From: Rhizobium sp. NXC24
GTDB lineage: Bacteria > Pseudomonadota > Alphaproteobacteria > Rhizobiales > Rhizobiaceae
Length of the DNA: 64,000 nt
Reading direction: 5' to 3'
Assembly: GCF_002944315.1 (NCBI RefSeq)
Contig: NZ_CP024314.1
Location: forward strand, 682,001-746,000
Every line of letters starts with the position of its first letter. The stretch's first letter is position 1. Both the position numbers and the translations under genes were made by a program. The notes under the pieces are model-generated. The model worked only from the letters and a program-made list of their open reading frames with translations. It made no database searches and had not been told where the DNA came from. Positions 1 to 64,000 of the stretch are shown in pieces.

Positions 1-1527
1 AGTCAGCACGTAAAAAACGTCGATATAGGCGAGATAGCTCGATTGCATCTGAACCTGTTGTCCGATCCATGCTGTCGCCTGCGATTGCGCGTCGGCCATG
101 GTCGCGCCTTTCTGCGCAAAGTAGCGCGTCATGGTCTGGAGGGTCTCCTGGTAGGCTGGGGCGGATGGGACTATGTGTTCGACGAGCCGGCTTTGGTGCC
201 ATTGCTCGCGATGTGCCAGAACGTTCAAGGCAATGCAGACACCGATCGAGCCGCCGATATTGCGCGCCGCGTTGATCATGGCGGAGGCCTGATTGGTCTG
301 GTCCGGCCGCAGGCCGTAATAAGAGGCTGAGGTGATCGCGATGAAGATCAACGGCAGGCCCAATCCGATATAAAGCCGCGACCAGACGAAGAACGCAAAA
401 TTGAGGTTGGGATTGAGCCGCGTCAGCCACCACATCGACCCTGCAATGATCAATGCACCGGTGGCGATCATGTATTTCGGCTGGACCACCGTGGTCAGGC
501 GACCCGCGACGAACATCATGACCATGGTGACGAGACCGCCCGGCGATAGCGCGAGGCCGGCCCAGGTGGCGGTGTATCCATAATCCTGCTGCAGGACCTG
601 CGGAAGGAATTGCGTCGTCGCGATCAGGATCGCGCCGGTTGCCATCATGACGATGAAACAGGATCCGAACTGCCGGGTTCCAAGCAGCCGTCCATCAATG
701 ATCGGGTTCGATTTCGTCAGCACCCAGGGGATCGCCAGTGCAAAGGCCAACACACAAAGCGCCGTCATGGCGATGATGAAATTCGAATCGAACCAGTCTT
801 CCGTCTGGCCGCGATCGAGAACGAGTTCGAGCGAACCCAGAAACGTTGCCACAAGCAGGAAGCCGACAAGATCGAAGCGGATGCCTTGCCTGCGGAGCTC
901 CTGCCGTTTTCGGCGCATTTCCTGCGATCGCTCCACCAGAAAATAGACGAGGATGAAGGCAAAGACGCCCACCGGGCCGTTGATCAGGAAACACCAGTGC
1001 CATGAATAATTATCCGAGAGATAGCCGCCGAGCGTGGGGCCGATCACTGGCGCCACCACGACCGCAACGCCGAACATCGCAAATGCCTGGCCGCGTTTTG
1101 CCGGCGGAAATGAATCGGCGAGGATCGCCTGCGACGTCGGCACCATGCCGCCGCCGGCAAATCCCTGGATGACGCGGAAGATGAGAAGCGATTGGAGATT
1201 CCACGCCAGTCCGCAGAGAACGGAGGCGATCGTGAAGATCGCGAGGCAAGAGAGATAGAAGCGACGTCTGCCATATCGTTCGGCGATGAAGCTGCTGGCG
1301 ACCAAAATGGTTGCGTTGGAAACGAGATAGGTCGTAACCACCCAGGAAGCCTCGTCGGCGCTGACTGCAAGGCCGCCCGAAATATAGCGCAGCGCCACAT
1401 TGGCGATCGTCGTGTCCAGGACTTCCATGAAGGTCGCAAGCGAGACCACGACCGCGATCAGCCATGGATTGGTGGCGCCCGCGGCGGGGGTGGTCGCTCT
1501 GCCAGCGGTTGTGTTTGCGCCGCTCAT
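1..1527 (-). CDS. emrB: EmrB/QacA-type MFS drug exporter, DHA2 family, C-terminus cut by window edge
   Basis: This is an inner-membrane proton-driven exporter that would work with the adaptor encoded just upstream to expel toxic compounds. Read on the minus strand from ATG at 1527, the frame stays open to base 1 (509 codons). The N-terminus carries the DHA2 signature around residues 20-40 (LATFMEVLDTTIANVAL), then an ERYGRRR loop after TM2 and RVIQGFAGGGMVP around TM4. Many hydrophobic segments fit the 14-TM layout. Only the last few residues should be missing, since the family is about 510-530 aa. The start lies 1 nt after the stop of the EmrA gene, so the two are translationally coupled. 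The substrate cannot be read from sequence. Confidence 0.9.
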   Translation of the reverse strand, partial: MSGANTTAGRATTPAAGATNPWLIAVVVSLATFMEVLDTTIANVALRYISGGLAVSADEASWVVTTYLVSNATILVASSFIAERYGRRRFYLSCLAIFTIASVLCGLAWNLQSLLIFRVIQGFAGGGMVPTSQAILADSFPPAKRGQAFAMFGVAVVVAPVIGPTLGGYLSDNYSWHWCFLINGPVGVFAFILVYFLVERSQEMRRKRQELRRQGIRFDLVGFLLVATFLGSLELVLDRGQTEDWFDSNFIIAMTALCVLAFALAIPWVLTKSNPIIDGRLLGTRQFGSCFIVMMATGAILIATTQFLPQVLQQDYGYTATWAGLALSPGGLVTMVMMFVAGRLTTVVQPKYMIATGALIIAGSMWWLTRLNPNLNFAFFVWSRLYIGLGLPLIFIAITSASYYGLRPDQTNQASAMINAARNIGGSIGVCIALNVLAHREQWHQSRLVEHIVPSAPAYQETLQTMTRYFAQKGATMADAQSQATAWIGQQVQMQSSYLAYIDVFYVLT

Positions 1528-1528
1528 G

Positions 1529-2701
1529 TCAGCGCCTCGGCCGGACGGTGACCGTGGGGACCACGGACATGCCAGGGCCGATCGAGAGATCCGCCGGCCA
1601 ATTGTCGACGACAATCTTCACCGGCACGCGCTGTGTGACCTTCACATAGTTGCCGGTCGCGTTCTCGGCGGGAAGCAGGGAGAACGCCGTGCCGGAGCCG
1701 GGCTGAACCGATGCGACCTTGCCGTGCAGCTTGTGATCCGGATAGGCATCGATCGTCACATCCACCGGCTGCCCCGGCCGCATGTCGGTCAACTGCGTCT
1801 CCTTGAAATTCGCGGTGATCCAGATTTCGTCGGGAACGAACATCGAGATGGCCTGTCCGGCTTCGATGTATTGCCCTTTGGCACCAGTGAGGCGGACGAC
1901 ACGGCCGCGTTGGGCCGCGACGATCGTCGTATATTTGAGGTTCTGCTGCGCCTCTTCGGCCTGAGCCCGCGCTTGGCTCAAACTCGCGGCAGAACTCGCC
2001 CTCTGGGCTTCGGCAACCGCCTTGTTCTTCTGCGCCGAGGTTATGTTTGCCTCGGCCTGTGCAAGGCTCGCCTGGCTCTGCTGCAGGTTGGAGGTCGCCT
2101 GCTGCACTGCCTGCACGCTGCCGGAACCGCTTTTGACCAGTTGCTGCTGGCGTGCGGCCTCCTGCTCGGCATATTGCAGCGCCGCCGCTGCCGAGTTCTG
2201 CTGGGCCTTTGCGACATCGATCGCGGCGCCTGCGGCGTCGATCTGGGCACCGGCGCTTTGGAGCGCGGCGGCCGCAACATTTACCTGTCCGTTGGCTTGG
2301 TCGAGGGTGATCTGGTAATCGCGCGGATCGATCTTCAGGATGACATCGCCAGCCTGAACATGCTGATTGTCGGTCACGGGAACATCGGTGACATAGCCGG
2401 AAACCTTCATGGCAAGCGAGAAGCTGCGAGCGTCGATGAAGGCGTCGTCGGTCGATTCATAAGGCTGGAAATAGATCTGCCAGGCGAACCACGTGGCGGC
2501 GGCAAGGGCAGCGACAACAATCAGGCCAAGCAGGATCCAAAGGGGATGCCTGCGGACGAATGACGGACGCTTTTTCTCCGCCCGGTCAGTCTGGTGATCG
2601 TTGCCGGGATGGACACGTTCAATCCGAGGTTCGGTCTGGTTGTCTTTCTGAGCGAGATGCTGATCATCGACCACGGCACAACTCTCATATCTGTTGGCCA
2701 T
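1529..2701 (-). CDS. emrA: EmrA-type HlyD-family membrane fusion protein
   Basis: Periplasmic adaptor that links an EmrB-type exporter to an outer-membrane channel. The 390-aa product has a charged, proline-containing cytoplasmic N-terminus, one TM segment at about residues 52-73, a biotinyl-lipoyl-like motif (STDDAFIDARSFSLAMKVSG) just after it, a long Ala/Gln-rich coiled-coil hairpin (about 130-235), and a beta-barrel part (GRVVRLTGAKGQYIEAGQ). The gene is first in a two-gene operon with emrB, 1 nt apart. No regulator gene adjoins it; the dctD gene upstream on the same strand ends at 2794, leaving 92 bp for a promoter. The family is certain, the drug range unknown. Confidence 0.92.
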   Translation of the reverse strand: MANRYESCAVVDDQHLAQKDNQTEPRIERVHPGNDHQTDRAEKKRPSFVRRHPLWILLGLIVVAALAAATWFAWQIYFQPYESTDDAFIDARSFSLAMKVSGYVTDVPVTDNQHVQAGDVILKIDPRDYQITLDQANGQVNVAAAALQSAGAQIDAAGAAIDVAKAQQNSAAAALQYAEQEAARQQQLVKSGSGSVQAVQQATSNLQQSQASLAQAEANITSAQKNKAVAEAQRASSAASLSQARAQAEEAQQNLKYTTIVAAQRGRVVRLTGAKGQYIEAGQAISMFVPDEIWITANFKETQLTDMRPGQPVDVTIDAYPDHKLHGKVASVQPGSGTAFSLLPAENATGNYVKVTQRVPVKIVVDNWPADLSIGPGMSVVPTVTVRPRR

Positions 2702-2793
2702 AGGGTCGGTAACGTTTGGGTAGAAGATCAGTTCCTGATCGCTTTGATCGGCGCCCCGGCATGGCGGTTTTGTCGCAGGGCCGAAGACATGCT

Positions 2794-4179
2794 CTAATCA
2801 CCCACGCGTGGTCGTCGGTCGTCACCATCGAAGCCTGCAAAATCTCCCCGAACAATGCCATGGCGCTGGAGCTTGTCGTAGAAAGTCTTCCGCGGGATGC
2901 CGAGGGCCTCGATCGTACGGCGGACATCGCCGCCGTTTTGAGCGAGGGTCTCGCGGATCAGCTCGGCCTCATAGCGCTCGATGCGGGCGGGCAGGGGCAA
3001 TGTGTTATCTGCGGAGACGATTTCGCTTGCCTTCGGCTCCGCCGCCGATTCCAGACCTAGAACGAAACGCTCCGCGAAATGCGAAAGCTCTCGAACATTG
3101 CCCGGCCAATCGTGGCTCTGCAAATGATGGCGAATAGCGGCGGACATGGCGGGCACTTCGCGCTTGAAGCGGCTGGCGGCGCGATCCGCGAAATAGCCGA
3201 AGAGCAGGGGGATATCATCGCGCCGGTCGCGCAGCGGCGGGATGGATATGGTGACGACGTTGAGGCGGTAATAGAGATCCTCACGGAAGTCGCCGCGTTG
3301 GCGCGGGTCGCCGAGATCGACCTTCGCGGCCGCCACCACGCGGAGGTCGACAGGACGCACCTCGTTGGTGCCGAGCGGGGTCACTTCCCGCATTTCCAGC
3401 ACACGCAGCATCTGTACCTGTATTGCCGGCGGCATGCTTTCAATCTCATCGAGAAACAGCGTGCCGGCGCTTGAATGCTCGATGCGGCCGATGCGCTTCT
3501 TCTGCGCGCCGGTAAAGGCGCCGGGCTCGTGGCCGAAAAGCTCGCTTTCGATGACGGTCTCCGGCAGCGCGCCGCAATTGAGCGCCACGAAATTGCCCTT
3601 GGCGCGCCGGCTCCAGCGATGCAAGAGGCTTGCGACCACCTCCTTGCCGCTGCCGGTCTCGCCGGTCACCAGCACATCGACATCCGTATCCGCGATCTGC
3701 CGCAGCGTATGACGCAGCCGCTCCATCGCAGGGGTCTGGCCAATCAACGGCAGATCGCCCTGTGCCTGTTCGGCCGCAATGCGGAGCGCGCGGTTTTCCA
3801 GAACGAGCCGGCGCTTTTCCGCCGCCCGCCGCACGCTTTGTACCAACCGGTCGGTGGCGAAGGGCTTCGTGATGAAGTCATAGGCGCCGTCCTGGATCGC
3901 CTTGACCGCCATCGGAATATCGCCATGGCCGGTGACCAGGATGACCGGCAGGTCGGCATCCTGCTCTTTGACGCGACTGAATAGCTGCTGTCCATCCATC
4001 TGCGGCATGCGGATATCGGAGACGATCACGCCGGCAAAACCGGCCTCCAGCGCGCCGAGCGCATCGGCCGCGGTGGAGAAGGCGGAAACGGAAAAGCCGG
4101 CGAGTTCTAGCGTCTGCTTCGTCGCTTTCAGCAGGTCCCTGTCGTCGTCGATTAGAAAGACCGCGGAAACGTCGCTCAT
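2794..4179 (-). CDS. dctD: C4-dicarboxylate response regulator DctD (NtrC family)
   Basis: Sigma-54-dependent activator of dctA, phosphorylated by DctB. Of 461 aa, the receiver domain (1-120) has the phospho-acceptor Asp55 in VSDIRMP and the conserved TKPF Lys. The AAA+ domain (about 145-370) has Walker A GETGSGKE (173-180), the sigma-54-contacting GAFTGA loop (220-225) and Walker B LFLDEIE (241-247). A Fis-type helix-turn-helix ([18 protein letters not shown]) lies near the C-terminus. The start overlaps the end of dctB by 4 nt (ATGA), the usual two-component operon. The divergent dctA gene has a matching upstream palindrome and a -24/-12 promoter. Confidence 0.95.
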
Positions 4180-6053
4180 GAAATTGCCCTGCGCAAATGA
4201 ATGGTGAAACGGGTGCCGTTCTCGCCGCTTTCAACCTCGATGCGGCCGCCATAGTCGGCGACGATGTCCTTGGAGATAACAAGACCGAGGCCGAGGCCCT
4301 TTTCCTTCGATGTATTGAACGGCGTGAACAGCGAATGGAGGATCGCCGGCGGAATACCGGGGCCGTTGTCAGAGACGATGACAGCAATGCCGTCGGTCGT
4401 TTCCTGCACCGAAACCTCGACTTTCGGCTGTTCGCGCCCTTCCAGCGCTTCGAGCGCGTTTTGGAAGAGATTGATCAGCACCTGCTCGAGCCGAACGCGT
4501 GTGCCGATGACCGCCAATCCGGCGGGCGGAGGATCGATCGCCAGCGCATCGAGCCGGCCGGCAAAGCGGCTTCTGAGCAGGATCACGGCGCCTTCGATGA
4601 CGCTCCTCAGTTCCACCGGTTCCGGCGCGGTTCGTCCCTTGCGGGCAAATGCCTTCAACTCTTCGGTAATCGTGCCGATCCGTTCGGTCAGGGCCGCTAT
4701 GGAAGTAAGATTTTCCTTTACCGGCGCGATCTGCTGTCGCTCCAGGAAGATATGGGCATTGTCGGCATAGGCGCGAATGGTCGCGACCGGCTGGTTGATC
4801 TCATGGGCGACGCCGGCGGCGACCTGGCCGAGGATTGCTAGGCGATTGGCCTGTACCAGATCCTGCTGCACGACCTGCAGCTTCGCCTCCGTCGTGCGGT
4901 GATCGGCAATTTCCGCTTCGAGCCGATCCCGGGCGCGGCTGAGATCTTCGGTGCGCTCCAATACGCGCCGTTCCAGCTCCTCGCGAGCGACCCTGCTGAT
5001 GGCGATCTGCATCACGGATACGTGGCGGCGCCTTAGCAGGAAGGCGGCGATCGCCAGGATCGGCACCAGCACAGTCAGGACGAGGAAGCGCGTTTCGCGG
5101 ACCGTGGAAGAAATTGCCTGATCCGTCGGGACGAGATAGTCCAACTGCCAGGGCGTCGAGGGGATTGCTGTTCTCAGCCGCAGATATTCCGCAGCGCTGC
5201 TTCCCGGTAGGACCGCGCGCACGATCGAGACATCCGGACCGATCGCTTCGGGGCGGGCGATCGGCAGAGGTGTCAGCGACGCATCGCCGAATTGCAGGCT
5301 CTTGCGGATGGCGGCGAGGTTTTCAGCAGGCAGCGGCGATGCCGTCATGAAGCGCCAGGAGGGAACGCTGGTGATCAGCACGACCCCATGCTCGTCGGTG
5401 ACATAGGCCGGACGGCCGGCTTCCCGCCAATCGGCTTCGAGCTGGTCGAATTCCATCTTGACCACCACGACACCCAGCGCGTTCTCCGCGTCGCCGACGC
5501 GGCGGGAAATGTAAAGCCCGGGGCGGTTGCTGACATTGCCGAGCGCGAAATGCTCCGCCGTTCCCGCCTCCATCGCCCGCCGGAAATAATCACGGAAGGA
5601 ATAATCATTGCCGACGAAGCTCAGTGGTTCGCGCCAGTTGCTCGATGCGATCGCGACACCGTCCTTGCCGGTGACGTAGAGCACCGAGGCCTTGGTACCG
5701 GAGACGAGGCTTTCGAGCTTACGGTCGAGCGTGGTAACGGCATCGCCTTTGGCCGCCGCAAGTGCGTCGCGCACCTGCTGGTCGTCCGCGAGGAGAAGCG
5801 GCAAGGCGCGGGGCCGTTCGAGGACGGCTCTCAGCAGTGCGACCTTCAGGTTCGCGTCGGTGCGACCCTGGACCTGCAATGCCTCGATTGCGGTCATGCG
5901 GCCGTAAACGCCGGCGCCATAGAGCGCGGCTGCGATGAGGATCGCGCAGAAAGCCGTAAAGACCAACCAGACACGGCGAGAGCGCCGGCCTAGCTGCTCT
6001 GGCGTCGAAAATCGTTCCATGGTTGGCCGCTGCAGCATCATGACATTGTGCAT
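4176..6053 (-). CDS. dctB: C4-dicarboxylate sensor histidine kinase DctB
   Basis: Membrane kinase that senses external succinate, malate or fumarate and phosphorylates DctD. The 625-aa protein has TM1 at about 29-50, a periplasmic sensor region (about 55-310; double-PDC/PAS-like in the family), TM2 at about 320-340, a coiled coil, then the H-box [20 protein letters not shown]-box ([12 protein letters not shown]) and G-boxes (VSDNGPGIP and GLGLGL). Length and order match rhizobial DctB. Several Met codons cluster at the N-terminus (6053, 6041, 6038, 6020). The first is used here, but a later start would keep the gene clear of the weaker upstream DctD half-site at 6047. Operon with dctD, divergent from dctA. 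Confidence 0.94.
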
Positions 6054-6076
6054 GATTTCGCGCGTATCGCAATTCG

Positions 6077-6100
6077 ATCTGTGCGGATTGCCGCACAGAT
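6077..6100. promoter_or_regulatory. DctD upstream activating site (perfect 10-4-10 palindrome)
   Basis: ATCTGTGCGG, 4-bp spacer ATTG, CCGCACAGAT: both arms match exactly. This is the TGTGCGG/CCGCACA type described for rhizobial DctD. It lies about 70-95 bp upstream of the sigma-54 promoter. A degenerate partner (TGTGC at 6047-6051 with GCGCG at 6060-6064) sits 33 bp away, about three helical turns, which fits the known tandem high- and low-affinity arrangement. Confidence 0.85.
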
Positions 6101-6170
6101 TTGGAGATCTAGCTACCGACCTTCATAAAATCTGCTTTTATATCAATAAATTATTAGGAAATCCTTCATT

Positions 6171-6186
6171 TGGCACGCCCGTTGCA
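6171..6186 (+). promoter_or_regulatory. Sigma-54 (-24/-12) promoter of dctA
   Basis: TGGCACG-N4-TTGCA is a full match to the RpoN consensus, with the invariant GG at 6172-6173 and GC at 6184-6185 ten bases apart. It lies about 90 bp before the dctA start and downstream of the DctD palindrome, as in other rhizobia. Confidence 0.92.
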
Positions 6187-6274
6187 ACGATCCGTCAAAC
6201 AGTCGGAGGCTGTTGAAGATCAGTAGTCGTTGCCCGGAGGGCCGAAGGATCGGTTGGGCATAACGGAGGATATC

Positions 6275-7600
6275 ATGATTGCACCCGTCGCTGCCGAGAC
6301 ACACGGCAAAATTCCCTTTTACAGGCATCTCTATGTGCAGGTTCTTGCCGCGATCGCCGCCGGCATCCTGCTTGGACATTTCTATCCGCAGATCGGTGCG
6401 TCTCTGCAGCCGCTCGGCGATGCCTTCATCAAGTTGGTCCGCATGGTCATCGCGCCGGTCATCTTCCTGACGGTCACCACCGGCATCGCGGGCATGTCGG
6501 ATCTCAAGAAGTTCGGCCGCGTCGTCGGCAAGGCGTTCATCTACTTCCTGACCTTCTCGACGCTGGCACTGATCGTCGGCCTCATCATCTCGAACGTCGT
6601 ACAGCCCGGCGCTGGTATGCACATCGATCCGGCAACGCTGGATACGAAGGCCGTCAACAATTACGCCGCTCAGGCTCATGACGCGACGGTGGTCGGCTTC
6701 CTGATGAACATCATTCCGGACACGATCGTCGGCGCCTTCGCCAAGGGGGACATCCTCCAGGTGCTGTTCTTCTCGGTCGTCTTCGGTATCGCACTCGGCG
6801 CTGTCGGCGAACGCGGCCGCCCTGTACAGGACTTCCTGCAGGCACTGACCACGCCGATCTTCCGCATGGTCGCCCTGTTGATGAAGTTCGCGCCCATCGG
6901 TGCTTTCGGCGCCATGGCTTTCACCATCGGCAAATACGGCATCGGCACGATCGCCAACCTGGCCTTCCTGATCGGCACCTTCTACGCTACATCGCTGCTG
7001 TTCGTGCTCGTCGTTCTCGGCGCCGTCGCGCGCTACAACGGCTTCTCGATCCTGGCGCTGATCCGCTACATCAAGGAAGAATTGCTGCTCGTTCTCGGCA
7101 CCTCGTCGTCGGAAGCAGCACTTCCCGGCCTGATGAACAAGATGGAACGCGCAGGCTGCAAGCGCTCGGTCGTCGGTCTCGTTATCCCGACAGGCTATTC
7201 CTTCAACCTCGATGGCACCAACATCTACATGACCCTGGCGGCGCTGTTCATCGCGCAGGCGACCGATACTTCGCTCTCGCTCACTGACCAGATCTTGCTG
7301 CTGCTCGTGGCCATGCTGAGCTCCAAGGGGGCTGCCGGTATCACCGGTGCCGGCTTCATCACGCTGGCCGCTACCCTTGCCGTCGTGCCGTCGGTTCCGA
7401 TCGCCGGCATGGCGCTCATCCTCGGCATCGATCGCTTCATGTCGGAATGCCGCGCCCTGACGAATTTCGTCGGCAATGCCGTTGCGACTATCGTCGTCGC
7501 CCGCTGGGAAAACGAACTCGACCAGACTAAGTTTGCCGCCGCCATGGCTGGGCGATTGACCAGTGACGTCGATCCGCCGGCGTTGCAGGCAGCGGAATAA
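6275..7600 (+). CDS. dctA: C4-dicarboxylate transport protein DctA
   Basis: Inner-membrane dicarboxylate/cation symporter (DAACS, Glt-type) importing succinate, fumarate and malate, the carbon supply of rhizobia in nodules. The ATG at 6275 is chosen because GGAGGA (6265-6270) precedes it at proper spacing; it gives 441 aa, the usual rhizobial DctA length. An in-frame ATG at 6230 has no such site. The family serine-rich re-entrant loop ([13 protein letters not shown]) and the NLDGTNIYM motif of TM7 are present, together with the [10 protein letters not shown] re-entrant loop. Divergent from dctBD, driven by the RpoN promoter at 6171, and followed by a strong hairpin at 7630. Confidence 0.96.
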
Positions 7601-7629
7601 CGACGCTATCGGCATCTCTGGAAAATGCG

Positions 7630-7659
7630 AACGGCCTCCCTTCATGGGAGGCCGTTTTC
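7630..7659 (+). terminator. Rho-independent terminator after dctA
   Basis: AACGGCCTCCC (7630-7640), loop TTCAT, GGGAGGCCGTT (7646-7656), followed by TT. The 11-bp stem has no mismatch and lies 30 bp after the dctA stop. Confidence 0.85.
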
Positions 7660-7683
7660 AGTTTCTGGACCCTGAATTAAACC

Positions 7684-7708
7684 GGAACATCGGCCGCCAA
7701 CAGACGTT
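7684..7708 (+). promoter_or_regulatory. EcfG-type general stress promoter
   Basis: GGAAC (7684-7688), 16 bp, CGTT (7705-7708): exact match to the alphaproteobacterial EcfG consensus GGAAC-N16/17-CGTT. It lies about 150 bp upstream of the 7859 gene. Confidence 0.7.
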
Positions 7709-7858
7709 TTCCATTGACACTGCAGGCCGTGCCAAACGGACGTGATGGTGCTGAAGAACATGGAGATTTTTCCGTTTTCTCTCCATGGCCAACGAAATGG
7801 CAGGCGAGCTTCCAATCCATCCGGTCTGCAGCCCGCACTTTCATCGATGGAGAACAGC

Positions 7859-8329
7859 ATGGACGAGAGCTTCAAGCTTTGTCGGCCGGTTCCGATCGCA
7901 ACAGTTGGCAATCGCGATGCCGGTCACATCACGAGCGTGGTGTCATCGCCGGTACGAGCAACGACCACGCCATCAACTTCACCTAAGTCTGAAGCCAAGC
8001 ATCGATCGCTTGGACGGTTCCTGCTGCTGGCGGCTGCGCTAACAGTTGCAATGCCGGGACTCATGTCCGCGCAACAGCTCAAGATGCCGAACAGCGAACG
8101 CTGCCGGGCTCCCGACGCCAATAGCCAGACCCAAGGTGAAAACCAAACCGCATTGGCTGATCCTCAGGATAACGACGATAAACTTTCGGATTGCGGCGGT
8201 GTGCTGAAGCCGCCTGTGACTGGAGACAGCGCTATGGAAAAGCCTGCGCCGCGTGGCGGCAAGACGCCGGTTATTCCGCCTAGCGAGGTCCCGGGCCAGC
8301 AGGAACAGCAGACGCCGGAAGCCAAATAA
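7859..8329 (+). CDS. Signal-anchored or exported rhizobial protein of unknown function
   Basis: I do not recognise a characterised family. ATG at 7859 is chosen for GGAG at 7849-7852 (6-bp spacing); the frame runs open further up but without a ribosome site. The 156-aa product has about 50 polar residues rich in Ser/Thr/Pro, then a hydrophobic stretch (RFLLLAAALTVAMPGLMSA) that could be a signal-anchor or a late signal peptide. The C-terminal part is polar, low in complexity and rich in Pro and Gln (GGKTPVIPPSEVPG), with two Cys residues (ERCRAP and LSDCGG). An exact EcfG-type promoter lies upstream, so a stress-induced envelope role is likely but unproven. Confidence 0.65.
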   Translation: MDESFKLCRPVPIATVGNRDAGHITSVVSSPVRATTTPSTSPKSEAKHRSLGRFLLLAAALTVAMPGLMSAQQLKMPNSERCRAPDANSQTQGENQTALADPQDNDDKLSDCGGVLKPPVTGDSAMEKPAPRGGKTPVIPPSEVPGQQEQQTPEAK

Positions 8330-8344
8330 TCCGTTTTGGGAACT

Positions 8345-8488
8345 CTACGGCTTGGGTTCCGGTTGCTCGATGGTCTTCTGAGCGACAGTCGAATCCTGGT
8401 TCTTTCCGGTCACGAACGGCTTGATGACGAGGATGCTGAGGATCGAGGCGACCATCAATCCGATAATGATGATCAACAGTGCGCGCAT
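8345..8488 (-). CDS. 47-aa single-pass membrane protein
   Basis: Minus-strand frame from ATG at 8488 to TAG at 8345: starts MRALLIIIIGLMVASILSIL, then VIKPFVTGKNQ and a polar tail ending EQPEPKP. One TM helix (about residues 3-22) is followed by a short charged, Pro-rich periplasmic or cytoplasmic tail. It lies 15 bp after the BON gene on the same strand, so it is probably co-transcribed. No function is known to me. Confidence 0.6.
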   Translation of the reverse strand: MRALLIIIIGLMVASILSILVIKPFVTGKNQDSTVAQKTIEQPEPKP

Positions 8489-8503
8489 GCTTGCCTACGC
8501 TTT

Positions 8504-8800
8504 CTATCGCGGCCTACGAACACAAAGATTGCTGTCGTGACCGCTGATGCCGCTTACCTGCCGCGAATGGGTCTCGACGCGTCCCTTGGCCTCGTCGTTT
8601 TCGACGGATCCTTCGATGAGAACGCGGCCATTGTTGACGGTGACGAAGACGCCGGAGATATCCAGCAGCGGGTCTTCGCTCAGTTTCCTATGGATTTCTG
8701 CACGGATCTCCGCATCCGGCCGCCACTGCGATTCGGACGCCTTGAACGGGTTTTTCTCAGGCTTTGTCGACGACGCATATGTCTTGGGCTGACGTCGCAT
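8504..8800 (-). CDS. BON-domain protein
   Basis: 98 aa. Residues about 28-85 form a single BON (OsmY-type) domain: DAEIRAEIHRKLSEDP, then FVTVNNGRVLIEGSV and a helix ending KGRVETHSRQVSGI. BON domains bind membranes or lipids and often occur in osmotic or general stress proteins. No signal peptide is seen; the N-terminus is polar and basic, so it may be cytoplasmic. First gene of a probable two-gene unit with the 47-aa membrane protein. An EcfG-like element lies at 8833-8857. Confidence 0.8.
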   Translation of the reverse strand: MRRQPKTYASSTKPEKNPFKASESQWRPDAEIRAEIHRKLSEDPLLDISGVFVTVNNGRVLIEGSVENDEAKGRVETHSRQVSGISGHDSNLCVRRPR

Positions 8801-8832
8801 GACGCTTTCCCTTCGTTGGGTTCATGAAATGC

Positions 8833-8857
8833 AACATGAAAAACGCCATAAGGTTCC
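8833..8857 (-). promoter_or_regulatory. EcfG-like promoter of the BON gene
   Basis: On the minus strand GGAAC (8857-8853), 16 bp, TGTT (8836-8833). One mismatch to CGTT at the least conserved -10 base. It sits 33-57 bp upstream of the BON start. Confidence 0.5.
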
Positions 8858-8877
8858 ATCTCGCAGCCCCGGGCCGC

Positions 8878-9240
8878 CTATCGACTCCTGAGGACCTCGT
8901 GCAGCAAAAAGCCAGCGAGGCCGCCGATTGCCAGCATGGTAACATTGCGCATCGTGCGGTGCTCTCGTGGCTGCGAGGCTCTGACCGCCTCCGCAATCCG
9001 GCCGGCGGCAGCATCCAGGGCTTGCTTGCGTTGCCTGTCACAATCCGGCGTATCTGCCGACCGAAAGTCGTCCGTGCCCGGCTCCGCGTAGGTGAAGTTC
9101 ACTTCCAGCCCCTCCATATCAGGCGCAAGGGCATCGATGTCTCCGGAGCCGCCGGCAGCCTGATCGAGCGCCTGCTGGGTGCGGATATCGGCGTCAGCGG
9201 AGGGGGTGGCGTTGGTTTCCATCTCTCTCATTTTGGCCAT
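8878..9240 (-). CDS. Hypothetical protein with C-terminal membrane anchor
   Basis: No family recognised. ATG at 9240 is chosen because AAAAGGAGG precedes it by 5 bp; the nearer ATG at 9245 would touch the ribosome site. The 120-aa protein starts MAKMREMETN. It has an acidic, Ala/Asp-rich N-terminal two-thirds, then a basic stretch and a C-terminal hydrophobic segment (NVTMLAIGGLAGFLLHEVL), a tail-anchor topology. It lies between the BON and MgtC genes, all on the minus strand, and has its own stress-type promoter match at 9267-9291. Confidence 0.6.
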   Translation of the reverse strand: MAKMREMETNATPSADADIRTQQALDQAAGGSGDIDALAPDMEGLEVNFTYAEPGTDDFRSADTPDCDRQRKQALDAAAGRIAEAVRASQPREHRTMRNVTMLAIGGLAGFLLHEVLRSR

Positions 9241-9266
9241 GGCATCCTCCTTTTGTTCGAAGGGCA

Positions 9267-9291
9267 AACCATCGCCAGTCAAGAATGTTCC
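9267..9291 (-). promoter_or_regulatory. EcfG-like promoter of the tail-anchored protein gene
   Basis: On the minus strand GGAAC (9291-9287), 16 bp, GGTT (9270-9267). One mismatch to CGTT. It ends 27 bp upstream of the start at 9240. Confidence 0.5.
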
Positions 9292-9318
9292 CCGTGAGCA
9301 TTCTTGTGCATTTCATGG

Positions 9319-10044
9319 TCATGTAGTCGTCGTCGTCATCTCGAAAGAGACTACTTTGTAGCGCTCTTCGACATCAGCCAGCAGTTTTGGCGCGCCGCCG
9401 CTGATACCCCCATGCTTCCATCGCACCTGATAGGCGGCATGAGCCGCGCCGTCGGCCTCATTTATCGATTTGCCGACAAAGCAGAAGGAATATCCGAGTG
9501 GAGCGAAGGCCGTTTCGATCTTTGCAATATCGGCGCTGTCGGCAAGCTCGATCACCACGCGCGCCTTTTGCTTATGCGATATCAGCTCATCGAACCATTT
9601 AAAGAGTGTGAGCACGATGAAGGCCACCATAGCTCCGGCGGACCCGACCACAAGTTGCCCGCCGCCAATGCACAGGCCGATTGCCGTCATGATCCAAAGC
9701 GTTGCCGCTGTTGTCACGCCTGTGACCAGATCGCCGCGCTTGAGGATGGCACCACCGCCGATAAAGCCGACGCCCGTCAGCACGCCGAGCGGAAAACGCA
9801 GTATGTCCATGGAGACGAATGATTGGAATGTTTTGCCCGTCATGGGGAGCAGCAAATTGGCCTGAATCATGGTCAGGCATGCCGCCAATCCGACCAGGAT
9901 CGTCGTCCGAAATCCGGCGGCGTGCCCACCTGCCTCGCGATTGAGGCCAATCAGCCCGCCGGCAGCGACGACCAATAGGACGCGCATCGCGATATCCATC
10001 CAAGTGGGATTCAAAGGCATGAGCTCGATCATCGTACTCGGCAT
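9319..10044 (-). CDS. MgtC/SapB family membrane protein
   Basis: 241 aa. The N-terminal 150 residues hold about five TM helices with the family motifs RVLLVVAAGGLIGLNREAGGHAAG and GVLTGVGFIGGGAILKRGD. The C-terminal 90 residues form a soluble ACT-like domain (ARVVIELADSADIAKIETAF), as in full-length MgtC. In pathogens MgtC supports growth at low Mg2+ and inside macrophages and restrains the F-ATPase; the role in rhizobia is inferred only. ATG at 10044 follows CAGGAGGG. The protein ends in a run of Thr. A back-to-back EcfG-type promoter lies at 10081-10107. Confidence 0.88.
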   Translation of the reverse strand: MPSTMIELMPLNPTWMDIAMRVLLVVAAGGLIGLNREAGGHAAGFRTTILVGLAACLTMIQANLLLPMTGKTFQSFVSMDILRFPLGVLTGVGFIGGGAILKRGDLVTGVTTAATLWIMTAIGLCIGGGQLVVGSAGAMVAFIVLTLFKWFDELISHKQKARVVIELADSADIAKIETAFAPLGYSFCFVGKSINEADGAAHAAYQVRWKHGGISGGAPKLLADVEERYKVVSFEMTTTTT

Positions 10045-10080
10045 CGCACCCTCCTGACGTTCGTGGCCGGCTTGAATGCC

Positions 10081-10107
10081 GGAACAAAGCTGAAAGGATT
10101 TCGTTCC
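10081..10107. promoter_or_regulatory. Back-to-back EcfG-type promoters (plus exact, minus one mismatch)
   Basis: Plus strand: GGAAC (10081-10085), 16 bp, CGTT (10102-10105), an exact match leading to the 10171 gene. Minus strand: GGAAC (10107-10103), 16 bp, TGTT (10086-10083), leading to mgtC. The -35 of one strand overlaps the -10 of the other. Confidence 0.65.
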
Positions 10108-10170
10108 GCCTTCAAGGAGATGAAAGGGCTCGCCGCGATTCCGGGCCTATGAAACCTCAGGAGAATGCAT

Positions 10171-10398
10171 ATGACCATGACTGCAAAAGAGATCGTCTCC
10201 GTTCTTGGACCAGTCGATGAGACTCTGATGGCCGATATCTCCGCGACCGGCGCAACTCTGGGCGAGCTTGCGGAGGCTTGGGCCTGGGTCAACAATGACG
10301 AGGCTCTGATCGGCGAGGGCAGGACTCTGCCGAGCGGCAAGGTAGCCACGCTTGTCGATCTGCTTTCTGCCGATGAGGACGACGAATTCGCGATGTAA
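10171..10398 (+). CDS. Small acidic protein of unknown function
   Basis: 75 aa starting MTMTAKEIVSVLGPVDETLM. ATG at 10171 is preferred over 10165 because AGGAG lies 8 bp before it; the first ATG is only 2 bp away. The product is acidic (ends SADEDDEFAM) with a central alpha-helical part around AELAEAWAWVNNDEAL-like residues and no membrane segment. I do not recognise a family; similar small proteins are common in rhizobia. The exact EcfG-type promoter at 10081 points to general-stress induction. Confidence 0.6.
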   Translation: MTMTAKEIVSVLGPVDETLMADISATGATLGELAEAWAWVNNDEALIGEGRTLPSGKVATLVDLLSADEDDEFAM

Positions 10399-10422
10399 TT
10401 TCGATTATCCGCGCTGTGGACG

Positions 10423-10447
10423 GGAACAGATCGGCGCTTCGCCTGTT
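10423..10447 (+). promoter_or_regulatory. EcfG-like promoter of the CBS-pcm unit
   Basis: GGAAC (10423-10427), 16 bp, TGTT (10444-10447): one mismatch to the consensus. About 130 bp upstream of the CBS gene. The 10399-10574 gap shows nothing else clear. Confidence 0.45.
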
Positions 10448-10574
10448 GTTGTAGCGGGCTCTCAGCGGAGGGCACCGCGACCAGTGGGGTGCCGGGCGCC
10501 GCCCGATCTAAGGTCGCCGGAGAGATTGTCCTGTGCCTAAAGGCCGGACGAAGCGTCCGCTCATGGAGGAACCA

Positions 10575-11009
10575 ATGAAAGTTCGAGACGCCATGACGCA
10601 CGACGTGCGCATTACCAATCCTGACGAAACGATCCTGCAGGCTGCACGGACGATGGCGGATCTCGACGCCGGTGTCCTGCCTGTCGGCGACCATGACCGC
10701 CTAGTCGGCATGATCACCGATCGCGATATCGCCATTCGCGGCATCGCCAATGGCAAGGGGCCGGACGCGAAGGTCCGCGATGTGATGACATCGGAAGTCA
10801 AATATTGCTTCGATGATCAGGAGATCGACGAGGTCTGCCGGAACATGGGCAACATCAAGGTCCGTCGCTTGCCGGTGCTGGATCACAGCAAACGGCTGGT
10901 CGGTATCCTCTCGCTCGGCGATATCGCCCTGTCGCAAAGCAACGGTAGTGCCGGCCAAGCGCTGAGCGGCATTTCCCGCCATGGTGGCGAGCATAGCCAG
11001 ACGGCGTGA
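10575..11009 (+). CDS. Tandem CBS-domain protein
   Basis: 144 aa. Two CBS repeats form one Bateman module: about 1-60 (VRDAMTHDVRITNPDETILQ ... GMITDRDIAIR) and about 70-130 (VRDVMTSEVKYCFDDQEIDE ... GILSLGDIALS). Such stand-alone modules usually bind adenine nucleotides and act as energy or redox sensors. ATG at 10575 follows GGAGGA by 4 bp; an upstream in-frame ATG at 10533 lacks a site. The 3' end lies 34 bp before the preferred pcm start and overlaps its longer alternative. Confidence 0.85.
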   Translation: MKVRDAMTHDVRITNPDETILQAARTMADLDAGVLPVGDHDRLVGMITDRDIAIRGIANGKGPDAKVRDVMTSEVKYCFDDQEIDEVCRNMGNIKVRRLPVLDHSKRLVGILSLGDIALSQSNGSAGQALSGISRHGGEHSQTA

Positions 11010-11043
11010 ACGGCGGCTTGTGCGGGAGTGGAGACAGCCGGCC

Positions 11044-11691
11044 ATGCACGGGCGTCTTCATATGGTGGAAAAACAGATCGCCGGGCGCGGCATTCGCGAC
11101 CCGGCGCTGCTGAATGCCATGCGCCTGATTCCACGGGAAAACTTCGTCGAAAAGGGCTTCGAGATGTTTGCTTATAACGACTGTCCGCTGCCGATCGGCA
11201 AGGGGCAGACGATCTCTCAGCCCTACATGGTTGCGCTGATGATCGAGGCAGCCGAAGTCAAGTCCAGCGACACGGTTCTCGAAATCGGCGCGGGGCTTGG
11301 CTATGCGACCGCTATCCTCAGCCGCATGGCGGCTCATGTGTTTGCCGTGGAGCGCCATGCCTCGCTTGCGGCCGGAGCGACCGAACGACTACAGCGTCTT
11401 GGCTATGACAATATCGATTTGCGTTGCGGAGACGGTTCAAAGGGGTGGCCGAAGGCCGCCCCCTTCGACGCCATCCTTGTTTCAGCCGCCGCGCCGGAGG
11501 TGCCCCAGGCCCTGAAAGAACAATTGACCGTAGGCGGCCGGCTGGTCATCCCCGTAGGGCCGGAAGAGAGCAGGCAGACGCTTCTGAAAATTGTGCGGAA
11601 AGGCCCGGATAATTTTACCACCCAAAATCTCGGCGCCGTGATTTTCGTGCCGCTGATCAGCGAGCACGGCGGAACTGAAGACTATAATTGA
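11044..11691 (+). CDS. pcm: Protein-L-isoaspartate O-methyltransferase
   Basis: Repairs isoaspartyl damage in proteins using S-adenosylmethionine; cytoplasmic. It shows the family block MVEKQIAGRGIRDPALLNAM, RENFV, GQTISQPYMVALM, the SAM motif I VLEIGAGLGYATA, and the later GGRLVIPVG block. ATG at 11044 gives 215 aa, close to the usual 205-215 aa, with GGAG about 10 bp upstream. The frame also offers ATG at 10981 (236 aa), which would overlap the CBS gene by 29 nt but has no ribosome site. Probably co-transcribed with the CBS gene from the stress-type promoter at 10423, which fits a repair role in stationary phase. Confidence 0.88.
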   Translation: MHGRLHMVEKQIAGRGIRDPALLNAMRLIPRENFVEKGFEMFAYNDCPLPIGKGQTISQPYMVALMIEAAEVKSSDTVLEIGAGLGYATAILSRMAAHVFAVERHASLAAGATERLQRLGYDNIDLRCGDGSKGWPKAAPFDAILVSAAAPEVPQALKEQLTVGGRLVIPVGPEESRQTLLKIVRKGPDNFTTQNLGAVIFVPLISEHGGTEDYN

Positions 11692-11742
11692 TCACATTGC
11701 TTTTGCCGCGAAGTACGCACGCCCTCTCTGTATTCGTTCATC

Positions 11743-11758
11743 TTGCAAACGCGTGCAA
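11743..11758. promoter_or_regulatory. Candidate LacI-family operator
   Basis: TTGCAAACGCGTGCAA has 5-bp perfect outer arms (TTGCA/TGCAA) and the central CG typical of LacI-family sites; 12 of 16 bases are symmetric. It lies about 125 bp upstream of the lacI start at 11882, so autoregulation is likely. Confidence 0.45.
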
Positions 11759-11881
11759 ATGCCGCATGACCTTACGGCACCCATCAACAGCTTTCTTCAT
11801 AAAACTGTCATGACATCGGCTCACAGGATGATGCACGCAATTGCAAAACCGAGCAAAGCCGCATGCCGGCTGGAGAGAAGC

Positions 11882-12895
11882 GTGTCGCAGAAAGTGTTCG
11901 TGAGCGCACAAGAAGTCGCGGACTGCGCGGGGGTGTCCCGCTCGGCCGTTTCGCGCACGTTCACACCAGGGGCGAGCGTATCGCCGGAGACGCGGCGAAA
12001 GGTGCTCGAGGCTGCCGACGCACTTGGCTATCACGTCAATCATCTCGCCCGTGGGCTGATGCGCAATGAAAGCGGTATCGTCTGCCTGATCGTGTCCGAC
12101 ATGGCCACCCCACATCGCTCCGGCCTGATCAAGGCGCTGACGCAGGAACTGCAGCACAGCGGCAAGATTGCCATGCTCGTCAACACCGATCTGCTGGACG
12201 GCAGTGTCGACCTCGCGTTGCGCCAGGCGATCCGCTACCGCGCCGATGCCTCGATCATCATCTCGGGGATGCCCGATAAGTCGATCACGCAGCTCTGCCT
12301 GAAGAGTGGCCAGCGTCTGGTATTGATCAACCGCGATGACGAGCAGGACGGGCCCTTGCGGATCAATCTCGACGACGAAGAGGCTGCTGCCCGCGTCGTC
12401 ACCGCCTTCCTTCGTGCCGGCTGCCGCAGGCTCGCCTTCGCCAATTCGGAGGCCGGCACGCCGAGCCTCATGGCAAGGGAGCACGGCTTCGTCGCTGCGG
12501 CCAGGGCGCATGGTCTGGAGGTCGTCGTCGAGCGCTACGGGTGGACAAGCTATGAGAGCGGCAGGGTCCTTGCGCAGAGGCTCCTTACCCTTCATGAGCG
12601 CCCGGATGCCGTCTTCTGCGCGACCGATCTGCTTGCCTGCGGCTTCATAGATGCCGCCCGCTACCAGTTTCACATTTCCGTTCCCGACCAGCTCTGCGTT
12701 GCCGGTTTCGACGATATCGAGCAGGCCTCCTGGGCATCCTACCAACTAACGACCTTTGCTCAGCCGCTTGCCACGATGGCGCGGGAGGCGGTCGCGTGGC
12801 TGGAGAGCAAGGAGGCGGCGAAGCCTGAAGGACGGGTACATGCCATCCGTCTTCATGCCGATCTCGTGTGGCGCAACTCGATCAGGGGTGGCTGA
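11882..12895 (+). CDS. LacI-family transcriptional regulator (orphan)
   Basis: 337 aa with a GTG start at 11882, chosen because GGAGAG precedes it and the DNA-binding domain begins at once (VFVSAQEVADCAGVSRSAVS, then a hinge helix ending VNHLARGLM). The frame is open up to 11753 but that extension is unlike the family. The ligand domain is the periplasmic-binding-protein type (GIVCLIVSDMATPHRSGLIK ... DAVFCATDLLACGFIDAARY ... VAGFDDIEQASWA). No sugar genes adjoin it; only a Nudix gene follows, 4 bp downstream. Ligand unknown. Confidence 0.88.
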   Translation: MSQKVFVSAQEVADCAGVSRSAVSRTFTPGASVSPETRRKVLEAADALGYHVNHLARGLMRNESGIVCLIVSDMATPHRSGLIKALTQELQHSGKIAMLVNTDLLDGSVDLALRQAIRYRADASIIISGMPDKSITQLCLKSGQRLVLINRDDEQDGPLRINLDDEEAAARVVTAFLRAGCRRLAFANSEAGTPSLMAREHGFVAAARAHGLEVVVERYGWTSYESGRVLAQRLLTLHERPDAVFCATDLLACGFIDAARYQFHISVPDQLCVAGFDDIEQASWASYQLTTFAQPLATMAREAVAWLESKEAAKPEGRVHAIRLHADLVWRNSIRGG

Positions 12896-12899
12896 CGAC

Positions 12900-13433
12900 A
12901 TGGCACCTTTGACCTCAGGGCAGACAAAATCCTCGAGAGGAACGGACAGATTTCTTTCCGATCTCGCCTCCCATGCGGATGAGCTCTTTAACGGCCCCAT
13001 ATATGAGCAATGTGCGGCGATTTGTTACCGGAGAAATGAGGAGCTTGGCATATCGGAAGTGCTTCTCGTCACCAGCCGCGAAAGCGGGCGCTGGGTTATT
13101 CCGAAGGGCTGGCCGATAAAAGGGAAAAAGCCGCATGAGGTGGCCGCGATCGAGGCTTTCGAGGAAGCCGGCGTTCGCGGCAAGATCAAGAAGAAACCTT
13201 TCGGCTATTTCACCTATCTGAAGCAACTCGCCGACGGCAACCGCGTTCCCTGCATTGTGCAACTGCATTTGCTCGAAGTCGAAAAAATCTACGAGGATTT
13301 TCCGGAAAGAGGCCAACGCCGCAACGCATGGGTCTCCTTCATCGAAGCTGCAAACCGCGTGCGCGAACCGGAGCTCAAGGGCCTTCTTCTGGTGGCTGAC
13401 CGAAAGCTTAGGCGGGCGAAAGCAAAGAGATAG
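12900..13433 (+). CDS. Nudix hydrolase (diphosphoinositol polyphosphate phosphohydrolase-like)
   Basis: 177 aa. Nudix core at about 60-100: VIPKGWPIKGKKPHEVAAIE followed by AFEEAGVRG. The metal-binding EAFEEAG glutamates are present, but the classical Arg of REUXEE is Ile, as in the PKGWP subgroup related to DIPP/MutT-like enzymes. It would cleave a nucleoside- or inositol-linked diphosphate. ATG at 12900 is 4 bp after the lacI stop, with only a weak GGGG site, so coupling to lacI is likely. The C-terminus is strongly basic (RKLRRAKAKR). Substrate not predictable. Confidence 0.82.
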   Translation: MAPLTSGQTKSSRGTDRFLSDLASHADELFNGPIYEQCAAICYRRNEELGISEVLLVTSRESGRWVIPKGWPIKGKKPHEVAAIEAFEEAGVRGKIKKKPFGYFTYLKQLADGNRVPCIVQLHLLEVEKIYEDFPERGQRRNAWVSFIEAANRVREPELKGLLLVADRKLRRAKAKR

Positions 13434-13452
13434 CGTTCGCCGCGTCCATCCA

Positions 13453-14655
13453 TCAGCCAATCTCCGTTCGCCCGCTCATCGCCAGCCGCAGCGGAATGCG
13501 CGTCGCAGCTACCGCCGGCAATGCACCGCCGACGGCGCCGATGATCAAGGACAGCCAAACGGCCTTCGTCACCAGGGCGGGAGACAGGACCAGTTGAAAC
13601 CCGATCTGCGTATGATCGGCGCTCATCGTTGAGGCGGTCCAGCCGTTGAGGACGGCATAAGAAAAGCCGACGCCGATCAGGCATCCGAAGCAGGTCAGGA
13701 TCATTGCCTCGATCCAAGTACCGGCAAAGGCAGCCCGCCGGCTGAAGCCGATTGCGCGGACGGTGGCAATCTCGGTGCTGCGATCCGACACCGAGCTGAA
13801 CATGGTCGTCATCGCGCCGACCACAGCGCCCGCGGCCATGATCGCCGCCAGCGGCCAGCCGAGAAGGAGGATCAGCTTCGACGTGCGTTCTGCGAGCGCT
13901 GCGAAATAATCCTGTTCCGACCGCAGACTCAGCCCGATCTGCGGCGTATCTGCCGCCATGGATTGTAGCGCCGGCAAGGCTTCCTGCGCTGTGAGCTTGA
14001 TCCTGACGCTCTCAACCAGATTAGGCCGGTTGAACAACGTCTGCACCACGCCGATATCCGCCAGCATTTCGGATTCGAAAACAGACCCGCCGGCGTCGAA
14101 AATACCGACGACGGTCCATTTCGATGTGCCGAGCGTGAGCCGTTCGCCAAGCGCCAATCCCTTGTAGTCAAGGTTCAGCCGACGTCCGACCACGATTTCG
14201 CTGGCGCCAGGATTGAACATCCGGCCATCAACGATCCTGACATTCGGGCGCAGGCTGAGCCCGAACGGACCGATGCCGCGCAAGGAGAGTGTTGAAAGCA
14301 ATCCGCCGATCCTCTCCGGCACATCCACCGGGACGACCATTTCCGGCGACATCACTGAAGCTCCTGTGGCATCGGTGGCAATACCTGCAGCGCCGTCGAG
14401 ATAATGAAGCTGGGACGGTTCGATCCGGCTGCCGAGCTCCGTCGCCGCGCCATTTCCCAGAGCAATGGCGATATCCTTGGAGCCGGCTTGCAGCAGGGAA
14501 GTCCGAAAGCCGTTCGACATCGCCAGGAAGCCGAGCAGAACCGTAACGACCATCGCAACGGAAAAGACCAGGGAAAGGGAAAGCCATATCCGGCGGCGAA
14601 GCGATTTCAGATTGGATATGGTCAAGGCCATGGATTGATTGATGATTGCGCTCAT
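13453..14655 (-). CDS. ABC transporter permease, FtsX/MacB type (1)
   Basis: 400 aa. One N-terminal TM (about 22-45), a large periplasmic MacB-type domain (about 50-270), and three C-terminal TMs forming the FtsX domain (AAIMAAGAVVGAMTTMFSSV, then IATVRAIGFSRR and AVWLSLIIGAVGGALPAVAA). Such permeases do not import; they couple ATP hydrolysis to movement of lipids, peptides or drugs through a periplasmic adaptor. Last gene of a four-gene operon (adaptor, ATPase, two permeases), 4 bp after the sister permease. With two unlike permeases the complex would be heteromeric, as in DevBCA or Lol-type systems. Confidence 0.88.
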   Translation of the reverse strand: MSAIINQSMALTISNLKSLRRRIWLSLSLVFSVAMVVTVLLGFLAMSNGFRTSLLQAGSKDIAIALGNGAATELGSRIEPSQLHYLDGAAGIATDATGASVMSPEMVVPVDVPERIGGLLSTLSLRGIGPFGLSLRPNVRIVDGRMFNPGASEIVVGRRLNLDYKGLALGERLTLGTSKWTVVGIFDAGGSVFESEMLADIGVVQTLFNRPNLVESVRIKLTAQEALPALQSMAADTPQIGLSLRSEQDYFAALAERTSKLILLLGWPLAAIMAAGAVVGAMTTMFSSVSDRSTEIATVRAIGFSRRAAFAGTWIEAMILTCFGCLIGVGFSYAVLNGWTASTMSADHTQIGFQLVLSPALVTKAVWLSLIIGAVGGALPAVAATRIPLRLAMSGRTEIG

Positions 14656-14659
14656 CGTC

Positions 14660-15820
14660 TCATCTTTCTCTTAAAGCGGTGTTGGGCGGCACTCGAATGG
14701 CATTGAAGGCCGGCGCGACACCCGTTGCGAGCGCCAGCAGGACAGCGAGGCCGGTTGCTTCGAGAATGATCGCGGGGGTGAGCACGAGATCCGGCACGAT
14801 CGTGCGCAGCGGCTCGCGCAGAAACATGACAGCCGTAAAGGCAAAACCGAGGCCGAAGCTCAGGCCTACCGCAAACAGGGCGAAAGTCTCAGCCAGAATA
14901 TTGCAGAGGATGAAGCGCCGCGAAAAGCCGAGGACCTTCAGCACGCCGATCTCCCGTGTCCGTTCGCGGATGGCGAAGAACATGGTGTTGGCGACGATCA
15001 TCAGGATGGTCACGAATGCCACGCCGATCACCAGACGCACGATGGTCGCGATATCGGCAAACTGTGCGATAAAGGCCCGCATGAACTCGGCTTCCGTCCT
15101 CGTCCGTGTCTCGTAAGCGGAGTTGGCAAAGAGGGTGTCGACGGCCTTGATGACGTCGTCGGCGCGGACACCGTTCTTCGGCACGATGCCGAAGCTGCTG
15201 ACGGTGTCGCGGTCGGTACTGCGCTCGGAATTGACGTAGTCATACCGCGCCATCACGAAATGAGTGTCGGCGGATTGCTTGCCATCCAATATGCCGACGA
15301 TTTCGAAATCGAAGTCCGAACTGCCGTCCGGCTTGAAGAAGCTGGAGGTATTCAGCGTAATCTTCTGCCCCAGCACCCAACCCTCCTGTGTTGCGACGCT
15401 CCGGCCGGCGATGGCGCCGTTCCGGATTTGGGCGAAGCGGCTGAGAGCATCGGCGGGGATATCGTATTGATCGCCGATGAAGCCGGCGAAGGTGCCGGGC
15501 TCCGCCGCCGTCAGGCCCAGAAAATTCGCCGGTGTCCGGTAGGTCGCACGGCTGCGCGCCATGTAGGTTGCCGCAGCGACATTGGGAAGGGCCAGGATCT
15601 TGTCGTAATAGCTGATCGGGAGAGGCAGCGTGTCGCCAACCTTGTTGGTCACGATCAGGCGCTCCGAATCTACCTCACCACCCAAAAAGCCATATTCGAA
15701 ACTCGTCAGAATGAGGTGGATGAAGAAGGCGATGGCAATGCTCGCGATCAGCAGGGCGCTGCGCATTGGTTTGCGTGCCATGGTCCGGCGAATGAGAGTG
15801 AAGCGGCTCATGATGATCAC
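14660..15820 (-). CDS. ABC transporter permease, FtsX/MacB type (2)
   Basis: 386 aa with the same one-plus-three TM plan as its neighbour: TM1 (SALLIASIAIAFFIHLILTS), a periplasmic domain with a GFLGGEVDSERLIVTN start, and a C-terminal FtsX domain (GVAFVTILMIVANTMFFAIR, then REIGVLKVLGFSRRFI). Its start overlaps the end of the ATPase gene by 4 nt. It is only distantly similar to the other permease, so the pair probably forms a heterodimer. Inner membrane. Confidence 0.87.
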   Translation of the reverse strand: MIIMSRFTLIRRTMARKPMRSALLIASIAIAFFIHLILTSFEYGFLGGEVDSERLIVTNKVGDTLPLPISYYDKILALPNVAAATYMARSRATYRTPANFLGLTAAEPGTFAGFIGDQYDIPADALSRFAQIRNGAIAGRSVATQEGWVLGQKITLNTSSFFKPDGSSDFDFEIVGILDGKQSADTHFVMARYDYVNSERSTDRDTVSSFGIVPKNGVRADDVIKAVDTLFANSAYETRTRTEAEFMRAFIAQFADIATIVRLVIGVAFVTILMIVANTMFFAIRERTREIGVLKVLGFSRRFILCNILAETFALFAVGLSFGLGFAFTAVMFLREPLRTIVPDLVLTPAIILEATGLAVLLALATGVAPAFNAIRVPPNTALRER

Positions 15821-16527
15821 GCAGCCTCGCGTTCGACAAAATGGCCTTTGTCCAGGCGCAGCACACGTCTGGCGGAGCGCGCCGCCGCATCGTCGTGGGT
15901 GACCATGACGATGGTCTTGCCGAGCTCCGAGTTGAGGATGCGCAGCATGGCGAGCACGTCTTCAGCGGACTCGCGATCGAGATCACCGGTCGGCTCGTCG
16001 CAGAGCAGCAGTTTCGGATCGCTTGCCAGCGCCCGGGCGATCCCCACGCGCTGCTGTTGGCCGCCCGAAAGCTCCGACGGCAGATGCTTGCGCCGGTCGG
16101 TGAGGCCGACGAGCGACAGGATCGTCTCGACCCGCTCGCGACGCTGGCGTCCGGTCAGACTTGTCAGCAGCAGCGGAAGCTCGACATTCTGCTCCGCTGT
16201 CAGCATCGGCATCAGATTGTAGAACTGAAACACGAAGCCGATATTGGCGCCTCGCCACTTTGTCAGGGCGCTTTCGCTCATTCGGCTGATGCGCGCACGG
16301 CCGAAATTGATGTTGCCGGCATCGGGGCGGTCGATGCCGCCGATAAGGTTCAAAAGGGTGGATTTGCCGGAGCCGGAAGGGCCGACGATCGCGACGAAAT
16401 CGCCCCCTCGGATGGTCATGGTCAGATCCGAAAAGATCGTCACGGCATTCTTTCCGATGCGGTAGTCCTTGCGCACATTGTTGATCGAAATGCTGCCGTC
16501 TTCCGGCGTCGATGTGCTCTCATCCAT
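15817..16527 (-). CDS. ABC transporter ATP-binding protein, LolD/MacB type
   Basis: 236 aa. Walker A GPSGSGKST, Q-loop FQFYNLMPMLTAEQNVELPL, signature LSGGQQQR, Walker B LLLCDEPTGDLD and switch His in VMVTHDD. The FQFYNL and EPTGDLD forms are typical of the o228/LolD branch that energises FtsX-type permeases. It begins 1 nt before the end of the adaptor gene and overlaps the next permease by 4 nt, so all four genes are tightly coupled. Confidence 0.92.
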   Translation of the reverse strand: MDESTSTPEDGSISINNVRKDYRIGKNAVTIFSDLTMTIRGGDFVAIVGPSGSGKSTLLNLIGGIDRPDAGNINFGRARISRMSESALTKWRGANIGFVFQFYNLMPMLTAEQNVELPLLLTSLTGRQRRERVETILSLVGLTDRRKHLPSELSGGQQQRVGIARALASDPKLLLCDEPTGDLDRESAEDVLAMLRILNSELGKTIVMVTHDDAAARSARRVLRLDKGHFVEREAA

Positions 16528-16528
16528 C

Positions 16529-17617
16529 TCAAAATCCTCCTTCTTTCAGGTTTGCTTGCAGGTCCGGAGCGTCCAAAGTCACCTTTGCCGCCATGTTTGG
16601 CAGCACCCGGAAAGGTCGCGTCAGGAATTCCAGCCGGGCGGTCACGGTGCCTTTCTGCAGCGAAGCCGCCGGCACGACGGTCCGCACCCGCATTTTGAAT
16701 GGCCGGTCTGGAAAGGCGTCCAGAATGGCGACCGCCGTCTGGCCGGGCTGTATCCGTGCGGCATTGGACTGCGCGATATCGGCATCGATGGTCAGGGAGT
16801 TCGGGTCGAGAAGGATTGCGATCCCGTCTCGCGGCGCGCCGCCATCCGTTCCCGAGGCAACCATATCGCCAAGGCCAACCAGCCGGGTGACGACTACGCC
16901 ATCGAAAGGCGCGACAATCTTATGGAGCGACAGGGTTCTTTCCTGCTTCTCCACCTGCAGTCGCGCGGTCTCGGTTGCCTGCCGTGCAGAGTCGAGATCG
17001 CTGGTCAATTGTACGACCGCCAGACTGTCGGCATCGAGGCTGCTGGTCGCGACGACACCGCGCTCGAGAAGGAGCTTGGTGCGCTCGAGGGTTTTGCGGG
17101 CTTGCTCCAGCGAGACCTCGGCGCGGCGTGCCGCTGCGACGGCGGCAGCGGCCTGGGACTTGGCAATCCTCAGCTCGATCTCATCCGTCGTCTTATCCAG
17201 ACGGGCAATGACCTGTCCCGCCAGAAAATGATCGCCGACATCCAGCGGCAGGTCGACCACTCTGCCGCCGATCTCCGGCCGCAGGGTGATTATCCGCGCG
17301 GCAACGACATAGCCGGACCCGACAATGGTTTGGGGTAGGGGTCTTGCAGTTTGCTCCTGGGCGGTGGGAGCTTTGCTTTGTGAGGACGTTTCGGTCCCTT
17401 TTGCCGGCTCGGTGACAATTCTCGCCGCGAAAGGTTTCCAAGGCGCATTGGATGGCACGGGGGTGAAATAGACGGCCGCGAATGTTGCGGCCGTGCCTGC
17501 CAGTATCATACCGAGCATCCGCAATCGGCCGGTGGGGCGTGAGGCGCGGGGAGGCGGCTCAACGCGTTCGATCGATAGCGACCGAAGCCGAGTTGCGATA
17601 TTCGCATCAGAATTCAT
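16529..17617 (-). CDS. Periplasmic adaptor (HlyD/MacA-like) of the FtsX-type exporter
   Basis: 362 aa. An N-terminal TM or signal anchor (about 32-52, MLGMILAGTAATFAAVYF), a lipoyl-like region (VGSGYVVAARIITLRPEIGG), a coiled-coil hairpin rich in Ala and Arg (about 150-215), the matching lipoyl half (KIVAPFDGVVVTRLVGLGDM), and a beta-barrel. First gene of the operon, 160 bp from the divergently transcribed 7-TM AraC regulator at 17778, which is the likely controller. Together these four genes form a tripartite efflux pump; cargo unknown. Confidence 0.88.
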   Translation of the reverse strand: MNSDANIATRLRSLSIERVEPPPRASRPTGRLRMLGMILAGTAATFAAVYFTPVPSNAPWKPFAARIVTEPAKGTETSSQSKAPTAQEQTARPLPQTIVGSGYVVAARIITLRPEIGGRVVDLPLDVGDHFLAGQVIARLDKTTDEIELRIAKSQAAAAVAAARRAEVSLEQARKTLERTKLLLERGVVATSSLDADSLAVVQLTSDLDSARQATETARLQVEKQERTLSLHKIVAPFDGVVVTRLVGLGDMVASGTDGGAPRDGIAILLDPNSLTIDADIAQSNAARIQPGQTAVAILDAFPDRPFKMRVRTVVPAASLQKGTVTARLEFLTRPFRVLPNMAAKVTLDAPDLQANLKEGGF

Positions 17618-17777
17618 GGGCGGGTCTCCAGACGTTTACGGCGGCAATGTCCGCCACCGAGGCGTATTGGGCGACCTCGATCATGATTCAGCACGTCTCA
17701 GATCGCGATCTGGATCGCCGGGAGCCGCGAGTCAGGCCATAGTGGCTGCAAATATGGTTGCCCCGGGGAAGGGTCTC

Positions 17778-18803
17778 ATGCTGTTCGTGCCGCTGCCGTT
17801 CGTCGTCGCCTTCATGCTTCTTCTGCTGTTTCTGACAGTGGTGCGGCGTGATGACGAGCTGGCGGCAAACCGCCCTTTCCTCGTCCTGCTTCTGGCTTGT
17901 GCCTTGCAGTCGGTTTTCGTCGGGCTGCGCTGGGGCTATGGCTTGCAGGAGGTCGGCCATCTGACGCTCGCCTTGGCGACGATCATGCCGCCTCTTGTTT
18001 ATGCCGGTGTTCGCAGGTTGGGTGCGGACAGCCGCCGCCGCTGGCCCGTTCTTTTGATATTCTATGGTCTCCCTGCTGTTGTCATCGCCTTGCTGGTCGT
18101 CGTCTGGCCGGAGGCTATCGATATCGCGATGATCGCGATTTACGTGGCCTACGCCCTCGCACTGCTCTGGCTCGTCCGATCCGGTCCCGACGTGCTGCGC
18201 CTTGCGCCCTTCGAAGCGGCGCAGCCGGCCCATCGGGCCCTCGTCTTTGCCGCTGGCGCATTATGTTTCTCGGCAATGGTCGACGCGCTGGTGCTGTTCG
18301 ATTTCGAATCGACCCGTGGCGCGCATGCCGGCATGATTATCAGCATCGCCAATCTTCTCGGCCTGTTCATGCTCGGCATTGCGGCAGCCGCGGCCAGCCG
18401 CAACTCCACGCCCACCGAAAGCTTGGAGGCCGCGCCTCCATATGACCTCGCCGAAGACAAGGATACGATCGCCAAAATCCATGAGTTGATGCAGGAGAAA
18501 AGGCTCTACCGCGACGCCAATCTCAATCTTGAGCGTCTGGCCCGTAAGGCAGGTATACCGTCGCGGCGCATTTCGGCCGCCATCAACCGGAGCATGGCCA
18601 AGAACGTCTCGCAATATGTCAACGATTATCGCATCGCCGAGGCATGCCGCCTGCTGGTCGAAACCGAGCGATCGGTAACCGAGATCATGCTGGAAGCCGG
18701 TTTCCTGACGAAATCGAATTTCAACCGCGAGTTCCGCCGTGTCACCGACATGACGCCTGTCGGCTGGCGCGAGAAGTGCGCCTATTCCGCAAGTCCGGCT
18801 TAG
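17778..18803 (+). CDS. AraC-family regulator with seven-TM N-terminal domain
   Basis: 341 aa. Seven hydrophobic segments fill the first ~215 residues (LFVPLPFVVAFMLLLLF; RPFLVLLLACALQSVFVG; LTLALATIMPPLVYAGV; VLLIFYGLPAVVIALLVVVW; IAMIAIYVAYALALLWLV; LVFAAGALCFSAMVDALVL; MIISIANLLGLFMLGIA). An AraC HTH follows (YRDANLNLERLARKAGIPSR, and EIMLEAGFLTKSNFNREFRR). ATG at 17778 is chosen for GGGGAAGG just upstream; the ATG at 17754 is possible. A membrane-bound DNA-binding regulator, presumably sensing an envelope signal, divergent from the efflux operon. The 275 bp after it (18804-19078) show no clear gene or terminator. Confidence 0.85.
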   Translation: MLFVPLPFVVAFMLLLLFLTVVRRDDELAANRPFLVLLLACALQSVFVGLRWGYGLQEVGHLTLALATIMPPLVYAGVRRLGADSRRRWPVLLIFYGLPAVVIALLVVVWPEAIDIAMIAIYVAYALALLWLVRSGPDVLRLAPFEAAQPAHRALVFAAGALCFSAMVDALVLFDFESTRGAHAGMIISIANLLGLFMLGIAAAAASRNSTPTESLEAAPPYDLAEDKDTIAKIHELMQEKRLYRDANLNLERLARKAGIPSRRISAAINRSMAKNVSQYVNDYRIAEACRLLVETERSVTEIMLEAGFLTKSNFNREFRRVTDMTPVGWREKCAYSASPA

Positions 18804-19078
18804 CGCCTGCGCTGCGGTTGGCCTCGTCTGTGCCTCCAAAGCTGTGTCCATCACCGCAGATAAGCAACTATCCATTGCGGAGGGCCGACCTCTGCTACTA
18901 TGCGATCAGACAACAAATCGCCGAAGAATTGTCAAAAAAGTATCAGTCTTGCGTCGATGGCGTAGTAGCGGCCATGGATATCCGCGCGTAAAGTCTCATT
19001 GTCGGAAAAGAAACAATGGCCTCTGGGAGGAGGTGCCGGCGGGGAATAAGCCCAGCCGAGTGCAGGCAGGAGGACGAC

Positions 19079-19963
19079 ATGAATCCAGATTTGGAAGTGG
19101 TCGCGATCGGCAGCGCCGAGTCCTTCAAGGCATGGGAACATGGCTATCCCTATCGCACGGTCCGCTGGCACTTCCATCCCGAATATGAAATCCACCATGT
19201 CGTCGCAACGACGGGGCAATATTTCGTTGGTGATTTCATCGGGGAATTCGAGCCGGGAAATCTCGTGCTCACTGGCCCGAACCTGCCGCACAACTGGGTG
19301 AGCGATGTACCTCCGGGCACATGCCTGCCACTGCGCTGCCGGGTCCTTCAGTTCTCCGAATCCTTCTTTGCTGACGCAAACAGGGTTTTTCCCGAGCTTT
19401 CCGGATGTATAGACATTCTGGAGATGAGCCGTCGTGGCGTGCTGTTTACGCCGGAAACTGCAGCGGTTGTCGGGCCGATCCTCGGCGAATTGGTCGAAGC
19501 GAAGGGAATTCGTCGCATCGAGCTTTTCATGAATGTGCTCAATGCATTGAGCAGCGCCCAGAATGCCAGCACTCTCGCCAGCACGCGTTATCATCCCGAT
19601 CCTTCGGGGTTCATGTCGGCCGGGGTCAACCATGCATTGTCCTATATCAACACGCACCTGACGGAGCCGTTCAGCGAAGCTGATCTTGCCGAGTTGACCG
19701 GCCAGAGTCCGAGTTCGTTTTCCCGCAGCTTCCGCCGGCATACCGGCATGGCGCTCGTTCAATACGTCAATCGGCTGCGGATCAACTTCGCCTGCCACCT
19801 GCTGATGAGCAAAGCCGAAATGTCGATAACCGACATCTGCTTTGCCGCGGGTTTCAACAATATCTCGAATTTCAATCGTCGTTTTCTAGATCAGAAGGGC
19901 ATGGCGCCCTCGCGCTTCAGAACATTGCTGGCACAGAACGTAAGAGCGGTGGAGGCCGCGTAA
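19079..19963 (+). CDS. AraC-family regulator with N-terminal cupin (polyol operon)
   Basis: 294 aa. Cupin sensor at about 30-100 (HFHPEYEIHHVVATTGQYFV ... GNLVLTGPNLPHNW) and a double HTH at about 185-285 (EADLAELTGQSPSSFSRSFR and ITDICFAAGFNNISNFNRRF). ATG at 19079 has AGGAGG at good spacing; upstream in-frame codons do not. It precedes, on the same strand, the substrate-binding protein, importer, dehydrogenase and kinase genes, and is probably their activator with the imported sugar alcohol or its keto product as ligand. Confidence 0.87.
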   Translation: MNPDLEVVAIGSAESFKAWEHGYPYRTVRWHFHPEYEIHHVVATTGQYFVGDFIGEFEPGNLVLTGPNLPHNWVSDVPPGTCLPLRCRVLQFSESFFADANRVFPELSGCIDILEMSRRGVLFTPETAAVVGPILGELVEAKGIRRIELFMNVLNALSSAQNASTLASTRYHPDPSGFMSAGVNHALSYINTHLTEPFSEADLAELTGQSPSSFSRSFRRHTGMALVQYVNRLRINFACHLLMSKAEMSITDICFAAGFNNISNFNRRFLDQKGMAPSRFRTLLAQNVRAVEAA

Positions 19964-20132
19964 AACAAGGAGGACCGGGAGGAGAGACCAGACAATCGGG
20001 GGCAAGGAGGACCGGGTCATGCGAATGACCCGAAGGGGAGCCTTTGCCCGGAAATCAGCTCATCAGCATCGCGCTCAGGACATGAGCCGAGGCTTCATCG
20101 ACACAACTATCATTTGGAGCGGAGGAATTCCA

Positions 20133-21218
20133 ATGACCCAATTCGCATTGAAACTTGCAGGCGCTGCAACACTCGCCATCGGCCTTCTGAGCGGCACGTC
20201 CGCATTTGCCCAATCCGCGAAAGTAGCGGACGCGACGGTCGCTTTCCTGATGCCCGATCAGAGCTCGACGCGCTACGAGGAGCATGACTATCCGGGTTTC
20301 CAGGCGGAGATGAAGAAGCTCTGCGCCGGCTGCAAGGTCATCTATCAGAATGCAAACGGCGACGCTTCGCGTCAGCAGCAGCAGTTCAACTCCGCGATTT
20401 CTCAGGGCGCCAAGGCAATCGTGCTCGATCCGGTCGACTCGACGGCCGCAGCGTCTCTCGTCAAGATGGCGCAGAGCCAGGGCGTAAAGGTCATTGCCTA
20501 TGACCGTCCGATCCCGTCGGCGGTGGCCGACTATTACGTTTCCTTTAACAACGAGGAAATCGGCAAGATGATCGCCAAATCGCTGGTCGATCATCTGAAG
20601 GCGAAGAACGTGAAGGCTGGTGATGGCGGCCTTCTGGAAATCAACGGTTCGCCGACCGATGCGGCGGCAGGCCTGATCAAGAAGGGCATCCATGCCGGTC
20701 TTGCTGAAGGCGGTTATCCGGTGCTTGCCGAGTTCGACACCCCGGAATGGGCGCCGCCGAAGGCACAGCAATGGGCAAGCGGCCAGATCACCCGCTTCGG
20801 CAAGAAGATCCTGGGTGTTGTCGCAGCCAATGACGGCACCGGCGGTGCGGCTGTTGCCGCCTTCAAGGCCGCCGGCATCGATCCCGTGCCGCCGGTCACC
20901 GGCAATGACGCGACGATCGCAGGCCTGCAGCTCATCATCGCCGGCGACCAGTACAACACGATCTCCAAGCCGAGCGAGATCGTTGCTGCGGCAGCGGCGA
21001 ATGTCGCAATTCAGTTGCTGTCGGGCGAAACGCCGAAGGCTGATACGAAACTCTTCGACACGCCGACGCAACTCTTCGTGCCTGCACTCGTTACCGCGGA
21101 GAACCTGAAGGCCGAGATCATCGACAAGCAGGTCAACGACAAGCCGATCCAGACTGCGGAGCAGCTCTGCGGAGATCGCTATGCGGAAGGCTGCAAGAAG
21201 CTCGGTATCGCGAAGTGA
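20133..21218 (+). CDS. Periplasmic sugar/polyol-binding protein (XylF/RbsB type)
   Basis: 361 aa. Signal peptide 1-25 with cleavage after SAFA. The mature part is a type I periplasmic-binding fold: VAFLMPDQSSTRYEEHDYPG, QQFNSAISQGAKAIVLDPVD, VIAYDRPIPSA and VVAANDGTGGAAVAAFKAAG. It delivers a sugar or sugar alcohol to the membrane complex encoded downstream. GGAGGA precedes ATG 20133. A 12-bp hairpin follows its stop, expected to leave more mRNA for this gene than for the transporter genes. With the ribitol-type dehydrogenase and FGGY kinase downstream, ribitol is the best guess. Confidence 0.88.
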   Translation: MTQFALKLAGAATLAIGLLSGTSAFAQSAKVADATVAFLMPDQSSTRYEEHDYPGFQAEMKKLCAGCKVIYQNANGDASRQQQQFNSAISQGAKAIVLDPVDSTAAASLVKMAQSQGVKVIAYDRPIPSAVADYYVSFNNEEIGKMIAKSLVDHLKAKNVKAGDGGLLEINGSPTDAAAGLIKKGIHAGLAEGGYPVLAEFDTPEWAPPKAQQWASGQITRFGKKILGVVAANDGTGGAAVAAFKAAGIDPVPPVTGNDATIAGLQLIIAGDQYNTISKPSEIVAAAAANVAIQLLSGETPKADTKLFDTPTQLFVPALVTAENLKAEIIDKQVNDKPIQTAEQLCGDRYAEGCKKLGIAK

Positions 21219-21236
21219 TCATATCCTCCCGCCAAT

Positions 21237-21266
21237 TCCTCCGGCCGCTTACGGGCGGCCGGAGGA
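21237..21266 (+). terminator. Intercistronic hairpin after the binding-protein gene
   Basis: TCCTCCGGCCGC, loop TTACGG, GCGGCCGGAGGA: 12 bp without mismatch and no U-run. Probably a 3'-end stabiliser or partial attenuator between the binding-protein and ATPase genes. Confidence 0.6.
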
Positions 21267-21311
21267 CCGGGAACTCATCCTGTTCCGTTCATATAGAAAG
21301 GCTCGCGACAT

Positions 21312-22133
21312 ATGACTGACGCTTCCGACCAGACAGCCGCGGCAGGCGAGTTGGTGCTCAGCCTGCGAGGCATCTCCAAACATTTCGGCGCGGTGTCGGC
21401 GCTGACCGATATCGATCTGGATGTGCATGCGGGCGAAGTCGTCGCTCTCGTGGGCGACAACGGTGCCGGCAAGTCGACGCTCGTCAAGATTCTCGCCGGC
21501 GTCCACCAGCCGAGTGCCGGCACGATCACCTTTCGCGGTTCCAAGGTGACGCTGAGTGATCCCAGCACCGCCCTGCATCTGGGCATTGCCACCGTCTTCC
21601 AGGATCTGGCGCTCTGTGAAAATCTGGATGTCGTCGCCAATATCTTCCTCGGGCGGGAACTTAGCCCGCTAAGACTTGACGAGACCGCGATGGAGGTCCG
21701 TGCCTGGACGCTGTTGAACGAACTTTCGGCCCGCATCCCAAGTGTCCGTATTCCGATCGCATCGCTTTCCGGCGGGCAACGCCAGACGGTGGCGATCGCC
21801 CGTTCGCTGCTTCTGGAGCCGAAACTCATCCTGCTCGACGAACCGACAGCAGCCCTTGGTGTCGCCCAGACGGCCGAGGTTCTGAACCTCATCGAGCGCG
21901 TCCGCGACCGTGGGCTCGGGGTGGTCATGATCAGCCACAACATGGAAGACGTCCGCGCCGTGGCGGATCGCATCGTCGTGTTGCGGCTCGGCCGGAACAA
22001 CGGAATTTTCTACCCTGACGCATCGAACCAGGAACTGGTCAGCGCGATTACCGGCGCCACGGAAAATGCCGTTTCGCGCCGCGCTGGCCGCCGTCAGGCA
22101 CAGCGGCAAATAGGGCAGGAGGGTCAGATATGA
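21312..22133 (+). CDS. Sugar ABC transporter ATP-binding protein, single-domain type
   Basis: 273 aa, with one nucleotide-binding domain instead of the two fused copies (about 500 aa) of RbsA or XylG; the FrcA branch is built this way. Walker A GDNGAGKST, Q-loop FQDLALCENLDVVANIFLGR, signature LSGGQRQT, Walker B LILLDEPTAALG, switch MISHNMED. It must work as a homodimer. The start follows GAAAGG. Its end overlaps the permease start by 4 nt. Confidence 0.92.
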   Translation: MTDASDQTAAAGELVLSLRGISKHFGAVSALTDIDLDVHAGEVVALVGDNGAGKSTLVKILAGVHQPSAGTITFRGSKVTLSDPSTALHLGIATVFQDLALCENLDVVANIFLGRELSPLRLDETAMEVRAWTLLNELSARIPSVRIPIASLSGGQRQTVAIARSLLLEPKLILLDEPTAALGVAQTAEVLNLIERVRDRGLGVVMISHNMEDVRAVADRIVVLRLGRNNGIFYPDASNQELVSAITGATENAVSRRAGRRQAQRQIGQEGQI

Positions 22134-23380
22134 CCAGCGACATCAAACAGGCGGGACCGCTCCTCGACCGCAGCGATATTCGTGTGAAACACGAAGCCGG
22201 TCTTAGCGGTACGATCCGCGCGTCGATCGACAAGGTGCGCTCGGGCGATCTCGGCTCGCTGCCAGTGGTCGTTGGTCTCATCATCATCTGGACTGTCTTC
22301 GGCACCCTCAATCCGACATTCCTTTCGAGCAACAACCTTGCGAACCTCCTGTTCGATGCATCGACGGTCGGCGTCATCTCGCTCGGAATCGTCTGCGTTC
22401 TGATGGTGGGGGAGATCGATCTGTCTGTCGGCTCGATCAGCGGCTTTGCTTCCGCCATGGTCGGCATGCTCTGGGTCAACGAGGGCTGGCCGGTAGCGAT
22501 TGCCGTTATCGCCGCACTTCTCGTCGGTGGGTTGATCGGTTCGCTCTATGCCCTGCTTTTCAATCGCCTGGGAATGCCGAGCTTCGTTTCGACCTTGGCG
22601 GGCCTGCTGGCGGTGCTCGGCATGCAGCTCTACCTGCTTGGCGCCACGGGTTCGATCAACCTGCCCTATGGGTCGGCGATCGTGAACTTCGGCCAGCTCA
22701 TGGTCATCCCGCGTCCGCTCGCTTATGTCTTCGCGCTGCTTCCCGGCATCGTGATGCTGGTTTCGGGTTATCGTGCGGCTCTGCGCCGCCGCGAGGCCAA
22801 TCTCTCCTCTCGTTCCATCGGCGGCCTTGTGGTGCGTGCTGTCGCGATCACCGTCGCGCTCGAATTCGTCGCCTTCTACCTCAATCAGGACCGTGGCATC
22901 CCGTGGATGTTCGCGCTCTTCGTAGCGCTCGCCATCATCATGAATTATGCGTTGACGCGGACCCAATGGGGCCGATCAATGGCGGCTGTCGGCGGCAATC
23001 GTGAGGCGGCGCGGCGCGCGGGCATCAATGTCCGGTTCATCTATACGAGCGCCTTCGTTCTCTGCGCGATGTTTGCAGCGCTTGGCGGCGTACTCGCGGC
23101 GGCGCGGCTGGCTTCGGCAAGCCAGCAGGCTGGCACCGGCGACGTCAATTTGAATGCGATCGCCGCTGCCGTCATCGGCGGAACGAGCCTCTTCGGCGGC
23201 CGCGGTAGCGCATATTCGGCGCTGCTCGGCATCATCGTCATCCAGTCGATCGCAAGCGGACTGACGATGCTCGATCTGTCCTCGGCGCTTCGCTACATGA
23301 TCACCGGTGCTGTCCTCGCCATTGCCGTCATCGTCGACTCGCTGGCGCGCCGGTCGAGAGTCTCCCACGGCCGGGCCTGA
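22130..23380 (+). CDS. Sugar ABC transporter permease (XylH/FrcC type)
   Basis: 416 aa with about ten TM helices. The BPD_transp_2 signature is seen at [20 protein letters not shown] and again near the C-terminus ([20 protein letters not shown]). Length matches XylH (about 390-430) rather than RbsC (about 320). Inner-membrane channel for the importer. Overlaps the ATPase gene by 4 nt and is followed by the dehydrogenase gene after 25 bp. Confidence 0.91.
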
Positions 23381-23405
23381 TACAACGACCAAGGTAAGGA
23401 ATGAT

Positions 23406-24134
23406 ATGAGACAGGAACTTTCTGGAAAGGTCGCGGCGATCACCGGGGCAGCCTCGGGGATCGGCCTTGAATGCGCTAAATCGCTATTGCAAGAGGGCGT
23501 CAGCGTTGCCCTCGTCGACAGGGCCGAGGAGTCCCTGAAGAACATATGCTCCGAGCTTGGTCCGGAGGCTTTTCCTCTGGTCATCGACCTCACCAATCCC
23601 GCCAGCGTCGCGACCATGATGCCGCAGATATTGGAGAGGTTCGGAAAGCTCGATATCTTTCATGCCAATGCCGGCTCCTATATCGGCGGCGAGGTGGTCG
23701 ATGGGGATCCAGACGCCTGGGACAGGATGCTGAACCTAAACGTCAACGCGGCCTTCAGATCGGTCCAGGCAGTATTGCCGCACATGGTCGAAAGGAAAAC
23801 CGGCGATATCATCATGACCAGTTCCATCGCCGGCCTGGTTCCCGTCGTCTGGGAGCCGATCTATACGGCCTCCAAGCATGCGGTGCAGGCCTTCGTTCAT
23901 ACAGTGCGAAGGCAAGTCGCCAAACATGGTATTCGCGTGGGTGCAGTTGCTCCCGGCCCCGTGGTAACGGCCCTGATCAGCGACTGGCCCAAGGCAAAGC
24001 TCGATGAAACCATCGCGGCAGGCGGACTAATGGAAGCGACGGAGGTTGCCGAGGCGGTGTTGTTCATGCTGTCCAGGCCGCGCAATGTCACGATCCGCGA
24101 TCTCGTCATCCTTCCGAACAGCACGGACCTCTGA
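23406..24134 (+). CDS. Short-chain dehydrogenase, probable ribitol 2-dehydrogenase
   Basis: 242 aa classical SDR: cofactor loop TGAASGIG near residues 13-20, Asp in ALVDRAEE after beta-2 (favours NAD), HANAG, catalytic Ser in MTSSIAG and YTASK. The C-terminus [13 protein letters not shown] is the form seen in rhizobial ribitol dehydrogenases. It would oxidise the imported polyol (ribitol to D-ribulose). ATG at 23406 has AAGGTAAGGA just upstream. It lies 2 bp before the kinase gene, which would phosphorylate the product. Family sure, substrate inferred. Confidence 0.8.
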
Positions 24135-24136
24135 AG

Positions 24137-25771
24137 ATGACGCAATATTTTGTCGGTGTCGACGTCGGTACAGGCAGCGCCCGGGCGGGTGTCTTCACGG
24201 AGAACGGCAATCTCCTGGCTTCGGCAAAACGCCCGATCAAGATCTGGCATGGGGCCGGCAGCATTGTCGAACAATCCAGCGAACAGATATGGCGAGCGGT
24301 TTGCGACAGCGTCAAGGAAGCCGTCGCCTCGGCCGGAATCCAGGCCACGGCCGTCGCCGGGCTGGGTTTCGACGCGACCTGCTCTCTCGTCGCCGTCAAA
24401 GCTGACGGCGCGCCGGTTGCCGTCGGGCCGTCCGGCGATCCGGATCGCAACATCATCGTCTGGATGGACCATCGCGCTGCCGGCGAAGCGGCCGAAATCA
24501 ACAGCGGCAATCACGGGGTTCTGCGTTACGTTGGAGGCGCTATCTCGCCCGAGATGGAAACGCCCAAGCTTCTCTGGCTCAAGCGCAATCTGCCGCAATC
24601 CTTTGCGGCTGCCTATCACTTCTTCGACCTTGCGGATTATCTGACCTGGCGTGCTACCGGCTCGCTCAGCCGATCGGTCTGCACCGTTACCTGTAAGTGG
24701 ACCTATCTTGCCCATGAGAAGCGTTGGGATGCGGACTATTTCAAGGCTATCGGCCTGGAAGAGCTGGCAGCCGAAGGCTTTTCGAGACTCGGTACTGATA
24801 TCGTGGAACCCGGCGCCGCACTGGCAAGCGGGCTGACCGAGGCTGCTGCACGTGATCTAGGATTGCCGATCGGAACCTCCGTCGGAGCGGCGCTGATCGA
24901 TGCCCATGCGGGCGGCGTCGGCACGCTCGGAGGGGACGGCGCAGATGGCCAATCGAAAGTGCAAAACAGACTTGCCTATGTCTTCGGCACATCGGCCTGC
25001 TCGATGGCTTCGAGCGATAATCCCGTCTTTGTCGGGGGCGTATGGGGACCATATTACTCGGCAATGATACCAGGGCTCTGGCTGACCGAAGGCGGCCAGT
25101 CGGCAGCGGGAGCGGCGATCGATCATCTGGTTACGATGCATCCCGCGTCTGCCGAGGTGCGCGTCAAGGCGGAAATGGAAGGCCTCTCTCTTGTTGCATG
25201 GCTTGACCGTCAGGCGACCGAATTGTGCCCTGACCTGACGCGTACCGTCGAGCTTGCAAAGTCTGTCCATGTGGTTCCGGAATTTCTCGGAAACCGGTCA
25301 CCGCATGCTGATCCCGACGCCCGCGCGGTGATCGCAGGCGTCGGACTGGAGACCGAGATCGCCGACCTGATTTCGTTCTATGTCGCCGGTCTCTGCGGTA
25401 TCGGCTATGGCCTCAGGCAGCTTCTGGAGACGCTGTCAAAAGACGGCATCGACATTGGTACGATTGTTGCGAGCGGCGGCGCCGCGCAAAGCAATCTCGT
25501 GCGGCAGCTTCTGGCCGATACGACGAACACCCCGGTGGCGATCGCCAATACCGAGGAGCCGGTATTGCTTGGCGCGGCGATGCTGGGAGCTGTTTCCGCC
25601 GGACGCTATGTTTCGCTGCTGGAGGCAATGAAAGCAATGTCGAGCCTCTCGACAGTCTTCTCGCCTGCAGGCGGCACGATCGAGACGCTACACAGGAACC
25701 GTTATCGGGCTTTCGAGCTGTTGCAGTCGGCAGACCGGCAAATTCGTGGATTCGCCGCAGCGGGCGGATGA
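24137..25771 (+). CDS. FGGY-family carbohydrate kinase, probable D-ribulokinase
   Basis: 544 aa, the length of the FGGY/YDR109C ribulokinase branch. N-terminal ATPase motif YFVGVDVGTGSARAGVF, then GFDATCSLVAVKADG, substrate-side NIIVWMDHRA, the catalytic-Asp block SVGAALIDAHAGGVGTLGG, the GTSACSM phosphate loop, and ADENOSINE-type motif TIVASGGAAQSNLVRQLLAD. It phosphorylates a ketose, most likely D-ribulose to D-ribulose 5-phosphate, feeding the pentose phosphate pathway. Last gene of the AraC-importer-SDR operon and convergent with the next operon 42 bp away. Confidence 0.85.
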   Translation: MTQYFVGVDVGTGSARAGVFTENGNLLASAKRPIKIWHGAGSIVEQSSEQIWRAVCDSVKEAVASAGIQATAVAGLGFDATCSLVAVKADGAPVAVGPSGDPDRNIIVWMDHRAAGEAAEINSGNHGVLRYVGGAISPEMETPKLLWLKRNLPQSFAAAYHFFDLADYLTWRATGSLSRSVCTVTCKWTYLAHEKRWDADYFKAIGLEELAAEGFSRLGTDIVEPGAALASGLTEAAARDLGLPIGTSVGAALIDAHAGGVGTLGGDGADGQSKVQNRLAYVFGTSACSMASSDNPVFVGGVWGPYYSAMIPGLWLTEGGQSAAGAAIDHLVTMHPASAEVRVKAEMEGLSLVAWLDRQATELCPDLTRTVELAKSVHVVPEFLGNRSPHADPDARAVIAGVGLETEIADLISFYVAGLCGIGYGLRQLLETLSKDGIDIGTIVASGGAAQSNLVRQLLADTTNTPVAIANTEEPVLLGAAMLGAVSAGRYVSLLEAMKAMSSLSTVFSPAGGTIETLHRNRYRAFELLQSADRQIRGFAAAGG

Positions 25772-25813
25772 GCAGTGTCACTTGCATACTGCGGATATTC
25801 GCGGTGATATTAA

Positions 25814-26745
25814 TTACGCAAAAAGTTCGCTCACCTCCGTCCGCGCGACATCGCGGAGCCTTTCTGCCTCGCTCATGTCGATCGAGCGGTACGGCCAGCG
25901 CAGGCGCGTGCCGAAGGGTCCCCAGTTGCCGATGGCGCAGAGAAGCTTGTCGAGCGCTGCGTTCGAATAGCCTAATCGCTGGCGATAGGGGACGATATGG
26001 GTTTCCATGAACTTGCAAATTCGGCGCTCCAAAGCGAGTGCGGCATGGATGTCGTCCTGCATGGATGCGGTCCACATCTGTGCGCCTCGGGGGCTTAGAC
26101 AGGCGACATTGGAAAAGGATCCCGCCGCAATATCCTCCATAATACCGGTTGCAAGATGATGGCCGGGGACAAAGAGTGAGAGTTCCGAAAGGTGCTGGCG
26201 CGCGTCCGCGTACCATTGCTTGTCGCCATCAGCCACCTTGGCGCCGATGACGCCTGGTACCGCAGCGCAAATCCTGCCCAGTTCTTCCGGCGTCAGGACA
26301 CGCTTGGCATGTGGTGGGTTATAGAGGATCAGCGGAATGCCGCTTCCGACATCGACAGCCCGGTTCAAAAAATCGATCGCTTCCCGATCCGTTACAGGCC
26401 ACCAGTCGGGCAGGATAACTTGAATCGCCAGCGGTTTCAGGAGCGCCGAACGCCGAACCCGTTCCAGCATGATGCGAGCATCCGGTTGGCAAGCGCCGAT
26501 GACGAAGTTCATGCCGGCCGCAGCGCATCGTTCGGCCAACATCGATTGAATGCGGTCGAATTCGTCTTCGGTCTGGCTATGGAATTCCCCCGCCGTACCA
26601 TTCGAATAGATGCCGTCGACACCGGCCGCGATCAGGATATCGATTTCCTCGCCGAGCTTTGCGAATTCGATGTCATCATCCACCCCGATCGGCAGGAGAA
26701 GGGTCGCCCAATTGCCGGCGACGGTATGCCGATTTTTGCAGTCAT
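25814..26745 (-). CDS. DapA-family aldolase/lyase (1), apparent frameshift 13 bases after the start
   Basis: Class I (Schiff-base) lyase fold: NGTAGEF (phosphate/carboxylate loop), LYNPPHA (catalytic Tyr) and IGAKVADGD (catalytic Lys). The only ribosome site (GAGGGG, 6 bp spacing) serves ATG at 26745, but that frame leaves the gene after MTAK. The beta-1 sequence HTVAGNWATLLLPIG is read in another frame. Adding one A to the A5 run (26733-26737) would join them as M-T-A-K-N-R-H-T-V-A-G. The first start inside the main frame is GTG 26683, which drops beta-1 of the barrel. So this is either a frameshifted gene, a slippage-decoded gene, or a sequencing error. Last gene of the peptide-type importer operon. 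Substrate unknown. Confidence 0.75.
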
Positions 26746-26755
26746 TGATTGCCCC

Positions 26756-27709
26756 TCAATTCAAATCGTCGCGAATGCAGGCCTTGAAATGACCCGGCGC
26801 GACCTCTCTCAGCTCCGGTATCGTCTTCCCGCAGGCGTCCAATGCGTGCGGACAGCGGGTGCGGAAGACACAGCCGGAGGGTGGATTGGCCGGGCTCGGT
26901 ATGTCACCTCTGAGGATCTGACGGTCGCGCCGGAGATTGGGATTGGTCGAGGGAATCGCCGAGAGCAGCGCGCTCGTATAGGGATGCTGTGGGCTGGCGT
27001 AGAGATCGGCACTCGGCGCAATTTCCATGATGTGGCCGAGATAGAGCACGATCACCCGGTCGCAGATATATTCGACGACGGCCAGATCATGCGAAATGAA
27101 GAGCATGGTCAGGCCGAGGCGCATCTGCAATTCGCGCAGCAGATTGATGATCTGCGCCTGGATCGACACGTCAAGTGCCGAGACCGGCTCGTCGGCCACG
27201 ATGAATTCCGGCGAAAGGGTCAAGGCGCGGGCGATGCCGATGCGCTGGCGCTGGCCGCCTGAAAATTCGTGTGCATAGCGATTGATCGCATCGCCAGGCA
27301 GGTCGACCTGGGCGAGGGCGGAGCGCGCCCGATCGAGCCGTTCCTTGCCGGTTCCGATGCGCTGGATCTTCAACCCTTCCGTCAGGATCTCGCCAATCGT
27401 CATGCGCGGCGAGAGGCTGGCGAAAGGGTCTTGAAAAATATATTGCATGCGCGGCCGCGTGCGTCTTAGAGCGGAGGCGGAAAGCGTGGTCAATTCCACG
27501 CCGTCGAAGCGGACGCTGCCTGCCGACGGCTCCACAAGGCGCAGGACCGAACGTCCGATCGTGGTTTTTCCGCTGCCGGATTCGCCAACAAGCCCGACGA
27601 CCTCGCCTTTGGCGATATCGAAGGAGATATTCTGAAGAACATTCAGCTTCGTGCCTCGGGACGTATAGTGTTTCCCGAGATCGCGAACGGAGACCAAAGG
27701 CTCGCTCAT
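26756..27709 (-). CDS. Peptide-type ABC importer ATPase, DppF/OppF family
   Basis: 317 aa. Walker A GESGSGKTT, Q-loop YIFQDPFASLSPRMTIGEIL, signature FSGGQRQR, Walker B FIVADEPVSALD, and the C-terminal oligopeptide/dipeptide extension with the Cys-bearing PPSGCVFRTRCPHA motif that in this family binds a [4Fe-4S] cluster. It begins 1 nt after the end of the DppD-type gene and ends 10 bp before the DapA-like ATG. Imported substrate unknown; in this family it may be a peptide, opine or glycoside. Confidence 0.92.
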   Translation of the reverse strand: MSEPLVSVRDLGKHYTSRGTKLNVLQNISFDIAKGEVVGLVGESGSGKTTIGRSVLRLVEPSAGSVRFDGVELTTLSASALRRTRPRMQYIFQDPFASLSPRMTIGEILTEGLKIQRIGTGKERLDRARSALAQVDLPGDAINRYAHEFSGGQRQRIGIARALTLSPEFIVADEPVSALDVSIQAQIINLLRELQMRLGLTMLFISHDLAVVEYICDRVIVLYLGHIMEIAPSADLYASPQHPYTSALLSAIPSTNPNLRRDRQILRGDIPSPANPPSGCVFRTRCPHALDACGKTIPELREVAPGHFKACIRDDLN

Positions 27710-28726
27710 CTAGATCTCCTGCCATCTTATGCAGCGGCTGCGGTGCCCTGGACCGACCTCTTCGAGCACCGGAACGGCGACGCGGCAGGCATCGATCGCG
27801 AATTTGCAGCGCGGGGAAAATGCGCAACCGGCAGGCATGTTCATCAGGCTGGGAACCACACCCGGAATGGCGGCGAGCTTCTCGCCGGCTTGTTTCATCC
27901 GCGCGGCATCGCCAAGACGCGGCATGGAGGCGAGAAGGCCCATCGTGTAGGGATGGCGCGGATTGCCAAAGACCTTGCCGACCGGCCCATGTTCAACGAT
28001 CCGGCCCGCATACATGACCGCAACGCGATGGGCGATCTCGGCAACAACGCCGAGATTGTGCGTGATAAACAGCATGGCCATGCCGCGTTCGCGCTGCAGC
28101 CTAAGGAGCAGATCGAGAATTTGCGCCTGGATCGTCACATCCAGTGCTGTTGTCGGTTCATCGGCAATCAGCAATGTCGGATCACACGCCAGCGCCATGG
28201 CGATCGTCGCCCTCTGCCGCATGCCGCCGGAGAGTTCATGCGGATATTGGCCGGCGCGTCGCTTCGCATCCGGAATACCGACGCTGTCGAGGAGTTGCAC
28301 GGCCGCATTCATCGCGGCTTTCCGACCCGCGCCGCGATGAATGCGGATCGGTTCCGATATCTGGTCGCCGATCGTGAAGACGGGATTAAGGCTCGACATC
28401 GGCTCCTGAAACACCATGCCAATATCATCGCCCCTGATCCTGCGCATATCCTCATCGTCAAGAGAGACCAGATTGTGGACCGCGCCGTTCTTGCGCTTCA
28501 GGTGGATAGTGCCCGCGGCGATCCTGCCGATATTGCGGGTGAGCAAACGCATGACGGAAAGGCTGGTCACCGATTTGCCGGACCCGGATTCGCCGACGAG
28601 CGCCAGGGTCTCACCGGCGGCCACGGTCAGATCGATATCGTTGACAGCCGTGATCTCGCTGCCGCGGATGCGGAAGATCGTTCGCAGCCCCTTGATGTCG
28701 AGAACGGGATTGGCGGCCGGCTCCAT
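27710..28726 (-). CDS. Peptide-type ABC importer ATPase, DppD/OppD family
   Basis: 338 aa. Walker [11 protein letters not shown]-loop [19 protein letters not shown], signature LSGGMRQR, Walker [13 protein letters not shown], and the C-terminal [14 protein letters not shown] cysteine motif. Partner of the DppF-type ATPase directly downstream. Note the second DapA-family gene sits between it and the permeases, only 8 bp upstream, so the lyase is built into the transport operon. Confidence 0.92.
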
Positions 28727-28734
28727 TATGCGCC

Positions 28735-29652
28735 TCAGTTCAGCAGACCGGTTGCGCGGAGGATTTCATCGATCCGTGCGGTTTCAGCCTCCTTCAGCGC
28801 AGCGCGTGGCCGCGGCATGATGGCGGTATCGATGATGCCGAGGCTGCGCATGGCGGCTTTGAAAGCGCCTATACCGGATGCACCGCCGCTAACGCGGCCC
28901 TGGGCGACCCAAACGATTTCGAAGAGGCGGCAAAGGCGCTCCTGTTCTTTTCGAGCGGCGGCCCAATCGCCGCGCTGTGCGGCGTCCCACAGGCGCACAT
29001 AGCCATGCGGGTCGACGTTGGCGATGCCCGGAACGACACCGTGAGCGCCCATCAGCAAGGCATTATCGACGACGATCTCGGAGCCGGTCATCAGGAAGAC
29101 ATCCTCGTGGTCGGCGAGATCGAGCAGCGCATAGCGGAAATTGCCGTCGTCGCCGCTTGAATCCTTGAGGCCGATGATGGTGCCTTCCTTGGCGAGCGTC
29201 ACGACAGTCTGCCGCTGCAGCTTCACATGAACACAGACGGGAATGTCGTAGGCGACCAACGGGACGTCCACCGCATCCCTGATATAGCGGAAATGATCAA
29301 GGATCTCGGGCTGGCTGGTAACCGTATAGAAGGGGGCCGTGACCACCACCGCGTCGGCGCCCGCGGCCTTCGCGACCTTCGAGTGCGCGATGACGCGATC
29401 GGTCGTCGGATCGATCGCGCCGACGATGAGCGGCACGCGGCCGTTCACCACCTTTGCCGAATGCTCGATGATCTCGCGCCGCGTCTTTTCGTCGTGAAAG
29501 ACGACTTCACTCGTCGAGCCGAGCACGAAGACACCGTGGCAGCCGGCATCGATCAGATGTTCAAGAACCCGCGTATAGGACGGATAGTCGACGGTGAAAT
29601 CCGGATTGAGCGGCGTTACGACGGGGGGGACGACACCCTTGAATTTGGTCAT
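28735..29652 (-). CDS. DapA-family aldolase/lyase (2)
   Basis: 305 aa (TIM barrel, N-acetylneuraminate lyase/DHDPS superfamily). It has GSTSEV in the place of the DapA GTTGE loop, catalytic Tyr in AYDIPVCVH, Schiff-base Lys in [12 protein letters not shown] and a C-terminal helical domain. It would split or condense a pyruvate-containing compound. Replacement of the second loop residues and the context of a peptide-type importer argue against lysine biosynthesis; a catabolic lyase for a keto-deoxy acid or a similar imported compound is more likely. It lies between permease and ATPase genes, with 8 and 19 bp gaps. It is clearly different from the other lyase at 25814. Confidence 0.85.
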
Positions 29653-29671
29653 TTTCGCTTTCTTTCGGTTG

Positions 29672-30550
29672 TCAGTTCAGTTCGGCACGGGGATCGAAGG
29701 CATCTCTGAGGCCATCGCCGATGAAGTTGATTGCGAGCACGGCAAGGATCAGCGCTCCGCCGGGGAAGAGCCATTGCCACGGATATTGTTCGAGCACGGC
29801 GGTCGACCGGGCGGCATTCAGCATGTTGCCCCAGCTTGCGGCAGGCGGGGCAATGCCGAGACCGAGGAAGGACAGACCGGCCTCCAGCAGGATGGCATTG
29901 GCGATCTGCAGCGTTGCGTAGACGACGAGGATGTCGATCGCGTTCGGCAGGCCATGGCGAAAAAGCAGGTGTCCAATGCCGGCGCCCATACCGCGCGAGG
30001 CCATGACGAAATCGCGCTCGCGGAGTTCCAGAAGCCGCGAGCGGACCATGCGCGCAAGAAGCGGCCAGGAGAGCAGTGAGATGACGAGCACCGTCGGCCA
30101 GATGCCGGTGCCGGCGATCGAGGCGAGCACCAGCAGGAAGATGACAGGCGGCAAGGTCATCACCAGATCGACGAAGCGCATGGAGACGGCATCAGCCCAC
30201 CGGCCGGCGAGTGCCGAGACGGCGCCGAAGAGGAAGCCGATGATCGCCGAAAGGGCGGTCGATGCGGCGGCAACGAGCAGCGAAATCCGCCCGCCTTCCA
30301 GAACACGCGCAAACACGTCGCGGCCGACTCCATCGGTTCCGAACCAGTGCGTTGCCGTCGGGCCGCTGTTCATGGCCAGGAGATCGATATCGTTCGGCTG
30401 AAACCTCCACCACAGCGGATAGGAGAGGATCAGCAGCAACATTGGAATGGCGACGCAAATGCCGGCGACGGCGGCGTGGTTCAATAGAAAGCGTTCGAAT
30501 GCGCGAGCGAGCGGCCCGGGGCTGCGGCGGGACGTGGAGCGAGCAAACAT
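29672..30550 (-). CDS. Peptide-type ABC importer permease, DppC/OppC family
   Basis: 292 aa with about six TMs. N-terminal TM ([20 protein letters not shown]), then the periplasmic loop with [20 protein letters not shown] (the DppC hallmark) and the EAA loop [20 protein letters not shown]. It starts 2 nt after the end of the DppB-type gene. The typical DppC C-terminus [10 protein letters not shown] is present. Confidence 0.92.
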
Positions 30551-30552
30551 CG

Positions 30553-31512
30553 TCAGCCCACCTTGATGCGCGGATCGACAACCGCATAGGTGATGTCGGT
30601 CAGAAGATTGACGATGATGACACAGATGCCGATGACGAGCGTCGCGCCCATGATGACGGGGTAGTCCCGCGTCTCCACTGCATTGACGAGAAGCAGGCCC
30701 ATACCCGGCCAGTTGAAGACGCTCTCGATAAAGATGGCGCCGCCGATCGCAAGCCCGACGGTCGAGCCGATGAGGGTTACGATGGGAAGGAGGGCATTGC
30801 GCAGCGCATGCTTGGTGATGACCCAGAACTCCTTTACCCCCTTGGCGCGGGCCGTGCGCACATAATCCTGGTTGAGGACTTCGAGCAGCGAAGCGCGCAT
30901 GTAGCGCGTGATCAATGCGGCCTGCGCGATGGAAAGCAGCGCGGCGGGCAGGATCAGGTGATGAATAAGATCACCGATCGAAAATTCCTCGCCAGGCGTC
31001 AGCATGCCGCCGGAGGGCATCCAATGCAGGCGAACGGAGAAGACATAGAGGCCAATGAGGGCACTGAGGAACGCGGGGCTGGAAATGCCGGCAAGCGCGA
31101 ACACCGAGAAGGACAGGTCGGCGAGCGAATTGCGGCGAACAGCGCTGAAAACGCCCACGGCAATGCCGGCAATAATGGCGATCACCAGCGCCGAACCCAT
31201 GAGGAGCACGGTCGGTCCGATCCGTGACAGCACGAGACTGAGAACCGGCTGGTCGAGACGTTTGATCGAATAGCCGAGATTGCCCGTCAGCGCGTTCTGC
31301 AGCCATCCAAGGTATTGCAGCGGCAAGGGCTGGTCGAGCCCCAAACTCCTGCGTAGGTTCGCAAGGTCGGTCGGCGACATCGGGACATTCGGATCGATAT
31401 AGGCGTCGATCGGATCGCCGGGCGTCAGACGCAAGAGGAGGAAGATCAGCATGCTCAGGGCGATGAGCATGCCAGCCCCTATGGCCAGGCGTCGAAGGCT
31501 GTATCGAAGCAT
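30553..31512 (-). CDS. Peptide-type ABC importer permease, DppB/OppB family
   Basis: 319 aa with six TMs. N-terminal [20 protein letters not shown], the [13 protein letters not shown] loop, [20 protein letters not shown], and the EAA motif [21 protein letters not shown]-terminus [12 protein letters not shown] is family-typical. It follows the substrate-binding protein gene after 59 bp that hold a hairpin. Confidence 0.92.
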
Positions 31513-31530
31513 TGTAAATCCGTCCTGTCA

Positions 31531-31550
31531 GGGTGGCCGAGGCCGCCCTC
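31531..31550 (-). terminator. Imperfect hairpin between binding-protein and permease genes
   Basis: AGGGTGGCC, GA, GGCCGCCCT on the plus strand: nine pairs with one mismatch, tight loop, no U-run. Probably limits read-through or protects the upstream mRNA of the binding-protein gene. Confidence 0.4.
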
Positions 31551-31571
31551 AAGGCTTTGGAAGGAAACGCC

Positions 31572-33155
31572 TTATTCGGCGATCGACCATTTCTGCGGAT
31601 TGGCCTGATAAGGCCCGCCGCCAGGCGCCGGCGTCCAGACGAAATCCTTCACCTTGGACGAGACGATGCCATAGCGCTTTGCCACCCAGAGCGTTGCCCA
31701 GGGCAGGTTGGTATTCATCACCTTGCAGACGTCCTGATAGCGGCCGTCGCGTTTGGAACTGTCGGTCTCGGTCAGTGCGGCGTTGAGCGCAGCGCTCAGA
31801 TCCGGCATGCGCGCTCGAACGACATTCGCTCCGGCCGGCGGAATCTGGCTTTCGTTCAGCCCGACATTGATGCTTCCGGCATCCGGTCCGTTCTGAAGTC
31901 CGGCGTAGACCATTTGGAACTGCGCGACATCCGGTTTCGCGTTGAGCACGATGCTGTTGTAAGTCGGCGCATCGACGGCGCGTGGGACGACATTGATGCC
32001 GACTTGGGCGAGCATCGCTTGGACGGCAGCCAGCACATTGGTCGCGAGCGGCGTCGTGTAATAGGTCAGCAGCGTGATCGGCTTGCTGCCGTTGATCTGA
32101 TCCCATCCCGCTTCGGTCAGCAACTGCTTGGCTTTTGCCGGGTCGTAGGCATAGCCGTCGACGCCTTTTGGTATCAGTTGCTCGGCAACATAAGCGCAAT
32201 TGGCAGGCTTGGCTGCGCCGCCATAGAGGCTCTTGATGATGGCATCGCGATTGATCGCGTACATCACCGCCTTGCGGACGCGCGGATCCTTCCAGATGGG
32301 GGAATCGTGGTTGAAGCCGAGATAGTTGACGACGAAAGAATCGCCTTCGATGACCTTGAAATTCTTATCGTCCTTGAAAGTCGGTACGTCATTGGAATCG
32401 ACGTAAGTGAACTGGATTTCACCGGATCTCAGAGCCGCGATCGCCGCAGCCGGATTGGCGAAATAGCGGTTGATGATGCGTTCGAGTGCAGGCTTGCCGG
32501 CGCGGTATTCGGTGTTGGCGGCGAGCTCGACATATTGATCGGATACGTATTTCGTGAACTTGAAAGGTCCGGTGCCGATCGGCGTGGTGGACCACCATGT
32601 ACTCTTGGCCAACTGATCGGCCGGTATCGAGGACAGGGCATGTTCCGGCAACATCATGACCTTCGTCATGGTGTCGAGAAAGCTGCCGGTCGGCGCGCTC
32701 AGCTTGACCACAACCGTGTGCTCGTCCGGTGTTTCGACGGATGAAATGCTCTGCAGCCGGGCGGCGAGTACCGAACCGGTCTTGGCGTTCATGGCGAGGC
32801 CGATGGTGAACTTGGCGTCCTTGGCCGTAAATGCCTGGCCGTCATGCCATTTGGCGTTCGTCAGCTTGAATGTGTAGGTCTTCTGATCCGGGCTCACCTC
32901 GTAGGAGCTAGCGAGTTCGCCGACGACTTTCTGCAGCTTCTCGTCATAGGCGACGAGCGGTTCGTAATAGATGCTGAGCCAGGTGAATCCCGCCGTTGCG
33001 GCAAGAGGATTGAAGTTGCCCTGGAAGCCGCCCGGGCCGACATCGAAGCCGCCGGAAAGGGTCGCGGCCCGCGCCTGGCCGACAAGGGCCGGAATTGCGG
33101 TCGTCGGCAGCATGGCTGCAAGGGCGATGACGGATAGTCTATATGCTCTCCTCAT
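31572..33155 (-). CDS. Peptide-type ABC substrate-binding protein (family 5)
   Basis: 527 aa. ATG at 33155 is chosen because GGAGG lies 5 bp before it; the longer frame from 33194 is less likely. Signal peptide about 1-30 ending QARAA. SBP_bac_5 features: YEPLVAYDEKLQKVVGELAS, DQKTYTFKLTNAKWHDGQAF, PIGTGPFKF, DPRVRKAVMYAINRD, and LLTEAGWDQINGSKP. Periplasmic receptor for the importer. Its start overlaps the 3' end of the gntR gene by 17 nt, so the regulator gene is the first of the operon. Confidence 0.92.
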   Translation of the reverse strand: MRRAYRLSVIALAAMLPTTAIPALVGQARAATLSGGFDVGPGGFQGNFNPLAATAGFTWLSIYYEPLVAYDEKLQKVVGELASSYEVSPDQKTYTFKLTNAKWHDGQAFTAKDAKFTIGLAMNAKTGSVLAARLQSISSVETPDEHTVVVKLSAPTGSFLDTMTKVMMLPEHALSSIPADQLAKSTWWSTTPIGTGPFKFTKYVSDQYVELAANTEYRAGKPALERIINRYFANPAAAIAALRSGEIQFTYVDSNDVPTFKDDKNFKVIEGDSFVVNYLGFNHDSPIWKDPRVRKAVMYAINRDAIIKSLYGGAAKPANCAYVAEQLIPKGVDGYAYDPAKAKQLLTEAGWDQINGSKPITLLTYYTTPLATNVLAAVQAMLAQVGINVVPRAVDAPTYNSIVLNAKPDVAQFQMVYAGLQNGPDAGSINVGLNESQIPPAGANVVRARMPDLSAALNAALTETDSSKRDGRYQDVCKVMNTNLPWATLWVAKRYGIVSSKVKDFVWTPAPGGGPYQANPQKWSIAE

Positions 33156-33882
33156 GTGTTCCTCCCACATTTGAACTTGTCTTGTTGTTGGCAATCACCC
33201 GGGCAATGCCTTCGTAGTGCCGATCCAGGCGTCTGCGCGCCTCCTCCAGATCCTTTGCTTCCACTGCATCCACGATCGCGGCATGATCGCGCCAGGTCGC
33301 CATCGGATCGACGTTCTCCAAGTTCACGAAGTCCGAAGCCTTGTAGAAAGCGAGCCAGAAGACATCGATCAGCCGCACGAGCGTTTCATTGTGCTGGCAG
33401 CGAAAGAGCAGCCGGTGAAAGAGCTGATCGTCTTCGGCAAAGGTCTCTCCGCGCTCAGCATGGACGCGCATCCTGTTGACCGTGCTGCGCAGTTCGGCGA
33501 TGTCTTCCTCGCCGATCATCTCGATCGTCTTGCCGATCAATCCCACTTCCAGCGTGCGGCGGATTTCGAGGACCTCCTCGATTTGCCGCAGCGCTCCGCC
33601 CAGCCCGTAGGCGAGATTGTCGAGCAACGGTTCGAATGAAAAAGCCTTCACGAAGATGCCGACACCGCGGCGCGTCTCCAGCACGCCGAGCGATTCCAGC
33701 GCCTTAATCCCCTCCCGCAGCGAATTCCGGCTGACGCCGAGCTGCGTTGCGAGCTCTCCTTCGGCCGGCAGGAGTGTGCCGGGCGCCAAACCGTTTTCGT
33801 CGATGTAGGCCCGCAAACTCTCCTGCACGGAAACATGCAGCAGGGGTGCACGGGTCAGGGGCTTCATCGATTTCAAGGCCAT
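33139..33882 (-). CDS. GntR-family regulator, FadR subfamily
   Basis: 247 aa. N-terminal winged helix (VQESLRAYIDENGLAPGTLL, then LATQLGVSRNSLREGIKALE) and a C-terminal FCD all-helical ligand domain, with the metal/ligand-type residues of that domain in FHRLLFRCQHNE and RDHAAIVDAVEAKDLEEA. First gene of the importer operon, overlapping the binding-protein gene, so it is likely an autoregulated repressor relieved by the imported acid or its breakdown product. A start at 33867 is also possible. Confidence 0.88.
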   Translation of the reverse strand: MALKSMKPLTRAPLLHVSVQESLRAYIDENGLAPGTLLPAEGELATQLGVSRNSLREGIKALESLGVLETRRGVGIFVKAFSFEPLLDNLAYGLGGALRQIEEVLEIRRTLEVGLIGKTIEMIGEEDIAELRSTVNRMRVHAERGETFAEDDQLFHRLLFRCQHNETLVRLIDVFWLAFYKASDFVNLENVDPMATWRDHAAIVDAVEAKDLEEARRRLDRHYEGIARVIANNKTSSNVGGTHEESI

Positions 33883-33926
33883 CTTCGTTTTCTTCCGCGC
33901 ATATTCGTAATGGAGAAGAAGCTTAC

Positions 33927-33945
33927 ATATCCGCTTGTAGGATAT
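33927..33945. promoter_or_regulatory. Candidate GntR operator
   Basis: ATATCC, 7-bp spacer GCTTGTA, GGATAT: perfect 6-bp inverted arms, 45-63 bp upstream of the gntR start in the only gap (33883-34083) before the operon. Confidence 0.3.
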
Positions 33946-34083
33946 CTGTCAAATGGCATGGTCAATTGGCACGGCGATCTTCGTCTTCCGGGCGGCGCTT
34001 ACTGGGCACAGCTCGGCGCGATTTCGGGCTCGATGACTGCGGGCACTTCAGGGGAAAGAGGCTCGTAAAATGGCTCGTGCTTT

Positions 34084-35088
34084 TCAGGCGCCGGTGCTCT
34101 CACGGGGCAACAGTGAAAATCCGAGATCTGTCTGATCCACAGCAGGTTTGGCTCCCGCCCTCAGCGCGGAAAGAACCTTTTCCGCTGCGAGCTTTCCGGT
34201 TTCATAGCGCCGTGTGGCGATGGAGGAGAGCGACGGGGAGACGCAGGCCGCGAATTCGAGATCGTGAAAGCCAATAATCGATATGTCGTCCGGCACCCGG
34301 AGGCCGCGCTTGCGGCATTCCTGCATTGCGCCGAGAGCCAGACTGTCATCCGTGCAGAATATGGCTTCGGGAATATTGCCGACTTCATGCGCCGTGGCAA
34401 AGAGCTCCGATCCCAGCGCAACCGAACTATGTCGCGGCTTTTGGGCGATGATTTCGCTGCTCGGCATATCGGCTTCTCGCATGGCTTTGTGATACCCGTC
34501 GAAGCGCGATTTGGCGCGGTGATCAAGATTGCCGGTCAGAAATGCGATCTGACGAAAGCCGCGCTCGATCAGATGGTGGGTCGCCATGTAGCCGGCATGC
34601 TCCTGAGACATTCCGATATTGAGATTGATCGGATCGTCGGAAAGTTCGAAGGTTTCGACGACCGGCAGGTTTGCCTGAAGGAGAAGCTGCCTCGCAAGCG
34701 CCGTGTGGTGAATGCCGGCGATGATGATCGCTTCGACCCTTTGTCCCAGCAGCGCTTTGATTGCGTTTTCTTCTTCGATTTCGGAATAGCGGCTGTTGAC
34801 AACCAGCACTTGGAAACCGGCATCGATCAGAACTTCGTGCAGGGCAAAAAGGTATTCGGCGAAGATCACGTTATAGAGTGTCGGCACGATGACGCCGATC
34901 GTATGCGTACGCGACGAGGCAAGCCTGCTCGCCGCAACATTCGGCACATAACCAAGTTCGTTTACCGCCGCGTGGACGCGCAGGCGCAATCCCTCCGACA
35001 CCGCTCCGGGCTTCCTCAGAACACGGGACACGGTGATGGGGCTGACGCCAGCCAGGTTTGCCACATCATCCAAGGTTATTCGGCGCAT
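34084..35088 (-). CDS. LacI-family regulator of the adjacent ribose-type importer
   Basis: 334 aa. DNA-binding head ITLDDVANLAGVSPITVSRV with a hinge helix (NVAASRLASSRT), then a periplasmic-binding-type ligand domain (IGVIVPTLYNVIFAEYLFAL; AIFCTDDSLALGAMQECRKR; IIGFHDLEFAACVSPSLSSI). It resembles the GntR/IdnR-like LacI branch. Divergent from the sugar importer starting at 35307. Two copies of a 16-bp operator (35156 and 35179) lie in the shared promoter region, which makes it the likely repressor of both itself and the importer. Confidence 0.9.
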   Translation of the reverse strand: MRRITLDDVANLAGVSPITVSRVLRKPGAVSEGLRLRVHAAVNELGYVPNVAASRLASSRTHTIGVIVPTLYNVIFAEYLFALHEVLIDAGFQVLVVNSRYSEIEEENAIKALLGQRVEAIIIAGIHHTALARQLLLQANLPVVETFELSDDPINLNIGMSQEHAGYMATHHLIERGFRQIAFLTGNLDHRAKSRFDGYHKAMREADMPSSEIIAQKPRHSSVALGSELFATAHEVGNIPEAIFCTDDSLALGAMQECRKRGLRVPDDISIIGFHDLEFAACVSPSLSSIATRRYETGKLAAEKVLSALRAGAKPAVDQTDLGFSLLPRESTGA

Positions 35089-35155
35089 AAAGTATCATTC
35101 ACGTGTTGTTGAATTCGATTTCTGAAGAATAAGAATATCTATAGATACTCCACAG

Positions 35156-35171
35156 TTGACAGCGCTAGCAA
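35156..35171. promoter_or_regulatory. LacI operator, imperfect copy
   Basis: TTGACAGCGCTAGCAA, differing from the second copy at positions 12-13 only (AG instead of GT). It lies 23 bp from that copy, start to start. Confidence 0.65.
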
Positions 35172-35178
35172 ATAGAAT

Positions 35179-35194
35179 TTGACAGCGCTGTCAA
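35179..35194. promoter_or_regulatory. LacI operator, perfect palindrome
   Basis: TTGACAGC/GCTGTCAA: 16 of 16 symmetric with the central GC step of LacI-family sites. It lies 113-128 bp upstream of the binding-protein start and about 90 bp from the divergent lacI start. Confidence 0.75.
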
Positions 35195-35306
35195 CCATGT
35201 TACCTTTTCACGAAACCGGAAAAGAATGGGATGGAGCCTTACCGGATTCAATCATGCCGATCAAAAATGGAAGGGCGAGCCAATTCGCCCGAGGAGGAGG
35301 ACTTCT

Positions 35307-36446
35307 ATGCTGAGAGCTATCAAAGTAAGATCCGCTCGGATCGCCGTGTTTTCCGTACCGTTCCTCGCGCTGCTCAGTGGTGTGGCCTACGCGGAACCGA
35401 AAGTCGTATCCGGGCCCGCGGGTGACCCGAAATGCATGACGCCCTGGGCAGCCGATACTCAGTTTCTGCAATTTCCGAAAAAAGAAGGTCCCTATCGGAT
35501 CGCGCTTGCGAACGGCTACATCGCCAATACTTGGCGCATTCAGATGGTGCAGACGGCCAAGGCCTACGCCGCCCAACCCGATGTTGCAGCCAAGCTGAAG
35601 GAGTTCAAGGTCGTATCGACGGGGGAAGATGTTCCCGCTCAGATATCGGCAATCAACAATTTCATTGACGCAGGCTACGATGCGATCGTCGTAGATGCAC
35701 AGAACCCGACCGCCTTCGGTCCTGTCATCAAGCGTGCCAAGGAGGCCGGGGTCATCCTGGTTGCCTTCGACAACATCCTCGATACCAAGGACGCCATCAA
35801 CGTCAATGTCGATCAAAAGGGTCTGGGCGTCATCTGGGGCAATTGGCTCGTGAAGCATATGCCTAACGGCGGCAAGGTCCTTGAAGTCCGAGGCGTTGCC
35901 GGCACCTCCGTCGATACCGATCGCCATAACGGCATCAAGGAGACACTGGGCGCATCCGGCAAGAAGTTCAATGTCACGGAAGTTGTCGGCAAATGGGATG
36001 ACGGCGTCGCGCAAAAGGCCACAGCCGACGCGATCGCGACCAACGGTCCCTTCGATGGTATCACGGCGCAGGGTGGCGACACCGGTGTCGTGCAGGCAAT
36101 CATGGATGCCAAGCATCCCTTCGTACCGTTCGGTGGTGAGACGGAAAACGGCTTTCGCAAGCTTTGCGCCGCACATGCGGGTGACGGCCTGAAATGTGCG
36201 TCCGCGGGAACCGGGCCGGCCCAGGTTGCGGTTGCCATCAAGACCGCGATCGCCGCTCTGGAAGGTCAGGTCGTACCCCAAGCAGTGAAGTTGCCGACGG
36301 CCCTTGTCTCTGATCCGGATTTCAAGGAAGGCCAGGATTATTATCCGAAGCAGTCCGACAACTTCTTCGTCGGCAATTCCTTCCCCACCTGCGGCATCAA
36401 TTTCACGGCTCAGGAGATCATGGGGCAGACAAAGGAAAATCAGTAA
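35307..36446 (+). CDS. Periplasmic sugar-binding protein, ribose (RbsB) type
   Basis: 379 aa. ATG at 35307 has GAGGAGGAGG just upstream. Signal peptide 1-29 (ends GVAYA-EP). Type I periplasmic-binding fold: YRIALANGYIANTWRIQMVQ, AQISAINNFIDAGYDAIVVD, GGKVLEVRGVAGTSVDTDRH and FDGITAQGGDTGVVQAIMDA. It is longer than RbsB (about 300) and has an N-terminal extension with Cys (GDPKCMTPW) plus further Cys near 285, 300 and 365, which could form disulphides in the periplasm. Ligand unknown; a pentose, polyol or cyclitol is possible. Confidence 0.88.
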   Translation: MLRAIKVRSARIAVFSVPFLALLSGVAYAEPKVVSGPAGDPKCMTPWAADTQFLQFPKKEGPYRIALANGYIANTWRIQMVQTAKAYAAQPDVAAKLKEFKVVSTGEDVPAQISAINNFIDAGYDAIVVDAQNPTAFGPVIKRAKEAGVILVAFDNILDTKDAINVNVDQKGLGVIWGNWLVKHMPNGGKVLEVRGVAGTSVDTDRHNGIKETLGASGKKFNVTEVVGKWDDGVAQKATADAIATNGPFDGITAQGGDTGVVQAIMDAKHPFVPFGGETENGFRKLCAAHAGDGLKCASAGTGPAQVAVAIKTAIAALEGQVVPQAVKLPTALVSDPDFKEGQDYYPKQSDNFFVGNSFPTCGINFTAQEIMGQTKENQ

Positions 36447-36466
36447 TTGCCTTTGTTTTCGACGCT

Positions 36467-36495
36467 AGACTGCGGACCAACTATGTCCGCAGTCT
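36467..36495 (+). terminator. Intercistronic hairpin after the binding-protein gene
   Basis: AGACTGCGGAC, loop CAACTAT, GTCCGCAGTCT: 11 bp perfect, no U-run, 20 bp after the stop and 34 bp before the ATPase start. Same placement as the hairpins at 21237 and 60288. Confidence 0.6.
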
Positions 36496-36528
36496 CGTTC
36501 TTGCGGCACCCGATGGGAGGTTGGGCGC

Positions 36529-38067
36529 GTGAGTTTATCCGAACCGTTTTTCCGGATGGAAGGCATATCCAAGCGCTATGGCGGTGTCGTCGCGCTGAAG
36601 GAGGCCAATATCGCCATTCGGCCGGGAGCCATACACGCCGTTCTCGGTGAGAATGGTGCAGGCAAATCTACCCTTATCAAGATCATGGCAGGCGCCGTCG
36701 CCTCGGACGAAGGCCGTATGCTGTTCGACGGCAAGGAGGTGGCTTTCGCAACTCCCGCGGCGGCCAATGCCGCCGGCATTGTCTGCGTCTTCCAGGAACT
36801 GTCGTTGATCCCGGATCTGTCCGTGGCCGATAATGTTGTGATCAGCAATCCGCCATTGCGGTTCGGCATGATCGACCGCCGCAGGCAGAGACGGATCGCT
36901 GAGGAAGCCCTGGCGCGTGCCGGCGCTTCCGATATCCACCCGTCCTCTCTCGTCAAGGATCTGCCGCTCTCCCGCCGCCAGATGGTTGAGATTGCCAAGG
37001 CGCTTGCCCGCAAGCCACGGATCATGATCCTCGACGAAGCAACTTCAGCGTTGACCCAACCGGACGTCGAAAAGGTGTTCAGCGTGCTGAAGCGGCTGCG
37101 TTCCGAGGGCATGGCGCTCATCTATATTTCGCATCGCATGCATGAGATTGCCGAACTGGCGGACGAGTGCACCGTCTTTCGCAACGGCCGCAGCATCGAA
37201 TCCTATCCGGCCGGAACAAAGACCGACCAGCAGGTGATCGAATTGATGATCGGGCGTGAATATAGGAGCGTATTTCCGCCGAAACACGTAGCCGAGAACG
37301 GGCTTGCGCCGATCCTTTCCTGCCGGAATCTTTCCTGGGGCGATCGCCTTTCCGCCATAAGCTTCGATGTCAGACCGGGCGAAATCGCCGGTCTCGGCGG
37401 ACTGGACGGCCAGGGGCAGCGGGAGCTGTTGCTGGCGCTATTCGGCGTGCTGCGCGATGTCAGGGGCGATGTGCAGATCGCGGGCCGAAGCGTGACGATG
37501 AAAAGTCCGAAACAGGCGAAGTCCACGGAGACATCAATTGCGCTTATCCCGGAGGACCGGAAGACCGAAGGGCTGATGCTGCCCATGACCGTGCGCGAAA
37601 ATCTTTCGATTGCAGCCCTCGACAGCGTGTCCAGCAGGGGCGTTATCGACCGCGCCGTCGAGGCAGAGCGGAGCGACGAACTCCTCAAATTGCTGGCAAT
37701 CAAAGCCGCGACGATCGACATGCCGGTCGGCGCGCTCTCCGGCGGCAATCAGCAAAAGGTGGTTATTGCAAAATGGTTGATGAACCAGCCGAAAATCGTT
37801 TTACTGAATGATCCGACACGCGGCATCGATGTCGGCACCAAACAGGAAATCTACGTCCTGCTCCGCAAGCTCGCGGAAGCCGGCGTCGCGCTCATCTTCT
37901 ATTCCACCGACTATGACGAGCTGATCGGCTGCTGCGATCGGGTGCTGGTGATGTACGACGGCAGCATCGTCCGTGTGCTGGAAGGCACTGATATCAATGA
38001 ACGCGAATTGATTGGCAGTGCGCTTAACATCGGCGCACACCTTAGAGAACAGAAGGTCGGCCAATGA
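36529..38067 (+). CDS. Sugar ABC transporter ATPase, RbsA/MglA type (two domains)
   Basis: 512 aa with GTG start at 36529 (GGGAGG about 10 bp before). Two fused nucleotide-binding domains. N-terminal: GENGAGKST, FQELSLIPDLSVADNVVISN, LSRRQMVEIAKAL (degenerate signature), IMILDEATSALT. C-terminal: LGGLDGQGQRELL in place of a full Walker A, signature LSGGNQQKV, IVLLNDPTRGIDVGTK. Such half-degenerate second sites are normal for the family. Overlaps the next permease by 4 nt. Confidence 0.93.
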   Translation: MSLSEPFFRMEGISKRYGGVVALKEANIAIRPGAIHAVLGENGAGKSTLIKIMAGAVASDEGRMLFDGKEVAFATPAAANAAGIVCVFQELSLIPDLSVADNVVISNPPLRFGMIDRRRQRRIAEEALARAGASDIHPSSLVKDLPLSRRQMVEIAKALARKPRIMILDEATSALTQPDVEKVFSVLKRLRSEGMALIYISHRMHEIAELADECTVFRNGRSIESYPAGTKTDQQVIELMIGREYRSVFPPKHVAENGLAPILSCRNLSWGDRLSAISFDVRPGEIAGLGGLDGQGQRELLLALFGVLRDVRGDVQIAGRSVTMKSPKQAKSTETSIALIPEDRKTEGLMLPMTVRENLSIAALDSVSSRGVIDRAVEAERSDELLKLLAIKAATIDMPVGALSGGNQQKVVIAKWLMNQPKIVLLNDPTRGIDVGTKQEIYVLLRKLAEAGVALIFYSTDYDELIGCCDRVLVMYDGSIVRVLEGTDINERELIGSALNIGAHLREQKVGQ

Positions 38068-39059
38068 AAGAGATACCGCACGGCGAATGGCGCTTCTGGT
38101 ATGCGCAACACAAGGGCACGCTGCTGGCCGCGGTGCTCTTTGCCGTGATGTTCGTGATCTATGTCTCCAACCACCCGGCGGGGTTTACGCCGAATGTCGT
38201 GCAGACCGCATCGAACAAGGCAGCATTGCTCGCCTTCGTCGCGATGGCGCAATGTTTTGTGGTCATCACTGCCGGCATCGATCTTTCGGTCGGCATGATC
38301 CTCATCCTGTGTAATTGTCTTGCCTCATGGCTCGTGGTCGGAACGCCATTTGAGACCGCATTGGGTGTCGCCGCCGTGCTTTTGACCGGGCTCGCCTGCG
38401 GCATGCTGAACGGGTTGATCATCATCTTCGGGCGACTGCAGCCGATCGTAACCACGATCGCGACGAGCGCAATCTTTTTTGGATTGGCCCTGTTGTTGCG
38501 TCCGACCCCTGGCGGCGCGGTGAACGAGACGCTGGCGGATGCCTTTACCTCCAAGCTTTTCGGCATCATTCCCGCAAGCCTGGTTGTGCTTGCCGCCACC
38601 CTGCTGATCTTCTGGGTTCCGTTCAGCCGTTCGATTTTGGGCAGGGCCGCCTATGCGGCGGGATCCGCCGAAAACGCCGCCTATATGTCCGGCATGCCGA
38701 TCAAGCGCGCGAAGTTCGCATCGTACGCGTTGGCGGGACTGATGTCCGCCATTGGCGGGCTTTATCTGACCTTCTTTTCCTATACCGGCGAAGCCGCATT
38801 CGCGAGCGGCAATGCCTACACGCTTTATTCGATCGCGGCCGTGGTGCTAGGCGGCGTTTCGCTGGCCGGTGGAAAAGGTGGCGCGGTCGGGGCCGTCTTC
38901 GGCGCATTGGCGTTCCGGACGATCGGCGACCTACTGTTCGTCTTCGATCTCGATCCCCTTTGGCAACCGCTGTTCCAGGGCGTCGTGCTCATGCTGGCGA
39001 TCAGCATAGGCAGCATGGGCTTGGCGCGCGTTCGCAATCGTCTGGAGTGGTTTCAATGA
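38064..39059 (+). CDS. Sugar ABC transporter permease, RbsC type (1)
   Basis: 331 aa, about nine TMs. It has the family ITAGIDLSVGMILILCNCLA motif after TM3 and TLYSIAAVVLGGVSLAGGKG near the C-terminus. The pocket region differs from its neighbour, so the two form a heterodimeric channel rather than the RbsC homodimer. Overlaps both neighbours by 4 nt. Confidence 0.92.
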   Translation: MKEIPHGEWRFWYAQHKGTLLAAVLFAVMFVIYVSNHPAGFTPNVVQTASNKAALLAFVAMAQCFVVITAGIDLSVGMILILCNCLASWLVVGTPFETALGVAAVLLTGLACGMLNGLIIIFGRLQPIVTTIATSAIFFGLALLLRPTPGGAVNETLADAFTSKLFGIIPASLVVLAATLLIFWVPFSRSILGRAAYAAGSAENAAYMSGMPIKRAKFASYALAGLMSAIGGLYLTFFSYTGEAAFASGNAYTLYSIAAVVLGGVSLAGGKGGAVGAVFGALAFRTIGDLLFVFDLDPLWQPLFQGVVLMLAISIGSMGLARVRNRLEWFQ

Positions 39060-40039
39060 GCGAGGATGCATCCCTTATGCGGCGATCCGGCCTACCCGCG
39101 CGCCTGCGCCGCGTCGATCCGGCGGTGGCCATCGCTTTCGGCTGCGTCCTGCTGCTGCTTCTTGGCGGCTCGATCTACTCGTCGAATTTCCTGTCGCCCG
39201 ATTATTTGCTGCAACAATTGAAGGTCGCTTCGTTTCTCGGCGTCATCGCAACCGGCATGATGATGGTCATTCTCATAGGGCAGATCGACCTCTCCGTTCC
39301 CTGGGTCGTCGCCGCCGGGGCGATGATGGCTTGCGCGGCAACTGCCTATGGCGGCGTCGGATCATTTCTGGCCATCCCCTTCGGGATCTTGTGTGGCGCG
39401 GTGATCGGCGCGGTTAATGGCCTAGCGGTCGCCTATCTTCGCATTCCGTCGATGATCATTACGCTTGCGACGAATGCGGTGGTTCAGGGGTTGATGGTCG
39501 TCTACACCGGCGGGTTTGCGCCCCAGGATTCCGCATCTCCGGCAATGCGTTTCCTTGCGACCGGCTATGTCATCTCTCCGATTCCGAATGGTGTGCTCGT
39601 TTGGCTGGTTGTCGGTATTCTGGCCGTTTTTCTGCTTGTCAGGACCACATTCGGCCGCTCGCTATATGCGATCGGCAATCGGGAGAGAGCCGCCTATATG
39701 TCGGGGATCGACACGCGCCGCATCACCTTGCTGGCATTCGTCATCTCCGGCGCGCTCAGCGCCCTTGGCGGCGTACTGCTGGCGGGCTACGCGTCCAAGG
39801 CGTCGCAATCGATGGGAGACGCCTATCTTTTGCCATCGATTGCCGCTGTCGTCCTCGGGGGTACTCATGTGCTCGGCGGCAAAGGTTCGTATCTCGGAAC
39901 CGTCGCCGGCGTCATCTTGATCACCCTTCTTCAATCCATCTTATCCGTCATGCAGATCGAAGAAGCCGGACGGCAGCTCATCTATGGTGTCGTCATCATC
40001 TGCATGCTGCTGCTCTATGGGCGACAGAAGCTCGTTTAG
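39056..40039 (+). CDS. Sugar ABC transporter permease, RbsC type (2)
   Basis: 327 aa, about nine TMs. ATG at 39056 (ATGA overlap with the preceding gene) is preferred over the longer open frame. Family motifs: MVILIGQIDLSVPWVVAAGA and YLLPSIAAVVLGGTHVLGGK. Last gene of the sugar importer operon. The cobF start is only 91 bp further on the same strand with no strong terminator between, so some read-through into cob genes is possible. Confidence 0.92.
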   Translation: MSEDASLMRRSGLPARLRRVDPAVAIAFGCVLLLLLGGSIYSSNFLSPDYLLQQLKVASFLGVIATGMMMVILIGQIDLSVPWVVAAGAMMACAATAYGGVGSFLAIPFGILCGAVIGAVNGLAVAYLRIPSMIITLATNAVVQGLMVVYTGGFAPQDSASPAMRFLATGYVISPIPNGVLVWLVVGILAVFLLVRTTFGRSLYAIGNRERAAYMSGIDTRRITLLAFVISGALSALGGVLLAGYASKASQSMGDAYLLPSIAAVVLGGTHVLGGKGSYLGTVAGVILITLLQSILSVMQIEEAGRQLIYGVVIICMLLLYGRQKLV

Positions 40040-40130
40040 AGACGCGTCGTCTTGAATCTGCACCGAGTATTTCAGCACTTGAAATGGCCCCTTGCTTCCG
40101 GCAAACAGCCGAAAGAACGAGGGCGTGGAA

Positions 40131-40907
40131 ATGAGGCACATCTACATAGTCGGCATCGGAACGGGTAATCCCGAGCACCTGACCGTTCAGGCGATCAATG
40201 CGCTGAACAAGGTGGATGTCATTTTCATTCCCAGCAAAGGTATGGCCAAGGCCGAGCTTGCCGATGTGCGGAGAGACATTTGCCAGCGATATGTGACCAA
40301 CAAGGCTGTCCGCTTCGTCGACTATGCCGTGCCGGTACGCCAGACGGCGGATCGCAGCTATGTTCAGAGCGTCGATGATTGGCACGCTCAGATTTCGTCG
40401 ACCTACGAAGCGTTGTTCCAGGATCATATGGCGGAGCATGGAAGCGCTGCCTTCCTCGTCTGGGGCGATCCCAGTCTGTACGACAGCACGATCCGCATCA
40501 TCGAACGGGTCAAGTCACGGGACCGCGTTGCCCTCGGCTATAGCGTCCTACCCGGAATCACCAGCATCCAGGCTTTGACGGCGAGCCATCGCATCCCACT
40601 CAATCTTGTCGGAAAGCCGGTGCACATCACCACGGGCCGCAGGCTGACCGAGAGCTTTCCGGGTATGGTCGAGACAGCCGTCGTCATGCTCGATGGCGAG
40701 CAGGCCTTCAGCAAGATAGATGATCCCGATGCCTATATTTATTGGGGCGCCTATCTCGGCACCGAGGATGAAATCACCATTTCGGGCCGGCTTGCCGATG
40801 TGTCTAACCGTATCGTGGCGACCCGGGCCGGAGCGCGGGCGAAGCATGGGTGGATCATGGACATCTATCTGCTGCGCAAAGGCTCAGATTTCGATGATCA
40901 GGCGTGA
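40131..40907 (+). CDS. cobF: Precorrin-6A synthase (deacetylating) CobF
   Basis: 258 aa SAM-dependent methyltransferase that methylates precorrin-5 at C-1 with loss of acetate, a step of the aerobic cobalamin route. SAM-fold motif IYIVGIGTGNPEHLTVQAIN at the N-terminus and LVWGDPSLYDSTIRIIERVK, then GYSVLPGITSIQALTASHRI. ATG at 40131 removes an unneeded 13-residue extension. First gene of the cob block; no cobalamin riboswitch could be recognised in the 91-bp leader. Confidence 0.93.
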   Translation: MRHIYIVGIGTGNPEHLTVQAINALNKVDVIFIPSKGMAKAELADVRRDICQRYVTNKAVRFVDYAVPVRQTADRSYVQSVDDWHAQISSTYEALFQDHMAEHGSAAFLVWGDPSLYDSTIRIIERVKSRDRVALGYSVLPGITSIQALTASHRIPLNLVGKPVHITTGRRLTESFPGMVETAVVMLDGEQAFSKIDDPDAYIYWGAYLGTEDEITISGRLADVSNRIVATRAGARAKHGWIMDIYLLRKGSDFDDQA

Positions 40908-40984
40908 GGCACTCTGCCGCCGCCAAATTGTTTGCCCGTCGATGAGGATTATGTAAGGACATGTCCTTCGGGAAGGATGGTCCT

Positions 40985-42397
40985 ATGGCGAAGGCCGACA
41001 GGCAATTGATGGAAGAGCGCGATATTTCCTTGCGGAAGGATATCGATGCCATTGCCTGCGCTCCGGGCGCGTCGTCGATGGCCCGCGGCGCCTGCCCGTC
41101 GCTGAGTGCCCCGATGATCACCGGTGACGGATTGCTGGTGCGGCTGCGTCCGACGACGCCGGGCCTGACGATCGGGCAATTCCGGGCGCTTGCCCAGGCG
41201 GCAGAGAGACATGGGAACGGATTGATAGAGATTACGGCGCGCGGCAATCTTCAACTGCGCGGTATGACTGCGGACAGCATGACCGGAGTTGCGGCGGATA
41301 TCGACCGTGCCGACATCGTCCCGGAAACCGGAGTTACAATCGAGACCCCGCCGCTCAGCGGATTGGATCCGCTGGAGATCGCCGATACCAGGGAGTTGGC
41401 CACCCGGCTTCGTCAGCAGATCGCCGCGCTCGATCCTCAGCCGATACTGGCACCCAAGCTGACCATTATCATCGATGCCGGCGGGCGGCTGAACCTCGAT
41501 GCGATCACCGCAGATATTAGGTTGAAGGCGACCAGAACCGCCAACGATTCGACGGCATGGATTCTCGCACTTGGCGGTACCGCGCAAACGGCGAAGGCCG
41601 CCGCATCTTTGTCTGCCGAACAAGCGATATTGGCGGTCATCAAGCTGCTGAAAACGCTGGCGTTTGTCGGACCGCGCGCACGCGGCCGCGATCTCGATGT
41701 GGACAGCCTGCGCATAGAGTATCAGTCGCCGGCAGCCAGCGTACTCGGCACAGCCGATCCGCATATTTCACCAATCGGCATCCATTCTCTCGGCGGCGAT
41801 CGTCTCGCGCTCGGCCTGCGCCCATCCTTCGGGCAGATCCATGCGAGAGACATTCTCCGCTTTCTCGCCATCGCCGAGGCCGCTGGAGCAAGCGAAATCC
41901 GCGCTGCGCCGGAGCACACCATGTTGGTGCTGGGTCTCGGTCTCGATGCAGCGAAAGCGGTTCAGTCGGCCGCAGCCGATTGCGGTTTTCGGACGTGTGC
42001 CGATGATCCGTCAAATCACCTGGACGTCTGCGCCGGAGCAGGGGCTTGCGCTTCCGCTTTCTACGCGACGAAATCCGCGGCGGCGGATCTTCTCGACCTG
42101 GCTCCCGAGCTGCTCGATGGCTCGCTCACGGTGCATTTGTCCGGCTGCCGCAAAGGCTGTGCACATCCGGGCAATAGTGCAGTCACCATTGTCGGTGCGC
42201 CAATGGGCTATGGGGTTGTCGTAAATGGGTCCGCATCGAGCGAGCCTGTGGCCTACATCGGGAAAGAAGAGTTAAAATCCGTTCTGGCAGAGATGAACAG
42301 GCTGGTGCGGAATAACAAAGTTGCTGGCGAATCGGCGGAGGAGTGTCTTACACGGCTCGGCACCGACGCGATCGTTACAGCACTACGACAGGGGTAG
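40985..42397 (+). CDS. cobG: Precorrin-3B synthase CobG
   Basis: 470 aa. Iron-sulphur mono-oxygenase related to sulphite/nitrite reductases; it makes the C20-hydroxy lactone precorrin-3B using O2, and marks the oxygen-dependent route. Two nitrite-reductase-type repeats: RLRPTTPGLTIGQFRALAQA ... ITARGNLQLRG, and LGLRPSFGQIHARDILRFLA. Cluster ligands: DVCAGAGAC and SGCRKGCAHP. ATG at 40985 (GGAAGG at 8 bp) is preferred to 40961, whose AAGGA is too close. Lies 77 bp after cobF. Confidence 0.92.
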   Translation: MAKADRQLMEERDISLRKDIDAIACAPGASSMARGACPSLSAPMITGDGLLVRLRPTTPGLTIGQFRALAQAAERHGNGLIEITARGNLQLRGMTADSMTGVAADIDRADIVPETGVTIETPPLSGLDPLEIADTRELATRLRQQIAALDPQPILAPKLTIIIDAGGRLNLDAITADIRLKATRTANDSTAWILALGGTAQTAKAAASLSAEQAILAVIKLLKTLAFVGPRARGRDLDVDSLRIEYQSPAASVLGTADPHISPIGIHSLGGDRLALGLRPSFGQIHARDILRFLAIAEAAGASEIRAAPEHTMLVLGLGLDAAKAVQSAAADCGFRTCADDPSNHLDVCAGAGACASAFYATKSAAADLLDLAPELLDGSLTVHLSGCRKGCAHPGNSAVTIVGAPMGYGVVVNGSASSEPVAYIGKEELKSVLAEMNRLVRNNKVAGESAEECLTRLGTDAIVTALRQG

Positions 42398-42399
42398 GA

Positions 42400-43032
42400 A
42401 TGCCGGACTATGATTATATCCGCGAGGGCAATGCGATCTATGAGCGCTCCTTCGCGATCATCCGCAGCGAGGCCGATCTGTCGCGCTTTTCGGAAGCTGA
42501 GGCCGACGTTGCGGTGCGTATGATCCATGCCTGTGGCTTGGTCGAAGCATCTGAACACTTCGTCTTCTCTCCCGATTTCGTTGCGACTGCCCGCGCGGCG
42601 CTTGCCAACGGCGCGCCGATCTTCTGCGATGCCGAAATGGTCGCCCATGGTGTCACGCGCGCACGCCTGCCGGCCGCCAATGAAGTGATCTGCACGCTGC
42701 ATGATCCCCGCACGTCGGAACTGGCGAAGACGACCGGCAATACACGCTCGGCAGCCGCAATGCATCTCTGGGGCGATCGCCTGGCAGGCGCTGTCGTCGC
42801 CATCGGCAATGCGCCGACGGCGTTGTTCCATCTCCTCGAAATGCTGCGCGACGGCGCGCCGAAGCCGGCCGCTATCATCGGCATGCCCGTCGGATTCGTT
42901 GGCGCTGCTGAATCCAAGGACGCGTTGGCGGAAAATTCCTATGGCGTTCCCTATGCCATCGTTCGTGGCCGTCTTGGCGGCAGCGCCATCACCGCCGCCG
43001 CGATCAACGCATTGGCGAGGTCTGGCCTATGA
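42400..43032 (+). CDS. cobH: Precorrin-8X methylmutase CobH
   Basis: 210 aa. Moves the C-11 methyl group to C-12 to give hydrogenobyrinate. Family blocks: DYIREGNAIYERSFAIIRSE, RMIHACGLVEASEHFVFSPD, GAPIFCDAEMVAHGVTRARL (the catalytic His is in the MVAHG-type site), and AIIGMPVGFVGAAESKDAL. ATG at 42400 follows GGGGTAGGA. Overlaps cobI by 4 nt. Confidence 0.94.
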   Translation: MPDYDYIREGNAIYERSFAIIRSEADLSRFSEAEADVAVRMIHACGLVEASEHFVFSPDFVATARAALANGAPIFCDAEMVAHGVTRARLPAANEVICTLHDPRTSELAKTTGNTRSAAAMHLWGDRLAGAVVAIGNAPTALFHLLEMLRDGAPKPAAIIGMPVGFVGAAESKDALAENSYGVPYAIVRGRLGGSAITAAAINALARSGL

Positions 43033-43766
43033 GCGCGCAGTCTACTGGCCGGCTGATCGGCGTTGGCACCGGGCCTGGCGATCCGGAATTGCTGACGGTC
43101 AAGGCAGTCAAAGCCCTGGAGAAAGCCGAAATCGTCGCTTATTTCGCCAAACAGGGTAAAAATGGCAATGGTCGCGGCGTCGTTGGGGATGTGCTCAGAA
43201 CCGACGTGACGCTGCTGCCGCTCTACTATCCCGTGACGACGGAAATCGACAAGAACGAGGCGGAATACAAGAGACAGATCACCGATTTCTACGATGCCTC
43301 CGCCGAGATGGTCGCTGCCTACCTAAAGGATGGCAAGACGGTAGCCGTGCTCAGCGAAGGCGATCCGCTGTTCTACGGTTCCTATATGCATCTGCATGTG
43401 CGGCTTGCCGACCGCTATCCGACAGAAGTCATTCCTGGCGTAACGGCGATGTCGGGCTGCTGGTCGTTGGCCGGCATGCCGATGGTGCAGGGGGATGATG
43501 TTCTTTCCGTGCTTCCGGGCACTATGGCGGAAGCCGAACTTGCCCGCCGCCTCGCTGACACCCAGGCGGCGGTGATCATGAAGGTCGGCCGCAACTTGCC
43601 GAAAATCCGCCGTGCCCTTGAAGCTGCAGGACGCCTTGACGAGGCAATCTATGTCGAGCGCGGAACGATGGCGAATGGCGCGGTCACACCCCTCGCGGAA
43701 AGGGGGGATGCCGAAGCCCCCTATTTCTCGCTGATCCTTGTCCCCGGCTGGAAAGACAAGCCATGA
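43029..43766 (+). CDS. cobI: Precorrin-2 C20-methyltransferase CobI
   Basis: 245 aa. Adds the C-20 methyl to precorrin-2, giving precorrin-3A. SAM-fold GTGPGDPELLTVKAVKALEK, VAVLSEGDPLFYGSYMHLHV, EVIPGVTAMSGCWSLAGMPM. Start and stop overlap cobH and cobJ by 4 nt each, typical of translational coupling. Confidence 0.94.
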   Translation: MSAQSTGRLIGVGTGPGDPELLTVKAVKALEKAEIVAYFAKQGKNGNGRGVVGDVLRTDVTLLPLYYPVTTEIDKNEAEYKRQITDFYDASAEMVAAYLKDGKTVAVLSEGDPLFYGSYMHLHVRLADRYPTEVIPGVTAMSGCWSLAGMPMVQGDDVLSVLPGTMAEAELARRLADTQAAVIMKVGRNLPKIRRALEAAGRLDEAIYVERGTMANGAVTPLAERGDAEAPYFSLILVPGWKDKP

Positions 43767-44527
43767 GCGGCCGTCTCTATGTCGTCGGCACCGGCCCCGG
43801 CAATCCGGCGCAGATGACGCCGGAAGCGCTGGCGGCTGTGGCCGACTCGGCGGAATTTTTCGGTTATAGCCCCTATCTCGACCGCCTGCCGCTACGGCCT
43901 GATCAGCTTCGCCACGCCTCCGACAACCGCGAGGAGCTGGATCGCGCCAAGAGGGCGCTGGAGCGTGCGGTCGCCGGCGCCAATGTCTGCGTCGTTTCGG
44001 GTGGCGATCCCGGCGTTTTTGCCATGGCGGCAGCAGTCTGCGAGGCGATCGACAATGGACCGAGCGAATGGCGGGATGTCGATCTCGTCGTCGTGCCGGG
44101 TATCACCGCCATGCTCGCCGTCGCGGCTCGCATTGGCGCGCCCTTGGGGCACGATTTCTGCGCCATCTCGCTATCGGACAATCTAAAGCCCTGGAATATA
44201 ATAGAAAATAGACTGCGCTTGGTTGCGGAAGCAGGGCTTGTGATCGCCCTCTACAATCCCATCAGCAAAGCGCGTCCCTGGCAGCTCGGCAAAGCCTTCG
44301 ACATCTTGCGTGGGGTTCTGCCCGCTGAGGTTCCCGTCATTTTCGGCCGTGCTGCGGGCCGGCCGGATGAGCGCATGACAGTTGCAAGGCTGGCGGACGC
44401 GCAAGCGTCGAGCGCTGATATGGCGACCTGCGTCATCATCGGTTCGGCCGAGACGCGTGTCATTGCCAGGGAGACAAAACCCGATCTGGTCTATACGCCG
44501 CGCTTCATCAAGGACGGGGCAAGATGA
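43763..44527 (+). CDS. cobJ: Precorrin-3B C17-methyltransferase CobJ
   Basis: 254 aa. Methylates C-17 and contracts the ring to precorrin-4. VVGTGPGNPAQMTPEALAAV, FFGYSPYLDRLPLRPDQ, VCVVSGGDPGVFAMAAAVCE, VVPGITAMLAVAARIGAPLG and FCAISLSDNLKPW are family-typical. The last 37 nt overlap, tail to tail, the 3' end of cobK on the other strand. Confidence 0.94.
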   Translation: MSGRLYVVGTGPGNPAQMTPEALAAVADSAEFFGYSPYLDRLPLRPDQLRHASDNREELDRAKRALERAVAGANVCVVSGGDPGVFAMAAAVCEAIDNGPSEWRDVDLVVVPGITAMLAVAARIGAPLGHDFCAISLSDNLKPWNIIENRLRLVAEAGLVIALYNPISKARPWQLGKAFDILRGVLPAEVPVIFGRAAGRPDERMTVARLADAQASSADMATCVIIGSAETRVIARETKPDLVYTPRFIKDGAR

Positions 44528-45261
44528 TCGATACGACGCAGCGCATCCTGGACAGTCTTGACCGCCGGCATATCGGCAACGGGTGCGCGCTCGATCATGA
44601 TCACTTCGATGCCGAGTTTCCGCGCCGCCTCGATCTTCGCGTAGGTCGCACTGCCGCCGCTGTTCTTCGTCACTATCACGTCGATACGATGGTGCCGCAA
44701 CATGACCAGCTCGTCCGCCAGCCGGAACGGACCCTTGGAATGGATATAGGTGACGTTGGGCGCTGTCAGCGGCGGCTCGACCGGATCGACGCTGCGCACC
44801 CAATAATGATGGATGGGCGCGGCATTGGCGTAATGCGCCTCCTGTCGGCCGATCGCCAGGAGGACGTGACGAGGGGTCGGACCAAGCGCAGCAATTGCCT
44901 TCGAAACAGTTTGCACCGAGCGCCAACGATCGCCCTCGACGGGCAGCCAGGCTGGCCTGCGAAGTGCGAAGGCGGAGATGCCGCTCAGGGTAGCCGCTTC
45001 CGCGGCATTGGCGGAAATGCGGGCGGCGAAGGGATGGGTCGCGTCTATCAGCAGATCGATCGCCTCATCCACCAAATAGCGGGAAAGCCCCTCAGCACCG
45101 CCGAACCCGCCGCTGCGCACGGCAACCGGCTGCGGAGCCGGATCGACGGTTCTGCCGGCCAGCGACAACACGACATCGAGATCAGCGCGCGCCGCCAGCG
45201 CCTCCGCCAATTGACGGGCTTCCGTCGTGCCGCCCAAGATCAGAATGCGGGTCTTGCCCAT
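44491..45261 (-). CDS. cobK: Precorrin-6A reductase CobK (inverted)
   Basis: 256 aa NADPH-dependent reductase of precorrin-6A to dihydroprecorrin-6B. ILILGGTTEARQLAEALAAR, LIDATHPFAARISANAAEAA, RRPAWLPVEGDRWRSV and IDVIVTKNSGGSATYAKIEA are diagnostic. ATG at 45261 is used; a longer frame to 45279 would reach into cobL. It is the only cob gene here on the minus strand, overlapping cobJ by 37 nt at its 3' end and the cobL start codon by 2 nt at its 5' end. Its transcription must start within cobL. Confidence 0.93.
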   Translation of the reverse strand: MGKTRILILGGTTEARQLAEALAARADLDVVLSLAGRTVDPAPQPVAVRSGGFGGAEGLSRYLVDEAIDLLIDATHPFAARISANAAEAATLSGISAFALRRPAWLPVEGDRWRSVQTVSKAIAALGPTPRHVLLAIGRQEAHYANAAPIHHYWVRSVDPVEPPLTAPNVTYIHSKGPFRLADELVMLRHHRIDVIVTKNSGGSATYAKIEAARKLGIEVIMIERAPVADMPAVKTVQDALRRIDHLAPSLMKRGV

Positions 45262-46486
45262 GTTTGAGATGCCTTCCACTCAACGCTGGCTCACTCTTAT
45301 CGGCATCGGCGAGGACGGTCCAGCCGGGCTTGGCGACGATGCGAAACGTCTGATTGCTGCGGCGCCCGTCGTCTTCGGCGGCACGCGGCATATCGAACTG
45401 ATGCAGGCGCTGATCAAGGGCGAAGCGCGGAGCTGGCTGAGCCCCTTCGAGAAATCCGTTGAAGCCGTGCTGGCGCGACGCGGAATGCCGACCGTCGTTC
45501 TTGCCTCCGGCGATCCCTTCTTCTATGGCGCCGGCGCCACGCTCTCGCGGCATGTTCCGGCATCTGAGATGACCGTCATTCCGGCACCCTCTTCCTTCAG
45601 CCTTGCCGCCTCGCGCCTCGGCTGGCCTTTGCAGGACGTGACCGTTCTTTCCCTGCATGGCCGGCCGCTCAACCTCGTCCGCCCACATCTCCATCCCGGT
45701 CGCAAGATTCTTGCCCTGACGTCGGATGGTCAAGGTCCCGTCGATCTGGCGCGTCTGTTGCTGGAGAGCGGATTTGGTCAATCGACGCTGACAGTTCTCG
45801 AAGCCCTGGGTGGCCCCTGTGAGCGGGTTTCGACGCAGCGGGCGGCGGATTTCACGCTTTCCGGCATCGATGATTTGAACCTTTGCGGCATCGAAGTTGC
45901 GGCAGGCGATGGTGCTCGCATCCTGCCGTTCAGCGCCGGGCTCGATGACAGCCTGTTCGAGCATGATGGCCAGATCACCAAACGGGAAATCCGGGCAATG
46001 ACCTTGTCAGCGCTGGCGCCGCGCCATGGGGAGTTGCTGTGGGACATTGGCGCTGGCTCCGGTTCCATCGGCATTGAATGGATGCTCGCGCATCCTTCGA
46101 TGCGCGCCGTCGCCGTCGAATCTTCCAGCGAACGCGCTGCACGTATTCGCCGCAATGCGGCAAGCTTCGGCGTTCCAGGGTTTAACATCATCGAAGGACA
46201 GGCGCCGCAAGTGCTTGCCGGCCTGCCGGCACCGGATGCGATCTTCATCGGCGGGGGCGGTAGTGAAGCCGGCGTCATGGATGCGGCCATTGCCGGATTG
46301 AAAAGGGGAGGGCGGCTGGTCGCCAACGCGGTGACCACCGAGATGGAGGCTGTCCTGCTTGCCGAACATGCCCGTCGCGGCGGCTCGCTGATCCGTATCG
46401 ATATTGCCCGCGTCGCGCCCGTCGGCACGATGACAGGCTGGCGACCGGCCATGCCGGTGACGCAATGGTCCTGGGTCAAACCATAA
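45260..46486 (+). CDS. cobL: Precorrin-6Y C5,15-methyltransferase (decarboxylating) CobL
   Basis: 408 aa fusion of a CbiE-like N-terminal half (methylates C-5 and C-15; [60 protein letters not shown]) and a CbiT-like C-terminal half (decarboxylation plus methylation; [23 protein letters not shown] motif). ATG 45260 or 45269 are both possible; the first overlaps the cobK start by 2 nt head to head. It must be transcribed across inverted cobK or from a promoter inside it. 22 bp before cobM. Confidence 0.93.
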
Positions 46487-46508
46487 AAATGAAAAACGAG
46501 GTAGCGGA

Positions 46509-47267
46509 ATGACGGTGCATTTCATCGGAGCGGGGCCCGGAGCTGCGGACCTGATCACCGTGCGCGGCAGGGACCTGATCGGCAAGTGCCCGGTCTGCCT
46601 CTATGCAGGCTCGATTGTCTCGCCCGAACTCCTGCAATATTGCCCGCCCGACGCCCGTATTGTCGACACTGCACCAATGTCGCTGGACGAAATCGAGGCC
46701 GAATATCTAAAGGCGGCGGCATCGGGCGAGGATGTCGCCCGCCTGCATTCGGGTGACCTCTCCGTGTGGAGCGCCGTCGCCGAGCAAATCCGCCGTCTGG
46801 AAAAGCACGGCATCTCCTATACACTGACCCCCGGCGTTCCCGCCTTTGCAGCGGCGGCGTCTGCGCTCGGGCGCGAGCTGACCATCCCCGCCGTCGCACA
46901 AAGCCTTGTCTTGACACGTGTTTCTGGCCGCGCTTCGCCGATGCCAAACAATGAAACGCTGGAAAAATTCGGCGCAACGGGCGCGACGCTCGCCATACAC
47001 CTGGCGATCCACGCACTCGGGCAGGTGGTCGAGGATCTGACGCCGCTTTACGGCGCGGATTGCCCGGTGGCTATCGTTGTTAAAGCCTCCTGGCCGGACG
47101 AACGCGTCCTTCGCGGCACGCTAGGCACGATCGTGGCAAAGGTGGCGGCTGAACCGATCGAACGTACGGCGTTGATTTTCGTCGGCCCATCGCTTGCCGC
47201 CAGCGATTTCCGCGAAAGCTCGCTCTATGATCCCGCCTATCAGCGCCGCTTCCGAGGCAGGGAATAA
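46509..47267 (+). CDS. cobM: Precorrin-4 C11-methyltransferase CobM
   Basis: 252 aa. Methylates C-11 of precorrin-4 to precorrin-5. Signature [20 protein letters not shown], then [40 protein letters not shown], and [20 protein letters not shown]. Last gene of the cob block; a 13-bp hairpin at 47347 separates it from the convergent isomerase gene. Confidence 0.95.
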
Positions 47268-47346
47268 CGGCGGCGTGCGCTTCGGGAATTTGCATATCAT
47301 TCCGTCAGAGTATGGCTTGCATAATCGTAGGCTGCACTTGCGCGAT

Positions 47347-47378
47347 TGACCAACGAGACGCAGTGGTCTCGTTGGTCA
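47347..47378. terminator. Bidirectional hairpin between cobM and the isomerase gene
   Basis: TGACCAACGAGAC (47347-47359), loop GCAGTG, GTCTCGTTGGTCA (47366-47378): 13 bp without mismatch, between two convergent genes. No clear U-run. Confidence 0.65.
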
Positions 47379-47386
47379 CGCCGCAA

Positions 47387-48199
47387 TCAAACGTGTGCGG
47401 CCAGATATGCCATGCTTTCCTTCAAAGCTTCGACGGGTTCCTTCAGCGCGTGCACATCCGGCGCAAAGGGCTCGAAGGAGAAGGGGCCGGCATAGCCGGC
47501 GGACAATAGCGCCCGCATCTGTCCGACATTGTCAAGACGGTCGCTGGCGTTGACCAGGACACGATGCGGATCGCGCATATCGGCAACCGAGACAGCGGAA
47601 TCGCTGACGCCGGAGATATGAACCAGGCCGGTGAGTTCCGGGAAAATCGCCGTCTCGCCAGCGAGATGATGATGGAAGGTGTCGTGAACAAGACGGAAGG
47701 TCGATTGCGCGCCAAGCTTTTCGATCTCAGCGGCGGCTTCGGTCTTCGAGCGCAATGAGCAGATCTCGAAGCCAAGCGGTTCCACCAGGCCAATGATCCC
47801 AGCGGCATCCAGCATCGGCTTCAGCGCCGTCAACGCCGTTTCGAGGTTCTGCCTGCGCGCCTCAGGCTCCCTGCCGCTGCCGTCGTTGACGGGGACAAGC
47901 ACCAGCGCTTTTGCGCCGCAATCCCGCGCATAGCCGATGAGTTCTGCCGCTTCCGTGGCGCGTGCCTCGTTCCACTCGTTGAAACGCTGCAGCGCGTTGA
48001 TCGAAATGATCGTCAGCCCATGACGCGCCGCAAGATCTTTGACCGCTGCTGCCGGTGTGCCGTCCAGAATCGCATTGCCGGCCAAATCATTGCGAATTTC
48101 GACGCTGTCGATGCCGAGTGTTTTCGCCGCGGAAAAGAACGATTCCAGGCTGAGGGACGGCGCACACATATGATTGAGCGCGAAACGAATGGAACTCAT
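47387..48199 (-). CDS. TIM-barrel sugar isomerase/epimerase, IolI-like (2-keto-myo-inositol isomerase type)
   Basis: 270 aa, AP-endonuclease-2-type barrel. Metal-site blocks: VEIRNDLAGN, LVEPLGFEICSL (Glu), LVHDTFHHHLAGE (Asp/His pair) and FSFEPFAPDVHAL (C-terminal Glu). The opening SIRFALNHMCAPSLSLESFF is what I know from proteins annotated as 2-keto-myo-inositol isomerase in rhizobia. It would interconvert keto-inositols; MocC/IolE-type function is a second option. ATG at 48199 is preferred (AGGAGG 10 bp before); 48208 is possible. It lies downstream of the LacI gene with an operator copy between them. Confidence 0.78.
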   Translation of the reverse strand: MSSIRFALNHMCAPSLSLESFFSAAKTLGIDSVEIRNDLAGNAILDGTPAAAVKDLAARHGLTIISINALQRFNEWNEARATEAAELIGYARDCGAKALVLVPVNDGSGREPEARRQNLETALTALKPMLDAAGIIGLVEPLGFEICSLRSKTEAAAEIEKLGAQSTFRLVHDTFHHHLAGETAIFPELTGLVHISGVSDSAVSVADMRDPHRVLVNASDRLDNVGQMRALLSAGYAGPFSFEPFAPDVHALKEPVEALKESMAYLAAHV

Positions 48200-48345
48200 G
48201 ACAGGCATTCCTCCTCTTAGTCGCCGGCCCGACAGGACGTCGATCGACCGTGCGTTTTCAGGAAATGACTATCGACAATCACGCGGCCGATCCACAGGCG
48301 AGCACCGGCTTCCTCCATCATCCATGATAGAAATATTCTGGCCGA

Positions 48346-48361
48346 TGATGGGATTCCATCA
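48346..48361. promoter_or_regulatory. LacI operator upstream of the isomerase gene
   Basis: TGATGGGATTCCATCA: 14 of 16 symmetric, the same half-site (ATTCCATCA) as the palindrome at 49438. It lies about 150 bp before the isomerase start and just after the lacI stop. Confidence 0.6.
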
Positions 48362-48367
48362 CATCCG

Positions 48368-49396
48368 CTAGATATTTTCCGAAACAAAAATGTCGAAGGG
48401 CAAGAAGGATTGCCCCGGCATTGCCGCTTCGCCGCGTTCGATGGCACCGATCATCAAATCCATGAGTTCCTTGCAGAGCGAAGGGAGAGGGGTGCCGATA
48501 ACCATGGTAACGACATCGTCAGCGAGTGCCGCCTTCGATTCCGGTGTCAGCTCGTTGACGACGACGATCAGCTTGCCGGCAAGCCCTTCCTCGCGAATGG
48601 CGGAAATCGCCCCTTCCATGCCGCCGCCACAGACATAAAAGCCGATGAGATCGGGATGTTTCTGCAGCAGGTTGAGCGTTGCCTCATGGGTGATTTCCGC
48701 CGTGTCCAGATTGATCAGCGTATCCAGCACCTCGAAATCCAGGGCGTTCTCGCGAAAATAGGAGCGAAAGCCAATCTCGCGCAGTTCATGCCCGTGAAAG
48801 CGATGGCTTCCGACGAAGCAGGCGACCTTGCCTGGATGGCGGGCAGATCGGGCGATCGTCCAGGCGGCGGTGCGCCCGACCTTGCGATTGTCGACGCCAA
48901 CATAGGTTTCGCGAACACCTGTCGCGAAATCGGAGAGCAGGGAAAAGACCGGGATGCCTTTTTCCTTCAGCTCCTCTATTGCCGTCGTCACGGCAGGGTA
49001 ATCCGGCGCAACCAGGGCGATCGCCTGGCTCCGCGCCGCCATAGCTTTCAACTTCTCGACAATTGCCGTCGGGGTCGATGCGGCGACGAAATCGATATGT
49101 GCATGGACGCGCGCGGTTGCGAGCGCCTGTGCCGCCGCGCCGATCTCCTTGGCAAACGACTGATAGAAGGGCTGGGACGGTTTCTGCAGCAGGAACCCCA
49201 ATCGATATTGGGGTAGATCCTCAAAGACACGCTGCCGCAGCAAGCCCACGGCATGGTAGCCGATCGATTGTGCTGCCTCGTAGACGCGCTTAGCGGTCTC
49301 CTCCCGGACGCGATGACGTCCGTTCAGCACGCGGTCGATGGTTGCGACGCTGACGCCGGAAGCCTTAGCAAGATCAGCGATGGTTGGTCTGCGCAT
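48368..49396 (-). CDS. LacI-family regulator of the moc/isomerase genes
   Basis: 342 aa. HTH IADLAKASGVSVATIDRVLN with hinge VGLLRQRVFEDLPQ; ligand domain LGFLLQKPSQPFYQSFAKEI, ALVAPDYPAVTTAIEELKEK, YVGVDNRKVGRTAAWTIARS, GFYVCGGGMEGAISAIREEG. The VATIDRVLNGR form and the TorR-like ligand domain place it with regulators of inositol/rhizopine-type genes. It sits between the isomerase gene and the divergent mocD gene, with matching operators on both sides, so it probably controls both and itself. Confidence 0.9.
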   Translation of the reverse strand: MRRPTIADLAKASGVSVATIDRVLNGRHRVREETAKRVYEAAQSIGYHAVGLLRQRVFEDLPQYRLGFLLQKPSQPFYQSFAKEIGAAAQALATARVHAHIDFVAASTPTAIVEKLKAMAARSQAIALVAPDYPAVTTAIEELKEKGIPVFSLLSDFATGVRETYVGVDNRKVGRTAAWTIARSARHPGKVACFVGSHRFHGHELREIGFRSYFRENALDFEVLDTLINLDTAEITHEATLNLLQKHPDLIGFYVCGGGMEGAISAIREEGLAGKLIVVVNELTPESKAALADDVVTMVIGTPLPSLCKELMDLMIGAIERGEAAMPGQSFLPFDIFVSENI

Positions 49397-49437
49397 GGAT
49401 GGTCCTGAGGTATTCCATCATGAATGAGATGGGCGGT

Positions 49438-49462
49438 TGATGGAATATGATAGATTCCATCA
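49438..49462. promoter_or_regulatory. LacI operator in the lacI-mocD divergent promoter region
   Basis: TGATGGAAT, 7-bp spacer, ATTCCATCA: perfect 9-bp arms. A further half-site ATTCCATCA lies at 49412-49420, 42 bp away (about four helical turns), closer to lacI. Confidence 0.75.
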
Positions 49463-49546
49463 TCGTTGCATTGAGGCAAGCAAAAACTCGACCTATCATT
49501 CCTGTCATCAGGTGCGGCGCGCTGGTGTGCGTCGCGGGAGGCAGGA

Positions 49547-50632
49547 ATGAGCGAGAGAGTGAAGCGTGATTACAGCCTGCTTGGCCCCAGCAGCCGGCTG
49601 GCGGTCGAAACCGGACTGGCGGCGGCGGAGTGGTATCATACCGAGATTGCCCGCAAGGAGATGAAGGCGCTGATGCAGCGCTCCGATGCGGCCGCCATCC
49701 GCGACACGATCATCTGGCTCGGCAGCATGGCGATCCTCGCCGGCCTTGGCATCTTTTTCTGGGGCTCCTGGCTTTGTGTCCCCTTCTTCCTGGCTTACGG
49801 CGTGCTTTACGGTTCGGCCTCTGATAGCCGCTGGCACGAATGCGGCCATGGCACGGCGTTCAAGACCCGCTGGATGAACGATGCGGTCTACGAGATCGCC
49901 TGCTTCATGATCATGCGCAATCCGGTGACCTGGCGCTGGAGCCATACCCGCCATCACACCGACACCGTCATCGTCGGCCGCGATCCGGAGATCGCCGTCA
50001 TGCGGCCGCCGGATCTCGTGCGCCTGGTCCTGAACTTCTTCGGCATCGTCGATGTTTTCTATGCGATGCTCGACATGGTCCGCAATGCCTTCGGCATCAT
50101 CAGCGCCACGGAGAAGACCTTCATTCCCGAGATGGAGCAGCCGAAGGCGATCCGTATCGCCCGCATCTGGAGCCTCATCTATATCGCCACGATTGCCGCC
50201 GCTATTGCCATGGGCTCGCTCTTGCCGCTGGTGCTGATCGGCCTGCCGCGGCTCTATGGCGCCTGGCATCATGTGCTGACCGGCCTGTTGCAGCATGGCG
50301 GGCTTGCCGACAATGTCATCGACCACCGGCTGAACAGCCGCACGGTGCTGATGAACCCGGTAAGCCGCTTCATCTATTGGAACATGAACTACCATGTCGA
50401 ACACCACATGTTCCCGATGGTGCCCTATCATGCGCTGCCGAAGCTGCATGCGATGATCAAACACGATCTGCCGCGACCCAATCCGTCGATCTGGTCGGGC
50501 TACCGCGAGATGATCCCGGCCTTCCTGCGACAGTTGCGCAACGAGGATTATTTCCTGAAGCGCGACCTGCCGCCGACGGCGAGGCCCTATCGCGAGGAAT
50601 TCCACACCGGGCTTGCCGAAGCGGCACAATAA
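49547..50632 (+). CDS. mocD: MocD-type membrane di-iron oxygenase (fatty-acid-desaturase fold)
   Basis: 361 aa. Four His clusters of membrane di-iron enzymes: HECGH (97-101), HTRHH (133-137), HH...QH (241-250) and HVEHH (283-287), with TMs at about 55-90 and 207-235. In rhizopine users MocD acts with MocE and MocF to remove the O-methyl group of 3-O-methyl-scyllo-inosamine; here the substrate is inferred only. It starts a tight run mocD-mocE-mocF-panB-like-purU-folD. GGGAGGCAGGA lies just before the ATG. No mocA, mocB or mocC gene is in the window, apart from the inositol-type isomerase. Confidence 0.85.
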   Translation: MSERVKRDYSLLGPSSRLAVETGLAAAEWYHTEIARKEMKALMQRSDAAAIRDTIIWLGSMAILAGLGIFFWGSWLCVPFFLAYGVLYGSASDSRWHECGHGTAFKTRWMNDAVYEIACFMIMRNPVTWRWSHTRHHTDTVIVGRDPEIAVMRPPDLVRLVLNFFGIVDVFYAMLDMVRNAFGIISATEKTFIPEMEQPKAIRIARIWSLIYIATIAAAIAMGSLLPLVLIGLPRLYGAWHHVLTGLLQHGGLADNVIDHRLNSRTVLMNPVSRFIYWNMNYHVEHHMFPMVPYHALPKLHAMIKHDLPRPNPSIWSGYREMIPAFLRQLRNEDYFLKRDLPPTARPYREEFHTGLAEAAQ

Positions 50633-50691
50633 CCGCAGGCAACAACCGCAGCCAGAACGGCATATACAACGGCACATACAGGGAGGCAGGA

Positions 50692-51006
50692 ATGAGCGGC
50701 AACTGGATTAAGGTCTGTGCGGCGGATGCGATCGACGAGGAGGACGTCATGCGCTTCGACCATGGCGGCAAGACCTTCGCCATCTATCGCAGTCCGGAAG
50801 ACGACTATTTTGCCACCGACGGCCTGTGCACGCACGAGCAGGTCCATCTTGCCGACGGGCTGGTGATGGACAACATCATCGAATGTCCCAAGCACAACGG
50901 CCGCTTCGACTATCGCACCGGCGAGGCCAAGGGCGCCCCCGTCTGCGTCAACCTCAAAACCTATCCCGTCAAGGTCGAAAACGGCACTGTGTTCATTGCG
51001 CTATAA
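50692..51006 (+). CDS. mocE: MocE-type Rieske [2Fe-2S] ferredoxin
   Basis: 104 aa, a stand-alone Rieske ferredoxin. Cluster ligands Cys46-His48 (CTHEQVHLADG) and Cys65-His68 (CPKHNGRFD). It carries electrons from the MocF flavoprotein to the MocD oxygenase. ATG at 50692 follows GGGAGGCAGGA. 59 bp after mocD, 10 bp before mocF. The same family serves as component in naphthalene-type dioxygenases, but the neighbours decide for MocE. Confidence 0.9.
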   Translation: MSGNWIKVCAADAIDEEDVMRFDHGGKTFAIYRSPEDDYFATDGLCTHEQVHLADGLVMDNIIECPKHNGRFDYRTGEAKGAPVCVNLKTYPVKVENGTVFIAL

Positions 51007-51016
51007 GGGGAAAGCC

Positions 51017-52243
51017 ATGCTGCATTTCGTTATTATCGGGGCTGGAGAGTGCGGCGCCCGCGCCGCCTTTGCGCTCAGGGAAAAGGGCTTTAACGGTGAC
51101 ATCACACTGATCGGCGCCGAGCCGGTTGCGCCCTATGAACGTCCGCCACTGTCGAAGGAGGGACTTGTCCTCGCGCATGAGCCGAAGTTCGTGGCCGCCT
51201 TGGAACGCTATGCCGACCAGCGCATCGACCTTCGGCTCGCCACGCATGCGACCGACATCGATCCGATCGGCAAGGTGGTCACACTCTCGGACGGAGAGCA
51301 ACTTAGCTACGACAAACTGTTGCTGGCGACCGGCGCATCTGCGCGCAGCTTTCCCGGCATTGTGGGAACCGGCGAGCGCATTCGCATGCTCCGCACCCAT
51401 GCCGATGCCACGGGGCTGCGGCCGGCGCTTCTCCCCGGCCGCCATAGCGCCATCATCGGCGGCGGTTTTATCGGTCTCGAGCTGGCGGCGACGGCGCGCA
51501 AGCTTGGCGCCGATGTCACCGTGATCGAAGGCCTGCCGCGCGTCCTGAAACGGGGCGTGCCGGAAGCGGTTGCCGAGGTGATAACCCAACGTCATCGGGA
51601 CGAAGGCGTCGATATCCGCTGCGGCGAGACCATTGTGGCAGTGGAGGAAGCTGCGACCGGTGCGATTGTTCGCCTGGGCGATGGGCAGGAACTCTCCGCC
51701 GATCTCGTGCTCATCGGCATCGGTGCTCAACCGAATGTCGCGCTCGCCGAGAAAGCGGGTCTTGCGGTCGACAACGGCATTGCCGTCAACGAGCGGCTGG
51801 AAACCTCTGGAGCCGATATCTACGCCGCAGGCGATTGCTGCTCCTTTCCGCTGGCACTTTATGGCGGGCGGCGGGTTCGCCTGGAATCCTGGCGCAACGC
51901 ACAGGAACAGGGAACTTTGGCTGCGGCCAATTTGCTGGGCGCGGGGGACAGCATCTCGGCCGTGCCGTGGTTCTGGTCCGATCAATATGATCTGACGCTG
52001 CAAATTGCCGGCCTTGCCGATGGCGCGACGACGATGCTGAGGCGTGACCTTGGCGAAGGAGCCTTCATCCTCTTCCATCTCGATGAGACCGGCCGGCTGC
52101 TGGCGGCCAGCGGCATCGGTCGCGGCAATGCCGTCGCCCGCGATATTCGTCTCGCCGAAATGCTGATTGCCGCCCGCGCTCATCCCGATCCGGAAGCGCT
52201 GACGGCGAGCCATGTCAAACTCAAATCGCTTCTTGCCGCGTGA
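51017..52243 (+). CDS. mocF: MocF-type FAD/NADH ferredoxin reductase
   Basis: 408 aa, the usual length for Rieske-system reductases. FAD site VIIGAGECGARAAFAL at the N-terminus, PYERPPLSKEGL, NADH site SAIIGGGFIGLELAATARKL, and a second FAD-binding block DIYAAGDCCSFP. C-terminal reductase domain follows. ATG at 51017 follows GGGGAAAG. Feeds electrons from NADH to MocE. Ends 25 bp before the PanB-like gene. Confidence 0.9.
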   Translation: MLHFVIIGAGECGARAAFALREKGFNGDITLIGAEPVAPYERPPLSKEGLVLAHEPKFVAALERYADQRIDLRLATHATDIDPIGKVVTLSDGEQLSYDKLLLATGASARSFPGIVGTGERIRMLRTHADATGLRPALLPGRHSAIIGGGFIGLELAATARKLGADVTVIEGLPRVLKRGVPEAVAEVITQRHRDEGVDIRCGETIVAVEEAATGAIVRLGDGQELSADLVLIGIGAQPNVALAEKAGLAVDNGIAVNERLETSGADIYAAGDCCSFPLALYGGRRVRLESWRNAQEQGTLAAANLLGAGDSISAVPWFWSDQYDLTLQIAGLADGATTMLRRDLGEGAFILFHLDETGRLLAASGIGRGNAVARDIRLAEMLIAARAHPDPEALTASHVKLKSLLAA

Positions 52244-52268
52244 AGAGCCCTTACCCCAGGAGTTTCCA

Positions 52269-53075
52269 ATGAAGAAACATAATCGTGCAACGGTCGCCGA
52301 CCTGCTGGCGCTCAAAGGACAGCGGCAGCTCACCATGTTGCGCGTCACCTCGCTGGAGGAAGCCGAAGCGGCGGAAAAGGCCGGGATTGATATGCTTTCC
52401 GTACCGCCGGCGCTGCTTGGCCCCGTATTCCGCGAGGCTGCTCCGAGCCCCTTTGCTGTTCCTGGCCTCGAATATGGCGATTACGTCTCGGCGGAAGAGT
52501 ACATGCGGGAGGCGTTCAGGGCGCTGAAGGCCGGTGGCGACGCCGTTTATTGCGCCGCCGGGCTGCAAACGATTCGGCGGATGCGCGAAGAGGGCATTCC
52601 GGTCTGCGGCCATGTCGGCCTCATTCCGTCTAAGGCGACCTGGACGGGTGGCTTTCGCGCCGTCGGCAAGACCGCGGCAAGCGCTTTCGAGATCTGGCGC
52701 CAAACCAAGGCACTGGAAGAGGCGGGCGCCTTTGCGGCGGAGATTGAAGTCGTGCCTGGCGATGTCGCTTCCGCGATCAGCGCGAACACATCGATGCTGA
52801 TGATTTCCATGGGTGCCGGAAGCGGATGCGATGCCCAATATCTCTTTGCCGACGATGTGCTGGGCAGTAATCGCGGTCATAGGCCGCGTCACGCCAAGGT
52901 GTATCGCGATTTTGCGGCCGAATATGACCGGCTGCAGAATGAACGCACCGCCGCTTTCAAGGAATTTGCCGAGGACGTTCGCTCGGGCGCCTATCCGGCA
53001 AAAGGGCATCTCGTCGCAATCGACGAAGGGGAGCTACAGGCGTTTCTCCGGCTGCTTTCCGAAGGCGGTCGATAA
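52269..53075 (+). CDS. PanB-family protein (ketopantoate hydroxymethyltransferase paralogue) lacking metal ligands
   Basis: 268 aa TIM barrel. Clear PanB likeness in the middle and C-terminus: RRMREEGIPVCGHVGLIPSK (PanB PVCGHLGLTPQ), EAGAFAAEIEVVPGDVASAI (PanB ECVPVELA, catalytic Glu kept) and RRPRHAKVYRDF-like C-terminal region. However, the VGDSLG metal Asp is replaced (LSVPPALLG), and the second Asp and the Lys/Glu of the MVKIEGG strand are also changed (AVYCAAG). So it is unlikely to make ketopantoate. PanB uses 5,10-methylene-tetrahydrofolate, and its neighbours are purU and folD; a C1-handling or aldol role is a reasonable guess. CAGGAG precedes ATG 52269. Confidence 0.8.
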   Translation: MKKHNRATVADLLALKGQRQLTMLRVTSLEEAEAAEKAGIDMLSVPPALLGPVFREAAPSPFAVPGLEYGDYVSAEEYMREAFRALKAGGDAVYCAAGLQTIRRMREEGIPVCGHVGLIPSKATWTGGFRAVGKTAASAFEIWRQTKALEEAGAFAAEIEVVPGDVASAISANTSMLMISMGAGSGCDAQYLFADDVLGSNRGHRPRHAKVYRDFAAEYDRLQNERTAAFKEFAEDVRSGAYPAKGHLVAIDEGELQAFLRLLSEGGR

Positions 53076-53121
53076 CGCCATAGGTGGCGTTTCATGATTT
53101 TTTCCAATCGGACGACATAAG

Positions 53122-54006
53122 ATGAAAAATTTCGTACTGACCGTATCCTGCAAATCGACGCGCGGGATCGTTGCGGCGATAGCGAATTATCTGGCCGACC
53201 AGGGCTGCAATATCGTCGACTCCAGCCAGTTCGACGATCTCGATACCGGCAAGTTCTTCATGCGGGTCTCCTTCATCTCCGAGGAAGGGGTCAAGCAGGA
53301 GGCGCTGGTCGAAGGTTTCAAGCCGGTCGCCGAGAAATTCGAGATGGATGCCGAGATCTATGATGCCCAGAAGCGCATGAAGGTGCTCTTGATGGTGTCG
53401 CGCTTCGGCCATTGCCTCAACGACCTGCTGTATCGCTGGAAGATCGGCGCGCTGCCGATCGACATCGTCGGCGTCGTCTCCAACCATTTCGATTACCAGA
53501 AGGTGGTCGTCAACCACGATATCCCCTTCCACCACATCAAGGTGACGAAGGACAACAAGCCGCAGGCCGAAGCGCAACTGCTGGACCTCGTCGAGCAGAC
53601 CGGCACCGAACTGATCGTGCTCGCCCGCTACATGCAGGTGCTGTCGGACGCCATGTGCAAGAAGATGTCGGGCAAGATCATCAACATCCACCATTCCTTC
53701 CTGCCGAGCTTCAAGGGCGCCAACCCGTACAAGCAGGCCTATGAGCGCGGCGTCAAGCTGATCGGGGCGACGGCGCATTACGTCACCGGCGATCTCGATG
53801 AAGGTCCGATCATCGAGCAGGACACGGCCCGCATCACGCATGCGCAGTCGGCCGAGGATTATGTCTCGATCGGCCGCGATGTCGAAAGCCAGGTACTGGC
53901 GCGGGCCATCCATGCCCACATCCACTACCGCACCTTCCTCAACGGCAACCGCACCATCGTCTTCCCGGCAAGCCCCGGAAGCTATGCCTCGGAGCGGATG
54001 GGGTAG
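53122..54006 (+). CDS. purU: Formyltetrahydrofolate deformylase PurU
   Basis: 294 aa. Hydrolyses 10-formyl-tetrahydrofolate to formate and tetrahydrofolate, freeing the folate carrier. N-terminal ACT domain (1-80: VLTVSCKSTRGIVAAIANYL) and a C-terminal formyltransferase-fold domain with RYMQVLSDAM, NIHHSFLPSF (catalytic His) and GATAHYVTGDLDEGPIIEQD (catalytic Asp). Next gene folD begins 3 bp later. With an oxygenase that would release a C1 unit, PurU makes an outlet for excess formyl-folate. Confidence 0.95.
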   Translation: MKNFVLTVSCKSTRGIVAAIANYLADQGCNIVDSSQFDDLDTGKFFMRVSFISEEGVKQEALVEGFKPVAEKFEMDAEIYDAQKRMKVLLMVSRFGHCLNDLLYRWKIGALPIDIVGVVSNHFDYQKVVVNHDIPFHHIKVTKDNKPQAEAQLLDLVEQTGTELIVLARYMQVLSDAMCKKMSGKIINIHHSFLPSFKGANPYKQAYERGVKLIGATAHYVTGDLDEGPIIEQDTARITHAQSAEDYVSIGRDVESQVLARAIHAHIHYRTFLNGNRTIVFPASPGSYASERMG

Positions 54007-54009
54007 GCG

Positions 54010-54909
54010 ATGGCTGACATCATCGACGGCAAGCAGGTGGCTGCTTCGGTAATTGATGCGGTGAAGACGGCGACCGCAGCACTGGAAAAAGAGACGGGTG
54101 TGAAGACCGGCCTTGCCGTCGTCATCGTCGGTGATGATCCGGCCAGTCACACCTATGTCGGCGCCAAGGGCCGCATGGCCAAGGAATGCGGCTTTACCTC
54201 CATCCAGCATACGCTGCCGGCCGAGACGACGCAGGACGAGCTGGCAAAGCTTGTCCAGTCCCTCAACGAGGATGCCGGCATTCACGGCATCCTGGTGCAA
54301 CTGCCGCTGCCGAAACATCTGAATGCCGAAGCGATCATCCAGTCGATCCGGCCGGACAAGGATGTCGATGGCCTGCATGTGGTCAATGCCGGCAAGCTGG
54401 CGACCGGCGATCTTGCCACCGGGCTGATCTCCTGCACGCCGGCCGGCGCCATGCTGCTGGTGCGCCGCATCCATGGCGAGGACCTGTCGGGATTGAATGC
54501 CGTCGTCATCGGCCGCTCGAACCTCTTCGGCAAGCCGATGGCGCAATTGCTGCTCAATGCCAATGCGACGGTGACGACGGCCCATTCCCGCACCAAGGAC
54601 CTGCCGGCGGTTGCCCGCAGTGCCGATATTCTGGTGGCGGCGGTCGGCCGGCCGGAAATGGTCAAGGCGGATTGGGTAAAGCCGGGTGCGACGGTGATTG
54701 ATGTCGGCATCAACCGCATCGCCGCACCGGAACGCGGCGAGGGCAAGAGCCGGCTGGTCGGCGATGTCGCCTTTGCCGAGGCGGCGGAAGTGGCGGCTGC
54801 CATCACTCCGGTTCCGGGCGGCGTCGGGCCGATGACCATCGCCATGCTGATGGCCAATACGGTGATTGCCGCCCATCGTGCTGCCGGCAAGCCGGCGCCG
54901 CGGTTCTGA
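54010..54909 (+). CDS. folD: Methylene-tetrahydrofolate dehydrogenase/cyclohydrolase FolD
   Basis: 299 aa bifunctional enzyme: 5,10-methylene-THF to 10-formyl-THF with NADP. Catalytic block [17 protein letters not shown] (Lys), [25 protein letters not shown] site [17 protein letters not shown], and [14 protein letters not shown]. Located 3 bp after purU. Probably a second, pathway-specific copy, since a housekeeping folD is normally elsewhere in the genome; this cannot be checked from the window. Together with PurU it turns methylene-THF into formate. Confidence 0.95.
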
Positions 54910-54928
54910 TCACGCCAAGTAAATCATA

Positions 54929-55051
54929 TCAATCGGCCGGCGCCACGCCGGTCGAAGCACGCACGATCAGCTCGGTCTTCCAAAGCTCCTGCTCGGGAAA
55001 TGTCTCGAGCTGCTTGATCTCGCCGATCAGCCGCTCGGCGATCGTCTTCCA
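54929..55051 (-). pseudogene. Remnant: C-terminal 40 codons of a LacI-family regulator
   Basis: On the minus strand the frame ends with TGA at 54929-54931. It reads, from about 55051, WKTIAERLIGEIKQLETF, PEQELWKTELIVRASTG and VAPAD. The ELIVRASTG ending is the normal C-terminus of many LacI-family proteins. Upstream of about 55051 the similarity stops, and a stop codon follows about 12 codons further. No DNA-binding domain is left. It lies tail to tail with folD, 19 bp away. Confidence 0.65.
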
Positions 55052-55276
55052 CAATAGTGCAGACAGAATGCGACAGACGCCGAATCACGCGTCTGGATCG
55101 GTCTGCGACGATTTAAAATTCGTAAGCGCCGACACCAAATGCCGTTGAATAAAATGTGCTACCCGCCGCGGCACTTGACGACCCAGGTGGCAGCGTGAAG
55201 CTGATAGTTGCATATTGGTCACAGCGCCCGAAGCTTGTAGTAAGGGGACCTTCATATAATTGACAAACATACCGTT

Positions 55277-55292
55277 GGTTTGTAAACAAACC
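55277..55292. promoter_or_regulatory. Palindrome in the porin upstream region
   Basis: GGTTTGT, AA, ACAAACC: perfect 7-bp arms, about 230 bp upstream of the porin start. It overlaps the expected -10 area of a promoter with TTGACA at 55259-55264. TetR- or similar-type operator is possible; the regulator is unknown. Confidence 0.4.
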
Positions 55293-55523
55293 TCAGGACA
55301 TGAATATGTCTTGCGGTCGAAGCGTCGGCCGCATCGGTAGGGTATTTCAGGGCCGTGTCGCGGGGCTGATTGGGCGGAACAAGAGGGACTCAAGCCAGCA
55401 TCAAGCAGGGCAATCGCAGATCTGTTCGATCGCGTTGATGCGAGGTCAATTCTGCATGGGGTTGGTAGTGAACCTCCATGCGTGCGGAATCTCTGAAATG
55501 CATATTGCAACCAGGAGTTTAAA

Positions 55524-56615
55524 ATGAATTTGAAAAGCCTTCTGATCAGCTCTGCTGCTTCGCTCGCAGCAGTTTCCGGGGCCCATGCCGCGGACGCTAT
55601 TGTCGCTGCCGAGCCGGAGCCTCTTCAGTACGTTCGCATTTGCGACGCTTATGGTGCTGGTTACTTCTTCATTCCGGGTACCGAGACTTGCTTGAAGATC
55701 GGCGGCCAAGTTCGTACCGAAGGTGAATGGTACGATGCCTACAGCCCGACGAACAAGACCGGAACGTTGTGGCACACCCGCGCCGAGCTGAGCCTCGACA
55801 CCGCAACAGACACTGAATACGGCCCTCTGAAGACCAACACGGTTCTCCGTTGGGACTGGAGTGAAGGCAATTCGACGAGCACCAAGCTGCTGTTTGCCAA
55901 TATCAGCCTCGGCGGATTCACTGTCGGTAAGGCAGACTCCCAGTACAACTCGTACATCGGTTACGCCGGCGACGTCATCAACGACGACGTGATCTATGAC
56001 GGCCCGTATGAACTCAACCAGTTGACCTACAACTATGACGCCGGCAACGGCTTCACGGCTGTGATCTCGGTCGAAGATAGCTACTCCAGCGGCTCGGATG
56101 CATCCTATGGAGCGAGCTGGTGGGGTGACGACAAGGCGGATCACTACGCTCCTGACGTCGTTGCCGGTGCAGGGTTCAAGTCCGGCATCTGGGGTGTCAA
56201 GGTCGTCGGCGGTTACGATTCGATCGTCGAAGAAGGTGCCGTCAAGGCTCGCGTCGACGCCGACTTCGGCGCTTTCTCTGCCTTCTTGATGGGTGGCTGG
56301 AACACGGACGGCGACAAGCTGAACAAGTACGCCGGTACGAACCTGGATCGTTCCGCTTGCCCGGCAGGCCGTCCTGATCTTTGCGGCTGGGGTGACTGGG
56401 CTGTCTGGGGCGGCGTTGGCGTTCCGATCAACGACAAGCTGAAGTGGAACCTGCAGCTCGCTTACACCGACTCCAAGATCTTCGCCGCTACGACGAACAT
56501 CAAGTGGAACCCGGTCAAGAACCTGCTGATCGAACCCGAAGTCTCCTACACCGATTGGGATTCGGTCAATCAGGACCAGTGGGCCGGTATCCTGCGCTTC
56601 CAGCGTAGCTTCTAA
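55524..56615 (+). CDS. Alphaproteobacterial porin, RopA/Omp2 type
   Basis: 363 aa outer-membrane beta-barrel. Signal peptide 1-22 (cleavage at AHA-AD), followed by the family opening PLQYVRICDAYGAGYFFIPG, TETCLKIGGQVRTEG, then a Gly/Asp/aromatic-rich barrel ending in a terminal Phe (LRFQRSF), required for outer-membrane insertion. Conserved Cys pair in the N-terminal part. AGGAG at 55512-55516 lies 7 bp before ATG. It is single, with a leader of more than 200 bp, which leaves room for post-transcriptional control. Codon use is strongly biased, as for highly expressed genes. Confidence 0.92.
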   Translation: MNLKSLLISSAASLAAVSGAHAADAIVAAEPEPLQYVRICDAYGAGYFFIPGTETCLKIGGQVRTEGEWYDAYSPTNKTGTLWHTRAELSLDTATDTEYGPLKTNTVLRWDWSEGNSTSTKLLFANISLGGFTVGKADSQYNSYIGYAGDVINDDVIYDGPYELNQLTYNYDAGNGFTAVISVEDSYSSGSDASYGASWWGDDKADHYAPDVVAGAGFKSGIWGVKVVGGYDSIVEEGAVKARVDADFGAFSAFLMGGWNTDGDKLNKYAGTNLDRSACPAGRPDLCGWGDWAVWGGVGVPINDKLKWNLQLAYTDSKIFAATTNIKWNPVKNLLIEPEVSYTDWDSVNQDQWAGILRFQRSF

Positions 56616-56715
56616 TCTGAAATTATCCGGCCCCCCTTTGCCGGGTAAGAGAAGCCTGCGGTTTCCAATCCTGTGGGCTTCTCACACTGATCGGTTGACC
56701 TCCGATCAAATACGG

Positions 56716-56747
56716 AAAGGGTTCGGCTTTCCCTGCCGAACCCTTTT
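56716..56747. terminator. Terminator between the porin and tetR genes
   Basis: AAAGGGTTCGGC (56716-56727), loop TTTCCCT, GCCGAACCCTTT (56735-56746) followed by T: 12-bp stem without mismatch, A-tract on one side and T-tract on the other, so it can serve both convergent genes. A weaker 7-bp hairpin (ATCCGGC/GCCGGGT) lies closer to the porin stop. Confidence 0.8.
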
Positions 56748-56772
56748 CACTAGGCGCTCCGCTGTCGCCTAC

Positions 56773-57384
56773 CTAATGCGTCGGAAACCATGTGGTCAGG
56801 ATCATTTTGATAAGAGCTTGCCCACAGGGAACCAATTCAAAATCGCCTTTATCGAGAGCCCATTCGGCGACCAATCCTCCAATGACCGCAGTCAAAGCGG
56901 AAGCGGCGGTATCTGCCGACCACGGCGGAGGCAACGGCTTGTCGGCATCCATGGAGTGGAAAATTCTCGCAAAATGCTCCTGCATATCATGCCGGAATGA
57001 GTCCGTGCTGTCCGCCGCATCATCACAAAATGCCATGTCGAGATACATGATGACTTTCAGTAGCCCGCGTTTGCGAGGCTCCTGCTGAAGCTCTGCGAAC
57101 GTCGCCGAAATCGTATCTATGAGCAGCTCAAGCGGATTGGGCGGATGTCCTTCGGCAATTCGCTCCGCAAGTTCCTGGAAGGGCTGCTGCGCCTTGTCGC
57201 GGATCGAAAACAAGAGACCTTGCTTGTTCTTGAAATGCCAGTGAACTGCGCCGCGGGTAACACCGGCCGCCGAGGCTATTTCGTCCAGCGTGACATTTTC
57301 GTAGCCGTTGTCGAGAAACAGCGCCTCCGCCGAGCGTAATATCTCACGTCTGGTTTCAGCCGCTTCCTCCTTTGTGCGTCTCAT
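56773..57384 (-). CDS. TetR/AcrR-family regulator
   Basis: 203 aa. N-terminal HTH: TRREILRSAEALFLDNGYEN, VTLDEIASAAGVTRGAVHWH, FKNKQGLLFSI, in the close AcrR/TtgR form (GVTRGAVHWHFKNK). The C-terminal helical ligand domain is the multidrug-binding type (FARIFHSMDADKPLPPPWSA). Such repressors usually lie next to RND pump genes; here none adjoins. Porin is convergent and the ROK gene is upstream on the same strand, so the target is unclear. Confidence 0.88.
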   Translation of the reverse strand: MRRTKEEAAETRREILRSAEALFLDNGYENVTLDEIASAAGVTRGAVHWHFKNKQGLLFSIRDKAQQPFQELAERIAEGHPPNPLELLIDTISATFAELQQEPRKRGLLKVIMYLDMAFCDDAADSTDSFRHDMQEHFARIFHSMDADKPLPPPWSADTAASALTAVIGGLVAEWALDKGDFELVPCGQALIKMILTTWFPTH

Positions 57385-57426
57385 TCATTCCCCTCCAATT
57401 TCCGCGCCGCGCCCCTTCAGCTCTGT

Positions 57427-57454
57427 CACAATAGTCATAACGTCGATTATTGTG
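57427..57454. promoter_or_regulatory. Candidate TetR operator
   Basis: CACAATA, 14 bp, TATTGTG: perfect 7-bp inverted arms within 43-70 bp upstream of the tetR start, span 28 bp, as for AcrR-type sites. Rest of the 57385-57585 gap shows nothing else. Confidence 0.35.
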
Positions 57455-57585
57455 CTTACAACACCGTTACCTTGCGCGATGTTTTCCCCGGTTATTCTAC
57501 GGCTGTTACGGCGCGCGGTCACCGACGACCTCGAAGGCGGCCCTCGTTCGAACAAAGCCGCTCCTTCTTGGGGCGGCAAGCCCGG

Positions 57586-58800
57586 CTACCTGGCGGATTT
57601 CTGCGTGCTGCCGGTATATGTCCGGCTAATGTCGGTAAAGCCGCTCGATGATTCAAAATCAAACATTCTTTGGGTTACCAGAGCGGCCGCGCCGCGGGCC
57701 CAAGAATTATCTTCCCAGTCCGGAAGCAGGGGAGGCGCCGTTCTGAAGGTCCTGGCGGCAAGGGCTTCCCGAAGTGGTCCGAGAAAATGTTCGCCAAGCG
57801 AGACGGCTTCGCCGCCGGCAACGATGACTTCCGGGTCCGTGACATTGACGAGATTGGCGAGCGCCGTTCCTATGCTTTTGCCGGAATGTTCGACAAGCGC
57901 GACTGCCGTCGGATCGCCGGCAGCCAAAGCGCTGCGCAGTTCAGGAAGGCCTCGATCCTCGCCATGTCCGGTTGCCTCGCGCCAACGTCGCAAGATCGAC
58001 GCTTCGGAATGATATGCCATCAGACAGCCGCGTTTGCCGCATTCGCATATCCGGCCATTTTCTTCATAAAGCGTATGCCCGAACTTGCCGGCCGCACCAT
58101 TTGCGCCGCGATAGAGCTTTCCCTCGATGACGAGCGCGCAGCTTATGCCGACGCCGACAGCGAGAACGGCCATGTTGCGATGCTGCCTCCCCAAGCCAAA
58201 AAGTTGCTGGGCGATGGCATAGGCGTTGGTGTCGTCTTCCAGCCAGACCGGCACGTTGGCGCGATTCGCCACAAGCGAGGCGAGGGGAACATTGTCCCAA
58301 TTGAAGCGATGACTGCGGACGCATGCGGTCTGTTCATCATTGATAACGCCGGGCATGGAGATGCCGATCCCTGCCAGCTTGGCATGCGGTCGTCCGGCGA
58401 GCTTGACCATTTCGGGAACAGTGCTGGCCAGCAGGTCGGCAACGTAGTCCGGCTGGTGACCGGCAAGGGGGATCCGCATGGCCGCCACGGGATTGGTCGC
58501 AAGGTCTGTTGCGACGCATTCGACGGAATCCACCATCAACTTGAACCCGACCACGAGCCCGTGCTCATAGTTGATCTGTACCGGGATCGGGCGCCTGCCG
58601 GTGAGGCCGGTTACGGCTTGGCCTTCGACAACGATGCCTTCCTCGCACAAGTCGCCGACAACGAACGTCACAGCCGCAGGGCTTAGCCCTGTGACTGTCG
58701 CGATATCGGCGCGGCTTCTCGGTCCCTCTCTCCGCAGGAGATTGAGGATCAGGCGTCGATTTAGCGCCCTTGCAGTGCTCTGGTCGCCTTTTAGCTTCAA
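57586..58800 (-). CDS. ROK-family transcriptional repressor (NagC/XylR type)
   Basis: 404 aa. N-terminal winged HTH (LNRRLILNLLRREGPRSRAD, IATVTGLSPAAVTFVVGDLC) fused to a ROK sugar-kinase-like domain (AGIGISMPGVINDEQTACVR, VWLEDDTNAYAIAQ, GVGISCALVIEGKLYRGANG) with the zinc motif GHTLYEENGRICECGKRGC. HTH-bearing ROK proteins bind a sugar and release DNA. It is divergent from the sugar importer-beta-galactosidase operon, with a 17-bp palindrome next to its start. Confidence 0.92.
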   Translation of the reverse strand: MKLKGDQSTARALNRRLILNLLRREGPRSRADIATVTGLSPAAVTFVVGDLCEEGIVVEGQAVTGLTGRRPIPVQINYEHGLVVGFKLMVDSVECVATDLATNPVAAMRIPLAGHQPDYVADLLASTVPEMVKLAGRPHAKLAGIGISMPGVINDEQTACVRSHRFNWDNVPLASLVANRANVPVWLEDDTNAYAIAQQLFGLGRQHRNMAVLAVGVGISCALVIEGKLYRGANGAAGKFGHTLYEENGRICECGKRGCLMAYHSEASILRRWREATGHGEDRGLPELRSALAAGDPTAVALVEHSGKSIGTALANLVNVTDPEVIVAGGEAVSLGEHFLGPLREALAARTFRTAPPLLPDWEDNSWARGAAALVTQRMFDFESSSGFTDISRTYTGSTQKSAR

Positions 58801-58810
58801 CTTCCGTTCC

Positions 58811-58827
58811 TTAATTTTGTAAATTAA
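58811..58827. promoter_or_regulatory. Candidate ROK operator
   Basis: TTAATTT, TGT, AAATTAA: perfect 7-bp arms, 11-27 bp upstream of the ROK start and 168 bp from the importer gene. AT-rich palindromes of this kind fit NagC/Mlc/XylR sites. Confidence 0.55.
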
Positions 58828-58994
58828 TTATTGCAAAGCTCCCGCAATCTATGCATAAGTTCACCCGCCGATCAACTCCGGAAGCGGTTTCCGCCCTGAG
58901 AATAGCGACAAATCGGCGCGTTGAATGCCTGGCTTGCATCCCGAGGAGGAGGGGCTCGCCAGGACGTGTTGATGGATCAACTGGGAGGAATTCA

Positions 58995-60269
58995 ATGGTG
59001 CATTCAAAACAAATCTTTCCGTCCACCCGCCGCAATTTCCTGAAGGGCGCAGGCGCAATATCAGCGGCCGCTTTGGCGGGCGGCCTGTCGGCACCCGCTA
59101 TTGCCCAGGCGCAGAAGGTCACGGTGATCTCGGCGGAGAACAATGCGGAGGCGCTTGCAGCGCTGAAGAAAATCGCCGAGGCTTTCGGAAAGGAAGCCGG
59201 GGTCAGCGTCGTCATCAACAACATGGATCACGAGGCCCACAAGACGGCCATTCGCAACTACCTTGTTGCCGGTGCGCCTGACATTTGCACGTGGTTTTCG
59301 GGCAATCGCATGCGTGCTTTCGTAAAACGCGGCCTGTTCGATGATATTTCCGATCTGTTCGAGAAGGAAAAATACAAGGATGTGCTCGGCGCAACGACGG
59401 GAACGGTTACGGTCGAAGGCAAGCAATATGGCCTGCCGACCGGCGGCACCCTTTGGGGGATGTTCTACCGTAAGGATGTCTTCGATCAGCATGGCCTGAC
59501 TGTGCCGACGACGGCCGAGGAATTTGTGGCTTACGGCGACAAGTGCAAGGCCGCCGGTCTCACGCCGATCGCCATGGGAACCAAGGAGCTTTGGCCGGCT
59601 GCCGGCTGGTTCGATCAAATGAACCTGCGCATCAATGGCCTCGACAAGCACATGGCGCTGATGAACGGCGAGATGAGCTATCTCGACCCATCCCTGAAGC
59701 CGGTTTTCGATCAATGGGAAGGGATGATCAACAAGGAGTTCTTCACCGCCAATCACACGTCATTCGGCTGGCAGGAGGCCGCAGCGCTGCTTGCCCAGAA
59801 AAAGGCCGGCATGATGAATCTCGGCGCCTTTTTGAAGTCTGCCTTCACCGCCGAGGATTTGCCGCAACTGTCCTATGCCACTTTCCCGGTTCTGGACCCG
59901 AAGGTCGGTCACTTCGAAGAATTCTCGGTCAATTCGATCCATATTCCCGCAAACGCGAAGAACAAGCAGGGCGCTCGCGAATTCCTTGCCTATTTCTATA
60001 AACCGGAAAATCTCGCGGCCTATCTGGAGCCCGGCGGAAACGTACCACCGCGCAACGATCTTCCGCCCAGCAAGGACCCGCTCGTCAACGTGGCAGTCGA
60101 GACCTTGAAGAAGCTGCAGGGAGCTTCTCAGTATTACGATCGCGACAGCGACCCCGATATGGCCCAGGCCGGCCTTGTCGGCTTCCAGGAATTCATGGCG
60201 AAGCCTGATCGGCGCGACTCCATTCTTCAGCGCCTCGAAGGGACCCGCAAGCGCATCTACAAACTCTAG
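58995..60269 (+). CDS. Sugar ABC transporter substrate-binding protein (CUT1, Tat signal)
   Basis: 424 aa. ATG 58995 has GGGAGGA before it; the open frame extends further without a ribosome site. Twin-arginine signal STRRNFLKGAGAISAAALAG and AIAQAQ cleavage, so it is exported folded. CUT1 features: VVINNMDHEAHKTAIRNYLV, DICTWFSGNRMRAFVKRGLF, GTVTVEGKQYGLPTGGTLWG, GAREFLAYFYKPENLAAYL. With the GH42 gene downstream, a beta-galactoside is the likely ligand. A 13-bp hairpin follows the stop. Confidence 0.9.
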   Translation: MVHSKQIFPSTRRNFLKGAGAISAAALAGGLSAPAIAQAQKVTVISAENNAEALAALKKIAEAFGKEAGVSVVINNMDHEAHKTAIRNYLVAGAPDICTWFSGNRMRAFVKRGLFDDISDLFEKEKYKDVLGATTGTVTVEGKQYGLPTGGTLWGMFYRKDVFDQHGLTVPTTAEEFVAYGDKCKAAGLTPIAMGTKELWPAAGWFDQMNLRINGLDKHMALMNGEMSYLDPSLKPVFDQWEGMINKEFFTANHTSFGWQEAAALLAQKKAGMMNLGAFLKSAFTAEDLPQLSYATFPVLDPKVGHFEEFSVNSIHIPANAKNKQGAREFLAYFYKPENLAAYLEPGGNVPPRNDLPPSKDPLVNVAVETLKKLQGASQYYDRDSDPDMAQAGLVGFQEFMAKPDRRDSILQRLEGTRKRIYKL

Positions 60270-60287
60270 TTCTCCTCCCGGTGACCG

Positions 60288-60313
60288 GGGAGCGGAAGCG
60301 CGCTTCCGCTCCC
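60288..60313 (+). terminator. Intercistronic hairpin after the binding-protein gene
   Basis: GGGAGCGGAAGCG directly followed by CGCTTCCGCTCCC: a perfect 26-base palindrome, giving an 11-bp stem with a GCGC loop, no U-run. 18 bp after the stop and 25 bp before the permease start. Confidence 0.6.
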
Positions 60314-60338
60314 TCATAACTCCAATGAGGCTCTGGAT

Positions 60339-61223
60339 ATGTTGATGATTTGGCGCCGCCAACGTTGGTGGCTCACTCCCACTTTGCTTATCGCGCCGGC
60401 GATCCTGCTCTTTTTCACGGTCATCCTGTTGTCGGCCGTGCGGAGCGTCTGGATCAGTTTTCACGAGTGGGACGGCTTCGGCCCGATGAACTGGATCGGT
60501 TTCGGGAACTACATCGAACTCTACAATGATCCGCAATTTTACGTTTCGCTGAAGAACAATCTCATCTGGCTGATCATGTTCATGGCCGCACCGCCGCTCG
60601 GGCTGGCCATAGCATTGCTGGTCAATCAGAAAATAAGGGGCATGCGCTTCCTGAAGTCGCTGTTCTTCATCCCGCTGGTGCTGGCTTCGGTCACAGTCGG
60701 GATCGTGTTCACATGGGTCTATACGCCGGAGTTCGGACTTCTTGCCCTGATCTTCAAGGCATTTGGCGCGACCGCCCCAGCCGTTCTTTCGGACGAGCAT
60801 TTCGTGACGTTTGCGATCGTCATCGCAGCACTTTGGCCGCAGGTCACGTTCTGCATGGTTCTCTATCTCGCGGGGCTGAACAATCTGAGCGAGGAGCTCA
60901 TAGGTGCTGGCCGCGTGGACGGGGCGAGGGGATGGAACATGCTTTGGCACATCGTCCTGCCTCAACTGACGCAGGTGACCTTCATCGCCATCGCGGTGAC
61001 GGTGGTCGGCGCGCTTCGATCCTTTGACATGATCTCCGTCATGACGGCCGGCGGCCCGTTCGGATCGTCTTCCGTGCTGGCCTATCAGATGTACGAGCAA
61101 TCGATCTTCTCCTATCGCTTCGGCTACGGAGCGGCGATCGCATCCGTTCTCTTCGTGATCATGGCCGCATTCATCGCCTGGTACCTGTCACGCATCATTC
61201 GCACAGAAGAGAGAGGTGGCTGA
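60339..61223 (+). CDS. CUT1 sugar ABC permease, MalF type
   Basis: 294 aa with six TMs: N-terminal TM (LTPTLLIAPAILLFFTVILL), then an EAA motif EELIGAGRVDGARGWNMLWH followed by IVLPQL. Topology is the short MalF type without the extra N-terminal helices. Its TGA overlaps the ATG of the next gene (TGATG). Confidence 0.91.
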   Translation: MLMIWRRQRWWLTPTLLIAPAILLFFTVILLSAVRSVWISFHEWDGFGPMNWIGFGNYIELYNDPQFYVSLKNNLIWLIMFMAAPPLGLAIALLVNQKIRGMRFLKSLFFIPLVLASVTVGIVFTWVYTPEFGLLALIFKAFGATAPAVLSDEHFVTFAIVIAALWPQVTFCMVLYLAGLNNLSEELIGAGRVDGARGWNMLWHIVLPQLTQVTFIAIAVTVVGALRSFDMISVMTAGGPFGSSSVLAYQMYEQSIFSYRFGYGAAIASVLFVIMAAFIAWYLSRIIRTEERGG

Positions 61224-62074
61224 TGTATCCTCGCCCTATTCCGGAAACAGCCATCTGGCAGCGACGGTTTTATGTGCTGGCGGTGCTGCTTGTTCTCCTG
61301 CTTTGGCTCTGCCCTCTGTTTGCGATCATCCTGACGTCGTTCCGTTCGACGACCGATGTCATGAGTGGCAATCTGTGGGGGTGGCCGACCGAGCTTGGTC
61401 TGATCGATAATTATACCGCGGTCTTCACCCAGACCCCGATGGCCCAGTATTTCCTGAACAGCCTAACGATTACCATTCCTTCGGTAATCGGCGTCCTGGT
61501 TCTGAGCACGCTCGCGGGCTTTGTTCTCTCCCGCTACCGCTTTCCGGGCAATATGCTGATCTTTGCGCTCTTCGTCGGCGGCAATTTCCTGCCGCACCAG
61601 ATCATGATGATCCCCGTGCGCGATCTTATGGTGCGGCTGAATCTCATCGATACGACGTCGGCGCTGATCATCTTCCACGTTGCCTTCCAGACAGGATTTG
61701 CGACGCTTTTCATGCGGAATTTCATCGCGGCCTTGCCCGATGAACTCTTTCAGGCTGCCCGCGCGGAAGGCGCGACACCTATCCAGACGCTGATACATGT
61801 TGCGGTGCCGCTGGTCCGGCCGGCTCTCGCGGCGTTGGCCATTCTGATCTTTACGTTCATCTGGAACGACTACTTCTGGGCGGTGGTGCTGACGGTCAGC
61901 GACTCCGTGAAGCCCGTGACTGCCGGTCTGGCCAATCTGCGCGGGGAATGGGTTTCGGCATGGAACCTCATCTCGGCAGGCACGATCGTCGTCGCGGTGC
62001 CGCCTGTCGTCATGTTCTTCCTCATGCAGCGCCATTTCATCGCCGGTCTGACCATGGGGGCCGTCAAAGGATGA
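61223..62074 (+). CDS. CUT1 sugar ABC permease, MalG type
   Basis: 283 aa with six TMs. N-terminal LAVLLVLLLWLCPLFAIILT, then SFRSTTDVMSGNLWGWPTE, and EAA loop ELFQAARAEGATPIQTLIHV. MalG-like C-terminus (RHFIAGLTMGAVKG) is characteristic. Partner of the preceding permease, 58 bp before the ATPase. Confidence 0.92.
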   Translation: MYPRPIPETAIWQRRFYVLAVLLVLLLWLCPLFAIILTSFRSTTDVMSGNLWGWPTELGLIDNYTAVFTQTPMAQYFLNSLTITIPSVIGVLVLSTLAGFVLSRYRFPGNMLIFALFVGGNFLPHQIMMIPVRDLMVRLNLIDTTSALIIFHVAFQTGFATLFMRNFIAALPDELFQAARAEGATPIQTLIHVAVPLVRPALAALAILIFTFIWNDYFWAVVLTVSDSVKPVTAGLANLRGEWVSAWNLISAGTIVVAVPPVVMFFLMQRHFIAGLTMGAVKG

Positions 62075-62132
62075 GCGAGACGGCATTTCCTTTCCCAGAA
62101 CTCAAGAGTCCAACAGCAGAGAGCCAGGAAAC

Positions 62133-63278
62133 ATGACCAGCCTCGAACTGCGACAGATCAATAAGAACTATGGTGCATACCATGCATTGCGCGGGATCGA
62201 CCTTGCCGTGGAGCAGGGCGAGTTCATCGTCATGGTCGGACCTTCCGGCTGCGGCAAGTCGACCCTGCTTAAGACCATTGCCGGTCTGGAAGGGATTTCG
62301 TCCGGCCAGATCCTGATCAATGGCCGCGACGTCAGCAAGGAAGAGCCGGGGGATCGTGGCATCGCCATGGTTTTCCAGTCCTATGCCCTTTACCCGCATA
62401 TGACCGTGGCGGAGAACATGGGCTTTGGCCTGCGCATGGCCAAGCGGCCCAAGGCAGAAATCGATGCCGCCGTCGCACGCGCCGCCAAGATCCTGCGCAT
62501 CACCGATCAGCTTGAGAAGCGGCCCAAGCAATTATCCGGCGGCCAGCGGCAGCGCGTTGCCATCGGCCGTGCCATTACCCGTTCTCCCGACGTGTTCCTC
62601 TTCGATGAACCACTCTCGAATCTCGACGCGGCGCTGAGGACGCAGATGCGCGTCGAATTGAGCAGCCTGCATACGGAACTCGGCGCGACCATGGTCTACG
62701 TAACCCACGATCAGGTGGAGGCCATGACCATGGCGAGCCGGATCGTGGTGCTGAACCAGGGTGTGATCGAACAGGTAGGCTCACCGCTGGAGCTCTACCG
62801 AAATCCGGAAAATCTCTTCGTTGCGGGCTTCCTTGGGGCTCCGAGAATGAACTTCCTTGCCGTAACCGTGGACGAAGTCTCCGGTCGAGAGGTTCGGGTC
62901 TCTGCTCCAGGCATCGTCCCGCTGACGGTCGAATTGTCCGATGGAGTGGCCCTGCAGAAGGGCGCCGATCTGACGCTGGGTGTCCGGCCGGAAAACATAT
63001 CGATCGTCACCGACGTCGCGCATGGTGGTGCGATCGAAGGGCAGGTGCAACTGGTTGAGCACCTCGGTCGCGAGACCATCCTCTATGTTGATGCCGGCAG
63101 CCTGCGTACCATCGCCTCGGAAAGCGGCACCGGAAATATCACCGTCCAGCTTAGCTATGTCGCGCCGTTCACATCTGGCCAGGCTGTGGCTCTGAAGCTC
63201 GACGCCAGGGAGCTCTATCTCTTCTCATCGATCGGCGGACGCACGATCAGTGCCCGCAAAACCATCATAGACAAATGA
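62133..63278 (+). CDS. Sugar ABC transporter ATPase, UgpC/MsmK/MalK type
   Basis: 381 aa. Walker A GPSGCGKST, Q-loop FQSYALYPHMTVAENMGFGL, signature LSGGQRQR, Walker B VFLFDEPLSNLD, switch YVTHDQVEAMTMA, then the MalK-type TOBE regulatory domain (about 235-381; LGVRPENISIV, HLGRETILYVD). ATPase of the importer, inner face of the cytoplasmic membrane. The stop codon overlaps the start of the GH42 gene by 4 nt (ATGA). Confidence 0.93.
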   Translation: MTSLELRQINKNYGAYHALRGIDLAVEQGEFIVMVGPSGCGKSTLLKTIAGLEGISSGQILINGRDVSKEEPGDRGIAMVFQSYALYPHMTVAENMGFGLRMAKRPKAEIDAAVARAAKILRITDQLEKRPKQLSGGQRQRVAIGRAITRSPDVFLFDEPLSNLDAALRTQMRVELSSLHTELGATMVYVTHDQVEAMTMASRIVVLNQGVIEQVGSPLELYRNPENLFVAGFLGAPRMNFLAVTVDEVSGREVRVSAPGIVPLTVELSDGVALQKGADLTLGVRPENISIVTDVAHGGAIEGQVQLVEHLGRETILYVDAGSLRTIASESGTGNITVQLSYVAPFTSGQAVALKLDARELYLFSSIGGRTISARKTIIDK

Positions 63279-64000
63279 ATTCGGGAAATAAGACCGTGTC
63301 TGACAAGAACATTGCTGCGACCCCATCCGCTTGGAATACCGTTAAAACCGACCGCTTTCTCGTCGGTGCCCCGCATTATCCCGAGCATGTCGACGAAAGC
63401 TACTGGGAGCGCGATGCCGAACGCATGGCGAAGGCGGGCTTCAACGTGGTGAGAATGGCGGAATTCGCCTGGCATATCCTCGAGCCCAGGCTTGGCACCT
63501 TTGATTTTGATCTGTTCGACCGCGCCATAGCCATGCTCGGGCGGCACGGGATCGATACCATCATGTGCACGCCTACGGCCACGCCGCCGCGCTGGCTGAC
63601 CGTTGCTCATCCGGAGATCCTGCGCGTGGACGGCAAAGGCCGTCCCATGAGCCATGGATCGCGTCAGCATTGCGATACGGCAAGCCCTGTGTTCCGCGAA
63701 CACAGCCGGCGCATTACCAAGACAATGGCCGAACACTATCGAAACAATCCGCATGTTGTCGGCTGGCAGACCGACAATGAGCTAAACACGAGCATGCCGG
63801 AGAGCTATTCAAAGGGGACATTGAGCGAATTTCAGATCTTTCTCGCCGAGAAGTACGGCGATATTGGCAAGCTGAACGCTGCATGGGGCGGTGACTTCTG
63901 GGCAACTGCCTATGATAGTTTCGACCAGGTCGTGCTTCCGATCGAATTCGGCCCGACCTTCCCCAGTCCCGGCCATGTGCAGGATTACCACCGCTTCCTT
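63275..64000 (+). CDS. GH42 beta-galactosidase, C-terminus cut by window edge
   Basis: Open from ATG at 63275 to the window end (242 codons of about 640-690). N-terminal barrel: LVGAPHYPEHVDESYWERDA, NVVRMAEFAWHILEPRLGTF, CTPTATPPRWLTVAHPEILR and GWQTDNELN, where the Asn-Glu pair (Glu about residue 169) is the acid/base. No signal peptide, so cytoplasmic. It would split imported beta-galactosides. An in-frame GTG at 63296 is an alternative start. Last gene visible of the ROK-controlled operon, comparable to lac-type operons of Agrobacterium/Rhizobium. Confidence 0.9.
   Translation, partial: MNSGNKTVSDKNIAATPSAWNTVKTDRFLVGAPHYPEHVDESYWERDAERMAKAGFNVVRMAEFAWHILEPRLGTFDFDLFDRAIAMLGRHGIDTIMCTPTATPPRWLTVAHPEILRVDGKGRPMSHGSRQHCDTASPVFREHSRRITKTMAEHYRNNPHVVGWQTDNELNTSMPESYSKGTLSEFQIFLAEKYGDIGKLNAAWGGDFWATAYDSFDQVVLPIEFGPTFPSPGHVQDYHRFL

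Follow-up and report, generated by a model that had tools for sequence, protein, structure and literature searches.

The closest described system is the rhizopine catabolism locus mocCABRDEF, which in the available parts of two reports is named only as far as mocF (PMC5789663, PMC6668481). Related arrangements have been described outside that locus: the lacI-mocDEF genes of S. meliloti 1021 correspond to SM_b20817-20820 (PMC11387232, in the portion accessible), and mocDEF homologues of R. mesoamericanum are reported, in the accessible part of the source, to be induced together with iol genes and idhA in an exudate in which pinitol was the top compound (PMC5789663). Pinitol and ononitol are described as common in legumes and present in nodules (PMC8730688, available in part). 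In the window, i.e. the whole stretch of 64,000 nucleotides of Rhizobium sp. NXC24 that was analysed, mocD, mocE and mocF lie in the same order as in mocCABRDEF; unlike that locus, the run is without MocR, mocA, mocB and mocC, and a LacI-family regulator and an IolI-like gene stand in place of MocCABR.

The run consists of six plus-strand genes, mocD, mocE, mocF, a panB-like gene (PanBL), purU and folD, separated by 59, 10, 25, 46 and 3 bp, and may be expressed as a single transcript; their strand, short gaps and coordinates agree with the first-pass annotation. The mocD gene (49547-50632) encodes an FA_desaturase-type di-iron oxygenase (PF00487, 137.6 bits, cut-off 29.7) with all three His boxes of a membrane di-iron oxygenase (HECGH, HTRHH and HVEHH), the histidines of which are invariant in 69 of 69 aligned homologues. 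It is followed by mocE (50692-51006; profile scan begun at 50686), coding for a Rieske-type [2Fe-2S] ferredoxin with the motif C-x-H ... C-x2-H (MocE family TIGR02377, 185 bits, cut-off 136.15), and by mocF (51017-52243; scan begun at 50996), coding for an FAD-dependent ferredoxin reductase (PF07992, 243.3 bits; PF14759, 75.1 bits). The fourth gene, PanBL (52269-53075), matches PF02548 with 153 bits over profile positions 72-258, but it reaches only 112.4 bits against the panB equivalog TIGR00222, below the cut-off of 207.55. The last two genes encode 10-formyl-THF deformylase (purU, 53122-54006; TIGR00655, 338.9 bits, cut-off 285.95) and methylene-THF dehydrogenase/cyclohydrolase (folD, 54010-54909), the latter with both FolD domains (PF00763 and PF02882) and 500.4 bits against NF010785 (cut-off 396).

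The neighbours of the run in the window are cob genes, the IolI-like gene, lacI and a porin-like ORF, which bears out the earlier report that mocABC is absent; no inositol-type ABC genes adjoin the run there. That report had left out the two genes that adjoin the run on its 5' side. One, on the minus strand and divergent from mocD, encodes the LacI-family regulator (48368-49396; PF00356 and PF13407); the other, also on the minus strand (47387-48208; PF01261), encodes an IolI-like TIM-barrel protein, a putative keto-inositol isomerase, which had no NCBIfam match in the profile scan and among PDB structures was closest to 2q02 and 4hgx (152.2 bits), with a weak match to IolI 1i60 (29.5 bits, E 5.1e-6). 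Between lacI and mocD lies a candidate operator (49438-49462), in which perfectly inverted 9-bp arms flank 7 bp; no other site in the window matches it even when up to 3 mismatches are allowed, 0.05 matches being expected. An operator common to several species was rejected, the inverted repeat of the window being absent from other species.

Comparison with other genomes revealed mocD, mocE and mocF upstream of PanBL in 77 of 80 loci, and the order mocDEF-PanBL is therefore more than chance. The position of lacI is the same in 76 of these 80 loci and the IolI-like gene adjoins lacI in 59; in R. johnstonii 3841, the TIM-barrel gene, lacI, mocDEF and PanBL are all present. The gene-neighbourhood survey of mocD-panB-purU-folD proposed in the first-pass annotation thus upheld the first part of the run, but purU and folD turned out to be optional: among near relatives, purU lies directly 3' of PanBL in 12 of 69, and folD was found in 7 of 68. 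The two parts also occur apart. PanBL-purU-folD (locus L016) and PanBL-purU (L024) are found with no mocDEF nearby, an independent occurrence that the first-pass annotation had named as counting against its interpretation; PanBL stands alone in L021, and Rhizobium sp. Q54 and Paenibacillus carry mocDEF that is not accompanied by PanBL.

Searches of plasmid records linked the run to rhizopine loci. In a Phyllobacterium plasmid, the same six genes, including folD as a full-length match, follow MocR (765.1 bits, cut-off 650), and MocR-mocDEF-PanBL-purU, with MocR above the rhizopine cut-off, was found in Rhizobium and S. meliloti plasmids. These records represent three genera, the five from Rhizobium being 98-100% alike, and they support the proposed association of mocDEF with genes of folate C1 metabolism. 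In loci L291 and L310, identities to the window are 62-81% for mocDEF, 76-77% for panBL and 83-85% for purU. Among whole genomes, MocR (NF052281) exceeded its cut-off in 14 of 394, and mocDEF and PanBL were absent from all 14 MocR regions, some of which end at contig ends; therefore, the rhizopine link rests on the plasmid records. The rhizopine-binding protein family NF052284 was rejected as a marker of moc loci, since 8 regions selected with it (7 over the cut-off and 1 under) contained no mocD, mocE, mocF or PanBL; the binding protein encoded in the moc locus of R. indicum reaches only 39.8 bits against this profile.

The substrate in the window is best guessed to be a methylated inositol (pinitol or ononitol), because orthologous loci add genes for inositol dehydrogenase, IolB-family proteins or inositol-type ABC transporters. 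Beside orthologous operons, iolG over the cut-off was found in L023 and L079 and the IolB family in L132 and L155, while a binding protein has as its closest PDB entry 4yo7, the ligand of which we take to be myo-inositol. In having iolG, iolB or IolI-like genes beside them, these operons resemble inositol catabolism (iol) loci, which are without a demethylation step. The IolB gene of the window's genome lies on contig C1 and the run on contig C4. With LacI, IolI-like, iolG, iolB and inositol-type ABC neighbours, the earlier suggestion of a methylated cyclitol other than rhizopine appears plausible.

We propose, with a probability of roughly 0.6, that the locus is a catabolic operon under LacI control which serves the breakdown of an O-methylated inositol, with D-pinitol or ononitol as the most likely substrate, and in which PanBL transfers the C1 unit to folate. 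Electrons would pass from MocF via MocE to the di-iron oxygenase MocD, which would hydroxylate the O-methyl group, giving a hemiacetal (-O-CH2OH). PanBL, either by the PanB reaction reversed on the O-linked hydroxymethyl group or by formaldehyde capture, would set the cyclitol free and form 5,10-methylene-THF. FolD would oxidise 5,10-methylene-THF to 10-formyl-THF, from which PurU would release formate and THF, while the cyclitol would be channelled into inositol catabolism, where the IolI-like protein would interconvert keto-inositols. If PanBL does load C1 units onto folate, this would extend the demethylation step of rhizopine catabolism, provide a pathway for pinitol and ononitol and point to a C1 route in marine bacteria. 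It is somewhat unlikely that the substrate is instead another O-methyl compound, such as rhizopine itself, an O-methyl sugar or a cyclitol still to be identified; by name, mocDEF belong to rhizopine use, and general sugar transporters are encoded in divergent PanBL loci, but a search of the window's genome gave no MocR match at E <= 1e-150, mocABC does not adjoin the run, and inositol genes recur beside the orthologues.

The step assigned to PanBL is the most unusual part of the methylated-inositol pathway. In PanB, the metal serves in enol(ate) formation, its ligands presumably being Asp45, Asp84 and Glu114. In a residue comparison of PanBL with PanB, the Asp45-Ser46 loop is missing in about three quarters of PanBL, Asp84 is mostly replaced by Gly and Lys112 mostly by Tyr, and Glu114 is not the common residue, so the metal-site residues of PanB are not retained, in a comparison in which the N-terminal half aligns poorly; the description of PanBL also draws on an alignment of 70 sequences. 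Equivalents of His136 and Glu181 (which we take to be the E. coli PanB numbers) are kept. The loss of the metal site would fit the proposed reaction because an oxygen leaving group should need no enol(ate). One of the 111 PanBL sites, L185, lacked a usable ORF and was omitted from the residue comparison and from the tree, which divides the 110 PanBL proteins from the 20 PanB with a support of 0.886; the clade of L122, L165 and L167 looks wrong, maybe through poor ORF choice, and the counts given here are independent of topology.

Of 103 PanBL loci, 80 have an oxygenase gene from one of five families no more than 5 kb away, compared with 0 of 20 loci of true PanB; in the remaining 23 PanBL loci, no oxygenase was scored at this distance. 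One could hypothesise, at a little under even odds, that PanBL is a metal-independent PanB descendant which transfers hydroxymethyl groups from several oxidative demethylases (MocD, FA_hydroxylase, PhyH, Rieske and TauD type) to THF, avoiding free formaldehyde, and which represents a new enzyme class, present in Alphaproteobacteria that range from legume symbionts to marine bacteria with small genomes and up to six copies. Its proposed role of loading formaldehyde onto a C1 carrier would resemble that of Fae, the formaldehyde-activating enzyme of the H4MPT pathway, but the proposed carrier is THF, and by their names the two families are unrelated. The spontaneous condensation of formaldehyde with THF has been reported, in the part of the source available, as too slow to be effective (PMC7073904); if PanBL loads C1 onto folate, it would catalyse a step that is commonly assumed to proceed spontaneously. 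Among the matches listed in a literature search with subscription journals mostly outside its scope, no title joined PanB with rhizopine, oxidative demethylation or formaldehyde capture.

Alternatively, PanBL could act on the oxidised sugar skeleton (e.g., as a retro-aldol enzyme or isomerase), formaldehyde being left to general detoxification and purU and folD being later additions in some lineages. Most PanBL genes indeed have no purU and folD beside them (purU is near 5 and folD near 3 of the 103 loci), and sugar ABC and Gfo/Idh/MocA genes accompany PanBL in many loci. We consider this explanation doubtful, since PanBL descends from a folate enzyme, PurU directly adjoins it in loci of the window type and the MocR type as well as in L130 loci, and PanBL pairs with oxygenases of unrelated families, which are more likely to have a C1 product in common than a single sugar skeleton. 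That MocDEF is a hydroxylase or desaturase without a demethylation role, with the folate genes as passengers, is very improbable; the family of MocD does comprise desaturases and hydroxylases, and the MocD sequence had no match among solved structures, but mocDEF-PanBL-purU follows MocR in three genera where the known substrate is O-methylated, and the gene order is kept in 77 of 80 loci. PanBL shares with PanB the PF02548 family and in public records the name 3-methyl-2-oxobutanoate hydroxymethyltransferase, but, because it fails the panB cut-off, has lost the metal-site residues and is encoded alongside a separate PanB in the window's genome, it is probably not a pantothenate enzyme, and a second, ketopantoate-making PanB can practically be dismissed. 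According to these data, many proteins carrying this name are probably other enzymes.

The description of the folate C1 disposal as built in holds for a minority of loci, and the frequencies of purU and folD in near relatives rule out this pair as a constant component of the run. In the window, purU is 98.4% identical over 863 bp and folD 97.6% over 1022 bp to genes that occupy two distinct chromosomal sites, whereas parts of the same run in eight relatives share 74-82% DNA identity; copying of purU and folD between loci is therefore likely, as judged from these identities.

The six genes mocD, mocE, mocF, a PanB-like gene (hereafter PanBL), purU and folD, read by the first-pass annotation as an oxidative demethylation operon with folate-linked C1 disposal, were borne out as one plus-strand run at 49547–54909, with intergenic gaps of 59, 10, 25, 46 and 3 bp. 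Profile matches were PF00487 for MocD, TIGR02377 (above cut-off) for MocE, PF07992 and PF14759 for MocF, PF02548 for PanBL and TIGR00655 (above cut-off) for PurU, and the family models agree on FolD. Divergently upstream of mocD lie genes for a LacI regulator (48368–49396) and a TIM-barrel protein (47387–48208), the latter scoring 152.2 bits to PDB 2q02 and 4hgx and only weakly (29.5 bits) to IolI. A perfect inverted repeat between lacI and mocD (49438–49462), the sole such site in the window, is a candidate operator.

PanBL is probably not PanB. Its panB score of 112.4 bits falls short of the 207.55 cut-off, and the genome carries a single canonical PanB elsewhere (C1:2486314, 345.2 bits on PF02548). 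In a comparison of 110 PanBL and 20 PanB proteins, whose N-terminal halves align poorly, the Asp45-Ser46 loop of PanB is absent in about three quarters of PanBL proteins, the Asp84 position is Gly in 74%, Lys112 is Tyr in 79%, Glu114 is most often replaced by Ala (27%), and His136 and Glu181 are retained in 98% and 97%, respectively. The window protein has Gly, Tyr, Ala, His and Glu at these five positions, the numbering and roles of which we take to be those of E. coli PanB. Invariant residues in an alignment of 70 PanBL proteins include R55, H115, W125, E158, E160, D188, D196, R207, H208 and R226 (window numbering). The deeper point of the analysis is a family that is probably misnamed and that usually adjoins an oxygenase gene.

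The neighbourhood of PanBL was scored at 103 loci, comprising the window, five of the 80 near relatives and 97 loci retrieved by genome searches at phylum, class and order level and within one marine order; these are a chosen part of the hits, and the marine order is represented by a sample. Oxygenase profiles were built from the neighbours. An oxygenase-length match lies within 5 kb at 80 of the 103 PanBL loci but at none of 20 PanB controls of the same order and class (84/103 versus 0/20 without the length filter), a comparison in which the loci are related to each other, the control set is small and the families were picked after the neighbours had been inspected. The nearest oxygenase of 110 PanBL genes is of the MocD type in 63, FA_hydroxylase in 13, PhyH in seven, Rieske alpha in two and TauD in one, with none in 24; one or two representatives per family were confirmed by Pfam. 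It lies within 500 bp at 55 of 111 PanBL sites, in 46 cases on the PanBL strand, and match density is 0.103 per kb within the 5-kb flanks versus 0.019 outside. Also within 5 kb are sugar-type ABC genes (44–48 of 103 loci), Gfo/Idh/MocA genes (32/103), purU (5/103) and folD (3/103); the 20 PanB controls have an ABC ATPase in two cases and folD in one. At three loci (L160 9232–12559, L223 4401–8541 and L169 4938–6643), PanBL directly adjoins PhyH-type (Fe/2OG) oxygenase genes, in two of them as tandem pairs with PhyH pairs.

In a phylum sample of 299 genomes, PanBL matches beyond E 1e-30 were confined to the class of the window. In one order, that of genome G443, whose marine character rests on Tara-sourced and MarineAlpha-named relatives, PanBL was found in 87 of 100 genomes at E ≤ 1e-40, and genomes of some 1.5 Mb can carry as many as six copies.

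Among near relatives (the best 80 loci of one genome scan, PanBL identity 76–95%), the mocDEF-PanBL order is kept in 77, with the divergent LacI gene in 76 and the TIM-barrel gene after lacI in 59. Among loci with sufficient downstream sequence, purU directly follows PanBL in 12 of 69 and folD in 7 of 68. Rhizobium johnstonii 3841 has a membrane-protein gene and nadA in place of purU-folD. PanBL occurs without mocDEF as PanBL-purU-folD at L016 and as PanBL-purU at L024, and by itself at L021, where the contig ends just downstream.

The C1-disposal idea gains from MocR-linked plasmid loci. On a Rhizobium indicum plasmid the order is iolE, Gfo/Idh/MocA genes, a sugar-binding protein gene, MocR (739 bits on NF052281, cut-off 650), mocD, mocE, mocF, PanBL and purU, followed by a folD match in two pieces (L291 12587–13218), and this stretch is 98–100% alike among five Rhizobium plasmids. 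Sinorhizobium meliloti RCAM1115 repeats this order (MocR 756.5 bits), with a two-piece mocD match (L309 8998–10046) and no folD match found. The split folD and mocD look like interrupted genes or sequence errors. In Phyllobacterium zundukense, MocR (765.1 bits) is followed by the same run as in the window: mocDEF, PanBL and purU, then folD, matched over its full length at 73%. Passages of PMC5789663 and PMC6668481 name the rhizopine locus mocCABRDEF. The window thus carries the run of the plasmid loci behind a different front end. However, this must not be overstated: mocDEF is absent near all 14 MocR genes over cut-off found in 394 whole genomes, and it occurs without PanBL in Paenibacillus and in Rhizobium sp. 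Q54, where inositol genes adjoin. Several of the loci with MocR over cut-off and without mocDEF (L284, L286, L296–L308) carry a polysaccharide-deacetylase-family gene, as does the moc locus.

With regard to the substrate, an inositol dehydrogenase gene over cut-off adjoins two orthologous operons (L023, L079), and IolB-family genes adjoin two others (L132, L155), the former with an IolC-like gene nearby, judged by eye. The binding protein of an ABC transporter beside an orthologous operon is closest to PDB 4yo7 (231.4 bits; next 149.7), whose ligand we take to be myo-inositol. Pinitol and ononitol are described in part of PMC8730688 as widespread in legumes and accumulating in nodules. In Mimosa exudate, pinitol was the most concentrated compound (145 uM), and R. 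mesoamericanum homologues of mocDEF, possibly orthologues of the window genes, rose 1.5–2.1-fold together with iol genes and idhA; the authors inferred rhizopine use (PMC5789663).

In the proposed mechanism, an O-methyl group would be hydroxylated to a hemiacetal. Run in reverse, PanB takes a hydroxymethyl group off a carbon atom and passes it to THF; by analogy, PanBL could take the group from oxygen. There, an alcohol would be an easier leaving group than an enolate, so metal help may be dispensable in PanBL. The metal of PanB catalyses enol formation, according to a review (PMC7770189). FolD and PurU would complete the path to formate.

Window purU (over 53143–54005) and folD (over 54022–55041) have 98.4% and 97.6% DNA identity to two separate genes on the chromosome of the same genome (L279 and L280, near 278 kb and 700 kb), and this near-identity suggests recent copying or gene conversion. 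Further purU genes on contig C4, after a glyA-like gene and folD (L277 7242–10451) and after a glutamine-synthetase-like gene (L278 6117–8384), named partly by eye, indicate that several C1-disposal sets are kept in this genome. The segment 49366–51018, covering the lacI start, promoter region, mocD and mocE, is duplicated 66 kb away (C4:797340–798992; L115 11341–12993). The two copies are 98.4% identical in DNA across 1653 bp, and neither mocF nor PanBL is part of the duplication. Elsewhere on C4 (L281 15091–17200), an FA_hydroxylase-type gene with no PanBL near adjoins a sugar-binding-protein-like gene.
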